In this document: piece after piece, positions 1 through 42,814 of the stretch
Layout of the letters: the number at the start of each line of letters is the position of its first letter
Numbering within the stretch: position 1 is the stretch's first letter
Assembly (NCBI RefSeq): GCF_022808695.1
Contig: NZ_JAKZKW010000028.1
Coordinates: 1 to 42,814 of the forward strand
Length of the DNA stretch: 42,814 nt
Direction of reading: 5' to 3'
Source of the DNA: Fundidesulfovibrio soli
Lineage (GTDB): Bacteria; Desulfobacterota; Desulfovibrionia; Desulfovibrionales; Desulfovibrionaceae
The notes under the pieces: model-generated
Seen by the model: the letters and a program-made list of their open reading frames with translations, nothing else
What the model was told of the DNA's origin: nothing
Database searches by the model: none
Program-made: the position numbers and the translations under genes

Positions 1-72
1 CCAGGATATTCTTCAAATATATCCTGGGGCCGTGCCGCCTGTGGGCCAGGGACGCCGACTACAACCCCTAAA
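1..72 (+). repeat. Long hairpin with conserved loop, copy 1 (cut by window start)
   Basis: The window opens inside the left arm of a hairpin. CCAGGATAT (1-9) pairs perfectly with ATATCCTGG (19-27) across the 9-nt loop TCTTCAAAT (10-18). The right arm appears to run on to about 53, with its partner lost outside the window, and is followed by GACTACAACCC (57-67). The same loop occurs near 21815 and 42780, and the same downstream 11-mer follows the 21.8-kb copy. The base pairs next to the loop differ from the other copies but still pair (TAT/ATA here, TGT/ACA there), which supports a selected fold. It lies just after the stop codon of the glycosyltransferase gene. Its function is unknown. Confidence 0.7.
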
Positions 73-83
73 ACCCGTCCGGT

Positions 84-761
84 TCAATCCCCCGGTTCCA
101 GCAGGGCCTGCCTTTCGCTCACGCCCGCCGCATCCAACCCGCGCCCCGCGTCGTACACACCCACCACGTCCTCGATCACCTTTACCGAACGAGCACGTCT
201 CCAGTAGCGCCGGATGTTCACGAAGTCCGCCTGATAGCCGCCCTCCGACGTCCAGCCGCGCCCGCGCGTCAGCGCCAGATCGCGCGCCACGCACACGCAC
301 AGGGTGTCAACGTTGCACTGCCTGAGCACCTGGCTGTCCGGCCCCGGACGCGGCAGCAGGCCCACGTCCGGGAAGGCGCGGCTCACGTCGATCCTGGCCA
401 CGATCAGCTCGTGTTCCAAGTGCGGCATGTAGCTGGCCAGTGCCGATTCCGTGAAGGCGTTGTCGTCGTCCAGGAAGAGCAGGTGCGAGCCTTTGGCCAG
501 AGGCAGCAGGTTGTCGCGGATGCGGTGCCCGAAATCGCCGTATTTGGGGAAATCAACGAAGCGCGCGGGCAGGTCCACATGCGGGCGGAGGCCCTTGAGC
601 CCGTCGAAGCCCACCAGCCACTCCACCTGGCCAGGTGCAAGCAGCCCCAGGGCCTCCGCGTGGCGCGTCGCGGCCTCAAGGCTGCGCCCGGCCTGCTCCA
701 GGGCCAGGGGCCTGTCGCCCCGGCTGGGCGTGATGACGCTGAAGATCGTGCTGGGGCGCAT
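84..761 (-). CDS. Family 2-like (GT-A) glycosyltransferase
   Basis: A 225-residue protein that probably transfers a sugar from a nucleotide-sugar donor. The N-terminus (IFSVITPSRGDRP, about residues 5-17) is the usual GT-A opening strand and loop. FLDDDNAF near residue 98 is the metal-binding acidic motif. There is no signal peptide or membrane segment, so it should act in the cytoplasm. The frame is open further upstream, but the extra 104 residues look nothing like a glycosyltransferase, while ATG 761 has AGGAGAGG just before it. It stands alone: the neighbours on the right are on the other strand and no polysaccharide cluster is nearby, so the acceptor cannot be inferred. Its 3' end abuts the conserved-loop hairpin at the window edge. 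The family call is good; substrate specificity is unknown. Confidence 0.75.
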   Translation of the reverse strand: MRPSTIFSVITPSRGDRPLALEQAGRSLEAATRHAEALGLLAPGQVEWLVGFDGLKGLRPHVDLPARFVDFPKYGDFGHRIRDNLLPLAKGSHLLFLDDDNAFTESALASYMPHLEHELIVARIDVSRAFPDVGLLPRPGPDSQVLRQCNVDTLCVCVARDLALTRGRGWTSEGGYQADFVNIRRYWRRARSVKVIEDVVGVYDAGRGLDAAGVSERQALLEPGD

Positions 762-876
762 GGACCTCTCCTGCCTGGCAGCTTTACCAAATCGTCCGGG
801 CTGCGTATATGGCGCGCTGCATGGGTCCGCGCACCTTCCCGGGCGGGCGGGCCAAACCACCACTGGAGACCAAGCG

Positions 877-1140
877 ATGAAAGGCGTCTGGGACGATCTG
901 GACAAGGAACGCGTCAGCCATGCCGTGCTCACGGCCTTCGGCTCTGACGAGTATCTGGAGCTGCTGGCCCGCATCAACAACGCCGACACCCCGGAAGAGG
1001 TGCGCCAGGCCCGCGCGGAACTGAAGGACATCATGGCCCTCTGGCGCCAGGAGTGCCCCGAGTACGCCTTCATGGTGGACTGCCTCTATCTTTTCTCGGA
1101 AAAGATGGAGATCTATCTGACCGCCTCGGAGCCTGCGTGA
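877..1140 (+). CDS. Small conserved-looking protein of unknown function, coupled to tag
   Basis: An 87-residue acidic, probably helical protein with no signal peptide or membrane segment. I do not recognise a family. It has a run of charged helices (PEEVRQARAELKDIM at about residues 44-58) and a C-terminal segment with scattered Cys and Tyr. ATG 877 has a GGAG-like site about six bases upstream. The last four bases (GTGA, 1137-1140) are shared with the GTG start of the tag gene, so the two are almost certainly co-translated. The coupling suggests co-expression with the DNA glycosylase, but does not show that this protein acts in repair. Confidence 0.7.
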   Translation: MKGVWDDLDKERVSHAVLTAFGSDEYLELLARINNADTPEEVRQARAELKDIMALWRQECPEYAFMVDCLYLFSEKMEIYLTASEPA

Positions 1141-1733
1141 GCGCCGTCCCCGGTCCCGACGGCAGGCCGCGCTGCCCCTGGAGCCTGGGGCATCCGCTGC
1201 TGCTCGAATACCATGACGCAGAGTGGGGCGCGCCCCTGCGCGACGACCGGGTTCTCTTCGAACTGCTGATACTGGAGGGCTTCCAGGCCGGGCTCTCCTG
1301 GCTGACCATCCTCAAGCGCCGGGAGGGCTTCCGCCAGGCCTTCCAGGGATTCGCCCCCCAGGTGGTGGCGGGCTACAGCAAGGCGGACATGGAGCGGCTG
1401 ATGGCCGACGCCGGCATCATCCGCAACCGCCTCAAGGTGGAGGCCGCACCGGTCAATGCCAGGGCCTTCATGAAGGTCCAGGCCAGCCACGGCAGCTTCG
1501 CCGATTATTTCTGGGGATTCGTGGACGGGCGTCCCGTGGTCAACGCCTGGAAGGAGATGTCCCAGGTGCCCGCCGTGACGCCCCTGGCCGAGAAAGTCAG
1601 CAAGGACATGAAGGCCAAGGGGTTCAAGTTCGTGGGGCCGGTGAGCGTCTACGCCTATTTGCAGTCGGCCGGGCTGGTCAACGACCACCTGGAAAGCTGC
1701 TTCCGCTTCGCGGAGACTACCGGGAAGGGCTGA
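1137..1733 (+). CDS. tag: DNA-3-methyladenine glycosylase I
   Basis: A 198-residue base-excision repair enzyme that removes 3-methyladenine from alkylated DNA. Family hallmarks are visible: RCPW near residue 12, YHDAEWG at 25-31, LEGFQAGLSW with the Glu and Trp of the base-binding pocket, and GIIRNRLK. The four zinc ligands known from E. coli Tag are present with the same spacing: C13 and H26 at the N-terminus, and the His and Cys of NDHLESC at the C-terminus. The length matches the family (about 190). The GTG start at 1137 is chosen because it gives a four-base overlap with the upstream gene and begins just before the conserved region. An ATG at 1053 would add 28 residues read from inside the upstream gene. 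Confidence 0.93.
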   Translation: MSAVPGPDGRPRCPWSLGHPLLLEYHDAEWGAPLRDDRVLFELLILEGFQAGLSWLTILKRREGFRQAFQGFAPQVVAGYSKADMERLMADAGIIRNRLKVEAAPVNARAFMKVQASHGSFADYFWGFVDGRPVVNAWKEMSQVPAVTPLAEKVSKDMKAKGFKFVGPVSVYAYLQSAGLVNDHLESCFRFAETTGKG

Positions 1734-1735
1734 AG

Positions 1736-2605
1736 CTACCTCCTGGCCGCCAACAGCCCGCCCAGGGCGGCCATGCACGCCGCCAGGGCCACCATGGCGG
1801 CCATCTCCTCCAGGGGCATGGGCGCGAGCCTGATCCACAGAGGGGGGCCGTGGAGCCGCCCGGCCAGGACCAGGCGCAGGGCCGCCAGCGCCGCCAGCCC
1901 CAGCAGGGACCCCGCCAGGCCCGTCAGCGCCGCGCTCACCACCCAGGGCAGGCGCACGAACCATTCCTTCGCGCCCACCAGGCGCATCAGCTCCACTTCG
2001 GCCCTGCGGCCCTCCAAGCACAGCCTGGCGGAAAGATACGCCACCAGGGCGACCGCCAGGGCCAGCGCCCCCGCCAGCGGCCACAACGCAGCGGCCGAGA
2101 GGCTGCGCAGGGCCTGTGCCACGTCCAACTGCGCGGGGGCGATGCGCACCCGCTCCACGCCGGGCAGGGCCTTGAGCCGCTCCAGCAGCTCCAGCGCGGG
2201 GGCTGTGTCCGCTGCGCGCACCGCGAACGAGGCCAAGGCCTTGGGCGGCAGGGGGGCGGACCCGCCCGCGCGGGGAAAATCGTAGCCCTCGTCCAGGGTG
2301 GAGCGCAGGCTCTCCAGCGACTCCTCCGGGGTGAGCCCGGTGAGTTCGTCCACGCCGGGCATGGCCCGGATCAGCTCCCACTGGCGGCGCACCTCGGCCA
2401 GGCCGGTCCCCGGTTTCCAGTAGATGCGGAATTGAGCGTGCCCGTGCTTTTCGAGCAGGTTGCCCTCCAGGTTGGCCAGGAACAGCCCCAGCCCCCCGGC
2501 CAGGAAGCAGGCCAGGGCCAGCGCCAGCGCGGCCATGAGGTGCAGCCCGGGGGCTCCGCCGATCTGCAGGAAGGCACGCGCCAGCGCCCGGCGCAGAAGG
2601 ATCAC
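1736..2605 (-). CDS. ftsX: Cell-division ABC transporter permease FtsX
   Basis: A 289-residue inner-membrane protein. The layout is typical of FtsX: a cytoplasmic N-terminus, a first hydrophobic segment (about residues 22-45), a large extracytoplasmic loop (about 46-165, with PGVDELTGLTPEESLESL), then three C-terminal segments (roughly 168-190, 215-240, 262-285). The GAKEWFVRLPWV stretch between segments 2 and 3 resembles the coupling region that contacts FtsE. Translation starts at GTG 2605, sharing GTGA with the ftsE stop, so the pair is translationally coupled. FtsEX links the divisome to peptidoglycan hydrolase activation. The gene converges with tag, with two bases between the stops, so transcription of one probably reads into the other. 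Confidence 0.9.
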   Translation of the reverse strand: MILLRRALARAFLQIGGAPGLHLMAALALALACFLAGGLGLFLANLEGNLLEKHGHAQFRIYWKPGTGLAEVRRQWELIRAMPGVDELTGLTPEESLESLRSTLDEGYDFPRAGGSAPLPPKALASFAVRAADTAPALELLERLKALPGVERVRIAPAQLDVAQALRSLSAAALWPLAGALALAVALVAYLSARLCLEGRRAEVELMRLVGAKEWFVRLPWVVSAALTGLAGSLLGLAALAALRLVLAGRLHGPPLWIRLAPMPLEEMAAMVALAACMAALGGLLAARR

Positions 2606-3288
2606 GCCGCACCCTCGCCGGGGTGGGCGCCGCCGGATTGCCCCAGGAAACCGGCCTCAAGATTGAGCACGCGGGCCTGCGGGGTGGCTGCGACGATGTC
2701 GTGGTTGTGGGTGGCCATGAGGATGGTCACGCCGTGGGCGTGGAACTGCTTGAACACGTCCATGAGGCGCAGGGCCATGTCGCGGTCCAGGTTGCCGGTG
2801 GGCTCGTCCGCCAGGATGACCTTGGGCCCGGCCACCATGGCCCGGGCGATGGCCACGCGCTGCTGCTCGCCGCCGGAGAGCACCGCGCAGGGCAGGCCAG
2901 CCGCGCGCTCAAGCTCCAGGGCGGCCAGCACGGAGTCCACCCGGCGGGCGATCTGCCCCTCGGGCAGGCCGCAGACCTCCAGGGGCAGGCGCACGTTCTC
3001 GGCCACGGTGCGGTCGGGAAGTATCTTGAAGTCCTGGAAGACCACGGCCACGTCGCGGCGCAGCAGGGGCAGTCTGCAGCGCGTAAGCGCCGCAAGGTCG
3101 TACCCCGCGATTCGCGCCTTGCCTGCCTGCAGGGGCAGCTGCCCGTGCAGGATGCGCAGAAGCGTGGTCTTGCCCGCCCCGGAGCGGCCCGTGAGGAAGG
3201 CGAACTCCCCCTTGTGGACCCGGAAGCTCACGGCCTGGAGCGCCTTGTGCCCGCCGAAGGCGTGCGAAAGGTGCACGGCCGAAATCAT
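2602..3288 (-). CDS. ftsE: Cell-division ATP-binding protein FtsE
   Basis: A 228-residue ABC ATPase that partners FtsX at the division site. Visible motifs: Walker A GRSGAGKTT (about 34-42), Q-loop VVFQDFKIL, signature LSGGEQQR (about 138-145), Walker B VILADEPTGNLD, and the H-loop His in ATHNHD. The short length without extra domains and the immediate ftsX partner separate it from LolD or MacB-type ATPases. ATG 3288 is the natural start. The last bases overlap the ftsX start. The region upstream (3289-3384) is strikingly AT-rich for this genome and probably carries the promoter. Confidence 0.93.
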   Translation of the reverse strand: MISAVHLSHAFGGHKALQAVSFRVHKGEFAFLTGRSGAGKTTLLRILHGQLPLQAGKARIAGYDLAALTRCRLPLLRRDVAVVFQDFKILPDRTVAENVRLPLEVCGLPEGQIARRVDSVLAALELERAAGLPCAVLSGGEQQRVAIARAMVAGPKVILADEPTGNLDRDMALRLMDVFKQFHAHGVTILMATHNHDIVAATPQARVLNLEAGFLGQSGGAHPGEGAA

Positions 3289-3315
3289 CCCTGCCCCCGG
3301 CGGCCTAGTGTAACG

Positions 3316-3370
3316 TCCGAAAAATAATTGAAATAATTACTCTTTCCCTTGCAAAACATATGCATGTTTT
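3316..3370 (-). promoter_or_regulatory. AT-rich gap between ftsE and nrdJ with a short inverted repeat
   Basis: This 96-bp gap separates the nrdJ stop from the ftsE start, both on the minus strand. It is far more AT-rich than anything around it (3320-3350). It holds the inverted repeat AAAACAT-ATGC-ATGTTTT (3353-3370). Read on the minus strand, the repeat lies just past the nrdJ stop and could be part of its terminator; the AT-rich block after it could hold the ftsE promoter. No clear -35/-10 pair with standard spacing could be assigned, so this is only a candidate regulatory stretch. Confidence 0.35.
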
Positions 3371-3384
3371 TCAAGGACGCGACA

Positions 3385-5619
3385 CTAGCCGCACTTGGTG
3401 AAGCCGCAGGCCTTGCACACGTAGCAGCCTTCCTCGAAGGTCAGCTCGTGGTCGCAGTCAGGGCAGGTGGGCGTGGTCAGGGACTTCACGCCGTCGCCCA
3501 TGGTGCGGCCCTGCATGTAGCGGCGCTCAAGCACCCAGGCCACGGAGTCCGGCAGGGAGAGCAGCAGCCCCTTCTTCTGGAACACCGGGTTCTCGCCGCC
3601 GATGCCCTTGAGCTGGCCCACCACGTCGGCCACGTCCACGCCTGAGCGCAGAGCCAGGGAGACGAGCCTGCCGATGGCCTCGGCCTTGGCCGTGATGGAG
3701 CGGCCGGACTTGCCGATGGTGGCGAACACCTCGAAGGGTTTGCCGTCCACCTCGTTCACGGTGAGGTAGAGGTCGCCGTAGCCGGTCTTGACCTTCTGGG
3801 TGAAGCCGTAGACCACGTCCGGCCGGTTGCGCACCTTGGACTCCTGGCGGTCGTCGGCCTTCTCCTTCTTGGAGCCGTCGCCGGTGCAGAGCACCTGGGC
3901 GGACTTGCAGCCGTCGCGATACACGGTGACGCCCTTGCAGCCCAGTTCGTAGGCCAGCCAGTAGATGCGCCAGATGTCGTCCTGCACGGCGGAGTTGGGC
4001 AGGTTCACGGTCTTGGAGACGGCGTTGTCAGTGTACTTCTGGAAGGCGGCCTGCATCTTCAGGTGCCACACGGGCTCGATGTCCATGGCCGTGACGAAGG
4101 TGCGGCGCAGCTCTTCGGGGATGTAGTCGATGTGCTTGATGGAGCCCTTGGCGGCCACCTCCTCCATGAGCTTGGGGGAGTGGCACTGGGCGGCCTTCAC
4201 CGCGGCCTCGAAGTAGGGGTTGGACTCCACCAGCTTCTCGCCGTCCATCACGTGGCGCGCGAAGGAGAGCGCGAACAGCGGCTCGATGCCCGAGGAGCAG
4301 CCCGCCAGGATGGAGAGCGTGCCCGTGGGCGCGATGGTGGTGGTGGTGGCGTTGCGGAAGGGGCCCTGCTTGTGCTGGGCGTAGACCGAGCCCTCGAAGT
4401 TGGGGAAGGCGCCGCGCTCCTCGGCCAGGACCTTGGACGCGGCCTTGGACTCGTCCTGCATGAAGTCCATGATCTTCTCGGCCAGGCGCAGGGCCTCCTG
4501 GGAGTCGTAGGGGATCTCCAGCTGATAGAGCAGGTCCGCGAAGCCCATGACGCCCAGGCCGATCTTGCGGTTGGCGCGCACCATGTCGCTGATGCGCTCC
4601 AGCGGGTAGACCGAGGCCTCGATCACGTTGTCCAGGAAGCGCACGGCCAGGTGGATGACGCGCTTGAGCTCGTCCCAGTCCACGCCGTCGCGGGTGTCGG
4701 CCTTCATCAGGGCCAGGTTCACCGAGCCCAGGTTGCATGCCTCGTAGGGCAGCAGGGGCTGCTCGCCGCAGGGGTTGGTGGACTCGATCTCGCCCAGGGC
4801 CGGGGTGGGGTTGTCGCGGTTGATGCGGTCCAGGAAGATGATGCCCGGATCGCCCGACTCCCACGCCTTCTGCACCAGCAGGGAGAACACCTCCCGGGCC
4901 TTGAGCCTGGTGATGACCTCCTTGGAGTGCGGGGCCACCAGGTCGTACTCCTCGTCGGCCTCCACGGCCTGCATGAAGGCCTCGGTGAGTGCCACGGAAA
5001 TATTGAAGTTGTTGAGGTCTCCCTCGCGCTCCTTGCAGCGGATGAACTCGAGGATGTCCGGGTGGTCCACGCGCAGGATGCCCATGTTGGCGCCACGGCG
5101 CGTGCCGCCCTGCTTCACCTGCTCGGTGGCGGTGTTGAAGATGCGCATGAAGGACACCGGGCCGGAGGCCACGCCGCCCGTGGAGCCCACCCGGGAGTTC
5201 ACCGGGCGCAGCCGCGAGAAGGAGAAGCCCGTGCCGCCGCCGGACTTGTGGATCAGGGCCGCGTGCTTCACCGCGTCGAAGATCTCGTCCATGGAGTCGC
5301 CCACGGGGATCACGAAGCAGGCCGCCAGCTGGCCCAGGTCCGTGCCCGCGTTCATCAGAGTGGGCGAGTTGGGCAGGAACTTGAAGGAGGTCATCAGGTC
5401 GTAGAAGGCCCGGGCGAGCGCGTCCGGCTTCCAGGAGGACGTGGCGAACAGCGTCTCCTGGCCCGCAATGGCATCGGCCACGCGCCAGAAGAGCTCCTGC
5501 TCGGTTTCTATGGCTTCGCCCTGGGGGCCTTTGCGCAGGTAGCGCTTGGCGAGGACGACCTTGGCGTTCTGGTTCAAACCGGGCTCGGGCAGGTCCGCCG
5601 GGATGCTGGAGACGGGCAT
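3385..5619 (-). CDS. nrdJ: Vitamin B12-dependent (class II) ribonucleoside-diphosphate reductase
   Basis: A 744-residue enzyme that makes deoxyribonucleotides using an adenosylcobalamin-generated thiyl radical, needing no oxygen. The active-site block NPCGEQPLLPYEACNLGS (about 286-303) carries the Asn, thiyl Cys and Glu of the catalytic centre; APTGTLSILAGCSSGIEP (about 430-447) is the other family signature. A zinc-ribbon tail with CPDC and CKAC pairs sits at about 719-744, typical of NrdJ. ATG 5619 follows AAGGAG. Neighbouring genes are unrelated, so it is probably monocistronic. The leader was searched by eye for a cobalamin riboswitch (B12-box) and for NrdR boxes; neither was seen. Confidence 0.95.
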   Translation of the reverse strand: MPVSSIPADLPEPGLNQNAKVVLAKRYLRKGPQGEAIETEQELFWRVADAIAGQETLFATSSWKPDALARAFYDLMTSFKFLPNSPTLMNAGTDLGQLAACFVIPVGDSMDEIFDAVKHAALIHKSGGGTGFSFSRLRPVNSRVGSTGGVASGPVSFMRIFNTATEQVKQGGTRRGANMGILRVDHPDILEFIRCKEREGDLNNFNISVALTEAFMQAVEADEEYDLVAPHSKEVITRLKAREVFSLLVQKAWESGDPGIIFLDRINRDNPTPALGEIESTNPCGEQPLLPYEACNLGSVNLALMKADTRDGVDWDELKRVIHLAVRFLDNVIEASVYPLERISDMVRANRKIGLGVMGFADLLYQLEIPYDSQEALRLAEKIMDFMQDESKAASKVLAEERGAFPNFEGSVYAQHKQGPFRNATTTTIAPTGTLSILAGCSSGIEPLFALSFARHVMDGEKLVESNPYFEAAVKAAQCHSPKLMEEVAAKGSIKHIDYIPEELRRTFVTAMDIEPVWHLKMQAAFQKYTDNAVSKTVNLPNSAVQDDIWRIYWLAYELGCKGVTVYRDGCKSAQVLCTGDGSKKEKADDRQESKVRNRPDVVYGFTQKVKTGYGDLYLTVNEVDGKPFEVFATIGKSGRSITAKAEAIGRLVSLALRSGVDVADVVGQLKGIGGENPVFQKKGLLLSLPDSVAWVLERRYMQGRTMGDGVKSLTTPTCPDCDHELTFEEGCYVCKACGFTKCG

Positions 5620-6034
5620 GGAGACTCCTTCAAAAAAGGAAATGATACTGCTGGATGTCGTTCGAGGGCCGAATGGCCGCAGCCGGGATTCTTAATTCAA
5701 AATCGCCTGGAAAGCCACAGGGTTTGGGCCGCGCGGGGGCGCTTCGAGTGTTCGCATCCTGTTCCTAACTCTGCAAAGATCGTGGCATCATTGGGGATAA
5801 ATTTTTAGCTTACAACTTGGTCAGGCCCCCCCCGGACGGACGCGGGCCTCCCGTTGCCGCCTGCATCCTCAAAGGAAGCTTTCGGAATTTTAGGCACGGG
5901 CGTGCGTTCCGCGAACGCGGGATGGCGCTCATTCAGGAGGCGTGATCGTACAGGTGCGGGCGGGCTTGCCCCCTCCTTGTTGCGGGAGTATGCCGGGCGC
6001 GCGTCTTTGCGAAAATGTGATCGTTGGGGGAACC
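5620..6034. other. Divergent intergenic region between nrdJ and the DUF554 gene
   Basis: These 415 bases must hold the promoters for nrdJ (leftward) and the DUF554 gene (rightward). No gene with credible coding character is seen. The stretch at about 5790-5815 is AT-rich (GGGATAAATTTTTAGC) and may belong to the nrdJ promoter. GCGTTC-CGC-GAACGC (5903-5917) is a small perfect hairpin on the rightward side. No riboswitch was recognised. Confidence 0.4.
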
Positions 6035-6754
6035 ATGCTCGGACCATACGTCAACGGCGTCTCCGTGGTGATAGGCAGCGTGTTCGGCGGCGCGCTGGGC
6101 GAGCGCATGAGCGCCAACCTGCGCAACAGGATGCCCCACGTGTTCGGCTGCTGCTCCATGGCGCTCGGCGTGGCCATGATCGTCAAGGTCAACGCCCTGC
6201 CTCCCGTGGTGCTGGCCCTGGTGCTGGGGGCCATCATCGGGGAGCTCGTCCACCTGGAGCGCGGCATCCGCAGCCTTGCCGGGAAGCTGCGCAAGCTGGT
6301 GGAGAAGGTGGCCCCGGCCCCCAAGGGAGGCATAAGCCACGAGGACTTCCTGGAGCGCTTCGTGGCGCTCATGGTGCTGTTCTGCGTCAGCGGCACCAGC
6401 GTGTTCGGCTCCATGAACGAGGGCATCACCGGCGACCCGACCCTGCTGCTGGTCAAGGCCGTGCTGGACCTGTTCACCTCGGCCATCTTCGCGGCGTCGC
6501 TGGGCTACGCGGTGGCCGCCCTGGCCGTTCCGCAACTGGCCATCCAGGCCGCGCTTTTCGGGGCCTCCACCTTGATCATGCCCCTGACCACCCCGGCCAT
6601 GGTGGCGGATTTCTCGGCCTGCGGCGGGGTCATCATGCTGGCCACGGGCTTCCGCATCTGCGAGATCAAATCCATGGCCGTGGCCAACTGGCTGCCGGCG
6701 CTGTTCATCGTCATGCCGCTCTCCGCCCTGTGGGCGCGGGTGATGCCCCACTAG
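6035..6754 (+). CDS. DUF554 family integral membrane protein
   Basis: A 239-residue inner-membrane protein of the DUF554 family (known in E. coli as YdfK/YqgA-type proteins), whose transported substrate or role is not established. The sequence shows the family's glycine-rich opening (GPYVNGVSVVIGSVFGGALG, about 3-22), LALVLGAIIGELVHLERGI, and the strongly conserved central block FVALMVLFCVSGTSVFGSMNEGITGD (about residues 108-133), with six or seven hydrophobic segments in all. ATG 6035 is chosen because it follows a G-rich site and begins exactly at the conserved N-terminus; upstream starts in frame add 31 residues without membrane character. It stands alone, divergent from nrdJ. Confidence 0.85.
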   Translation: MLGPYVNGVSVVIGSVFGGALGERMSANLRNRMPHVFGCCSMALGVAMIVKVNALPPVVLALVLGAIIGELVHLERGIRSLAGKLRKLVEKVAPAPKGGISHEDFLERFVALMVLFCVSGTSVFGSMNEGITGDPTLLLVKAVLDLFTSAIFAASLGYAVAALAVPQLAIQAALFGASTLIMPLTTPAMVADFSACGGVIMLATGFRICEIKSMAVANWLPALFIVMPLSALWARVMPH

Positions 6755-6907
6755 CCCCGCCCTTCACCGGCCGTCGCAAAACTCCGGGAAATCCGACATC
6801 CGGCCTTGTGCTTTCCGCCATGCGATATTAGGAATTATACTGAGAAGAATCGCACCAGGCGAGCCCTGCACATGGGGGAGCCTGCCAAACCCCCAAGGAG
6901 CGGAATA

Positions 6908-7408
6908 ATGCGCCCGGCAAGCAACATTCTCCTCGCGGTCGCCATCGTCCTGTCCACGGTGAGCGCGTCCCTGGCCCAGATCGAGATCTACGACGCCAAC
7001 AACCAGGACCTGGGCATGGTGACCTCGCCCAATACGCTGGGATTCTACAATCAGAAGATCGGCAAGTTCTTCGAACTGGACATGACCACCTACAACCTGC
7101 AGAACGTCTACCTCTTCTACAAGACGGACGACTGCTCCGGCCAGGCCTACGCGCTCTATGCGCTGACCGGGTACATGGTCCGCTCCGGCAACAACATCTA
7201 TGAGCACACGGGGGAGACGGAGAGTTTCAACTCCACCAGCTATTACTGGAACGCCCAGTGCTACAAGGCCACCGCGGCGCTGCGGTTCTACGGCAAGGTG
7301 AACCCGTTCGCGGGCATGTTGCCGTTCACCCTTCCCGTGAAGCCGCCCTTCCACTACAGCGTCAAGCACTCGACCAAGGCCGTGGTGGTGCCCATGCCCA
7401 TCAGCTGA
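6908..7408 (+). CDS. Secreted protein of unknown function
   Basis: A 166-residue exported protein. Residues 1-23 form a clear Sec signal peptide (hydrophobic core ILLAVAIVLSTVSAS, cleavage after SLA-Q). The mature part is rich in Tyr, Asn and Thr and has two Cys residues (in DDCSG and NAQCY) that could form a disulfide in the periplasm. There is no lipobox, membrane anchor or recognised domain. ATG 6908 follows a good AAGGAG. A small hairpin (TGGGGG 6873-6878 with CCCCCA 6890-6895) lies directly before the ribosome-binding site. It converges with the pseudouridine synthase gene. I do not recognise a family. Confidence 0.8.
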   Translation: MRPASNILLAVAIVLSTVSASLAQIEIYDANNQDLGMVTSPNTLGFYNQKIGKFFELDMTTYNLQNVYLFYKTDDCSGQAYALYALTGYMVRSGNNIYEHTGETESFNSTSYYWNAQCYKATAALRFYGKVNPFAGMLPFTLPVKPPFHYSVKHSTKAVVVPMPIS

Positions 7409-7423
7409 GGCTGGCGGCCCTGT

Positions 7424-8317
7424 TCAGGGGAGGAAGGGGCCTGCGTCCCACCGCCCGCTCCAGGGCGGCGGGCAGGCGAACGTCTCCTCCCCGATGGTTA
7501 GCTTCCAGGCGTGCAGGCGCATGGGCGGCTTGCCGCCGCCGTACTTGGCGTCCCCGGCGATGGGGTGCCCGCGCGAGGCCAGCTGCGCCCTGATCTGGTG
7601 GGTGCGGCCCGTGAGCAGGCGCACCTCCAGGAGCGCCCTGTCCGCCTCGATGCGCAGGGGCACGGCCACCAGCCGGGCCTCCTTGCCCTCCTCCCCGGCC
7701 TCCATGCGCTCGCGCCCCGGCGCGCCGGCCTTCTCCAGCCTGTCCGCCATTTCCACCGGCTCGCGCAGGGCTGAAAGGCCCCATTCCCCCAGCACCCAGC
7801 ACAGGTAGCGTTTGTCCGTCTCCCTCGCGGCCAGCATGGCGTGAGCCCTGGTCAGGGCCTGGTGCGTGCGCGCGGCCAGGAGCACGCCGGAGGTGTCGCG
7901 GTCCAGCCGGTGCGCGATTGTCGGCACGAAGGCGCTGCCCGCGAAGGCCTGGGCGAGCCTGGTCTGCACGGAGTCGGTCCAGCCGCTGCCCGGGTGCACG
8001 GGCAGCCCTGCGGGTTTGGCGATCACCAGCCAGTCGGGCGTTTCGGCCAGCACGGGCAGGTCCAGCGGAGCGCCTGCCCCTGCCCGCTCCTCAACGGGAC
8101 GCAGCTCGGCGAAGGGCGGGATGCGCACGCTCTGGCCCTCGGCCACGCGGTCGAAGGGCTTGGCGCGTTTGCCGTCCACGCGCACCTGTCCGGTCCTGAT
8201 CCAGCGCATGAGCACCGAGCCGGGGGCGTCCTCGCCGAGCACGCGCCCCAGGTATTGCACGAGCTTCTGCCCGGCCTCGGCTGCGCTGACGGTGCGGATG
8301 TTGGGATTTGGCTTCAT
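7424..8317 (-). CDS. RluC/RluD-type pseudouridine synthase
   Basis: A 297-residue enzyme converting specific uridines of 23S rRNA (or another RNA) to pseudouridine. An S4-like RNA-binding region lies at about residues 15-70 (VLMRWIRTGQVRVDGKRAKPFDRV). The catalytic domain shows HRLDRDTSGVLL (about 139-150), with the Asp that attacks the base, and GRTHQIRAQLASRGHPIAGDAKYG near 240, both diagnostic of the RluA/C/D family. KPAGLPVHPGSG is the usual motif I. ATG 8317 gives the full S4 domain. The position modified cannot be decided from sequence alone. A cluster of GC-rich hairpins lies directly upstream. Confidence 0.9.
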   Translation of the reverse strand: MKPNPNIRTVSAAEAGQKLVQYLGRVLGEDAPGSVLMRWIRTGQVRVDGKRAKPFDRVAEGQSVRIPPFAELRPVEERAGAGAPLDLPVLAETPDWLVIAKPAGLPVHPGSGWTDSVQTRLAQAFAGSAFVPTIAHRLDRDTSGVLLAARTHQALTRAHAMLAARETDKRYLCWVLGEWGLSALREPVEMADRLEKAGAPGRERMEAGEEGKEARLVAVPLRIEADRALLEVRLLTGRTHQIRAQLASRGHPIAGDAKYGGGKPPMRLHAWKLTIGEETFACPPPWSGRWDAGPFLP

Positions 8318-8343
8318 GGAGACTTGGAGAGGGGGAGGGAATC

Positions 8344-8493
8344 AGGGGCGCTGCCCCTGCACCCCGCCGGGGGGAGTGCCTCCCCCCGGACCCCGGCAAT
8401 ATATTACACAGTGACTACCGACAGGCGCGAAGCCGTCGAGGGGGTCCGGGGGAAATCATTTCCCCCGGCGGGGTCCAGGGGCGGAGCCCCTGG
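8344..8493. repeat. Pair of GC-rich palindromic units in opposite orientation (REP-like)
   Basis: Two copies of the same composite unit face away from each other. Unit B (8441-8493, plus) has GGGGTCC, then the hairpin CCGGGGGAAA-TCA-TTTCCCCCGG (8446-8468), then CGGGGTCC, then CCAGGGGC-GGA-GCCCCTGG (8475-8493). Unit A (8344-8395) is the same design on the minus strand, with a 10-bp hairpin (8367-8389) and AGGGGC-GCT-GCCCCT (8344-8358). Related units lie at 13645-13694 and, more distantly, at 21601-21645 and 28660-28720. Stems differ in sequence but keep pairing, while the joining CGGGGT is constant. They lie between two minus-strand genes. This resembles REP-type intergenic palindromes. Confidence 0.7.
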
Positions 8494-8520
8494 CTCCACC
8501 CCTCTTGTCCATATCTTCTC

Positions 8521-9369
8521 TTACTGGCCGGTCTTGCCGTTCAGGTCCGCCGGGGCCTGCTGTCCGGGAACACCCAGGTCCCTGAACTCGGCGGGCTTGC
8601 GCATGGACTGGGGCGTCTTGGCCACCTCGTCCACCTGCGCGCCGCGCCCGGTGACGGAGATGATGTTCTCGTAGTTGATCTCGGTGACGTTGCCCATGAG
8701 GTCGCGGATCTTGCGGGCGTCCATCTCCAGCTTGACGAAGGCGATGCCCTTCTCGTCCCAGCCCCATCCGCGCTGCGGGTCATCCACGCGCGGGTTGGGG
8801 ATGTAGGCCCCGTAGACCGCGGCGGCCACTTTCGAGCGGTTGGAGTCCTTGGAGAGGATGAAGTTCTCGGTCACGGTGCGGGAGGAGAGCTTCTCGCCCA
8901 GCAGGGCCGCGCCCATGAGGTCGTAGGCGTTGACCATGGCGGCGCGCAGGGCCAAGAGCGGCGGGCGCGAGGCCTCGGTGGTGGTGCCGAAGCCGAAGCC
9001 TTCCACGCGCACGTCCTTGAAGGCCAGGCGCTCGCCGAGCACGTTCTGGATCTCGCCGTTGAGGTCGATGTAGCCGATGGCCAGGGCGATGTCCTTCTGG
9101 CGGTCGTAGACCACCTGGTCCACCTGGATGTCCTTGATGACGGCCTGGGCCTTGGCGTCGGCCTGGTACTTGGGCTGCTCGGTGAGGCCGAACTGGGTCT
9201 GGCTCTGGACCTTGTAGCCGATGATGGTCTCCACGATCATGCGCTTCATGTCCTGGACGGCCATGCGTTCGCTCATCAGCTGCTTGCTGCCCTGGGCCCA
9301 GGCCTGCCCGCCCGTCAGCAGGGCGAGGACGAGGGCTACGGCGAGGGCTGCGGACGCTGTGCGGGTCAT
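8521..9369 (-). CDS. Exported FlgT-N/LPP20-like protein, last gene of the FecR/CsgG-like cluster
   Basis: A 282-residue periplasmic or outer-membrane-associated protein with a Sec signal peptide (residues 1-26, cleavage after AWA). Residues about 30-110 show the pattern seen in secreted proteins of the LPP20/FlgT N-terminal type: a helix (AVQDMKRMIVETIIG), then VQSQTQF, then a strand with IKDIQVDQVVYD and AIGYIDLNGEI. The 462-residue protein of the same cluster shows a similar pattern. The middle part (AVYGAYIPNPRVDDPQRGWGWDE) is not recognised, and the tail is Pro/Gln-rich. It lies 86 bp downstream of the preceding gene of the run and is probably co-transcribed. The fold assignment is inference from pattern, not a search. 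Confidence 0.75.
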   Translation of the reverse strand: MTRTASAALAVALVLALLTGGQAWAQGSKQLMSERMAVQDMKRMIVETIIGYKVQSQTQFGLTEQPKYQADAKAQAVIKDIQVDQVVYDRQKDIALAIGYIDLNGEIQNVLGERLAFKDVRVEGFGFGTTTEASRPPLLALRAAMVNAYDLMGAALLGEKLSSRTVTENFILSKDSNRSKVAAAVYGAYIPNPRVDDPQRGWGWDEKGIAFVKLEMDARKIRDLMGNVTEINYENIISVTGRGAQVDEVAKTPQSMRKPAEFRDLGVPGQQAPADLNGKTGQ

Positions 9370-9455
9370 GGGCGTTCTCCTTGACGGGCTTCCGGTATCC
9401 GCGCCGCCGCAGGGGAAGGCCTGCGGCGGCGCGGGGAAAGGCTGACGAGATATCG

Positions 9456-9971
9456 TCAGTTCGTGTATTTCCTGGTGCTCTTGGTCCTGGGTTTGGCCTT
9501 CTTGGCCTTTGGCGCGCCGTTCTGCGGCACGCCGTCCACCACGGTGACGCTCTCGCGCACCTTGACTTCGGGCTGCTTTCCGGGGGCTCCGTTGTCCTGG
9601 GGCAGAGGCGCGGCTCCGCCCTTGAGCCCGGGGGAGGCCACGGCCCCGGTGGAGGGGTCGCGCGGGGCGAACACCGGATCCAGGGCCTTGCCCTGCAAGT
9701 TGCCCGAGGGGCGCTCCTGCACGGTCACGGAGTCGATGCGGACGCTGGTGGCCTCCGGGTTGACGGGGTTGCGCTTCACCGTTGCCTCGAAGGTCACGGT
9801 GCCGTTCTGGGGCACCTGTCCCTGGCGCTTGAGCTCCTGGAACACCTCGTCCTTGGCCTTCTGCTTCTGGCGCACCAGTTCGTCCATGAGCTCCTTGTTG
9901 CCCTGGGCGGACGCCGGTGCGGCCGCCAGCAGCGCCAGAAGGAGGGCGGCGGGGAGGGCTGCGCGTCTCAT
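9456..9971 (-). CDS. Exported basic protein of unknown function
   Basis: A 171-residue protein with a strong signal peptide (AALLLALLAAAPASAQ, cleavage near residue 22). After it comes a charged helix (NKELMDELVRQKQKAKDEVFQELKRQ, about 24-49, possibly coiled coil), a short beta-rich part (NGTVTFEATVKRNPVNPE) and a Pro/Gly-rich linker ending in a very basic tail (KAKKAKPRTKSTRKYTN). The tail could bind lipopolysaccharide, peptidoglycan or another acidic surface, but that is only a guess. One base separates it from the stop of the upstream TPR lipoprotein gene, so the two form a tight operon. No family recognised. Confidence 0.75.
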   Translation of the reverse strand: MRRAALPAALLLALLAAAPASAQGNKELMDELVRQKQKAKDEVFQELKRQGQVPQNGTVTFEATVKRNPVNPEATSVRIDSVTVQERPSGNLQGKALDPVFAPRDPSTGAVASPGLKGGAAPLPQDNGAPGKQPEVKVRESVTVVDGVPQNGAPKAKKAKPRTKSTRKYTN

Positions 9972-9972
9972 G

Positions 9973-10665
9973 CTAGAACTGCCCCGGGGTCAGGGGAGCG
10001 GCCCCGCCGGTGAGGCTCGATGCAGGGGCGGCCGGGGCGGGCGCCGCCTTGGCGGCTTTCTTCGCCCGAGGCTCCGGTGCGCGGGTCGCCGGGGCCTTGG
10101 GCTTGCCCTTGGGGGCGCGGCCGCAGGTCTTCTTCACGTTGGCCAGCTCGGCGCGCAGCGATGCGTTGGAGCTGTCCACCGCGAGACCCCGCTGCAGGGC
10201 CTCGGCGGCATCGGGGCAGCGGGCCTGGGCGGCGTAGACGCGCCCCAGGGCCAGATACACGTCCGGGTTGATGGAGCCCAGCCCGCGCGCGGCCTCCAGC
10301 TGACGCTGGGCCTCGGCGACGTTGCCGTCCCTGTAGAGCAGGATGCCCAGGGACTCACGCGCGTAGAGGTGCCCGGGGTTGAGGTTGAGCACCTCCACGA
10401 AGCTCTTCCTGGCGTTGGCCGTCAGGTTCATCCTCCAGCAGGAGAGGCCCAGGTAGTACAAGGCTTCCTGCATGCTGGGGCTCTTGGACGCGGCCATCTC
10501 GAAGTTCTGCGCCGCCTGGGCGTAGTTCTCCATCTTGTAGGCGCGCAGCCCGGAGTCGAAATACTCCTGGGCCGAGGGCTCCGGCGGGGCCGGAGGCGGC
10601 TTCCTGGCGCAGCCGAGCGTGAGCGCGGCCAGGAGCGTGAACGTCAGGAGGAGTGCTGTGCGCAT
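9973..10665 (-). CDS. TPR-repeat lipoprotein
   Basis: A 230-residue lipoprotein. The signal peptide ends in the lipobox LTLGC (Cys near residue 19). The body holds four or so tetratricopeptide repeats between about residues 33 and 165: AQEYFDSGLRAYKMENYAQAAQNFEMA, then EALYYLGLSCWRMNLTANARKSF, then ARESLGILLYRDGNVAEAQRQL, then DVYLALGRVYAAQARCPDAAEAL. The tail is Ala/Pro/Lys-rich and disordered. TPR lipoproteins commonly scaffold outer-membrane assemblies (BamD and PilF types), and the location between a CsgG-like lipoprotein gene (9 bp upstream) and a secreted protein gene fits a scaffold role in the same complex. That role is inferred from context. Confidence 0.88.
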   Translation of the reverse strand: MRTALLLTFTLLAALTLGCARKPPPAPPEPSAQEYFDSGLRAYKMENYAQAAQNFEMAASKSPSMQEALYYLGLSCWRMNLTANARKSFVEVLNLNPGHLYARESLGILLYRDGNVAEAQRQLEAARGLGSINPDVYLALGRVYAAQARCPDAAEALQRGLAVDSSNASLRAELANVKKTCGRAPKGKPKAPATRAPEPRAKKAAKAAPAPAAPASSLTGGAAPLTPGQF

Positions 10666-10674
10666 GGGGGCTCC

Positions 10675-11454
10675 CTACTTCAGCTTGTCGATGTCGGCCA
10701 CGCACTGCTGGATCAGGCGCTGCACCAGCGTGTCCAGGGTGACCATCTTGGTGGACTGGGAGGAGACGCCCAGCGCGCCGCCGCCCTTGGTGCCCATCTC
10801 CATCTTGTCCTCGAAATATCCGGTGGCCTTCTGCTCGCCGGTGTTGGCGTCGATGACCTTGTAGCGCATGCCCACGATCCAGATGCCCACGGCCTCGTTG
10901 GCGTGCACGGAGCCCACGGCCGCGCCCGAGCCCACGCCCGCGGCCCAGCTGTTGGTGGTGGAGCCCACGATGGAGCCGGTGATGGCGCCCAGGTAGGAGC
11001 CGTCGAACTTGCGGGACTCCTCGGCCACGGGCTCGGCGCGCAGAACGTCGAAGCGGACCAGCCAGTTGGTGGCCTGGAACTTGCCCTTCTTGAACTTCTT
11101 GAGGGTCTGGGCGTCGCCCATGTTGGCCGCCACCTCGATCTCCTGGATCATGGAGCCCAGGTCCTGGCGCTCGAGCACCTGGAAGTTGTCCTTGCCCAGC
11201 TCGATCTCGGCGAAGTCGGCGATGTTGTTGGGGCCGTACTTCTGGGCGAAGGTGGCGTTCATGCTCTTCACCGCGCCGGGGATGACCACCAGCTGCGGGC
11301 CGGGCTTGCCCTGGTTGGCGTAGGTCACGGGCTGGTACATGGCCTGGTCGGCGGTCTTGTTGGCCGACTGGGACGCGGACTGACAACCCGGCAGCGCGAA
11401 CAGGGCGGCCAGAACGAGCAGGGCGGCGAGAGCGAGAATGGCGCGGTTGGTCAT
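10675..11454 (-). CDS. CsgG-like outer-membrane lipoprotein
   Basis: A 259-residue lipoprotein (signal peptide with lipobox LPGC, Cys near 24). The body follows the CsgG/HfaB plan: VLERQDLGSMIQEIEVAAN (the strand-helix after the first beta strands), NWLVRFDVLRAEPVAEES, a Gly/Ser-rich segment (YLGAITGSIVGSTTNSWAAGVGSG) where CsgG places its membrane-crossing hairpins, then IWIVGMRYKVIDANTGEQKATGYFEDKMEM. In curli systems CsgG forms a nonameric secretion channel. No curli subunit (CsgA/B) or CsgE/F is seen here, so the cargo, if any, differs. It sits 42 bp after the 462-residue protein gene and 9 bp before the TPR lipoprotein gene. Confidence 0.82.
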   Translation of the reverse strand: MTNRAILALAALLVLAALFALPGCQSASQSANKTADQAMYQPVTYANQGKPGPQLVVIPGAVKSMNATFAQKYGPNNIADFAEIELGKDNFQVLERQDLGSMIQEIEVAANMGDAQTLKKFKKGKFQATNWLVRFDVLRAEPVAEESRKFDGSYLGAITGSIVGSTTNSWAAGVGSGAAVGSVHANEAVGIWIVGMRYKVIDANTGEQKATGYFEDKMEMGTKGGGALGVSSQSTKMVTLDTLVQRLIQQCVADIDKLK

Positions 11455-11496
11455 GGTCGTTTTCCTCCGTCAGGCGTCGCACATCTGCCTGGGTGT

Positions 11497-12885
11497 CTAG
11501 AAGTTCTTCATCACGTCCAGCCCGCTGGCGGGCTTGGCATCCTGCGAATCCATGGCCTTGACCACCTCGGGCGCGGCCTGGGCCAGCTTGGTCCTGGTCT
11601 CTTCGGTCTGCACGACTTCGCGCAGGCGCTGCGGCGCGGCCTGGTTGAGCCCGGCCGGGGGCGCGGTGCGCAGGCGCTCGTCGATGTTCACCCCCCGGGC
11701 ATTCTTGTAGGCCACGGTGACGGCCCCGCCGGAGGCGCTCTCCAGGGTGAAGGCTTCCTCGCCCATCTTCTTGTTCAGCGGGGCCAGGATGGCCGACTGC
11801 ATGAACTGGTTGAAGTTGCCCCCCGCGCCAGCGAACTCGATCTCGAAGAGCGAGGCCCCGGAGCGGTCGAAGTCGCGCAGCTCCACGCCCAGCACCGGCC
11901 GCAGGCCGATGAACTCCTTGCGCAGCAGTTGGGCCGTGTCGTAGCTGGGCAGGCCCAGCACCTTGACCTGGTAGGTCTTGGCCGGGGCCTGGAGGTGCTC
12001 CTCGAAGAACTCCTTGGAGAACTCCCCGCCGATCAACTGGCCGATCTCCTTGATGGCCTGGTCCTCGTCGGGCCAGCTCTGCTTCTGGGGCACCTTGTTG
12101 TTGAAGTATATTTCCTCGCCGGTGTGGTTGTCCACGCACTTCACGCTCCAGGAGGTGAGCACGTACTTGGTGAGCGTGAGCCCGGAGGCCGCCAGCTTGG
12201 CCGAGACCGTCTTGAACTTGGCCTCGCCGCTGATGGTGAAGTCGGACTGCCCAGCCTGCCCGGTGGACCACACCCGGTAGCCGAAGCCCTTGATGCGCTC
12301 CTTGAGGATGTTCTCCGCCACTTCGGAGCGTTCGGGCTTGATGTCCACGCCGCGCTCGGCGTCGCGGATGTTTATGGCCACGGCGATGCGCGGGTTGCCC
12401 GCGTCCTTGATGAGGCTCACGCGCTCCTGGCGGCCCATCTCGGAGAGGGTGTCCTTGAGCTCGCCGGTGTAGACCTCGGCGGTCATCATCAGGTGGGCGA
12501 AGCCGTCCTCCCCGACCCAGGGCTGCGACTCCTTGACCACGCGCTTGATGATGCCCTTGGAGCGCGAGAGCACCTTGTCGTGCACCAGGGTGTAGTTCTG
12601 CATCAGGGTGGAGGTCTCCATGTAGGAGCCCACGGCCTTCTCGATCACCTGGCGGCGGGCGTCGGCGCGCAGGTCGTCCAGGAGCAGGCCCTTGTCGCGC
12701 TTGTAGGTGTCGGCGTTGGGGTCGGCCAGGCCCTCGGCCGTGACGGTGACGGTCTTGCCGCCCTCGGGGGCCGGGGCGGCGGCTGGGGCCGGAGCCGGGG
12801 CGGGCGCCTTGGGCGTCTGGGCCAGCGCGGGCAGCGCGCCAAGCAGGAGCATAAGCAGCAGCGAAACAAGTGTGCGAGCGTTCAT
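11497..12885 (-). CDS. Large exported protein, FlgT-N-like N-domain plus unknown C-domains
   Basis: A 462-residue exported protein. The signal peptide (about 1-23, ALPALAQ cleavage) is followed by an Ala/Pro linker (24-42). Residues about 44-140 resemble the FlgT N-terminal/LPP20 domain: DLRADARRQVIEKAVGSYMETST, SRSKGIIKRVV, then a DGFAHLMMTAEVYTGEL strand. The middle part (IRDAERGVDIKPERSEVAENILKERIKGFGYRVW...DFTISGEAKF) is reminiscent of CsgG-like or FlgT-M folds. The start is ATG 12885; an open frame extends further upstream, but only this start gives the signal peptide. It lies 38 bp after the preceding gene. Fold relations are by pattern only; a flagellar role is doubtful since no flagellar gene is adjacent. 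Confidence 0.78.
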   Translation of the reverse strand: MNARTLVSLLLMLLLGALPALAQTPKAPAPAPAPAAAPAPEGGKTVTVTAEGLADPNADTYKRDKGLLLDDLRADARRQVIEKAVGSYMETSTLMQNYTLVHDKVLSRSKGIIKRVVKESQPWVGEDGFAHLMMTAEVYTGELKDTLSEMGRQERVSLIKDAGNPRIAVAINIRDAERGVDIKPERSEVAENILKERIKGFGYRVWSTGQAGQSDFTISGEAKFKTVSAKLAASGLTLTKYVLTSWSVKCVDNHTGEEIYFNNKVPQKQSWPDEDQAIKEIGQLIGGEFSKEFFEEHLQAPAKTYQVKVLGLPSYDTAQLLRKEFIGLRPVLGVELRDFDRSGASLFEIEFAGAGGNFNQFMQSAILAPLNKKMGEEAFTLESASGGAVTVAYKNARGVNIDERLRTAPPAGLNQAAPQRLREVVQTEETRTKLAQAAPEVVKAMDSQDAKPASGLDVMKNF

Positions 12886-12923
12886 GCGCGTTCTCTTTTC
12901 AAGTGGTGTTGCTGTGCGGGGGC

Positions 12924-13568
12924 TCATTTCTTGCCCCTGGCGCAGAAGTCGGAATAGAGCTTGGCCACCAGGGTGTCGGCCTGGTCGTCCAGCACGGAGA
13001 GGGCCGCGCCGGTGACGTCGGTTCCCGCCCAGGACTGGCCCGAGGCCCGCACCTGCGAGACGGTGCGCCCGGAGCCGTCGGAGAGGGTCAGCACGATGTC
13101 CACGCTGACCTCGTTGGCCTTGACCATCTTGTTGGCACCGCTGCGCGCGGAGATGATCCCCTTGAGGATGAAGGCCGCGCCCAGGCGCTTGGAGGCGGCC
13201 AGGGCGGCGTCGGGGTCGTTGTTCAGGATGGCCTCGGCCTCGGCGCGGGCGATGCGCGCGGTGATGGCCTGCTGCGGGATGGTGGAGAGCCCGATGCCGC
13301 GCAGCCTGGAGTTGAGGGCCTCGAAGAGCACGCCCTGGTTGGAGGCGTTCACGTTCATCAGGCCCTGCTGCTTCTCCGCGATGAGCAGGGCGATGGTCTG
13401 GCCCTTGATGCTCTTGCGGCACGGCTCGGAGAGCAGGGCCGAAATTTCGGCCTGTTTGGCCTGCCGCTGGGCGGCGTCCTTCCCGGCCTCCTCGGAGAAG
13501 CTGAAGGCCAGGGCCTGACCGGGCAGGGCCACCAGCAGGGCGAGTACGGCGAGCCAGATGTTCATCAT
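12924..13568 (-). CDS. Exported protein with weak CsgG/FlgT-M-like character
   Basis: A 214-residue exported protein; the signal peptide (about 1-22) ends LALA or ALAF. The mature start (FSFSEEAGKDAAQRQAKQAEISALL) is a charged helix; then KGQTIALLIAEKQQGLMN, NQGVLFEALNSRLRGIGL, and AALAASKRLGAAFILKGIISARSG follow, with KANEVSVDIVLTLSDGSGRTVSQV. That order (strand, helix, helix ending in a gene-level 'can be computed as a strand' segment, then paired strands) recalls CsgG- and LpoB-type folds, but identity is too weak to name. Two candidate ATGs stand side by side at 13568 and 13565. It follows the FecR-domain gene after a 174-bp gap that contains a palindromic unit. Confidence 0.75.
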   Translation of the reverse strand: MMNIWLAVLALLVALPGQALAFSFSEEAGKDAAQRQAKQAEISALLSEPCRKSIKGQTIALLIAEKQQGLMNVNASNQGVLFEALNSRLRGIGLSTIPQQAITARIARAEAEAILNNDPDAALAASKRLGAAFILKGIISARSGANKMVKANEVSVDIVLTLSDGSGRTVSQVRASGQSWAGTDVTGAALSVLDDQADTLVAKLYSDFCARGKK

Positions 13569-13644
13569 TGTTTCCTCATGTCTTCACGGTGAGGCGCATT
13601 CCCGTTCCAGGCCCGTATCAACCCCTGTTCCCGCGAAGCCGTTG

Positions 13645-13694
13645 CGGGGTCCAGGGGGATGATCCCCCTGGCGGGGTGCGGGGCCGCGCCCCGC
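13645..13694 (+). repeat. GC-rich palindromic unit (REP-like), copy C
   Basis: GCGGGGTCC is followed by the hairpin CCAGGGGGAT-G-ATCCCCCTGG (13651-13671), CGGGGT, and a second hairpin GCGGGGC-CGC-GCCCCGC (13678-13694). The layout is the same as in the units at 8344-8493, with different but still paired stems. It lies in the 174-bp gap between the FecR-domain gene and the next gene of the minus-strand run, so it may reduce read-through or protect the upstream mRNA from decay. Confidence 0.65.
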
Positions 13695-13742
13695 TCCGGC
13701 AACAGCTCTTCCTTCCCTATTACCCTTACTTCGCCGCCCTTC

Positions 13743-14477
13743 TCAACCCCCGCCGCCGGGCAGGCCGCGCCTGGGCGGGGCCGGGTCGAAGTTCTTGCGC
13801 TTGATGGTGAAGGTGCCGAAGCTCTCCTTCTCGCCCTCGGTGAGCGGGCGCACGGAGCCGGGCAGCTTGGGGCGCACCCAGGCCACGTCGCCTGGTTTCT
13901 TGAGCACCATGAGCCCTTCCTCGGTCTGCACGGTGACCTCCTTGCCGGAGGAGGTCTCGCGCAGGGCGTGCAGCTCGGCCAGCACCTCTGTGGAGGGCTT
14001 GCCCAGCACCAGGGTCTGCTTGGTCTGTATCCAGTGGTCCGTGGTGGTGCCGCGGATGCCGATGACCGAGAGCGGGCTCGCGATCTTCAGGTTTTCCGGA
14101 TTCTGGGCCACCACCTTGCCGGTGACGAAGCGGAACACGCCCTTGCTCATCTCGATGTTCTGGCGCGACTTGGACTTGTCCGCCTCGTCGTAGGCGAACT
14201 CCTTGAGCGCCACCTTGGACTCGGGCCCGATCTCGAGCGCCGAGCCGTCGGAGAACAGCAGGCGGGCCTTGTCCTTGGCGGAGGGGGTGCTCACCACGTC
14301 CTGGGCGAACACGGGCGCGCCCTTGGCCAGCTTGCGCGGCGGCTCCTGCCCGGAGGCGGCCTCGGCCTGCCCGGTGAGGTCGTCCACCACCCCGGCGGGG
14401 GTGGGGGTGTTGGCGAAGGCCACCGCGGCGATCCAGGCGGCCATCAGCAGAATCACGACATATCGTAAACGGCTCAT
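13743..14477 (-). CDS. FecR-domain exported protein
   Basis: A 244-residue protein whose N-terminus (about 1-22) is a signal peptide or single membrane anchor. The FecR-type core is clear: VDDLTGQAEAASG, then LAKGAPVFAQDVVSTPSAKDKARLLFSDGSALEIGPESKVALKEF (about 50-95), then MSKGVFRFVTGKV and LKIASPLSVIGIRGTT (about 117-155), the region that in these proteins forms a beta roll and often binds ligands or surface polymers. Here the FecR domain stands without an ECF sigma factor or TonB receptor, so classical iron signalling is unlikely. Its ATG overlaps the TGA of the MerR-type gene (ATGA), so the two are co-translated. The tail is Pro/Gly-rich. Confidence 0.85.
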   Translation of the reverse strand: MSRLRYVVILLMAAWIAAVAFANTPTPAGVVDDLTGQAEAASGQEPPRKLAKGAPVFAQDVVSTPSAKDKARLLFSDGSALEIGPESKVALKEFAYDEADKSKSRQNIEMSKGVFRFVTGKVVAQNPENLKIASPLSVIGIRGTTTDHWIQTKQTLVLGKPSTEVLAELHALRETSSGKEVTVQTEEGLMVLKKPGDVAWVRPKLPGSVRPLTEGEKESFGTFTIKRKNFDPAPPRRGLPGGGG

Positions 14478-14902
14478 ACTTCGTCCTCTGGGGCCAGCAG
14501 CGCCCTGATCTCCCGGAGCTCGCGCTCCACAAGGGTGCGCAGCTCGTTCTTGCGCTGGCGCTCGGCCAGCTTGCGCCTGGCACCTTCAAGAGTCATGCCC
14601 TCGGTGTGCATCAGGCGCTGGATGGTCTTGAGCAGGCGCAGGTGCTCCTCGGTGTAGAGCCGCTGGCCCTTGGGCGTGCGCACCGGCTGGAGCATGGGGA
14701 ACTCCGTCTCCCAGAAGCGCAGCACGAAGGTCTTGAGCCCGAGCAGATCGGCGATCTGGCCTATCTTGTAGGTCTTTGCCGCGCGTTTGGGCTTCGCCGC
14801 GCGCCCCCCCTGAGGGGGCGCGGCCTGGGTGCCGCCGTCGGCGGGTGCGCTTTGCTTTTGGTCGGAAGGGAGCATGGAGGCCTGCGGTCGATTGTTTTGC
14901 AT
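14474..14902 (-). CDS. MerR-family transcriptional regulator
   Basis: A 142-residue regulator (or 133 residues if ATG 14875 is used). The winged helix-turn-helix is at about residues 45-115: YKIGQIADLLGLKTFVLRFWETEF, then PVRTPKGQRLYTEEHLRLLKTIQRLMHTEGMTLEGARRKLAE, the standard MerR N-domain. The N-terminal 40 residues are Pro/Ala/Gln-rich and look disordered. No effector-binding Cys set is seen at the C-terminus, only a short helix (ELRTLVERELREIRALL), so it is not a metal sensor of the classic type. Neither candidate start has a strong ribosome-binding site. It is the first gene of the minus-strand run, overlaps the FecR-domain gene by four bases, and is the natural candidate to control it. 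Confidence 0.88.
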   Translation of the reverse strand: MQNNRPQASMLPSDQKQSAPADGGTQAAPPQGGRAAKPKRAAKTYKIGQIADLLGLKTFVLRFWETEFPMLQPVRTPKGQRLYTEEHLRLLKTIQRLMHTEGMTLEGARRKLAERQRKNELRTLVERELREIRALLAPEDEV

Positions 14903-15005
14903 GATGTAGCAACATGGGGGGGTGAATGCAATCGCGGCCTGCCGCGCCGCAACTTCTCGGGAACCCACGGCTTGCCTGCGCAGCCCGCTCAGGATATGGC
15001 TGCCC

Positions 15006-16412
15006 ATGCCTGTCGATTCACCCTTGTTCCTGCTGGTGTGGCTCCCCGTCGTGCTGGGCGTTTTCGCCTTCTGCCCCGGCGGGTTGCGGGGCGGGCTGCT
15101 GCTGGCCGCCAGCCTGCTGTTCTACGCCCTGTCCGACGTAACCTCCCTGCCGCTCCTGTGCCTCTCCGCCGCTGGCAACATGCTCCTGGGCCTGGCCATC
15201 GGCAAGGCCGAGCCCGGCTCCGGCGCGCGCCGGGCGCTGCTGGCCGCCGGGGTGGGCGCCAACCTGCTCCTGCTGGCCTGGGCCAAGTATTTCTCGTTCC
15301 TCACCGCGCAGGTGCTCGGCATTTCAGCCCCGGCCTGGATGGCCCCGGCGGGCATGCCGCTGGGCGTCTCCTTCTTCACCTTCTCGGCCGTGGCCTATCT
15401 GATGGACGTCTCGCGCGGGCAGCAGGCTCCGGAGGCCAACCCCCTGCGCTTCGGCCTGTTCATGGTCTTCTTCCCCAAGATCACGGCCGGCCCCATCGCC
15501 CGCTACCGTGACATGTTCCCCGAGGGCGGCTGGCCCGCAGCCCCAACTATGGAAGACCTGCGCGCCGGGCTCGCCCGCCTGGCCGTGGGCCTGGCCAAGA
15601 AGGCCCTCGTGGCCGGGACGCTCGGCCCCATGGCGGACGCCGCCTTCGGCGAGCCCGCCGGTCGCCTGGACATGGGCACGGCCTGGCTTGGCCTGGCGAG
15701 CTACTCCCTGCAGCTCTACTTCGACTTCTCCGGCTACACCGACATGGCCGTGGGCCTGGGCCGCATGTTCGGCTACAAGCTGCCCGAGAACTTCAATTAT
15801 CCCTACGTCAGCCAGTCCGTGCGCGAGTTCTGGCGGCGCTGGCACATGACGCTCTCCAGCTGGTTCCGCGACTACCTCTACATCCCCCTGGGCGGCGGGC
15901 GCGTAGCCCCCTGGAAGGTGCAGCGCAACCTGCTCGCGGTGTTCGCGCTGTGCGGCCTGTGGCACGGGGCATCCTGGAGCTTCGTGGTCTGGGGCCTGTG
16001 GCACGGGGTGTTCCTGGCCCTGGAGCGCACCCGGATAGGCAAGGCGCTGGACGCCCTCCCCCGCCCGCTGCGCCACGCCTACGCCCTGGCCGTGGTCTGC
16101 CTGGGCTGGGTGTTCTTCCGGGCCGCCGACTTCAGCCAGGCCCTGGCCTACTTCTCGGCCCTGGCCGGAGCCAACCAGAGCGGCTTCGACTACACCTGGA
16201 TGGTGCGCGTGAACCGGCAGTACATGGCGGCCCTGGCCGTGGGCCTGATCGGCAGCGCCCCGGCGCTGCCCTGGCTGGCCGCCCGGCTGGAGGCGCTCTC
16301 CCCCGCCGTGGCCGGTGCCTGCGCCCGCCTCGCGGCCCCCGTCCTGCTTGCCGCCGCGCTCCTGCAGCTGGCAGCCGGAACCTACGCCCCCTTCATCTAC
16401 GCCCAATTCTGA
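15006..16412 (+). CDS. AlgI-type MBOAT O-acyltransferase
   Basis: A 468-residue polytopic membrane protein of the MBOAT family, which passes acetyl groups across the inner membrane to a polysaccharide-modifying partner. Signatures: MVFFPKITAGPIARY (about residues 151-165), the YFDFSGYTDMAVGLGRMFG block, FWRRWHMTLSSWFRDYLYIPLGG (about 275-297), and LCGLWHGASW with the catalytic His near residue 318. ATG 15006 is chosen because it lies directly before the first hydrophobic segment and after CAGGA. It is followed after 9 bp by an AlgJ/AlgX-like gene. No alginate or cellulose synthase gene is nearby, so the polymer that is acetylated is unknown. Confidence 0.92.
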   Translation: MPVDSPLFLLVWLPVVLGVFAFCPGGLRGGLLLAASLLFYALSDVTSLPLLCLSAAGNMLLGLAIGKAEPGSGARRALLAAGVGANLLLLAWAKYFSFLTAQVLGISAPAWMAPAGMPLGVSFFTFSAVAYLMDVSRGQQAPEANPLRFGLFMVFFPKITAGPIARYRDMFPEGGWPAAPTMEDLRAGLARLAVGLAKKALVAGTLGPMADAAFGEPAGRLDMGTAWLGLASYSLQLYFDFSGYTDMAVGLGRMFGYKLPENFNYPYVSQSVREFWRRWHMTLSSWFRDYLYIPLGGGRVAPWKVQRNLLAVFALCGLWHGASWSFVVWGLWHGVFLALERTRIGKALDALPRPLRHAYALAVVCLGWVFFRAADFSQALAYFSALAGANQSGFDYTWMVRVNRQYMAALAVGLIGSAPALPWLAARLEALSPAVAGACARLAAPVLLAAALLQLAAGTYAPFIYAQF

Positions 16413-16421
16413 GCCGCCGCC

Positions 16422-17546
16422 ATGAAACGCATCCTCTCCGCCGCCAGTGTCGCCCTGCTCCTGCTGCCCCTGATCCTGCCCCAGGGGCTGACCCTGCTGG
16501 GCGTCTCCCAAGGCCCCAAGGCCGTGGAGAACCGCCTCAAGACCCCGCTGCCGCCGCTCTCCCTGGCCGGGCAGGACTTCAAGGCCTTCGCCAAGCAGCT
16601 GACAACGTCCTACGGGGAGACCTTCCCCTTCCGCGACGACATGATCCGCGCGGCCAACCGCATCAAGCTGGCCCTGTTCAGGGAGTCGCCCTCCAAGAAC
16701 GTGATCCTGGGCCGCGACGGCTGGCTGTTCTTCAACATGGAGTCCGCCCTGGAGGACTGGCTGGGCGTGAACCTGCTCAGCCGCGAGGAGCTGGACGCCT
16801 TCACGGCCGAGATGAAGGCCCGCCGAGACTGGCTGGCGGCCCGCGGCATCCCCATGCTCCTGGTGATCGCGCCCAACAAGGCCAGCGTCTACGGACAGTT
16901 CATGCCCCCGGCCATGCACAAGCTCTCCCCCGTGACCCGGCTGGACCAGCTGGGCCAGGCCATGCGCGAGGCTGGAGTGCCCTTCCTGGACCTGCGCCCG
17001 GCACTTATCAGCGCGGGCCAAGTGCGCCGGGCATACTGGAAGACCGACACCCACTGGAACGGCTGGGGCGCGTTCCGGGGCAGCGCGGCCATCGTGGAGG
17101 CCCTGCGGGCGCGCTTCCCGGGCATGCCGCCCCTGGCCGACGAGGAGTACCGCCCACTGGAGTTCGAGACCCACGGCGGCGACCTCTCGGACATGCTCCT
17201 GCTCACCGACACCCTCACCGAGCGCGACATCGAGATGGAGCGCCTGTCCCCCACCCGGGCCCACGCCGCCGGGCCTCCGGGCTACCCCAACCCGGCCATG
17301 CGCTCCGGGCGCGACATGGTGGTGCTCGAAACGGGTGACAAGTCCCTGCCCAAGGCGGTTTTCTTCCGGGACAGCTTCTCAAGCGCGGCCATCCCCTTCC
17401 TCTCCCAGCGCTTCCAGCGCAGCGTCTTCCTGTGGGAGCACACCTTCCAGCCCCAGATCATCGAGGCTGAGAAGCCGGACGTGGTCGTGATCGAGGCCGT
17501 GGAGCGCTATCTGCACCAGCCCTTCCGGCCCGTGCCGCTGCCCTGA
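16422..17546 (+). CDS. AlgJ/AlgX-like SGNH acetyltransferase partner
   Basis: A 374-residue exported protein, anchored or cleaved at an N-terminal hydrophobic segment (about 5-24). It matches the AlgJ/AlgX/DHHW group that receives acetyl groups from an MBOAT protein and puts them on an exopolysaccharide in the periplasm. Visible are [19 protein letters not shown] (about 67-85), [25 protein letters not shown], the catalytic [13 protein letters not shown] (Asp/His block, about 208-220) and VFFRDSF with the nucleophilic Ser (about 310-316). It is one gene with the upstream MBOAT gene in a two-gene cassette. Convergent or partner biosynthesis genes are absent from the window. Confidence 0.88.
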
Positions 17547-17583
17547 ACGGGCGGCCGCCACGAGAAAGGCCCGCCGGCTTGCC

Positions 17584-17601
17584 GTCAAATCTCAATTTGA
17601 C
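17584..17601. promoter_or_regulatory. Perfect 7-bp inverted repeat upstream of the chemoreceptor gene
   Basis: GTCAAAT-CTCA-ATTTGAC is a perfect inverted repeat of 18 bases about 80 bases before the chemoreceptor start, in a gap more AT-rich than its surroundings. Size and spacing fit a dimeric repressor or activator site, CRP/FNR-like in geometry but not matching the FNR half-site TTGAT. No sigma-28 promoter was seen before this chemoreceptor. Transcription factor unknown. Confidence 0.4.
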
Positions 17602-17679
17602 CATGTTGTCATTTTCTGCTCAACTTCTTCCATGGACGGATCCAGACTTTCCCGTCTGACACCATTCAGGAGTCGTACC

Positions 17680-19485
17680 ATGAAGTTGTCGGTCAAACTG
17701 TTCGGAGGATTCGGCATAGTCGTATTGCTGGTGGCCGGGGTGGGGCTGTTCGCCATCGCCCAGATGGGGGCCATCCGCGCGGAAACCGACCTGCTCGCCG
17801 GAGACTGGCTGCCGAGCATCACCCGCCTGGGGCAGATCAACGAGGCCGTCCAGCAGTTCCGCCGCTACGAGCTGGTGCACATCATGTCCACCGGGGACGC
17901 CCAGATGCGCGATTACGAAGCGCGCATGAAGCAGTCGCGGGAAAGGGCCGAGAAGCTGCTGGCGGAATACGACAAGCTCATCACTCCGGACCAGGCCGAG
18001 GAGCGGGCCGGGCTGGAAAAGTTCATGGTTCATTGGAAAAGCTACCTTGCGCAGCACGAGAAGATCGCCAAGCTCTCTGAGATCAACCAGGCCAAGGCCG
18101 CCGAGGTGGCCGTGGGGGAATCGGCCAAACAGATCCAGGATGCGCTGGTGCTCCTGAATGCGCTGGTAGAGATGAACACCAAGGGCGGCGAGGAAAGCGC
18201 GGCCAGGGCGTTGGAAATCTACTCCAGCGGCCGGGCCAAGCTGCTGCTGGCCATCGCGCTCTGCGTGGGCGCGGGCGCGGCTCTGGCCTTCTTCACCACG
18301 CGCAACGTGCGCGGCCAGCTCGGGGAGGACCCCGGCTATCTGGGCCAGGTGGCCGCCGAAGTGGCCGAGGGCAACCTGGACGTGGCCTTCAAGCCCGTTG
18401 AGGGCAAGGGCGGCGTCTACGCGGTGCTCATCCGCATGGTCTCCACCCTGAAGGAGAAGATCGGCGAGGCCAACCAGAAATCCGAGGACGCCGCCAGGCA
18501 GGCCCAGGCCGCTCAGGAGGCCACCGCCGCCGCCGAGGAGGCCACCGCCAGGGCCGAGCGCGCCAAGGCCGAAGGCATGCTTCAGGCCGCGGGCAGGCTT
18601 GAGGACGTGGCCGAGGTCATCTCCTCCGCTTCGGAGGAGCTTTCCGCCCAGGTGGAGCAGTCCACGCGCGGGGCCGAGATGCAGTCCGGACGGGTGGCCG
18701 AGACCGCCACCGCCATGGAGCAGATGAACGCCACCGTTCTCGAGGTGGCCCGCAACGCCTCCCAGGCCGCCGAGACCTCCGAGCGGGCCAAGGCCCGCGC
18801 CCAGGAGGGGGCCAAAGCCGTGGACGAGGTGGTGCGCGAGATCGGCATGGTGGCCAAGCAGGCCGAGGAGCTCAAGGCCGACATGACCGGCCTGGGTGCG
18901 CAGGCCGAAGCCATCGGGCGCATCATGGGCGTGATCTCCGACATCGCGGACCAGACCAACCTGCTGGCCCTCAACGCCGCAATCGAGGCGGCCCGCGCGG
19001 GCGAGGCGGGCAGGGGGTTCGCGGTGGTGGCCGACGAGGTGCGCAAGCTGGCCGAGAAGACCATGACCGCCACCAAGGAGGTGGGCGAGGCCATCCGGGG
19101 CATCCAGGACGGCACCCGCTCCAACATCGCAAGCGTGGAGCGCACCGTGACCCTTGTGGGCAAGGCCACCTCCATCGCAAGCGCCTCTGGCGAGGCCCTG
19201 CGCTCCATCGTTGACCTGGTGGACCGCAGCACGGACCAGGTGCGCTCCATCGCCGCCGCCTCCGAGGAGCAGTCCGCCGCCAGCGAGGAGATCAACCACT
19301 CAGTGGAGGACATCAGCCGCATCTCCTCCGAGACGTCCGACGCCATGCGCCAGTCCGCCCAGGCCGTGGCCGAGCTGGCCGCCCAGGCCCAGGTGCTCTC
19401 CCGCCTCATCGAGGAGCTCCAGGCCGAAGGCGGCGCGGGCGGCAAGGCCCTCGCCGGCCGCAGGCCCGCCGCGCTTGGCATGTAA
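17680..19485 (+). CDS. Methyl-accepting chemotaxis protein
   Basis: A 601-residue chemoreceptor. Transmembrane 1 is at about residues 9-30 ([19 protein letters not shown]). The periplasmic part (about 31-200) is helical and has the size of a four-helix-bundle sensor. Transmembrane 2 is at about 201-222 ([18 protein letters not shown]), followed by a HAMP-like linker ([28 protein letters not shown]) and the long cytoplasmic coiled coil. The tip motif that contacts CheA and Che[21 protein letters not shown] and the following [17 protein letters not shown], is intact at about 422-462. No C-terminal CheR-tethering pentapeptide is present. ATG 17680 follows CAGGAG; an in-frame ATG 48 bases upstream has no such site. 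Ligand unknown. Confidence 0.95.
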
Positions 19486-19507
19486 CCCCCTCCCATCACC
19501 AGCAATG

Positions 19508-19536
19508 TTGACAGCGGGGCGGAGGGTCCGTATCGT
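19508..19536 (+). promoter_or_regulatory. Sigma-70-type promoter of the leuA leader
   Basis: A perfect -35 TTGACA (19508-19513) is followed after exactly 17 bases by TATCGT (19531-19536, 4 of 6 matches to TATAAT). The predicted start of transcription falls at or within a base or two of ATG 19543, which opens a Leu-rich short reading frame. Placed about 260 bases upstream of leuA and just after the chemoreceptor stop. Prediction only, no mapped start. Confidence 0.55.
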
Positions 19537-19572
19537 GAGTCCATGTTCACGACGCTGACCCTCCGCCCCCGC
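19514..19572. repeat. Long inverted repeat overlapping the leuA promoter
   Basis: GCGGGGCGGAGGGTC (19514-19528) pairs with GACCCTCCGCCCCCGC (19557-19572), one base bulged. Inside it TCGTGA (19533-19538) pairs with TCACGA (19547-19552). The promoter spacer and -10 lie in the left arm, and the start of the leader peptide frame lies in the right arm. It may be the factor-independent end of the chemoreceptor transcript, although no T-tract follows, or an operator or cruciform-type control element for leuA. Confidence 0.5.
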
Positions 19573-19620
19573 TTCCTCGCGGCTCCCGCCGCCCTCTCGC
19601 TACCGCCCCTGGCGGTCTGA
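19543..19620 (+). CDS. Candidate Leu-rich leader peptide of leuA
   Basis: A 25-codon frame (ATG 19543, TGA 19618-19620) with six Leu codons, at positions 5, 7, 12, 18, 20 and 23, one of them the rare CTA, and a final Val. It begins at the predicted transcription start, so the transcript would be leaderless; there is no ribosome-binding site. A small hairpin (ACCGCC-CCT-GGCGGT, 19602-19616) and a T7 run (19627-19633) follow, but ten bases separate them, so a standard attenuator-terminator is not clear. The stretch after it (19621-19662) is pyrimidine-rich and poor in G, as Rho loading sites are. Leu enrichment could partly be chance in GC-rich DNA. Confidence 0.45.
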   Translation: MFTTLTLRPRFLAAPAALSLPPLAV

Positions 19621-19712
19621 TAATCGTTTTTTTCTTCTCTTTATTCCGTTTTCGTCCCGCTCCAGCCGCCAAGCGGCATTGTCCATATGATCGACCATGC
19701 AGGAGGTCCGCC

Positions 19713-19778
19713 ATGATCGACCGACGCCGACTATCAGGCCCGAACCGCAGCTGTCCCCGTGCCGCTTCGCGCCGATAA
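19713..19778 (+). CDS. Short upstream ORF with strong ribosome-binding site before leuA
   Basis: A 21-residue frame starting at ATG 19713, six bases after a perfect AGGAGG (19701-19706), and ending at TAA 19776-19778, 23 bases before leuA. It is rich in Arg, opening MIDRRRLSG, with two consecutive CGA-type or rare codons around CGA-CGC-CGA-CTA. The ten bases ATGATCGACC occur at 19687 and again at its start. It is in a different frame from leuA. The strong site must be used by something: either this is a translated regulatory peptide or the leuA start is mis-assigned; the latter is unlikely because the site points to a different frame. Confidence 0.4.
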   Translation: MIDRRRLSGPNRSCPRAASRR

Positions 19779-19801
19779 CGCAGAAAACCCCGGAGTCATC
19801 C

Positions 19802-21502
19802 ATGCAGACCGCCCGTATGATCGAGAAATACCGCCCCTTCCCCGCCGTGGCCCTCAAGGACCGCACCTGGCCGGACAAGACCATCACCCAGGCCCCCACG
19901 TGGCTCTCCACGGACCTGCGCGACGGCAACCAGGCCCTGTTCGATCCGCTGGACACCGCCTCCAAGCTCAAGCTGTTCAAGCTCCTGGTGGACATCGGCT
20001 TCAAGGAGATCGAGGTGGCCTTCCCCTCGGCCTCGCAGACCGATTTCGACTTCGTGCGCACCCTCATCGAGGGCGGGCACATCCCCCGCGACGTGACCAT
20101 CTCCGTGCTGACCCAGGCCCGCGAGCACCTGATCCGGCGCACCGTGGAATCGCTGGAGGGCGCGCGCTCGGCCATCGTGCACATCTACGTGTCCACGGCC
20201 CCGGTGTTCCGCGAGGTGGTCTTCCAGAAGACGCCCGACGAAGTCCGCCGCATGGCCGTGGAGGCCGTGCTCCTGACCCGCGAGCTCACCGCCGCCCAGC
20301 CCGGCACGGCCTGGACCCTGGAGTTCACCCCCGAGAACTTCTCCGGCACGGAGCTGGAGTTCGCCCGCGACGTCTGCGACGACGTCACCGCCGCCTGGGG
20401 CGCCACCCCCGGGGACAAGGTGATCGTCAACCTGCCCGCCACCCTGGAGCTGGCCACGCCCAACGTCTATGCGGACCAGATCGAGTGGATGCACCGCAAC
20501 CTGGCCAGGCGCGACAGCGTGGTCATCTCAGTGCATCCCCACAACGACAGGGGCTGCGCCGTGGCCGCCGCCGAACTGGCCCAGCTGGCCGGGGCCGAGC
20601 GCGTGGAGGGCTGCCTGTTCGGCAACGGCGAGCGCACCGGCAACGCCGACTTGGTGACCCTGGCGCTCAACCTGCACACCCAGGGCATCGTGCCCGGGCT
20701 GGATTTCAGGCGCATGGCCGAGGTGACCGCCGCCATGGAGGAGCTCACCCGCCTGCCCGTCCACCCGCGCCACCCCTACGCGGGCGAGCTGGTGTTCACC
20801 GCCTTCTCCGGCTCCCACCAGGACGCCATCAAGAAGGGCTTCGCCGCGCGCACGCCCGAGTCGCTCTGGAACGTGCCCTACCTGCCCATCGACCCGGCGG
20901 ACCTGGGGCGCGGCTACGAGGCCATCGTGCGGGTCAACGGCCAGTCCGGCAAGGGCGGCGTGGCCTATGTGATGGAGGCCACCTACGGGCTGGTGATGCC
21001 GCGCAGGCTCCAGGTGGAGTTCGCGGCCGCGGTGCAGCGCCACGCCGACACCCACGGCGGCGAGATACCGCCCGAGACGCTCTGGAAGCTCTTCGCCCGC
21101 GAATACCTGGAGAAGACCAAGCCCATCCTCTACGCCGGGCACCAGTTGGTGGACGTTCCCGGCCGCCAGGGCATCCGCCTGGAGGTGGGCGCGGGCAAGC
21201 GCACCGTCTGCGCCATGGGCGAGGGCAACGGCCCGCTGGACGCGGCCGTGCATGCGCTGGGTCTGCCGCTGCGCATCCACTCCTATGAGGAGCGGGCTCT
21301 TGGGGTGGGAGCGGACGCCAGGGCCGCCTCCTTCGTGGAGGTGAGCCTGGACGGAGTGACCGGGAGCACCTTCGGCGTGGGATTGAGCCCCAACATCGTC
21401 ACTTCGGCCATCCTGGCCGTGCTCTCGGGAGCCAACAGGCTCCTGGCGCGCCTGCCCAAGGACAAGCGCCAGGATCTGCTGGACATGCTGCTGGGGGAAT
21501 AA
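19802..21502 (+). CDS. leuA: 2-isopropylmalate synthase (type 2, long form)
   Basis: A 566-residue enzyme that condenses 2-oxoisovalerate with acetyl-CoA, the committed step of leucine synthesis. The N-terminal TIM-barrel shows TWLSTDLRDGNQAL (about 36-49), SVHPHNDRG with metal-binding His residues (about 241-249) and CLFGNGERTGNADLVTLALNL. The C-terminal allosteric domain is present (ALGVGADARAASFVEV and following), consistent with feedback control by Leu. The sequence is of the group common in Actinobacteria and fungi rather than the E. coli type. ATG 19802 follows GGAG; an in-frame ATG at 19697 has no site. The downstream leuCDB genes are not in the window. Confidence 0.93.
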   Translation: MQTARMIEKYRPFPAVALKDRTWPDKTITQAPTWLSTDLRDGNQALFDPLDTASKLKLFKLLVDIGFKEIEVAFPSASQTDFDFVRTLIEGGHIPRDVTISVLTQAREHLIRRTVESLEGARSAIVHIYVSTAPVFREVVFQKTPDEVRRMAVEAVLLTRELTAAQPGTAWTLEFTPENFSGTELEFARDVCDDVTAAWGATPGDKVIVNLPATLELATPNVYADQIEWMHRNLARRDSVVISVHPHNDRGCAVAAAELAQLAGAERVEGCLFGNGERTGNADLVTLALNLHTQGIVPGLDFRRMAEVTAAMEELTRLPVHPRHPYAGELVFTAFSGSHQDAIKKGFAARTPESLWNVPYLPIDPADLGRGYEAIVRVNGQSGKGGVAYVMEATYGLVMPRRLQVEFAAAVQRHADTHGGEIPPETLWKLFAREYLEKTKPILYAGHQLVDVPGRQGIRLEVGAGKRTVCAMGEGNGPLDAAVHALGLPLRIHSYEERALGVGADARAASFVEVSLDGVTGSTFGVGLSPNIVTSAILAVLSGANRLLARLPKDKRQDLLDMLLGE

Positions 21503-21530
21503 CGCGCCGGCGCTCGTCGCGAAGCGGAAA

Positions 21531-21700
21531 GGGAGTGCAGAGGGCGGAAGGCCCTTTGCACTCCGGAGGCTTCTTTGGGCTGCGTGGTAACGGGACGGAG
21601 ATGGCCTCCGGCGGCAAAAGGGAGTTCCTCCCTTTTGAATCCCATATAGCTTCGCTCCCCAGGCGGACGAGCTTCGCAGGGAAGTCCGGCCCCCGAGGCC
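21531..21700. repeat. Intergenic cluster of palindromic units after leuA
   Basis: No gene. GGAGTGCAGAGGGC (21532-21545) pairs with GCCCTTTGCACTCC (21551-21564), one mismatch, across a five-base loop; with no T-tract it is at best a weak terminator for leuA. It is followed by GCCTCCGGCGGC and the perfect hairpin AAAAGGGAG-TTC-CTCCCTTTT (21616-21636). The motif CCTCCGGCGGC then (A)AAGGG-hairpin-CCCTT then GAA recurs at 28665-28697, so this is a second arrangement of REP-like units. Confidence 0.55.
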
Positions 21701-21770
21701 GCGCCGGGAAGCATTGGGCCAGAAAGAACTGACGAGAGTGACCGGCTACCCTGCCGCGATGAACCGCACC

Positions 21771-21861
21771 GTCTGCTGCTCTGGCCTCGTGCGGGCCGAG
21801 CCGGGCGATGTTCTTCAAATACAGCGTCCGGCTCGGCCCGCACGAGGCCGGAGCAGGAGAC
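21771..21861. repeat. Long hairpin with conserved loop, copy 2 (complete)
   Basis: The only complete copy. The outer stem CTGCTCTGGCCTCGTGCGGG... (21776-21804) pairs with 21828-21856 at 28 of 29 positions; pairing continues outward to GTCT/AGAC (21771-21774 with 21858-21861) and inward through GCG (21805-21807, one G-T wobble) to TGT/ACA around the loop TCTTCAAAT (21812-21820 approx.). One A-G mismatch sits four pairs below the loop, and copy 3 has the same. GACTACAACCC follows at 21859-21869, as after copy 1. It stands between convergent genes (leuA and ADTH synthase). It is not a terminator (no T-tract), and its function is unknown. Confidence 0.85.
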
Positions 21862-21878
21862 TACAACCCTACATTTTT

Positions 21879-21911
21879 CAGCGGCCAAAGGGCATCGCCC
21901 TTTGGCCGCTG
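21879..21911. terminator. Perfect 15-bp hairpin between the convergent genes
   Basis: CAGCGGCCAAAGGGC (21879-21893), loop ATC, GCCCTTTGGCCGCTG (21897-21911). It lies 18 bases after the stop of the minus-strand ADTH synthase gene, so it probably ends that transcript, though the run that follows on the minus strand is A-rich, not T-rich. TTTTT stands on the plus strand just before it. Likely a bidirectional barrier. Confidence 0.55.
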
Positions 21912-21929
21912 CGTTGTTACGAGGGCTGA

Positions 21930-22727
21930 CTATTCCCCCAGCCCGGCCAGGGCGTCCTCAACGTCGCCGCCGTCGTGCACGATCTTGCCCAGGGCCTGCA
22001 GCAGGCGGGTGGGGTCCTTGTGCTGGAAGATGTTGCGGCCAACCGACAGGCCGGAACCGCCCGCCTGGATGGAATCCGCCACCATGCGCAGGAAGTCCCT
22101 GGTGGTGGGCGTCTTGGGCCCGCCCGCGATGAGCACGGGCACGCGCGCACCGGCCACCACGCGGGCGAAGCTCTCGGGGTCGCCGGTGTAGGGCACCTTG
22201 ACCATGTCCGCGCCCAGCTCCATGCCCACGCGGGCGCAGTGAGCCACTACCTCGGGGTCGAACTCGTTCTTGATCTTGGGGCCGCGCCCGTAGACCATGG
22301 CCAGCACCGGAATGCCCCAGCGCGCGGCCTCGCGGCTGATGCGCCCCATGTCCGCCAGCATGTCCCTCTCGGACTCGTCGCCCAGGTTCAGATGCACGCT
22401 CACGGCGTCAGCGCCCAGTTGGATGGCCTCCTCCACTTCGCAGACCAGGGTCTTGGCCCCGGGGAAGGGCGAGAGCGAGGTGGAGGCCGAGAGGTGGACG
22501 ATCAGCCCGATGTCGCGCCCGCGCGCCCTGTGGCCGCAGGGCACCACGCCCTTGTGCATGAGCACGGCGTTGGCCCCGCCCTCAACGATCTTGGTCACGG
22601 TGTCGCGCATGTCGATGATGCCGTCGATGGGGCCGACCGTGACGCCGTGGTCCAGGGGCACGATGATGGCCCTGCCGGTGTCGCGGTTGATGATGCGTTC
22701 GAGACGGATGGTTTTGCCGATGTGCAT
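21930..22727 (-). CDS. Archaeal-type aldolase, 2-amino-3,7-dideoxy-D-threo-hept-6-ulosonate (ADTH) synthase
   Basis: A 265-residue class I (Schiff-base) aldolase of the DeoC/LacD-like group. The type found in methanogens and Desulfovibrio makes ADTH, the first step of a shikimate-type route to aromatic amino acids that avoids DAHP. Visible: [17 protein letters not shown] (about 21-37), [33 protein letters not shown] (about 115-131), the Lys region [14 protein letters not shown] (about 177-190) and the phosphate-binding [16 protein letters not shown], ending [15 protein letters not shown] fructose-bisphosphate aldolase label would also fit the fold; the leader with aromatic codons favours the aromatic role. 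ATG 22727 follows AGGAG. Confidence 0.85.
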
Positions 22728-22772
22728 GGTGGTTGCTCCTGGCCTTTCCCGGCCCATGACGCCCGCGCCACG

Positions 22773-22805
22773 AAAAAGGGCCGCGAACGTCTTGTTCGCG
22801 GCCCT
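22773..22805 (-). terminator. Intrinsic terminator (attenuator) in the ADTH synthase leader
   Basis: On the minus strand AGGGCCGCGAAC (22805-22794) and GTTCGCGGCCCT (22788-22777) form a perfect 12-bp stem with a five-base loop, followed directly by TTTTT (22777-22773). It lies 46 bases before the start of the ADTH synthase gene, and no other minus-strand gene lies upstream, so it must act in that gene's own leader. The 5' arm contains CCGCGAA, complementary to TTCGCGG in the leader peptide frame, giving a ready antiterminator. Confidence 0.85.
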
Positions 22806-22832
22806 GTGGAAAGAGCGCTGCTTGGGTTGATC

Positions 22833-22919
22833 CTACTGGAGTTCGCTCCGCCACGCCCCGCGAAAGCGGACACCGTAGGAATAATAATACTGGCTGCAGT
22901 GGGCGTGGGTATTGCGCAT
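22833..22919 (-). CDS. Aromatic leader peptide of the ADTH synthase attenuator
   Basis: A 28-codon frame, ATG 22919 to TAG 22833, 27 bases before the terminator stem. It encodes Tyr at 11, 12, 13 and 15 (YYYSY, with TAT TAT TAT TCC TAC), Phe at 19 and Trp at 23. The Phe-Arg-Gly codons (TTT CGC GGG, near 22865-22858) contain TTCGCGG, which can pair with CCGCGAA in the 5' arm of the terminator. A ribosome stalled on the Tyr run would leave that stretch free to form the antiterminator; a ribosome that moves on would cover it. The start has no ribosome-binding site and lies at about the predicted transcription start, so the message may be leaderless. Confidence 0.8.
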   Translation of the reverse strand: MRNTHAHCSQYYYSYGVRFRGAWRSELQ

Positions 22920-22920
22920 G

Positions 22921-22956
22921 GACTAGGGTTTAGTCATGGTGGGGGTGAACTGTCAA
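22921..22956 (-). promoter_or_regulatory. Promoter and operator-like repeat of the ADTH synthase leader
   Basis: On the minus strand a perfect TTGACA (22956-22951) stands 16-18 bases before the weak -10 region ACTAAAC (about 22934-22928). GACTA-AACCC-TAGTC (22935-22921), an inverted repeat, extends outward to CATG on both sides and covers the -10 region and the expected start. Its ACTA...TAGT layout recalls tryptophan repressor operators but spacing differs, so that link is only a guess. It also overlaps the ribosome-binding region of the divergent lipoprotein gene. Confidence 0.55.
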
Positions 22957-22971
22957 GCCGTGGAGGTTCCG

Positions 22972-23202
22972 ATGCGTCTTTTCGTCTGCGTAGCGCTTTC
23001 CGCACTCCTGTTGGGCTGCTCCGGCCAACCCAAGGTGGTCAACCCCAACAAGCCGGGCTCCGCCGCCCAGGCCGACTACGACGAATGCCGGGGACGGGCC
23101 GCCGTGGCCACGGCCATGCCCGGCGCCAAGGACCATGAGGAAGCCCTGCAGAAGGTCCTGGACGAGTGCATGAAGGCCAAGGGCTACGAGGTGACGAAGT
23201 AG
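22972..23202 (+). CDS. Small lipoprotein of unknown function
   Basis: A 76-residue lipoprotein: the signal peptide ends in LLLGC with the lipid-bearing Cys at residue 16. The mature part is hydrophilic, with Cys pairs (DECRG and LDECMKAKGY, the latter at the C-terminus) that could form a disulfide. There is no recognised domain. ATG 22972 follows GGAGG. It diverges from the ADTH synthase leader with under 60 bases between, so their promoters overlap; its promoter must lie in the leader-peptide sequence of the other strand. The downstream moco genes begin with their own riboswitch, so it may or may not be part of that operon. Confidence 0.8.
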   Translation: MRLFVCVALSALLLGCSGQPKVVNPNKPGSAAQADYDECRGRAAVATAMPGAKDHEEALQKVLDECMKAKGYEVTK

Positions 23203-23209
23203 CGCTCCG

Positions 23210-23352
23210 CGGGAATCACCTGCTGGACGTCCGACCCACAGCGCCGGAAGCGCATCGGAAAGTGGTTCGCTCGGCAGCCTTGCCGCATCTGGACTGGCCA
23301 CGGCGCCCGGCTGTTCCGGCTGCCGGGGGGCCGTGGCAACTGGGAGGAGGCC
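23210..23352 (+). ncRNA. Molybdenum cofactor (Moco) riboswitch-like leader
   Basis: The 153-base gap before the moaD-like gene is densely structured. GCGC-CGGAA-GCGC lies inside CCGA...TCGG (23231-23258), followed by GGTTCGCTC and GGCAGCCTTGCC. A closing helix pairs GCCACGGC (23297-23304 approx.) with GCCGTGGC (23329-23337 approx.) and encloses CCGGC...GCCGG, ending CAACTGGGAGGAGG. This matches my memory of the Moco RNA motif (Rfam MOCO_RNA_motif), which precedes moa operons and regulates by hiding the ribosome-binding site; here GGGAGGAGG is both the motif end and that site. Whether the sensed metal is Mo or W (the 'Tuco' variant) cannot be told by eye. Confidence 0.75.
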
Positions 23353-23355
23353 TCC

Positions 23356-23592
23356 ATGAAGGTCACGGTCGAATTGGTGGGCCAATTGGGGCGCGCCCGC
23401 CCTTCCGGGCATGCGCCCGCCCAATCCGAGACTCTGCCCGAGGGCGCGACCCTGGGCGAGCTGTTGGCCCGGCTGGGCATTGCCAATGCGGGCGAGCTGA
23501 TCGCCCTGCAGGACGGAACCCCCGCCAGGCCGGACACCCCGCTGCGCGACGGAGCGGAGATTCGACTTATTCCCATGGTTGACGGGGGGTGA
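23356..23592 (+). CDS. moaD: MoaD/ThiS-family sulfur carrier protein
   Basis: A 78-residue ubiquitin-fold protein ending in the diagnostic Gly-Gly (MVDGG), which is adenylated and thiocarboxylated to donate sulfur, here most likely to molybdopterin synthase. Typical pieces are the opening strand MKVTVELVGQL, GATLGELLARLGI and the strand-turn IRLIPMVDGG. It is the first gene after the riboswitch and lies 40 bases before moaA. No moaE (large subunit) is in the window, so the exact target is inferred. A ThiS-like role is less likely given the neighbours. Confidence 0.82.
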   Translation: MKVTVELVGQLGRARPSGHAPAQSETLPEGATLGELLARLGIANAGELIALQDGTPARPDTPLRDGAEIRLIPMVDGG

Positions 23593-23632
23593 GACCTTCC
23601 CTTTGTGTCAATGATGGCATATCATTTTCACC

Positions 23633-24655
23633 ATGAATCGTGATTCCAGCCCTCCAGCCCCGCAACTGGCCGACGGCTTCGGACGCGAAGTCAGCTATCT
23701 GCGGGTCAGCGTCACGGACAGGTGCAATCTGCGCTGCGTCTACTGCAGGCCTGTGCACGACTTTCAGCAACTCAGCCACAGGGACCTGCTCTCCTACGAG
23801 GAGTACCTGCGCGTCATCCGCCTGGCCGCTCCGCTGGGCCTGACCAAGATCCGCCTCACCGGCGGCGAGCCCCTGGCCAGGCGCGGCTTCCCGGACTTCC
23901 TGGCCCGGGTGATGGAGGCCGCCCCGGGCCTGGACGTGCGCCTGACCACCAACGGCACGCTCCTGGGCCCGCAGGCGAAAATGCTGGCCTCCCTTGGGCT
24001 GCGCGCCGTGAACATCTCCCTCGACACGCTCGACCGCGAGAGCTTCCACCGCATCACCGGCATGGACCTCTACGCCGAGGCCAGGGCCTCCATCGAGGCC
24101 AGCCTGGAGGCGGGGCTGCGGGTGAAGGTCAACGCCGTGGCCATGCGCGGCGTCAACGACCACGAGCTCCCCGGCTTCATCGAGCTGGCCCGCACCCTCC
24201 CGCTGGACATGCGCTTCATCGAGTTCATGCCCATCGGCGGCGGCACCACCTGGGACGAGTCGCGCTTCTGGGCGGCCTCCGACATCCTGGAGAGCGCCCG
24301 CCGCTTCGCGGACCTCACGCCCGTCCCGCCGGTCAAGGGCAGCCACGGCCCGGCCCGCATGTGGAAGATCGAGGGCGGCATGGGCAGGCTGGGCGTCATC
24401 TCGGGCCTCTCCGGCCACTATTGCCTGAGCTGCAACCGCCTGCGCCTGACCTGCGACGGCAAGCTCAGGCCCTGCCTCTACTCCGACAAGGAATACCGGC
24501 TGCGGCCCCTGCTGCGCTCCCCCAGGACCAGCGACGGCAAACTGCTGGAGGTGCTCAGGCGCGCCCTGGCCCGCAAACCCATGGGCTACAAACTTCTGGA
24601 CGAGCGCCACAAGCGGGCGGTCTGCTCCAGGGCCATGACGGCCATCGGCGGATAG
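23633..24655 (+). CDS. moaA: GTP 3',8-cyclase (radical SAM) MoaA
   Basis: A 340-residue enzyme that, with MoaC, turns GTP into cyclic pyranopterin monophosphate, the first step of molybdenum cofactor synthesis. The radical-SAM cluster motif CNLRCVYC is at about residues 31-38; the second 4Fe-4S cluster uses Cys residues of HYCLSCNRLRLTCDGKLRPCL (about 263-283). The SAM-binding RLTGGEPL, LTTNGTLL and INVSLDTL-like strand (VNISLDTL) and the C-terminal AIGG tail, required for radical-transfer, are intact. Gap to moaD is 40 bp and contains the inverted repeat AATGAT-GGCAT-ATCATT (23610-23626), whose role is unknown. It is followed closely by moeA. Confidence 0.95.
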   Translation: MNRDSSPPAPQLADGFGREVSYLRVSVTDRCNLRCVYCRPVHDFQQLSHRDLLSYEEYLRVIRLAAPLGLTKIRLTGGEPLARRGFPDFLARVMEAAPGLDVRLTTNGTLLGPQAKMLASLGLRAVNISLDTLDRESFHRITGMDLYAEARASIEASLEAGLRVKVNAVAMRGVNDHELPGFIELARTLPLDMRFIEFMPIGGGTTWDESRFWAASDILESARRFADLTPVPPVKGSHGPARMWKIEGGMGRLGVISGLSGHYCLSCNRLRLTCDGKLRPCLYSDKEYRLRPLLRSPRTSDGKLLEVLRRALARKPMGYKLLDERHKRAVCSRAMTAIGG

Positions 24656-24660
24656 ATTCG

Positions 24661-25899
24661 ATGGAAAAAGGTTTTCTGGAACTCATCTCCCCGGAGCAGT
24701 TCCGGGGCGTTCTGGCCACGTTCTCCCGCCTGACCTCCGAGACCCTGCCCCTTGAAGGCTGCCTGGGCCGCTATCTGGCCGCGCCGGTCGCCTCCCGCGA
24801 GGATCTGCCCGCCCTGCCCCGCTCCGGCATGGACGGTTACGCCGTTCGCGCCGCCGACTGCTTCGGCACCACCGAGACCAACCCCTCCTACCTGGATCTG
24901 GCGGGCGAGCTGGACATAACCGAGGTCTCCACCGAGGAACTCCAGCCCGGCACCTGCGTGCGTGTGGTCACAGGGTCGAGCCTGCCCCCGGGCGCCGACG
25001 CGGTGGTCATGGTGGAGCACACGGCGGACTTGGGCGGCGGCACCATCGAGATCAGGAAGCCCTCGGCCCCGGGCGAGAACATGATGCTCGCCGGGGAGGA
25101 CGCCCACGCCGGGCAGACCGCGCTGGAACCCGGCATCCCGCTGCGCCCCTCCGAGATCGCCTTCCTGGCGGCGCTGGGCATCCTGGAGGTTCCGGTGGGG
25201 CGGCGGCCCGTGGCGGCCATCCTCTCCACCGGGGACGAGCTCATCCCGCCATCCGCCACCCCCCGACCCGGCCAGATCCGCGACGCCAACGCCCCGGCCC
25301 TGGCCGCCATGGCCATGCAGGCCGGAGCCGAGCCCCTGCGCATGGGCATCGTTCCCGACAGCCTGGAGGCCATCGCCGCGGCCCTGGCCGAAGCCGTGGA
25401 CAAGGCCGACGCGGTGTTCCTCTCCGGCGGCAGCTCCGTGGGCGTGCGCGACCTGACTGTGGAGGCCCTCTCCCTGCTGCCCGACACCGAGCTTCTGGTG
25501 CACGGCCTGGCCGTGAGCCCCGGCAAGCCCACCATCCTGGCGCGCTCGCGGGGCAAGGCCGTGTGGGGCTTGCCCGGGCAGGTGGCCTCGGCCCAGGTGG
25601 TCATGTTCGTCTTCGGCTGCCCCTTCCTGGCCCACCTGGCCGGGGATCAGGCCGCCTTCACCCGGCCCAGGCCCTCGGTGCGCGCCGTGCTGGCCCGCAA
25701 CGTGGCCTCGCGCCAGGGCCGGGAGGATTACGTGCGCGTGCGCCTGGAGGAATCCGGCGACGGCGGGCTCAAGGCCCATCCGCTGCTCGGCAAGTCCGGG
25801 CTGGTCAAAACCCTGGTTCAGGCCCAGGGGCTGGTCCGCATCCCGGCGGACCTGGAGGGCCTGGAGGCCGGGACAACCCACCAGGTGGTGCTGCTATGA
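24661..25899 (+). CDS. moeA: Molybdopterin molybdotransferase MoeA (first copy)
   Basis: A 412-residue enzyme that inserts metal into adenylated molybdopterin. It has the MoeA plan: domain with SGMDGYAVRAADC (about 55-68), VRVVTGSSLPPGADAVVMVEHT (about 100-121), the MoCF-fold domain with ILSTGDELIP (about 187-196), GQIRDANAPAL, FLSGGSSVGVRDLT (about 256-269) and SPGKPTILARSRGKAVWGLPGQVASA (about 287-312), then a C-terminal beta barrel. The ATG lies five bases past the moaA stop. The last four bases overlap the start of the second moeA. Two copies side by side are common in organisms that use both Mo and W; whether one serves each metal is not known. Confidence 0.93.
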   Translation: MEKGFLELISPEQFRGVLATFSRLTSETLPLEGCLGRYLAAPVASREDLPALPRSGMDGYAVRAADCFGTTETNPSYLDLAGELDITEVSTEELQPGTCVRVVTGSSLPPGADAVVMVEHTADLGGGTIEIRKPSAPGENMMLAGEDAHAGQTALEPGIPLRPSEIAFLAALGILEVPVGRRPVAAILSTGDELIPPSATPRPGQIRDANAPALAAMAMQAGAEPLRMGIVPDSLEAIAAALAEAVDKADAVFLSGGSSVGVRDLTVEALSLLPDTELLVHGLAVSPGKPTILARSRGKAVWGLPGQVASAQVVMFVFGCPFLAHLAGDQAAFTRPRPSVRAVLARNVASRQGREDYVRVRLEESGDGGLKAHPLLGKSGLVKTLVQAQGLVRIPADLEGLEAGTTHQVVLL

Positions 25900-27860
25900 A
25901 CGCCAAGCGAAACATCTACCTGCGCACAATGCCCATCGCCGAGGCACTGGACCGCACGCGCGCCGCGCTGGACCGCAACACGCTCGTGGGCGTGGAGTCC
26001 GTCCCCACCGACCAGGCCCTGGGCCGCGTCACGGCCCGGCCCGTGCTGGCCCGGCTGAGCTCCCCCACGTACCACTGCGCGGCCATGGACGGCATCGCCG
26101 TTCGCGCAGAGACCACCTTCTCTGCCCGCGAGGGCAGCCCCGTGACCCTGGAGCCGGACGAGGGCTTCGGCATGGTCAACACCGGCCACCCCCTGCCCCC
26201 GGGCATGGACGCCGTGGCCATGATCGAGCACGTGGTCTTCACCGAGGACGGCAAGGCCCAGTTGGAGGCCCCCGTGGCCCCCTGGACCCACGTGCGCCGC
26301 ATCGGCGAGGACATCGTGGCCACAGAACTCATCCTGCCCCGGCGCAGGGTGCTCTCGGCCTACGACATCGGGGCGCTGCTCTCCTGCGGGGTGTGGGAGG
26401 TGGACGTCTACGAGCAGGTGCGCATGGCCGTTATCCCCACCGGGGACGAGGTGCTGGACTACACCTCCAGGCCCGAGCCCGGCCCCGGCCAGGTGGTGGA
26501 GTCCAACTCCGTGATGCTCTGCGCCCTGGCCCAGGGCTGGGGCGTGGACGCCCGCCGCCGCCCGCCCGTGCCCGACAGCCTGGAGGCCCTCTCCCGCGCG
26601 GTGGACGACGCCCTGGACACCCCGGCCCACATCGTCACCCTGGTGGCCGGGTCGTCGGCGGGCAGCAAGGATTTCACCCGCGCCGTGATCGAGCGCTTCG
26701 GCGAGGTCATCGTGCACGGCATCCAGGCCATGCCCGGCAAGCCCTCGCTGCTTGGCGTGGCGCGCGGCAAGCTCATCGTGGGCGCGCCGGGGTATCCCGT
26801 CTCCTCCGTGGTCTGCTTTGAGGAGCTGGTCGGGCCGCTGGTGGCCTGGCTCACCCGCCGCGAACCCCAACGCCGCCAAAGCGTGACCGTGCGCCTGGCC
26901 AAGGACGCCCCCTCCCGCCCGGGCCTCACCGAATTCCTGCGCCTGGCCGTGGGCCGCGTGGGCGACGGCTACTCCGCGCTGCCGCTCTCGCGCGGGGCCG
27001 GGCTCATCACCACCCTGACGCGCGCCCAGGCCGTGGCCCAGATCCCGCCCGACAAGGAGGGACTGGCCAGGGGCGAGGAGGTCCGGGCCGAGCTGCTGGT
27101 CTCCCCCGACGAGCTGGAGCGCACCCTGGTGGTGGTGGGCAGCCACGACATGACCCTGGACCTGCTGGCCGACGAGCTCATGCGCCAGGACCCGCCCATG
27201 CGCCTGGCCTCCAGCCACGTGGGCAGCCTGGGCGGGCTGGCGGCCCTGGCCCAGGGCACGGCCCTGCTGGCGGGCTCGCACCTGCTGGACACCGAGACGG
27301 GCGATTTCAACTTTTCCTTCATCCAGAAGCACCTGCCAGGCAGGGAGGTGGCGGTCATCAATCTGGCCGTGCGGCACCAGGGCCTCATCGTGGCCCGCGG
27401 CAACCCCAAGAACATCCAGGGCGTTGCCGACCTGGCCCGGCAGGACGTGCGCTTCGTCAACCGCCAGCGCGGCGCGGGCACGCGCATCCTGCTGGACTAC
27501 CACCTGAAGCTGGCGGGGTTATCGCCCGCGCAGGTGCAGGGCTACAGCCAGGAGGAGACCACGCACATGGGCGTGGCCGCCAACGTGCAGAACGGCGGCG
27601 CGGACTGCGGCCTGGGCGTGTACGCGGCGGCCAAGGCCCTGGGCCTCGGCTTCGTGCCCCTGGCCCGCGAGCGCTACGACCTGGTGATGCCCCTGGCCAG
27701 CCTGGAGGAGCCGCGCGTGCAGGCCCTGCTCAAGGTCATGGGCGACGAGGGCTTCAAGGCCAAGCTGGCCGAGGTGGGCGGCTACGAGCCCACCTGGTGC
27801 GGGGAGCGCATGAGCCCCGGCATGGGGCTGCCGCCCGAGGCGGGCGAGCCGCAGGCGTAA
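25896..27860 (+). CDS. MoeA fused to a periplasmic-binding-protein-like domain (second copy)
   Basis: A 654-residue two-part protein. Residues about 1-415 are a MoeA: AAMDGIAVRAETTF, GMVNTGHPLPPGMDAVAMIEHVV, IPTGDEVLDY, VESNSVMLCALA, LVAGSSAGSKDFT, MPGKPSLLGVARGKLIVGAPGYPVS. Residues about 416-640 form a second domain related to the PBP/LysR-effector fold: ELERTLVVVGSHDMTLDLLADEL, LASSHVGSLGGLAALAQGTALLAGSHLLD, FVNRQRGAGTRILLDYHL, YSQEETTHMGVAANVQNGGADCGLGVYAAA. Such fusions are known in archaea and Desulfovibrio-type genomes, where the second part probably binds the metal oxyanion or a cofactor form. It starts on the ATGA overlap with the first moeA. Confidence 0.93.
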   Translation: MNAKRNIYLRTMPIAEALDRTRAALDRNTLVGVESVPTDQALGRVTARPVLARLSSPTYHCAAMDGIAVRAETTFSAREGSPVTLEPDEGFGMVNTGHPLPPGMDAVAMIEHVVFTEDGKAQLEAPVAPWTHVRRIGEDIVATELILPRRRVLSAYDIGALLSCGVWEVDVYEQVRMAVIPTGDEVLDYTSRPEPGPGQVVESNSVMLCALAQGWGVDARRRPPVPDSLEALSRAVDDALDTPAHIVTLVAGSSAGSKDFTRAVIERFGEVIVHGIQAMPGKPSLLGVARGKLIVGAPGYPVSSVVCFEELVGPLVAWLTRREPQRRQSVTVRLAKDAPSRPGLTEFLRLAVGRVGDGYSALPLSRGAGLITTLTRAQAVAQIPPDKEGLARGEEVRAELLVSPDELERTLVVVGSHDMTLDLLADELMRQDPPMRLASSHVGSLGGLAALAQGTALLAGSHLLDTETGDFNFSFIQKHLPGREVAVINLAVRHQGLIVARGNPKNIQGVADLARQDVRFVNRQRGAGTRILLDYHLKLAGLSPAQVQGYSQEETTHMGVAANVQNGGADCGLGVYAAAKALGLGFVPLARERYDLVMPLASLEEPRVQALLKVMGDEGFKAKLAEVGGYEPTWCGERMSPGMGLPPEAGEPQA

Positions 27861-27907
27861 GGCGCGGACCTCGCCCGGCCCCCCGCATTCACGACAATGA
27901 GGCCCTC

Positions 27908-28438
27908 ATGAGCAAACAGGTCATGGTGCGCTGCACCTTCGAGCGCCACGCCGGGGCCATCCTGGAGATATTCAACGAGGCGATCCTGCATTCGACCGCG
28001 CTCTACGACTACGAGCCGCGGCCGCCGGAGAGCATGACCGGCTGGTTCGAGGCCAAGCGGACCGGCGGCTTCCCGGTGATCGGCGTCGAGGACGGAGCGG
28101 GGACGCTGCTGGGCTTCGGCAGCTATGGCGTGTTTCGAGCCTGGCCCGCCTACAAGTACACCGTGGAGCATTCCGTATACGTGCACAAGGAGCATCGCGG
28201 CCGGGGGCTCGGGCGCACGCTGATGCGGGAGCTCATCGCGGCGGCCCGCCAGAACGGCGTGCACGCCATGGTCGGCGGCATCGACGCTTCCAACGCCGGG
28301 AGCATCGCCCTGCACGAGAAGCTCGGCTTCAGGCACGCGGGCACCCTGCCACAGGTCGGCTTCAAGTTCGGCCGCTGGCTGGACCTGGCCTTCTACCAGC
28401 TGCTGCTGGATACGCCCGCCCAGCCCGTCGACGGCTAG
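27908..28438 (+). CDS. GNAT N-acetyltransferase, phosphinothricin/methionine-sulfoximine type
   Basis: A 176-residue GNAT. It has IFNEAILHSTALYDYEPR (about 19-36), the VYVHKEHRGRGLGRTLMREL acetyl-CoA loop (about 92-111) and GGIDASNAGSIALHEKLGFRHAGTLPQVGFKFGRWLDLAFYQ (about 125-166), which together place it in the PAT/MddA (YncA) group. Members detoxify glutamine-synthetase inhibitors or acylate methionine analogues, but many are of unknown use. ATG 27908 is preceded by only a weak site. It follows moeA by 47 bases and may be co-transcribed with the moco genes by chance. It is followed by a 370-base intergenic repeat region. Confidence 0.88.
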   Translation: MSKQVMVRCTFERHAGAILEIFNEAILHSTALYDYEPRPPESMTGWFEAKRTGGFPVIGVEDGAGTLLGFGSYGVFRAWPAYKYTVEHSVYVHKEHRGRGLGRTLMRELIAAARQNGVHAMVGGIDASNAGSIALHEKLGFRHAGTLPQVGFKFGRWLDLAFYQLLLDTPAQPVDG

Positions 28439-28509
28439 CGCCGGAAGATCACTACTGCACCCCCCTGTCCAGGGCCAACGGCCCCTGCCCGCGATCATGA
28501 AGCACACTA

Positions 28510-28575
28510 GGTCGGCTGGATCATGAGGTTGGCTGACTCATGGGGTCGGCTGGATCATGGGGTCGGCTGGCAAGG
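28510..28575 (+). repeat. Tandem 17-bp repeat, about four units
   Basis: Three full 17-base units (28510, 28527, 28544), GGTCGGCTGGATCATGA-like, follow head to tail, and a fourth starts at 28561 and degrades after GGTCGGCTGG. Units differ at one to four positions. Lying between two convergent genes, this has no coding role. Such short tandem repeats can vary in number between strains. Confidence 0.75.
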
Positions 28576-28654
28576 AGAGCGGGACGCCCCCCCGGAGCAA
28601 GAGGCCCCAGGAAATCCGCGTGGGGGAGGCTGAGCCCGCGCTGGGGATATCAGG

Positions 28655-28722
28655 CTGGAGGGGGCCTCCGGCGGCCAAGGGGCTGCGCCCCTTGGAACCC
28701 CGTTCCGCTTCGCGCGGGGGCG
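28655..28722 (+). repeat. GC-rich palindromic unit (REP-like), copy D
   Basis: CCTCCGGCGGC is followed by the perfect 9-bp hairpin CCAAGGGGC-TGC-GCCCCTTGG (28675-28695) and AACCCCGTTCCGCTTCGCGCGGGG. The CCTCCGGCGGC plus hairpin plus GAACCC order matches the unit at 21605-21645, so the two are copies of one element. It lies between the acetyltransferase and transglycosylase genes. Confidence 0.55.
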
Positions 28723-28749
28723 GGCCGCGTATGATGCAAGCCTCAACGA

Positions 28750-28790
28750 AAGAACCGCCTGAGGCGTACGCCTCCGGCGGTTTCTTCATG
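28750..28790. terminator. Bidirectional intrinsic terminator
   Basis: GAAAGAACCGCC and GAGGCG pair with CGCCTC and GGCGGTTTCTTC around a TA loop, with one unpaired step. Read on the minus strand it lies 25 bases after the MltD-like stop and ends in TTCTTTC, and read on the plus strand it ends in TTTCTTC. Placed between convergent genes, it likely serves both. Confidence 0.7.
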
Positions 28791-28813
28791 ATGCTTCGCG
28801 GTGTGGCCCGGCG

Positions 28814-30802
28814 CTACTGCGTCTTGATGGTCAGCTTGTCTCCCGGCTTGAGCTGCACTGACTTGTCCAGGTTGTTCCAGGCCAGCAGGGCGTGGGGGTC
28901 CACCTTGAACTTGCGCGCGATGCTCCAGACCGTGTCGCCGTTGCCCACGCTGTAGAGCTGCGCGCCACCGGCGGCGGGCTTCTTCTGCTCGGCGGGCTTC
29001 GCGGGGGCAGGCTGGCCCTTGGCGTTGGCGGCAACGGCGGCGGCCTGGGCCTTAGGCTCAGGCTTGGCCGGGGCAGGGGCTTGCGCGGGAGCCGGTGCGG
29101 CCTTGGCCGGAGCTGCGGCCGGAGCTGCCTTGGCCTGAGCCGGGGCTTGCGCGGGGACGGCCTGAGCCGCCGGGGCTCCCTTGCCCTGGGCCGAAGCCTG
29201 GGTCTGAGCCGCAGCGGGGGCCGCCGCTGGCGCGGCCGCAAGGGACACCGGCAGCACGAGCTTCCTGCCCGGCTTGGCGTCCTTCTCGGACCTGAGCCCG
29301 TTGGCCGCCATGAGCGCCTTCACGTCCACCTTGTAGGTCTGGGCCACCTGCTGCAGGGTCTGGCCCTTTTTCAGCTCCACGCTGCGCGGCTGATCGCCCT
29401 GCTGCGCGGCCACGGCCGGCGGGGGGCAGGCGGCGGGGCTTGCGGCCACGAACTTGCCGGGGATGGTCAGGCTGGCGCCCAGGGAGACGTATTTCTCGTT
29501 CTTGATGCCGTTGGCCCGCATGAGCTCGGCCTTGCTCACGCCGTACTGCCTGGCCACGGAGGCCAGGGAGTCGCCCCGCTTGTAGCGGTACACGACCGCC
29601 TTCTGGCTTTCAGACCCCTTGCCGGGCTTCTCGTCCAGGTCGGCCATGGCGGAGTCCTGCGCGGAGCCGTCCAGAGGAACGTAGACGGTCTGGTCCGGGG
29701 TCAGGGCGTCGCCGCAGGAGGGGTTCATCTGGCGCAGGGCCGCCACGGGCACGCCCGTGCGCTTGGAGACGTTCCACCAGGTGTCGGCGGCGGTGACGGG
29801 ATAGGAGCGTATGCCCCTGTTGGCCACGCAGCTGGGGTTGGCCAGATAGTTGAGCGCCAGCTGCTTCTTCTCCACGGGCACGTAGCCGGGGCTCTCGCGG
29901 TCCGGCGGGCTCACCTGCCTGCGGAAGCCCGGGTTGTACTTGTGGAACTCCTCCCAGTTCATGCCGCAGGCCTCGGACAGGGCGGCCAGGTCCGTGCCGC
30001 CCGGAAGCGCCACCTCCTCCAGCACCTGCCCGGCGTCCCATTTCACGGGGGTGAAGCCCAGGGCTTCCAGGTTCTTGAAGATCTTCAGCACGGCCAGGAA
30101 CTTGGGCACGTAGTGCCGCGTCTCCTGCTTGAGCAGGTTCGGGTTCTTGGCGATGTCGAAGAAGTCGTTCTGGCCCGACTGGCTGATCACCCGGCTCATC
30201 TTGCCCTCGCCGCAGTTGTAGGCTGCCAGGGCCAGGTTCCAGTCGTTGAACATGTTGTTGAGCTCGGTGAGATACTTCGCCGCCGCCACGGTGGCCAGGT
30301 AGGGGTTGCGGCGCTCGTCCACCCACCAGTCCACGGTGAGGTTGAAGCGCCGGCCCGTGGCGGGCATGAACTGCCACATGCCGCCCGCGCCGGCCGGGGA
30401 GTAGGCCATGGTGTTGTAGCCCGACTCGATGAAAGGCAGGGCGATGATGTCCGGCGGGAGCTTGTAGGTGGCGAGCACGGCGCGTATGTAGGGCAGGTGC
30501 GGCGCGGCGCGCTCCAGCCAGCGGTGCATGGTTTCGCGGCGTTCCTGCGTGAAGTAGGTCAGGAACATCTGCACGTCTTCGGTTTCGCGCACGTCCAGGT
30601 TGAAGGGGATGTCCGTCTTGGAGGCCAGGGCCTTCTTCTCCTGCTCGGTCAGGGGCCTGGGGCGCTTGATCTTCAGGAAGTCCTGGGAGAGTTCGGGGTC
30701 CAGGTTGGGCTTCATGTCCTGGTTGTCGGCCTGGTATTTCTTGGCGCAGGCGGGGAGCAGCACCAGGCATAATATGAGCAGTGCTTTGACGGATGATCGC
30801 AT
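28814..30802 (-). CDS. mltD: MltD-like membrane-bound lytic transglycosylase with LysM repeats
   Basis: A 662-residue lipoprotein (lipobox LLPAC, Cys near 19) that cleaves peptidoglycan glycan strands. The SLT domain is at about 115-235, with catalytic Glu in FIESGYNTMAYSPAGAGGMWQF, and QNDFFDIAKNPNLLKQETRHYVPKFLA follows. LysM modules follow: a degenerate one near 335-375, then about 405-450 (YRYKRGDSLASVARQYGVSKAEL), about 475-520 (VELKKGQTLQQVAQTYKVDVKAL) and the last at about 617-662 (YSVGNGDTVWSIARKFKVDPHAL). Between them runs a roughly 100-residue Ala/Pro/Lys/Gln linker. The start is ATG 30802 after GAGGAAA. The extra LysM and the long linker are more than in E. coli MltD (two LysM). 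Confidence 0.92.
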   Translation of the reverse strand: MRSSVKALLILCLVLLPACAKKYQADNQDMKPNLDPELSQDFLKIKRPRPLTEQEKKALASKTDIPFNLDVRETEDVQMFLTYFTQERRETMHRWLERAAPHLPYIRAVLATYKLPPDIIALPFIESGYNTMAYSPAGAGGMWQFMPATGRRFNLTVDWWVDERRNPYLATVAAAKYLTELNNMFNDWNLALAAYNCGEGKMSRVISQSGQNDFFDIAKNPNLLKQETRHYVPKFLAVLKIFKNLEALGFTPVKWDAGQVLEEVALPGGTDLAALSEACGMNWEEFHKYNPGFRRQVSPPDRESPGYVPVEKKQLALNYLANPSCVANRGIRSYPVTAADTWWNVSKRTGVPVAALRQMNPSCGDALTPDQTVYVPLDGSAQDSAMADLDEKPGKGSESQKAVVYRYKRGDSLASVARQYGVSKAELMRANGIKNEKYVSLGASLTIPGKFVAASPAACPPPAVAAQQGDQPRSVELKKGQTLQQVAQTYKVDVKALMAANGLRSEKDAKPGRKLVLPVSLAAAPAAAPAAAQTQASAQGKGAPAAQAVPAQAPAQAKAAPAAAPAKAAPAPAQAPAPAKPEPKAQAAAVAANAKGQPAPAKPAEQKKPAAGGAQLYSVGNGDTVWSIARKFKVDPHALLAWNNLDKSVQLKPGDKLTIKTQ

Positions 30803-31033
30803 TTGGTTTCCTCGGCTGCGGACGGCCACGCGGGGGAGATCGGGAAAAGGAAGTGCCGGCATAGTGGCTTATGGCTGCCTTCTCTGGATGATGGCCCGAC
30901 TAGCCCAGGGACGCAAAAAAAGCAATGGGTGGCCTTTGTTAACTCTTTGTAATAATCAGCGTGCAATACCTTGCCGCATCGGTGCTCCTACGCAACGGCG
31001 CGGCCATGCAACGCAAATACGGCGGGAACTACA

Positions 31034-31774
31034 ATGGACAACGTGGTCATGGGCCGCAAACCCGTGCTGGAACTGGTGCAGCGCGAACCGGCCATCGTGG
31101 AGCAGGTGCTCATTCGCCAGGGGCTGCAAGGCCAGGACATCAAGGAACTGACCAACCTCTGCCGCGATGCGGGAATCCGCTTCCGCTTCCTGCCTGCGGA
31201 AGCTCTGGAGCGCACCGTGCCGGACTGCAGGCAGGGCGTCGCCGCATTCATATTCGGTCAGTCCTTCGTGCCTCTGGAATCCCTTCTGGAGTCGGCGCGC
31301 CACGCGCCGCTTCCCGTGGTGTTGGCGCTGGACCAGGTGCAGGACCCCGGCAACGTGGGCACCCTGGCCCGCACCCTGCTGGCCCTGGGCGGCGGCGGGC
31401 TCATCGTGCCCAAGCACCACGGCTCGCGCCTGGGCGGGTCGGCCTCCAAGGCTTCGGCGGGCGCGCTCGAGCGCATCCCCGTGCACCAGTGCGTGAACCT
31501 CTCGCGCGATCTGGAAGAATGCGCACAGGAGGGCTACACGATCTACAAGGCCGAAGCGGGCCCCGAAGGCAAGGACGTGTTCACGGCCCAGGTGCGCTTC
31601 CCCCTGGTTCTGGTGCTGGGCGGCGAGGAGAAGGGCGTGCGCCCGGGCGTGGCAAAGCACTGCGACGAGAGCCTGTTCATCCCCATGCCCGGGGAGTTCG
31701 ACTCCCTCAACGTGGCCCAGGCCGGGGCCGTGATCCTGGGCCAGATGGCCCGGCAGGCCTTCGCGGGAAAATAG
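31034..31774 (+). CDS. rlmB: TrmH-family RNA 2'-O-methyltransferase (RlmB-like)
   Basis: A 246-residue SpoU/TrmH methyltransferase. The substrate-binding N-domain (GRKPVLELVQREP..., about 7-75) is followed by the trefoil-knot SAM fold with the three family motifs: LDQVQDPGNVGTLART (motif 1, about 103-118), LVLGGEEKGVRPG (motif 2, about 193-205) and IPMPGEFDSLNVAQAGAVIL (motif 3, about 215-234). This matches RlmB, which methylates G2251 of 23S rRNA, though TrmH-type relatives cannot be excluded. ATG 31034 has only a weak site (GGCGGGAA). A start 63 bases upstream adds non-conserved residues. Gap to the MltD-like gene (divergent) is AT-rich near 30940-30960 and probably holds both promoters. 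Confidence 0.88.
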   Translation: MDNVVMGRKPVLELVQREPAIVEQVLIRQGLQGQDIKELTNLCRDAGIRFRFLPAEALERTVPDCRQGVAAFIFGQSFVPLESLLESARHAPLPVVLALDQVQDPGNVGTLARTLLALGGGGLIVPKHHGSRLGGSASKASAGALERIPVHQCVNLSRDLEECAQEGYTIYKAEAGPEGKDVFTAQVRFPLVLVLGGEEKGVRPGVAKHCDESLFIPMPGEFDSLNVAQAGAVILGQMARQAFAGK

Positions 31775-31974
31775 CGGCCCTCCGGGCCCCGCACCTGCGT
31801 TTCGCGCTTCCAAAACGCAGGGAATGATTTCCTAAGCCGGTGCGAGGGCTTCATGGCCCACTGCGCGGCCACCGAGACCCAGCGCCCGCCCGGTTTCGCG
31901 CCCCCTGGCGCGGGGCATGATTTCAGCAGCCCGTGCGCAGGCGGCCCATCCTGACGGATTGCGCGGGCGTCCCG

Positions 31975-33888
31975 CTAGAAGCTCACGGAGAGGCTCAGCT
32001 CCCCGCCGAATCCAACCGCCTTGGGGTTGGAGAACTGCGTCGAGACCACGCCGCGCATAAGCACCCTGTCGGTGAGCCTCAAGGAGCTGCCCAGCGAGGC
32101 GCTGCCCCAGTCCGTGCCCACGGGCGCGGCGTCCATGGAATAGGGCGCGGCCGCCGCCGAGGTCAGCGCCGCCTTGATCCTGCGGCTGGTGTCCGCCAGC
32201 TCGTGGTTCCACTTGGCCTCCACGAAGGGCCGCCACCTGCCCGCCTCCACCGCCACGCGCCAGCCGAGCTGGCTCACGGCCGAATCGCGCACCTGCTCCC
32301 CGTAGGAGAGGGCCGTGACGCCGCTCAGGCCCGACTCCGAGAATCCCTTGACGCGTACCTGCTGCAGCACCAGCCCGGCCACCGGGCCTGTGGTGAGCGG
32401 CCCCCAGGTGATGTCGCCGCCCGCGCGCAGGGCCAGGGCCAGGGACGTACCCGTGGTGGAGCCGGTGTTGGTGTCGGTGAACAGGCCCAGGTTCACCTGA
32501 CGGGTGATCTTGTCCTGCTGGAACCCGTAGGAGCCCACGGCGTTGGCCCACACCGGCCCGGCCTGGTAGGCGGCGTAGAGGCTCACGGCCTGGTCGTTCT
32601 GCTCGAAATGCCCCCCGCCCATGGAGAAGTTCTGCGTCTGGGTTCCGGCGGTGAAGGCCGTGCCCAGCACCAGCCCGAAGGGGGCCTGCCAGTCCACGCC
32701 CACGGTGCCGGTGAACAGCGTGCTCTGGAGATCGGGGAAGCCCGAGGCGTTGCCCAGGTACAGGGAGCCCACCCCGGCGCTCAGCCAGGCGTTCACGCCT
32801 CCGGGGCCGCGCTGCCGACCCGCCGGATCGATCTGGCCCTGGATGGTGGCCGCGCGCGCCAGACCGCCCTGCACCGGGCCCTCCGCCAGCAGGGAGACCA
32901 GGCTCGGGGCCGTGAGCAGGCTCTGCTCGTAGTCGGACTCGATCTGCTGGCCCGCCGTGGTCAGGTGCTTGCCGTCGATGAACAGGTAGGTCTGCATCTG
33001 GGCGGGCGTGATGTCGGCCCAGGAGGTCACCAGGGCGGCCACCGGGGAGGGGGCGTTGGCCGCCAGCACCGAGGCCGGGGTGAACCCGAACAGGGCCGGA
33101 TAGCTGGAGACGAAGCGGAACACGCTGGTCAGGTCGGCGGGAATGAAGCGCACGCCTGCCGCCGTCAGCTTCGCCCACTTGGTGTTCCCGTAATCGATGG
33201 CCCGGGCGTAGGACGCGGCGTTGGCCTCGGGGAGCGCCCCGCCGGGGCCCAGCAGGGCCGAGGTGTAGAAGGTGTTGGGCACGATGATGGTCCTGGCCCC
33301 GGCAGCCTGCAGGGCGGCCACGCTGGCAGTCAGTTCGGACGCGACGCCGCTCAGGAAATTGGGGTTTGCCGCTATCCAGGCCGGGCTCTGGTTCTGCACG
33401 AATATCAGGTCGTTGTTGCCGGTGTTGACCACGTACAGGGCGTGGGGGTTGGCCACGCCGCCCATGGAGGCCAGGTAGTTGGCGATCTGCTGGGTGGTGG
33501 CCACGTTGCCGGGCAGGTTGCCGGGGATGGCCGGGGCTCCGGGCGCGGCGCTCAGGAGCGCGGTGTAGGCGCTGCCGTTGGCGTAGTTGGTCCCGCCCCC
33601 GCCGATGGGGGCCGCGCTTTGCCCGAACCTGCCCGCCAGCATGGTGGTGGTCATGACTCCGGGCCCGGCGAAGCCGCCCTGGGCCCCGCGCCTGATGGCC
33701 GCGGCCAGTTGCGCGTCCACCTGGGCGTTGCCCGAGGTCGTATACCGGAAATAGCCGGTGTCGAGGGTGCTGTCGCCCAGGCCCACGAACTGGTTGAACC
33801 TGCCCGCGGCTCCGGCCGGGCAGGCCTGGACGAACGCGATGGTTGTGAGAAAGGCGACCAGGAGTGCGAACCGCTTCGTTACGGGCAT
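31975..33888 (-). CDS. GDSL esterase autotransporter
   Basis: A 637-residue autotransporter. Signal peptide about 1-27. The passenger (about 28-345) is a GDSL/SGNH esterase: GLGDSTLDTG (catalytic Ser, about 37-46), GGTNYANGSAY, GNNDL (block III), and DGKHLTTAG with Asp/His (about 305-313). The C-terminal part (about 355-637) is a beta barrel with alternating hydrophobic strands, ending in Phe (SLSVSF), the Bam-recognised C-terminus. It resembles Pseudomonas EstA, a surface-anchored esterase. The GDSL motif reads GDST here. ATG 33888 follows AAGGA; longer in-frame starts lack a signal peptide. It is monocistronic, convergent with rlmB. Confidence 0.92.
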   Translation of the reverse strand: MPVTKRFALLVAFLTTIAFVQACPAGAAGRFNQFVGLGDSTLDTGYFRYTTSGNAQVDAQLAAAIRRGAQGGFAGPGVMTTTMLAGRFGQSAAPIGGGGTNYANGSAYTALLSAAPGAPAIPGNLPGNVATTQQIANYLASMGGVANPHALYVVNTGNNDLIFVQNQSPAWIAANPNFLSGVASELTASVAALQAAGARTIIVPNTFYTSALLGPGGALPEANAASYARAIDYGNTKWAKLTAAGVRFIPADLTSVFRFVSSYPALFGFTPASVLAANAPSPVAALVTSWADITPAQMQTYLFIDGKHLTTAGQQIESDYEQSLLTAPSLVSLLAEGPVQGGLARAATIQGQIDPAGRQRGPGGVNAWLSAGVGSLYLGNASGFPDLQSTLFTGTVGVDWQAPFGLVLGTAFTAGTQTQNFSMGGGHFEQNDQAVSLYAAYQAGPVWANAVGSYGFQQDKITRQVNLGLFTDTNTGSTTGTSLALALRAGGDITWGPLTTGPVAGLVLQQVRVKGFSESGLSGVTALSYGEQVRDSAVSQLGWRVAVEAGRWRPFVEAKWNHELADTSRRIKAALTSAAAAPYSMDAAPVGTDWGSASLGSSLRLTDRVLMRGVVSTQFSNPKAVGFGGELSLSVSF

Positions 33889-34573
33889 GGCTATGGTCCT
33901 TGGAGATCGGGTGAATGGGGGACGCCGCGCCGGATCGGGGCGGACAAGGGCGGAAGCCGCCCAGCCTGGGACTGCGACGCACGGATGCAGGGGCGGGTGG
34001 CGCATAGTCCCGTCCGACGCTCTAAGCATCCCTATCATACCTGACCGAGCACCAAGGCGCAACCACTCATTTTCATTCTACTTATTATCAAAGACCGGAC
34101 GGCTGTCCCGGCAGGTTCCGTCCATGACCCCGTTCGGTTGGACTGCGTCCCACTGCACAGGCAACACGGCAGGCGGGACGCCCGCAATACGAAAACAGGG
34201 GCCGGACACCCTGATAGTGTCCAGCCCCGGCTCCTGAACCGCAGGGGCAGCGCCCCCTTGATCGACCGCCACGATGCTGCTTCCTCCCGGCAGGCGGCCA
34301 TCACCTTCGTGCGGAACTTTCCAATTGACTCGGGCGCTCAACGGATGCTTATCATTTTAAAGTGATTACTCTGTGGCTGTTGGCAATTGCCGAATGACGG
34401 ATGCGGAGGAAGACCAGGGATCGCCGGGACGGGGGCATCCGTTCTTCCGGCTGTTCCCGGGCATGAGCGCGGCCCATCCCATCAGGTACGGCTTTGAGCC
34501 AGCGCCAAGGCAAGGCCCGTCGGGGACGCCGTCCGCGGGTCAGCTTTCATCCAGGCGGCCACAAGGGGGAAGT
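33889..34573. other. Intergenic region between autotransporter and multicopper oxidase genes
   Basis: This 685-base divergent region shows no convincing gene; open frames in it have poor coding character. It contains an AT-rich block (34066-34090), GATAAT-type hexamers on the minus strand, vaguely like a Fur box; a hairpin with T-tract on the minus strand (34192-34228); and TTGACT (34325-34330) with TATCAT (34350-34355), a possible plus-strand promoter though 19 bases apart. Read-through transcripts, a long 5' leader or a small RNA would be possible. Confidence 0.4.
34192..34228 (-). terminator. Intrinsic terminator-like hairpin without an upstream gene
   Basis: On the minus strand GGGGC and GTGTCC arms pair as GGGGC-x-GGACAC/GTGTCC-x-GCCCC (34228-34217 with 34209-34198, one C-A mismatch, 7-base loop), followed by TTTTC (34195-34191). 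No minus-strand gene lies just upstream, and the next downstream is the autotransporter, 300 bases on. It could end a small RNA starting near 34370-34250 or be an attenuator of the autotransporter gene. Confidence 0.5.
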
Positions 34574-35893
34574 GTGCAGGAACCCATCGCGTCCCGATTC
34601 AAGGACTCCATGCAGCGGCTGATGAACCGTGTGGCCGGGCCGGTCCAGGGGAATCCCGGCCGCCGACTGTTCCTGGCCCTGGCGGCCCTGGCCCCGCTCG
34701 GGGCCGCCGTCAGGGCGGAGGCGGGCAAGCAGGGGCATGCGGGGCACGGCGGCCCGCTTTTTCCCTGGCGCAATCCCGCCATCGCCCTCACTCCGCCCCC
34801 GCCGCTCACCGGCAAGGGGACCGGGCAGGTGTACACCCCGCACATCCCCACCCTGGGCCACGAGACGGACGGCGGCGTCAAGGTGTTCCGCCTGACCGCC
34901 CAGCCCGTGGAGCGCCTGCTCCTGGACGGGCCGCCCGCGCCCGGCTCCCTCTGGGAGCGCTGGCACACGGCCAAGGGAGCCATGCACGGCATGGACATCC
35001 CCAAGAAGGTGAAAATCTGGGGGTTCAACGGCTCCGTGCCCGGCCCGGCCATCGAGGTGGTCCAGGGCGACAGGGTGCGCATCGTGGTGAAGAACGAGTT
35101 GCCCGAGCCCACCAGCGTCCACTGGCACGGCCTGGAAGTGCCCAACGGCCAGGACGGCGTGGGCGGACTCACCCAAAAGCCCATCATGCCCGGGGAGACC
35201 TACACTTACGAGTTCACCGTCCACCAGACCGGCACGTTCATGTACCACTCCTCCTTCAACGAGAAGAAGCAGGTGGGCATGGGCCTGGGCGGGTTCTTCA
35301 TCATCCACCCGGCGGACGGCTCCCGCCGCGTGGCCCGCGACATCGCCATCCTGCTGCAGGAGTGGTTCTTCCTGCCCGGCAACGAATACGTGGACGTCAC
35401 CTCCACGGACCCCAACTGGTTCACCATGAACGGCAAGGCCGCCCCCTCCACCGAGGTGCTCACCGCCGTGGTGGGGGAAAAGGTCCGGCTGCGCTTCGCC
35501 AACCTTTCCAACCTGCATTCACACCCCATTCACCTGCACGGCGTCACCTGGCGGGTCACCGGTACAGAGGGCGGCCCCATACCGGAGTCGGCCCAGTGGC
35601 CGGGCAACACCGTTGACGTACCGCCGGGAGCGGTCCGCGACGTGGAGTTCAGCTTCACCAACCCCGGGTATTGGCACATGCACTGCCACAAGCTGCACCA
35701 TGTGGTGAACGCCCACGCCCCTGTGCCCATGGGCGTCATGCCCATGGGCGGCATGACCATGCTCTTCGACGTGCGGGACGGCCACGGGGCGGCGCCAGCC
35801 GCTCCACCGGACCAGGGCCACATGGGGCACGGGGCCCACTCCGCGCCCGCCGCCCCTGACAAGAACCACGGCGGACACGGGGGAGGACAATAA
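34574..35893 (+). CDS. Multicopper oxidase, CopA-like
   Basis: A 439-residue exported cuproprotein, with a Tat-type N-terminus (GRRLFLALAALAPLGAAVRAEA, about residues 33-54). Copper motifs: HWHGLEVPNG near 180 (motif I), HPIHLHG near 317 (motif III) and HMHCHKLHH near 368-376 (motif IV). At motif II the usual His-X-His is YHSSFNE (about 223), so one type-3 copper ligand appears replaced by Ser. The tail is His/Gly/Met-rich (HMGHGAHS... HGGHGGG), as in copper-resistance proteins. GTG 34574 has AAGGGGGA close upstream; ATG 34610 is a plausible alternative. The next gene, an outer-membrane channel, starts one base after the stop, so the pair is one operon, likely for copper handling. Confidence 0.85.
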   Translation: MQEPIASRFKDSMQRLMNRVAGPVQGNPGRRLFLALAALAPLGAAVRAEAGKQGHAGHGGPLFPWRNPAIALTPPPPLTGKGTGQVYTPHIPTLGHETDGGVKVFRLTAQPVERLLLDGPPAPGSLWERWHTAKGAMHGMDIPKKVKIWGFNGSVPGPAIEVVQGDRVRIVVKNELPEPTSVHWHGLEVPNGQDGVGGLTQKPIMPGETYTYEFTVHQTGTFMYHSSFNEKKQVGMGLGGFFIIHPADGSRRVARDIAILLQEWFFLPGNEYVDVTSTDPNWFTMNGKAAPSTEVLTAVVGEKVRLRFANLSNLHSHPIHLHGVTWRVTGTEGGPIPESAQWPGNTVDVPPGAVRDVEFSFTNPGYWHMHCHKLHHVVNAHAPVPMGVMPMGGMTMLFDVRDGHGAAPAAPPDQGHMGHGAHSAPAAPDKNHGGHGGGQ

Positions 35894-35894
35894 C

Positions 35895-37262
35895 ATGCGC
35901 GCAACGCTCTTCCCTTGTCTTCTGGGCCTCTGTCTCCTGGCGGCCGGGGGCTGCGCCCGGGTGCACCCGGACAGCGCCTTCGGCAAGGTCTCCGACATCG
36001 CCCAGGCCCGGCTCGACCAGCGCCCCCTCTGGGTGCGAACCGCCGAGGACGAGGCCGTCGTCCGGGCCGAGGTCCTGGCCATCCTGTCGCGCGGGGTATC
36101 CCAGCGCGACGCCGTGCGCCTGGCCCTGGTGAACAACCCCGGGGTGCAGGCCCGCTTCGAGGAGATCGGCGCGGCCCAGGCCGACGTGGTCCAGGCCGGG
36201 CTGCCCCGCAACCCCTCCATCGCGGTTCTGTTCGGCTTCCCCATGTTCTCCGGCGGGCCGCTCAGCTCCCTGGCGGCCCAGGCCGCAATTTCGATTTCGG
36301 ACCTGGCCGAGATCAAGGACCGCACGGCCAAGGCCCAGGCCGAGCTGGAGCGCGAGGTGCTCCTGGTGGGTCATGAGGCCATGACCGCCGCCCGCGAGGC
36401 CAGGCTGGCCTGGCTGGAGCTGGCCTATTCCCGCAGGGCCGAAGGGCTGGCCTCGGACGTGGCCGCCCAGGCCGGGAAGCTCTCCGCCTCTTCGCGGCAA
36501 TACCGGAGTTTCGGCCTGGCCGACGACGCCCGGGTGGCGGCGCTTGAGGCCGGCACGGCCAGGGCCGAGCTGGAGGTGGCCGGGCTCAGGGCAAGGGCCG
36601 GAGTGGCCAAGGCCCGGCTGTCCAGGGTCATGGGCCTGGCCGAGGGCCAGGAATTCGACATCGCGGGGCAGGTTTCGGAAGAGCCGGTCCCCCTGCCCGA
36701 AACGGCCCAGGCCGTCCGGTACGCCCAGGACAATAATCTCAAGGTCCAGGCCGCGCGATACGCCATCCAGGCCGCCCGAAGCGGCGCGGAGTTGGAGAAG
36801 GTGCGGTGGCTCAAGGATTTCGAGGTGGGTGCCGGCTACGACTACGACATCGAGGGCAACCGGACCATGGGGCCTGGCGCGTCCCTCAAGCTGCCGCTCT
36901 TTGACCAGAATCAGGCCCAGCGGGCCAAGGCGGCCTTCCGGCTGCGCCAGGCAGAGCGTTTGGCGCAGGAGGCCGGGGCCGAAGCCCGGGAGGAGGCCCT
37001 GCGCGCTTTGGAGGATGCCGGTTTGGCCAAGGCCCGGGCCGAGGCCCTGGCGGCGCGGGTGCTGCCCCCGGCCGGACGGGCCGCCGCCTGGGCGGGCAAG
37101 TACGCCCAGGCCATGCAGATCTCTGAACTGACCGCGCTGGAGGCCCAGTTGGAGCTCTTGAAGATACGGCTGGAGCACAACCGGGCGCTCCTGGAGGAGC
37201 AGGAGGCTTTGGTCCGGCTGGAATACGCCCTGGGCGGGCCGGTCCGGCGCCCGGTCCTGTAA
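35895..37262 (+). CDS. TolC/CusC-like outer-membrane efflux lipoprotein
   Basis: A 455-residue outer-membrane channel subunit. The signal peptide ends in a lipobox (AAGGC, Cys near residue 20). The body has the two internally repeated OEP halves: LALVNNPGVQARFEEIGAAQADVVQAGLPRNPSI (about 75-108), and YAQDNNLKVQAARYAIQAARSGAELEKV... (about 274-300), with long helices and YDYDIEGNRTMGPGASLKLPLFDQNQAQ. The start is ATG 35895, the second base after the multicopper oxidase stop. No RND pump or membrane-fusion protein gene follows, so the partner is elsewhere or different. Heavy-metal (copper) export is the inferred role. Confidence 0.9.
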   Translation: MRATLFPCLLGLCLLAAGGCARVHPDSAFGKVSDIAQARLDQRPLWVRTAEDEAVVRAEVLAILSRGVSQRDAVRLALVNNPGVQARFEEIGAAQADVVQAGLPRNPSIAVLFGFPMFSGGPLSSLAAQAAISISDLAEIKDRTAKAQAELEREVLLVGHEAMTAAREARLAWLELAYSRRAEGLASDVAAQAGKLSASSRQYRSFGLADDARVAALEAGTARAELEVAGLRARAGVAKARLSRVMGLAEGQEFDIAGQVSEEPVPLPETAQAVRYAQDNNLKVQAARYAIQAARSGAELEKVRWLKDFEVGAGYDYDIEGNRTMGPGASLKLPLFDQNQAQRAKAAFRLRQAERLAQEAGAEAREEALRALEDAGLAKARAEALAARVLPPAGRAAAWAGKYAQAMQISELTALEAQLELLKIRLEHNRALLEEQEALVRLEYALGGPVRRPVL

Positions 37263-37287
37263 GCCCGGGCGCCATACCGCAGGAAAC

Positions 37288-37965
37288 TTAAGGAGCGGCG
37301 GCCTGCTGGCAGGCGGCCAGAGGCTCCTTGGCGAACCAGACCAGGGCCCCGGTGGAGGCCTTGGTGGAATATTCCATCATGACGGAGACGTCCCCGGCGT
37401 CGAAGCGCCAGGAGCGGTCCCCCTGCAGGTTCTCGGGGCTCTCCAGGGGCGCGCCGTGGAGGTCGGTGAGCCTGCCCAGCAGGGTCAGATGGTTTATCTG
37501 CCCGTCGTAGCGGGTCAGCACGCCCGCCAGCTTGTCCTTGCAGAAGACGTAGACGATCTCGCGCACGACAACGCCCTGCACGTTCATGTTCTCGTCGGGA
37601 ACGGTGTAGTAGCGCAGGTTGCCGCTATCCTCGCGCAGCTCCGGCTCCTTGAGCGCGGAAAGCGGCGCGCCCCAGGCCAGGCCACGGAAGCCCTCGCCGG
37701 ACGGGGTCTTCTTCTTGGAAGGCTTCTCCGCGTCCTGGGACTTGGAGGACTTGCCCTCGGACTTGCCGGACTTCTTGGACTTCTTCGAGTCTTTGGAGCC
37801 CTTTGCGTCTTTGGAGTCTTTGGACTTCGACTTGGATTTGGACTGGGACTGCGACTGCGACTGCGGCTTGGTGGAGGAATCCTGGGCCAGGCCGTCGGCG
37901 GCGGGAACTGCCAGGGCCAGGCACAGCGTCAGGGCCAGGCCCATCAGGCGGGTGAACGTTTTCAT
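37288..37965 (-). CDS. Exported protein with Ser/Lys-rich low-complexity stretch
   Basis: A 225-residue exported protein. Signal peptide about 1-28 (ALTLCLALAVPAADGLAQ). Residues about 33-87 are a low-complexity stretch of alternating Gln-Ser, Lys-Ser and Lys-Asp-Ser dipeptides, followed by SKSQDAEKPSKKK. The rest (about 92-225) is a folded-looking domain (FRGLAWGAPLSALKEP, YYTVPDENMNVQGVVVREIVYVFCKDKLAGVLTRYDG, and WRFDAGDVSVMMEYS) that I do not recognise. The coding strand mirrors this in a repetitive run of TCC/AAG-type triplets (minus strand, 37791-37870). It lies 25 bp from the efflux gene, convergent. Possibly periplasmic and wall-associated through its basic stretch. Confidence 0.8.
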   Translation of the reverse strand: MKTFTRLMGLALTLCLALAVPAADGLAQDSSTKPQSQSQSQSKSKSKSKDSKDAKGSKDSKKSKKSGKSEGKSSKSQDAEKPSKKKTPSGEGFRGLAWGAPLSALKEPELREDSGNLRYYTVPDENMNVQGVVVREIVYVFCKDKLAGVLTRYDGQINHLTLLGRLTDLHGAPLESPENLQGDRSWRFDAGDVSVMMEYSTKASTGALVWFAKEPLAACQQAAAP

Positions 37966-38052
37966 GCGGCATGGATAAAGAAAGCCCGGCCCCGCATCAA
38001 GGGTTCCGGGCTTCTAAAAGCGCATTCTTGCAATGTGGTAACCCGCGCGGGC

Positions 38053-38454
38053 TCAGACGGCCTTGTCCAGCACGCCCTTGGCCATCTTGCGCAGCCCTTC
38101 CGAGAGCTTGACGATCTCGTCCCGGGGGATCTTCATGATCACCTTGCGCTCGTCCTTGTCCATCACCTCCACCTGCACGTCCTTGCCGCCTTCCAGCAGC
38201 TTGAAGTGCAGGTTCACGCCCTTGTCCTTGAAGTAGCTCTGGGCCTGGGAGATCACCTGATTCGCGTCGGGCTGCGCGGCCTGCTGCTGGCCCGCCTGGG
38301 CGGGCTCCCACTCGTGGACGGCCTGCTTCGCCTGCACGCCCGCAGCGTCTTGATGCTTCGTAGATTCGGGATGCCTGGACGCCGCCGCAGCGCGCTCCGC
38401 ATCCCCCGCCGCAACCGCCGCATCCTTGGGCTGATCTATGGCTTTGATGTTCAT
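38053..38454 (-). CDS. flaG: FlaG family flagellar protein
   Basis: A 133-residue protein, with a disordered N-terminal half (Ala/Gln/Asp-rich, about 1-70) and a FlaG domain at about 70-133: VISQAQSYFKDKGVNLHFKLLEGGKDVQVEVMDKDERKVIMKIPRDEIVKL, which is the diagnostic block. FlaG affects flagellar filament length in several bacteria. ATG 38454 follows GGAGGGG. A strong sigma-28 promoter lies about 55 bases upstream. No other flagellar gene is in the window, so flaG is an isolated late flagellar gene. Confidence 0.88.
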   Translation of the reverse strand: MNIKAIDQPKDAAVAAGDAERAAAASRHPESTKHQDAAGVQAKQAVHEWEPAQAGQQQAAQPDANQVISQAQSYFKDKGVNLHFKLLEGGKDVQVEVMDKDERKVIMKIPRDEIVKLSEGLRKMAKGVLDKAV

Positions 38455-38505
38455 GTCCCACCCCTCCCTGGATGAAACCATACAATACCGGTTTCCTGCG
38501 GCTCC

Positions 38506-38532
38506 TTATCGGTCTTGATGGGGAAAACTTTA
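38506..38532 (-). promoter_or_regulatory. Sigma-28 (FliA) promoter of flaG
   Basis: On the minus strand TAAAGTTT (38532-38525), 11 bases, ACCGATAA (38513-38506). The consensus TAAAGTTT-N11-GCCGATAA is matched at 15 of 16 positions with the correct spacing. It lies in the gap between flaG and the DUF429 gene. Confidence 0.9.
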
Positions 38533-38541
38533 GGGGGTTTG

Positions 38542-39492
38542 TCAAATTCCCTCGGGAACCCACACGGCTGAGCCCGCGTCTCCGTAAGCCACGGCCGCTC
38601 CGTCCAGGTAGCAGGCCCCCACCCAGGCGCAGACCGCCGCGTCGAGCATGTCCTCATACGCCTTGAGGCGCGTTCCGTCCGGCGGGGGCAGCACGCCCGG
38701 GGCGAACTCCATGCGCCCGGCCAGGGCCTCGCGGATGGCCCGCCAGACGCCGAGCAGCCGCTCCACCCGCTCCGCGCGCGGCAGGTCCGGCCAGTATTTC
38801 CCGGTTTTCGAGCTCTTGTAGGGCAGGCGAATCCGCTCCCCCGTGAGCGCAAGCAGCGCCGGGTGCGGGTAGACCTCCAGCAGGTCGCGCCCCGTGGGCG
38901 CGCATCCGGCCACGGCGACGCGATATCCTCGGCCCTCCAGGCCCTGGCTGAAATCCTCGCCCAGAACGCCTGGGCGCTCCGGCGTTGGGCTGTGCGTGGC
39001 GCACTTGCGGCCCCCGAAGGCCCGGGACACGGCGTTGTCGGCCTCTCTGCGCCCCGTCACCCGCCCATGCGGCACGATGGGCATGTCCACGGCCACGCAC
39101 TGGGGCTCCACGCCCGCCAGTTCGCGGCAGCGCGCCAGCAGGGCCTTGGGCTCGGGGGCCTGGGCGGCGCGAATCCTCGCACCCACTGCGCCTGGCCCCT
39201 CTCCGGGTCCGGCCCCAGCTCCTATGCCTGCTCCGTACGCACCTCCATGCTCGACTCCATGAGCGGCTTCTGAGCCGCCTCCCGCCCTTGTTCCAGGCGC
39301 GCATCCCTCCCGGGGTACGGCCAGAAACCCGGCCATGTCCGGCGCGGCGAGCACCAACCGCCAGCCATCTCCGCCGTCCACGGCCAGGGCCGCGCCCCAG
39401 GGGTTGGCCGGGGTCCAGGCCGCGTCCAGGCCCAGCGCGACCCGCACGGGGCCTGCGCCGCCCGCCAATCTTGACTTGCCCGCTGTTTTCAT
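38542..39492 (-). CDS. DUF429 family protein (predicted RNase H-like nuclease)
   Basis: A 316-residue protein of the DUF429 family, whose members carry an RNase H-like fold and have no settled function. Marks: ALGLDAAWT (about 19-27, first acidic strand), VAVDMPIVPHGR near residue 137 (second acid), DLLEVYPHPALLAL (about 205-218) and KAYEDMLDAAVCAWVGA (about 278-294, final acid). An insertion of Gly/Ala-rich sequence at about 62-105 (REGCAPGTRAGGGSEAAHG...) is longer than usual and looks disordered. ATG 39492 follows AGGA. It is divergent from ileS, with 42 bp between starts. Confidence 0.85.
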   Translation of the reverse strand: MKTAGKSRLAGGAGPVRVALGLDAAWTPANPWGAALAVDGGDGWRLVLAAPDMAGFLAVPREGCAPGTRAGGGSEAAHGVEHGGAYGAGIGAGAGPGEGPGAVGARIRAAQAPEPKALLARCRELAGVEPQCVAVDMPIVPHGRVTGRREADNAVSRAFGGRKCATHSPTPERPGVLGEDFSQGLEGRGYRVAVAGCAPTGRDLLEVYPHPALLALTGERIRLPYKSSKTGKYWPDLPRAERVERLLGVWRAIREALAGRMEFAPGVLPPPDGTRLKAYEDMLDAAVCAWVGACYLDGAAVAYGDAGSAVWVPEGI

Positions 39493-39534
39493 CAAAAGTC
39501 CTGGCCTCTCAATTTAGCTTCCCCGGAGCCTACC

Positions 39535-42500
39535 GTGAAACCAGCCCCGTCGTCCGTATCCTTCCCCAAACTGGAGGAGGACGTCCTCGCCTCCTGGCAG
39601 CAGGACCGCACCTTCTGGAAGTCCATGGACCGGACCAAGTCCGGCAAACCCTACGTCTTCTACGACGGCCCGCCCTTCGCCACGGGCCTGCCCCACTACG
39701 GCCACATCCTGACGTCCTACGTCAAGGACACCGTGCCCCGTTACCACACCATGCGCGGCCGCTTCGTGGACCGCACCTGGGGCTGGGACTGCCACGGCCT
39801 GCCCATCGAGTACGAGGTGGAGAAGCACCTGGCCATCTCGGGCAAGGCCGAGATCCAGAAGTACGGCATCGACAAGTTCAACCAGAAGTGCCGCGACATC
39901 GTGCTGGGCTACGCCGGCGAGTGGGAGCGCGTCATCACCCGCATCGGCCGCTGGGTGGACTTCTCGCGCCAGTACAAGACCATGGACCTTACCTTCATGG
40001 AGAGCGTGCTCTGGGCCTTCTCCGAAATGTTCAACAAGGGCCTGGTTTATGAGAGCCCGCGCGTGGTGGCCTACTGCAACCGCTGCATGACGCCGCTCTC
40101 CAACTTCGAGACCGGCCTGGACGACTCCTTCCGCGAGCGCGACGACATGGCCATCACCGTGCGCCTGCGCGACCGCGAGAACCCGCAGTGGTCCTACCTG
40201 GCGTGGACCACCACCCCCTGGACCCTGCCCTCCAACCTGGCCCTGGCCGTCAACAAGGACATCGCCTACGCCCTGGTCGAAGTGGCCGAGGGCGACCTGG
40301 TCTGGCTGGCCAAGGACCGCATGGAGGCCATGAAGAAATTCCTGCCCGAGGAGCCGCGCATCGTCGAGGAGCGCCCCGGCTCCGGGCTCATCGGGCGCGC
40401 CTACGAGCCGCTCTTCCCCTACGCCAAGGGGGAGCGCACCCACGTGATCCTGGAAGGCCCCTTCGTGGACACCTCCATGGGCACGGGCATCGTCCACATG
40501 GCCCCCGCCTTCGGCGAGGACGACTACAACCTCTGCACCTCCGAAGGCATCGACCTCTTCGACCCGGTGGACCACCAGGGCCGCTTCACCGAGGCCGCGC
40601 CCGACTGGCAGGGCATGGGCGTGTTCGAGGCCAACAAGCACATCGCCCGCCGCCTGCGCGAGACCGGCGCCCTCTTCGCCCAGGAGAACTACCGCCACAA
40701 GTACCCGCACTGCTGGCGCTGCGACCAGCCCCTGATCTACCGCGCCATCTCCAGCTGGTACGTGCGCGTGGCCCAGAACCGCGAGGCCCTGCTCAGCTGC
40801 AACGAGGACATCAACTGGGTGCCCGCGCACATCGGCCAGGGCCGCTTCAAGAACTGGATCGCGGACGCGCGCGACTGGTCCGTCTCGCGCAACAGGTTCT
40901 GGGGCACGCCCATCCCGGTGTGGCGCTGTCAGACCTGCGGCGCGGTGGAGGTGCCCGGCTCCATCGCGGAGCTGGAAGCCAAGACCGGCACCCAGATCAC
41001 GGACCTGCACCGCCCCTTCTGCGACGAGCTGAACTGGAAGTGCTCGGCCTCAGGCTGCTCCGGCACCATGCAGCGCGTGCCCGAGGTGTTCGACTGCTGG
41101 TTCGAGTCCGGGGCCATGCCCTACGGCCAGGCCCACTACCCCTTCGAGAACAAGCAGTGGTTCGACGACAACTACCCCGCCAGCTTCATCGTGGAATACA
41201 TCGCGCAGACGCGCGGCTGGTTCTACACCCTGCTGGTGGAAGGGGCGCTGCTCAAGAACCAGACCCCCTTCACCAACGCCATCTGCCACGGCGTGGTCCT
41301 GGCGGAGGACGGCCGCAAGATGTCCAAGCGGCTCAAGAACTTCCCCGACCCCATGGAGGTGGTGGACAAGCACGGCTCCGACGCCCTGCGCATCTACCTG
41401 CTCTCCTCCCCGGTGGTGCGCGGGCAGGACGTGCGCTTCACCGAGCGCGACGTGGAAGAGGCCGTGCGCCGCTACCTGATCCCCTACTGGAACGTGTTCC
41501 ACTTCTTCACCTCCTACGCGGCCCTGGCCAAGGGCTACGAGCCCGCCCTGCTGGAGGCCGCCTCGGCCCTGCCCGACAGGCACATCCTGGCGGAGCTGGA
41601 GCGCCTGCGCAAAACGGTGGAGGGCCACATCGAGGCCTACGACCTGCCCCGCTGCTACCAGGCCATCCTGGAGTTCGTGGAGACGCTCTCGGGCTGGTAC
41701 GTGCGCCTGAACCGCCCCCGCTTCTGGACCGAAGAGGTCACCGACGACGCGCGCCAAGCCTTCGACACGCTCTACACCGTGCTGGTGGAGTCCTCGCGCA
41801 TCTTCGCCCCCTTCATCCCCTTCGCCATGGATTACATCCACACGCACCTCGTGGGCTCCTCCGTGCACCTGGCCGACTGGCCCGCTGCCCAGCCCGCCCG
41901 CGACGACGAGAAACTCACCAGCGAGATCGACACCGTGCGCCGCATCATCGAGTGCGGGCGCAGCGTGCGCGAGAAGGTGCGCATCAACCTGCGCCAGCCC
42001 CTGGCCTCTATCATGGTGGCGGGCGTGGACAGGGCCGCCGTGGAGCCCTACCGCGCGCTCATCGAGGAGCAGGTCAACGTCAAGGCCGTGGAATACCCCG
42101 AGGACGCCAGCGCCTTCGCCGCCCGCGTGGTGCAGCTGGACGCCAAGACCCTCGGCCCCCTGCTCAAGGGAGCCTTCGGCCCCACCCTGGCCGCCGTGAA
42201 GAAAGGCGACTACGCCGTGGGCGAGGACGGCGCGCTCAGCGCCGCCGGGACCCGCGTGGAGCCCACGCACTACACCGTGGCCTGGGAGGCCCTCTCCGGC
42301 GACGTGGGCGTGGCCGCGGACAAGGGCGTTGTCGCCGGCCTGGTGCTGACCATCACCCCCGAACTCAAGCGCGAGGGCGCGGCCCGGACGCTCAACCGCC
42401 TCATCCAGGACCAGCGCAAGAAGCTGGACCTGGCCTACGACCAGCGCATCAGGCTCGGCATCGAGGCCGATGGCGTCTGGAAGGAGGCCCTGGAGGCCCA

Positions 42501-42618
42501 CGTGGGCTGGCTCACGGAGCAGTGCCTGGCCGTGGCCGTGGAGTGGAAGGCCGCCGCGCCGCAGATCGAGGTCAACGACGACAACGGCTCGCTGAAGGTG
42601 GAGATCGTGGCCCAGTAG
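39535..42618 (+). CDS. ileS: Isoleucyl-tRNA synthetase, type 2 (eukaryote-like)
   Basis: A 1027-residue class I aminoacyl-tRNA synthetase. Motifs: PHYGHI (HIGH-type, about 53-58), the editing domain (WTTTPWTLPSNLALAV and PAFGEDDY), CWRCDQPLIYRAISSWYVRV, and KMSKRLKN (KMSKS-type, near residue 599). Domain layout and the C-terminal IleS2-type part (after about 850: VKAVEYPEDASAFAARV..., THYTVAWEAL) assign it to the long, mupirocin-resistant group also found in eukaryotes, rather than the E. coli type. GTG 39535 follows GGAG at seven bases. It is divergent from the DUF429 gene and is followed by a strong terminator. Confidence 0.95.
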   Translation: MKPAPSSVSFPKLEEDVLASWQQDRTFWKSMDRTKSGKPYVFYDGPPFATGLPHYGHILTSYVKDTVPRYHTMRGRFVDRTWGWDCHGLPIEYEVEKHLAISGKAEIQKYGIDKFNQKCRDIVLGYAGEWERVITRIGRWVDFSRQYKTMDLTFMESVLWAFSEMFNKGLVYESPRVVAYCNRCMTPLSNFETGLDDSFRERDDMAITVRLRDRENPQWSYLAWTTTPWTLPSNLALAVNKDIAYALVEVAEGDLVWLAKDRMEAMKKFLPEEPRIVEERPGSGLIGRAYEPLFPYAKGERTHVILEGPFVDTSMGTGIVHMAPAFGEDDYNLCTSEGIDLFDPVDHQGRFTEAAPDWQGMGVFEANKHIARRLRETGALFAQENYRHKYPHCWRCDQPLIYRAISSWYVRVAQNREALLSCNEDINWVPAHIGQGRFKNWIADARDWSVSRNRFWGTPIPVWRCQTCGAVEVPGSIAELEAKTGTQITDLHRPFCDELNWKCSASGCSGTMQRVPEVFDCWFESGAMPYGQAHYPFENKQWFDDNYPASFIVEYIAQTRGWFYTLLVEGALLKNQTPFTNAICHGVVLAEDGRKMSKRLKNFPDPMEVVDKHGSDALRIYLLSSPVVRGQDVRFTERDVEEAVRRYLIPYWNVFHFFTSYAALAKGYEPALLEAASALPDRHILAELERLRKTVEGHIEAYDLPRCYQAILEFVETLSGWYVRLNRPRFWTEEVTDDARQAFDTLYTVLVESSRIFAPFIPFAMDYIHTHLVGSSVHLADWPAAQPARDDEKLTSEIDTVRRIIECGRSVREKVRINLRQPLASIMVAGVDRAAVEPYRALIEEQVNVKAVEYPEDASAFAARVVQLDAKTLGPLLKGAFGPTLAAVKKGDYAVGEDGALSAAGTRVEPTHYTVAWEALSGDVGVAADKGVVAGLVLTITPELKREGAARTLNRLIQDQRKKLDLAYDQRIRLGIEADGVWKEALEAHVGWLTEQCLAVAVEWKAAAPQIEVNDDNGSLKVEIVAQ

Positions 42619-42644
42619 CCGGACGGAACACAGGAAGAAATGAG

Positions 42645-42681
42645 AAAGCGGACGCCTCCTCGCGGGGGCGTCCGCTTTTTT
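42645..42681 (+). terminator. Intrinsic terminator of ileS
   Basis: AAAGCGGACGCC (42645-42656) pairs perfectly with GGCGTCCGCTTT (42667-42678) across a 10-base loop, and the stem runs into six T residues (42676-42681). It lies 27 bases after the ileS stop. Confidence 0.93.
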
Positions 42682-42740
42682 GCTCAGGAGGGATGCCTAG
42701 TTTGGTCGCCACGTTTCAGGCGCGGTGAGCCGCGTCGGGT

Positions 42741-42814
42741 CCGGCTGTGGCCTCTGCGCCGCCGAAGCGGCGATGTTCTTCAAATACAGCGGCGTTTCGG
42801 CGGCGCAGAGGCCA
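42741..42814. repeat. Long hairpin with conserved loop, copy 3 (cut by window end)
   Basis: TGGCCTCTGCGCCGCCGAA (42748-42766) pairs perfectly with the last 19 bases of the window (42796-42814). Inside, GCGGCGA/GCGGCGT is partly paired, TGT/ACA closes the 9-nt loop TCTTCAAAT, and an A-G mismatch lies four pairs below the loop, as in copy 2. The right flank is outside the window. It follows the ileS terminator by about 60 bases. Confidence 0.75.

Follow-up and report, generated by a model that had tools for sequence, protein, structure and literature searches.

A predicted tyrosine attenuator before a stand-alone ADTH synthase gene of Fundidesulfovibrio soli and its counterparts with other sensor codons in Desulfovibrionales

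Introduction

Could the archaeal-type entry enzyme of aromatic synthesis be controlled by tyrosine through a translated leader? The question is raised by a locus within the window, that is, the whole 42,814-nucleotide (nt) stretch of F. soli DNA that was analyzed, in which a sequence-only reading had proposed a transcription attenuator with a Tyr-rich leader peptide upstream of a gene for ADTH synthase (ADTHS). In the enterobacterial trpL, pheL, and pheST leaders, the position of the ribosome on the regulatory codons determines which of two mutually exclusive structures, the terminator or the antiterminator, is formed; the trpL and pheL leaders have a Shine-Dalgarno (SD) site, and the aromatic isozymes of Escherichia coli are distinguished by repressors and feedback inhibition. 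The available excerpts of one source describe leader attenuators at trpL, pheL (pheA), and pheST in enterobacteria, and TyrR/TrpR repression of the E. coli entry-enzyme isozyme genes aroF and aroH (PMC11802643). Attenuation of an entry enzyme has been described in Corynebacterium glutamicum, where the aroR leader with Phe-Tyr-Phe codons precedes the DAHP synthase gene aroF and reportedly responds to Phe, not Tyr (Neshat et al. 2014, as excerpted in PMC11802643 and PMC4046766). According to the excerpted part of another report, the uORFC-13-1 motif, with 24 representatives from Acholeplasma and environmental sequences, lies before aroF and contains at least one Phe codon and a ribosome binding site (PMC8632094). 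The accessible text of a 2005 survey assigns tyrosine to T-box regulation, with attenuators listed for histidine, threonine, and phenylalanine (PMC1262725).

Results

All of the elements named in the sequence-only reading (TTGACA, the 28-codon frame, the 12-bp terminator, the gene start, and the TTCGCGG/CCGCGAA complementarity) were found on the minus strand where it had placed them. The locus comprises the following parts:

22951 to 22956, minus strand: −35 element TTGACA, read from the sequence and matching the order-wide TTGAC
22927 to 22932, minus strand: predicted −10-like element TAAACC, from the sequence and leader column counts
22833 to 22919, minus strand: leader open reading frame (ORF) MRNTHAHCSQYYYSYGVRFRGAWRSELQ, 28 codons from the ATG at 22919 to the TAG at 22835-22833, supported by genus and order conservation
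22875 to 22889, minus strand: sensor codons Tyr-Tyr-Tyr-Ser-Tyr, from the genus leaders and the Tyr class among stand-alone ADTHS rows
22866 to 22869, minus strand: segment 1, CCGC, which can pair with GCGG of segment 2 in a 4-bp hairpin with a UUUC loop; putative competitor
22858 to 22864, minus strand: segment 2, TTCGCGG, predicted 5′ strand of the antiterminator, within the Phe-Arg-Gly codons; order-wide covariation
22794 to 22805, minus strand: segment 3, terminator 5′ arm AGGGCCGCGAAC, whose CCGCGAA (22801-22795) is complementary to segment 2
22773 to 22805, minus strand: intrinsic terminator with a perfect 12-bp stem, a 5-nt loop, and a U run; covariation in 70 aligned leaders
22736 to 22740, minus strand: AGGAG, the likely ADTHS ribosome binding site, from the sequence
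21930 to 22727, minus strand: ADTHS gene, stand-alone copy, 265 amino acids, ATG at 22727 (TIGR01949; MJ0400)

The leader peptide carries Tyr at positions 11 to 13 and 15, Phe at 19, and Trp at 23. Four Tyr codons within five were obtained in 0 of 2,000 dinucleotide shuffles of the 260 nt upstream, in any of the three sense frames. The terminator hairpin spans 22805-22777 and is followed by T residues to 22773, and the antiterminator would be a 7-bp duplex of TTCGCGG (22864-22858) with CCGCGAA (22801-22795). A generic promoter scan around the leader returned no passing promoter; the TA of TAAACC is the TA that column counts over the leaders of the order show to be conserved 13/12 nt 5′ of the leader ATG. 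The neighbors of the gene are a converging leuA-type gene downstream and a small, lipoprotein-like plus-strand ORF diverging upstream. Upstream of the convergent leuA, at 19508-19640 on the plus strand, a TTGACA is followed 35 nt on by a 25-codon ORF, MFTTLTLRPRFLAAPAALSLPPLAV, with six Leu codons, and then by a small hairpin and a T run with noncanonical hairpin-to-T spacing; this region is possibly a leaderless Leu leader.

The ADTHS protein scored 381.3 bits against NCBIfam TIGR01949, above the equivalog cutoff of 299.45, and its nearest solved structure in the PDB is MJ0400 (E value of 1.2e-95). The genome (4.0 Mb) is close to Fundidesulfovibrio agrisoli, and the window ADTHS is 99% identical to that of locus L007. 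A second ADTHS, 67% identical to the window copy, is the first gene of an aro-trp operon on contig 20, in which DHQ synthase II, prephenate dehydratase, EPSP synthase, and TrpD matched NCBIfam models above the curated cutoffs, and prephenate dehydrogenase, TrpE, TrpG, TrpC, and TrpF were best matches below them. This operon copy has its own terminator and its own leader, MQTPNFAAGFFNWFYFWFSRASGSGRGAR, with mixed Phe/Trp/Tyr codons (FFNWFYFWF). The proposal that the entry enzyme is under Tyr attenuation applies to one of the two isozymes, the leader of the other being mixed. A third, more distant homologue (42%) elsewhere in the genome is preceded by an ORF with scattered aromatics only, and a terminator looked for upstream of it was not found.

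Within the genus Fundidesulfovibrio, the stand-alone copy occurs in six of seven genomes, the one without it being 66% complete. A Tyr run or terminator missing from close relatives had been named as grounds against the attenuator; both are kept in all six copies, the Tyr cluster as YYYSY in five and as YYCY in L034, and the terminator as CCGCGAAC...GTTCGCGG. The segment 2 motif UUCGCGG is unchanged in five of the six leaders and reads AUCGCGG in L035.

The survey was then extended to the order. The ADTHS protein was searched in 348 genomes and matched in 329, and the upstream regions of 167 distinct ADTHS loci were taken as a sample, not a census, consisting of the closest sequences, 70 genus-spread genomes, and a few loci from other phyla. 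A leader was defined as an ORF ending 85 to 180 nt 5′ of the gene with at least four aromatics in eight codons. Such an ORF lies within the 450 nt upstream of 134 of 153 ADTHS genes of the order, compared with 5.0% of 1,530 dinucleotide shuffles, a count from which L012-L023 were all left out. L034 was added to the leader list by hand because its YYCY missed the cut of four aromatics in eight codons; L017, L012, L015, L020, and L082 were kept out by hand. A terminator follows 133 of the 135 leaders taken on, mostly 20 to 33 nt past the leader stop, the exceptions being L138 and the archaeal L016, which passed the leader cut by accident and is counted both among the 135 and in the 134-leader promoter set described below. 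In a Spirochaetota metagenome-assembled genome (L017, positions 4700-4930), a Tyr/Phe/Trp-rich leader with a hairpin and T run, recognized by eye, lies 5′ of an ADTHS-DHQ synthase II pair.

The RNA pairing was examined by covariation. The leader tail often encodes GCC-yGC-GG (Ala-Arg/Cys/Ser-Gly), the complement of CCGCxGGC in the terminator 5′ arm. A column test covered 124 of the 135 leaders, the other 11 lacking one motif or the terminator. The y-x combinations in these rows were T-A in 49, C-G in 43, A-T in 8, and T-G in 14, so that the variable position is paired in 114 of 124 (100 Watson-Crick and 14 G-U pairs), and some of the ten nonpairing rows reflect the regular expression picking another GCGG. 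Permuting x gave a mean of 52 Watson-Crick pairs (maximum, 75) and of 81 with G-U included. The main alignment counts come from alignment A3, which held all 70 leaders of a random draw from 106/112 nonredundant leaders of suitable length. Here, 88.8% of the antiterminator cells were paired, with 41 double changes compared with 11.9 in shuffled and 5 to 32 in slid controls, and 92.5% of the terminator cells, with 57 double changes compared with 14.9 in shuffled controls. Pairing at the variable column is seen in 64 of the 70 leaders for the antiterminator but in 24 for the terminator (46 unpaired); since the terminator is mostly mismatched there, selection at this column acts on the antiterminator. 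Alignment A2, the basis of the covariance model, held 55 leaders, 15 of the 70 being omitted because their tails looked divergent, and gave 91.4% paired cells and 34 double changes compared with 6.1 shuffled; alignment A1 included 19 of 23 Tyr-type leaders. In a tree-aware test of 108 rows, on average 5.7 of 8 independent pairs changed the same way and 0.0 the opposite way (median P of 0.031; range, 0.016 to 0.219). With 20 shuffles made for each leader, the best leader-to-arm duplex exceeded every one of them in 95 of 133 leaders; it exceeded the swapped-arm mean in 121 of 133. The order-wide alignment of leaders that had been suggested as a check returned what it was meant to look for, aromatic-rich frames with covarying antiterminator and terminator stems, and Tyr attenuation of the archaeal-type entry enzyme is supported at the sequence level by the six genus copies and by a chassis present across the order.

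In 98 of 134 leaders, TTGAC lies 35 to 38 nt 5′ of the leader start codon, a figure to be read with the rule that the in-frame start nearest 36.5 nt from TTGAC was chosen, so that a leaderless reading was favored by the method. An SD-like motif is missing in 95 of these 98; the base preceding the ATG is C in 87% of the 36-nt set and 96% of the 37-nt set, and a TA lies 12 to 13 nt upstream. The remaining 36 leaders include 17 with a spacing of 52 to 65 nt, 6 with no TTGAC in range, and 11 with an SD-like motif. The spacing suggests a leaderless leader mRNA whose predicted first base is the A of the ATG or its neighbor, and the leader ORF of the window is probably translated from such an mRNA. 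Collectively, comparison of the leaders established the frame, the Tyr run, the terminator, the predicted antiterminator pairing, and the promoter-to-ATG spacing.

In 108 of 133 leaders, the distance from the last core aromatic codon to the start of segment 2 is 5 to 10 nt. For folding, the modeled ribosome masked a stretch from 18 nt upstream to 12 nt downstream of the first base of the A-site codon, and the RNA was cut before segment 4; segment 2 is masked by construction, and the model is informative only on the place of the switch. An unspecific measure, which counted any upstream pairing of segment 3, gave no distinction between ribosome positions in the 133 leaders and showed no switch; the measure used in its place was pairing within the specific segment 2:segment 3 duplex. 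With this measure, the mean antiterminator probability over the 133 leaders was 0.81 to 0.90 with the A site 2 to 12 codons 5′ of the last core aromatic, 0.72 one codon before it, 0.41 on it, 0.12 one codon past it, 0.04 at two, and about 0 beyond. With the ribosome at the stop codon, it rose again to a mean of 0.36 (median, 0.11), and release timing would therefore matter. For the window leader, the values were 0.94, 0.66, and 0.80 on Tyr codons 11 to 13, 0.11 on Ser14, and no higher than 0.01 from there on. When no ribosome was placed on the RNA, the mean over the set was 0.73, so that termination in most relatives seems to need a ribosome over segment 2; the window gave 0.00, a modeled value consistent with competition from the CCGC-GCGG hairpin, which resembles the classical three-hairpin scheme. 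Modeled antitermination on the Tyr codons was weak in three of the six genus leaders (L032, at most 0.08; L033, 0.07 to 0.41; L035, at most 0.03, the script having picked a different 7-bp duplex in L035), which is ascribed to the short duplex of the genus (7 to 9 bp).

The sensor codons were classified along a protein tree of 155 rows, from which the non-order loci L012-L023 were left out except L017, an operon row scored as "none." The 99 operon rows consist of 79 with mixed Trp/Tyr/Phe codons, 6 Phe, 3 Tyr, 2 Phe/Tyr, and 9 "none," the last being five tandem second genes, L011 at a contig edge, L017, and L083 and L128, whose leaders lie further upstream. Among the 56 stand-alone rows, 23 are Tyr, 1 more has a Tyr run with Trp in the scored stretch, 15 are Phe, 4 are mixed, and 13 are "none" by the cutoff; these 13 include L034 with its YYCY, L169 with FFF and a terminator, and L076 with a terminator. 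Tandem ADTHS pairs occur in five genomes (L139, L140, L155, L158, and L167), with a leader 5′ of the first gene only and the second gene close behind. In a stand-alone clade (L068, L079, L145, L151, L157, and L163), no leader was found; the same genomes have leader-bearing copies. On the tree, which was made by a quick method with SH-aLRT support only and has many weak forks, 4 changes accounted for the stand-alone Tyr rows, compared with a mean of 22.6 after shuffling, and 7 for the stand-alone Phe rows, compared with 14.5; the pairings of gene context and sensor have therefore been gained or lost several times. Two or more copies were examined in each of 41 genomes; a mixed operon leader is accompanied by a Tyr leader in 12 of these and by a Phe leader in 14. 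The leaders of the order use TAT 253 times and TAC 143 times, and TTT 409 and TTC 156 times; in five coding sequences of the window, the counts are 7 and 28, and 1 and 67, respectively. This excess of TAT and TTT in leaders may prevent structure from forming in the stall region.

Other genes that carry the element were sought with its covariance model. In the window's genome, among the best 150 of 3,485 first-look candidates that were scored, only the leaders of the stand-alone and the operon ADTHS reached an E value below 1e-3. Other genomes of the genus gave a few weaker extra matches, of which the fetched L205, L206, and L209 show no leader, and 35 of 36 further genomes had a match, G332 being the exception. 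Twenty further matches were fetched, of which 10 lie before SSF symporter genes and 2 before trpE-like genes. None of the other eight (L194, L202, and L204-L209) is convincing as a leader, and they look like unrelated terminators. The symporter genes (L190-L193 and L196-L201; 10 loci in nine genomes) are preceded by Phe-rich leaders such as MNSHQNRFGFFFFFGFRFFRSACGLGVCE and encode proteins of 532 to 557 amino acids, all 10 of which reach Pfam SSF. A clear Trp leader, SWRGLWWRD, precedes the trpE gene at L203 (G226), and L195 (G189) is a weaker case; the best NCBIfam match of both genes is trpE_most, below its curated cutoff. The leaderless spacing recurs in 9 of the 10 symporter leaders and in the G226 trpE leader. 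Judged from the leaders, the choice of sensor codons follows the gene behind them: runs of Tyr or Phe before stand-alone ADTHS, a mixture of Phe, Trp, and Tyr before the aro-trp operon, Phe before the SSF symporter, and Trp before trpE.

Discussion

We read the window element as a ribosome-mediated transcription attenuator that would sense charged tRNA-Tyr, with a probability of roughly 0.87. For the start site, stalling, termination, and tyrosine response of this leader, we infer the following course. Transcription would begin at the leader ATG or immediately beside it, and the leaderless 5′ end would be loaded with a ribosome. Under a shortage of Tyr-tRNA, the ribosome would stall on Tyr codons 11 to 13, covering segment 1 but not segment 2, whose UUCGCGG could then pair with CCGCGAA in the 5′ arm of the terminator; no terminator would form, and ADTHS would be transcribed. 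When Tyr-tRNA is plentiful, the ribosome would pass over segment 2, the terminator would form, and transcription would end near 22773.

The signal might be broader than Tyr, if Phe19 and Trp23 count as well or if any slow translation near the 5′ end relieves termination. The frame does contain the Phe and Trp codons, the tail Trp is kept in five of the six genus leaders, and the Phe-Tyr-Phe leader of C. glutamicum aroR is described, in the excerpt available, as responding to Phe, not Tyr (PMC11802643). Nevertheless, position 19 reads F/V/I/F/V/N across the genus, and among the other genera with Tyr-type leaders the largest lacks the tail Trp, its tails reading RARGLAGG, which leaves Tyr as the only supported sensor and counts against the cosensing of Phe and Trp that had been considered for the window. 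Moreover, the modeled antiterminator is already lost by Ser14/Tyr15, so that a stall at Phe19 or Trp23 would not help. We regard the broader signal as unlikely.

The leader peptide or the small terminated RNA might additionally act in trans, as the leaderless trpL of Sinorhizobium meliloti gives a trans-acting peptide, peTrpL (PMC7298713, in part). Outside the codon run and the segment 2 stretch, however, the peptides are poorly conserved by eye, which is the expectation if only codons and RNA matter, and such an extra role appears improbable.

Tyrosine genes are under T-box control in other bacteria, according to the accessible part of PMC1262725, and the leader might be a T-box or riboswitch that binds tRNA or a ligand, with an accidental ORF. 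Yet a search of the window and six related loci at the Rfam gathering threshold gave no match, and at E values up to 5 nothing relevant appeared, the subthreshold matches being unrelated or weak. The T-box model did not match, and Leu_leader reached 13.4 bits against a gathering threshold of 50. The conserved RNA that we see consists of segments 2, 3, and 4, and the run of codons for a particular amino acid precedes segment 2 within a narrow range of spacings; we consider a T-box or riboswitch very improbable. A subthreshold match of SdsR_RyeB to the terminator region (26.3 bits; gathering threshold, 38) was taken as a coincidence of GC hairpins. Hardly credible, finally, is an ordinary terminator of a neighboring gene beside a chance ORF: intrinsic terminators are common, and a 3-kb scan found five terminator-like sites where 1.6 were expected, but the window's stem is the longest by far, no gene is seen to end at it since the upstream neighbor diverges, and across the order the element keeps its position and has an antiterminator that covaries.

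The tyrosine attenuator proposed here would share with enterobacterial trpL, pheL, and pheST the mutually exclusive terminator and antiterminator; those leaders do not sense tyrosine, whereas the window leader has Tyr codons, and it is probably leaderless, unlike trpL and pheL with their SD site. Leaderlessness as such is not new, since the leader mRNA of S. meliloti trpL begins at its AUG; that leader differs in being a Trp attenuator on trpLE(G), as described in the accessible part of the source (PMC7298713). Like aroR of C. glutamicum, as far as the excerpts describe it, the window leader would be a leader-peptide attenuator with aromatic codons on an aromatic entry enzyme; unlike it, aroR has Phe-Tyr-Phe codons, controls DAHP synthase rather than ADTHS, and belongs to another phylum. 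The uORFC-13-1 motif is likewise, in its excerpted description, a candidate upstream-ORF attenuator before an entry-enzyme gene, there for DAHP synthase of another enzyme family. The open PMC literature, as far as its accessible text goes, with subscription papers outside its scope and with the best 15 to 20 of many papers considered for several queries, yielded no Tyr-responsive ribosome attenuator and no attenuator on ADTHS or elsewhere in Desulfovibrionales. DVU0460-0462, which we take to be the locus tags of the ADTHS region, were not named in the open PMC literature searched. The apparent novelty is the isozyme-wise swapping of sensor codons, attenuation of the entry enzyme being already known from C. 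glutamicum.

The relatives appear to use the same chassis with other sensor codons and thus different amino-acid signals for each ADTHS isozyme. It is rather probable that Desulfovibrionales govern their aromatic amino acid supply with a single attenuator chassis, mostly leaderless and interchangeable, which stands before ADTHS isozymes, before trpE, and before an aromatic amino acid symporter gene, with sensor codons swapped among Tyr, Phe, Trp, or all three. If so, the window leader would be the first Tyr-sensing ribosome attenuator, and the system would be an RNA-based counterpart of the Tyr-, Phe-, and Trp-specific DAHP synthase isozymes of E. coli; here, unlike in E. coli, the isozymes appear to be distinguished by codons in a small leader. 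The Phe leaders also give a functional prediction for the uncharacterized SSF symporter, whose substrate would be phenylalanine or a similar aromatic compound taken up by the cell. Within one bacterial order, this RNA has apparently been rekeyed several times, and it may serve as a natural codon-swap experiment on attenuator evolution.
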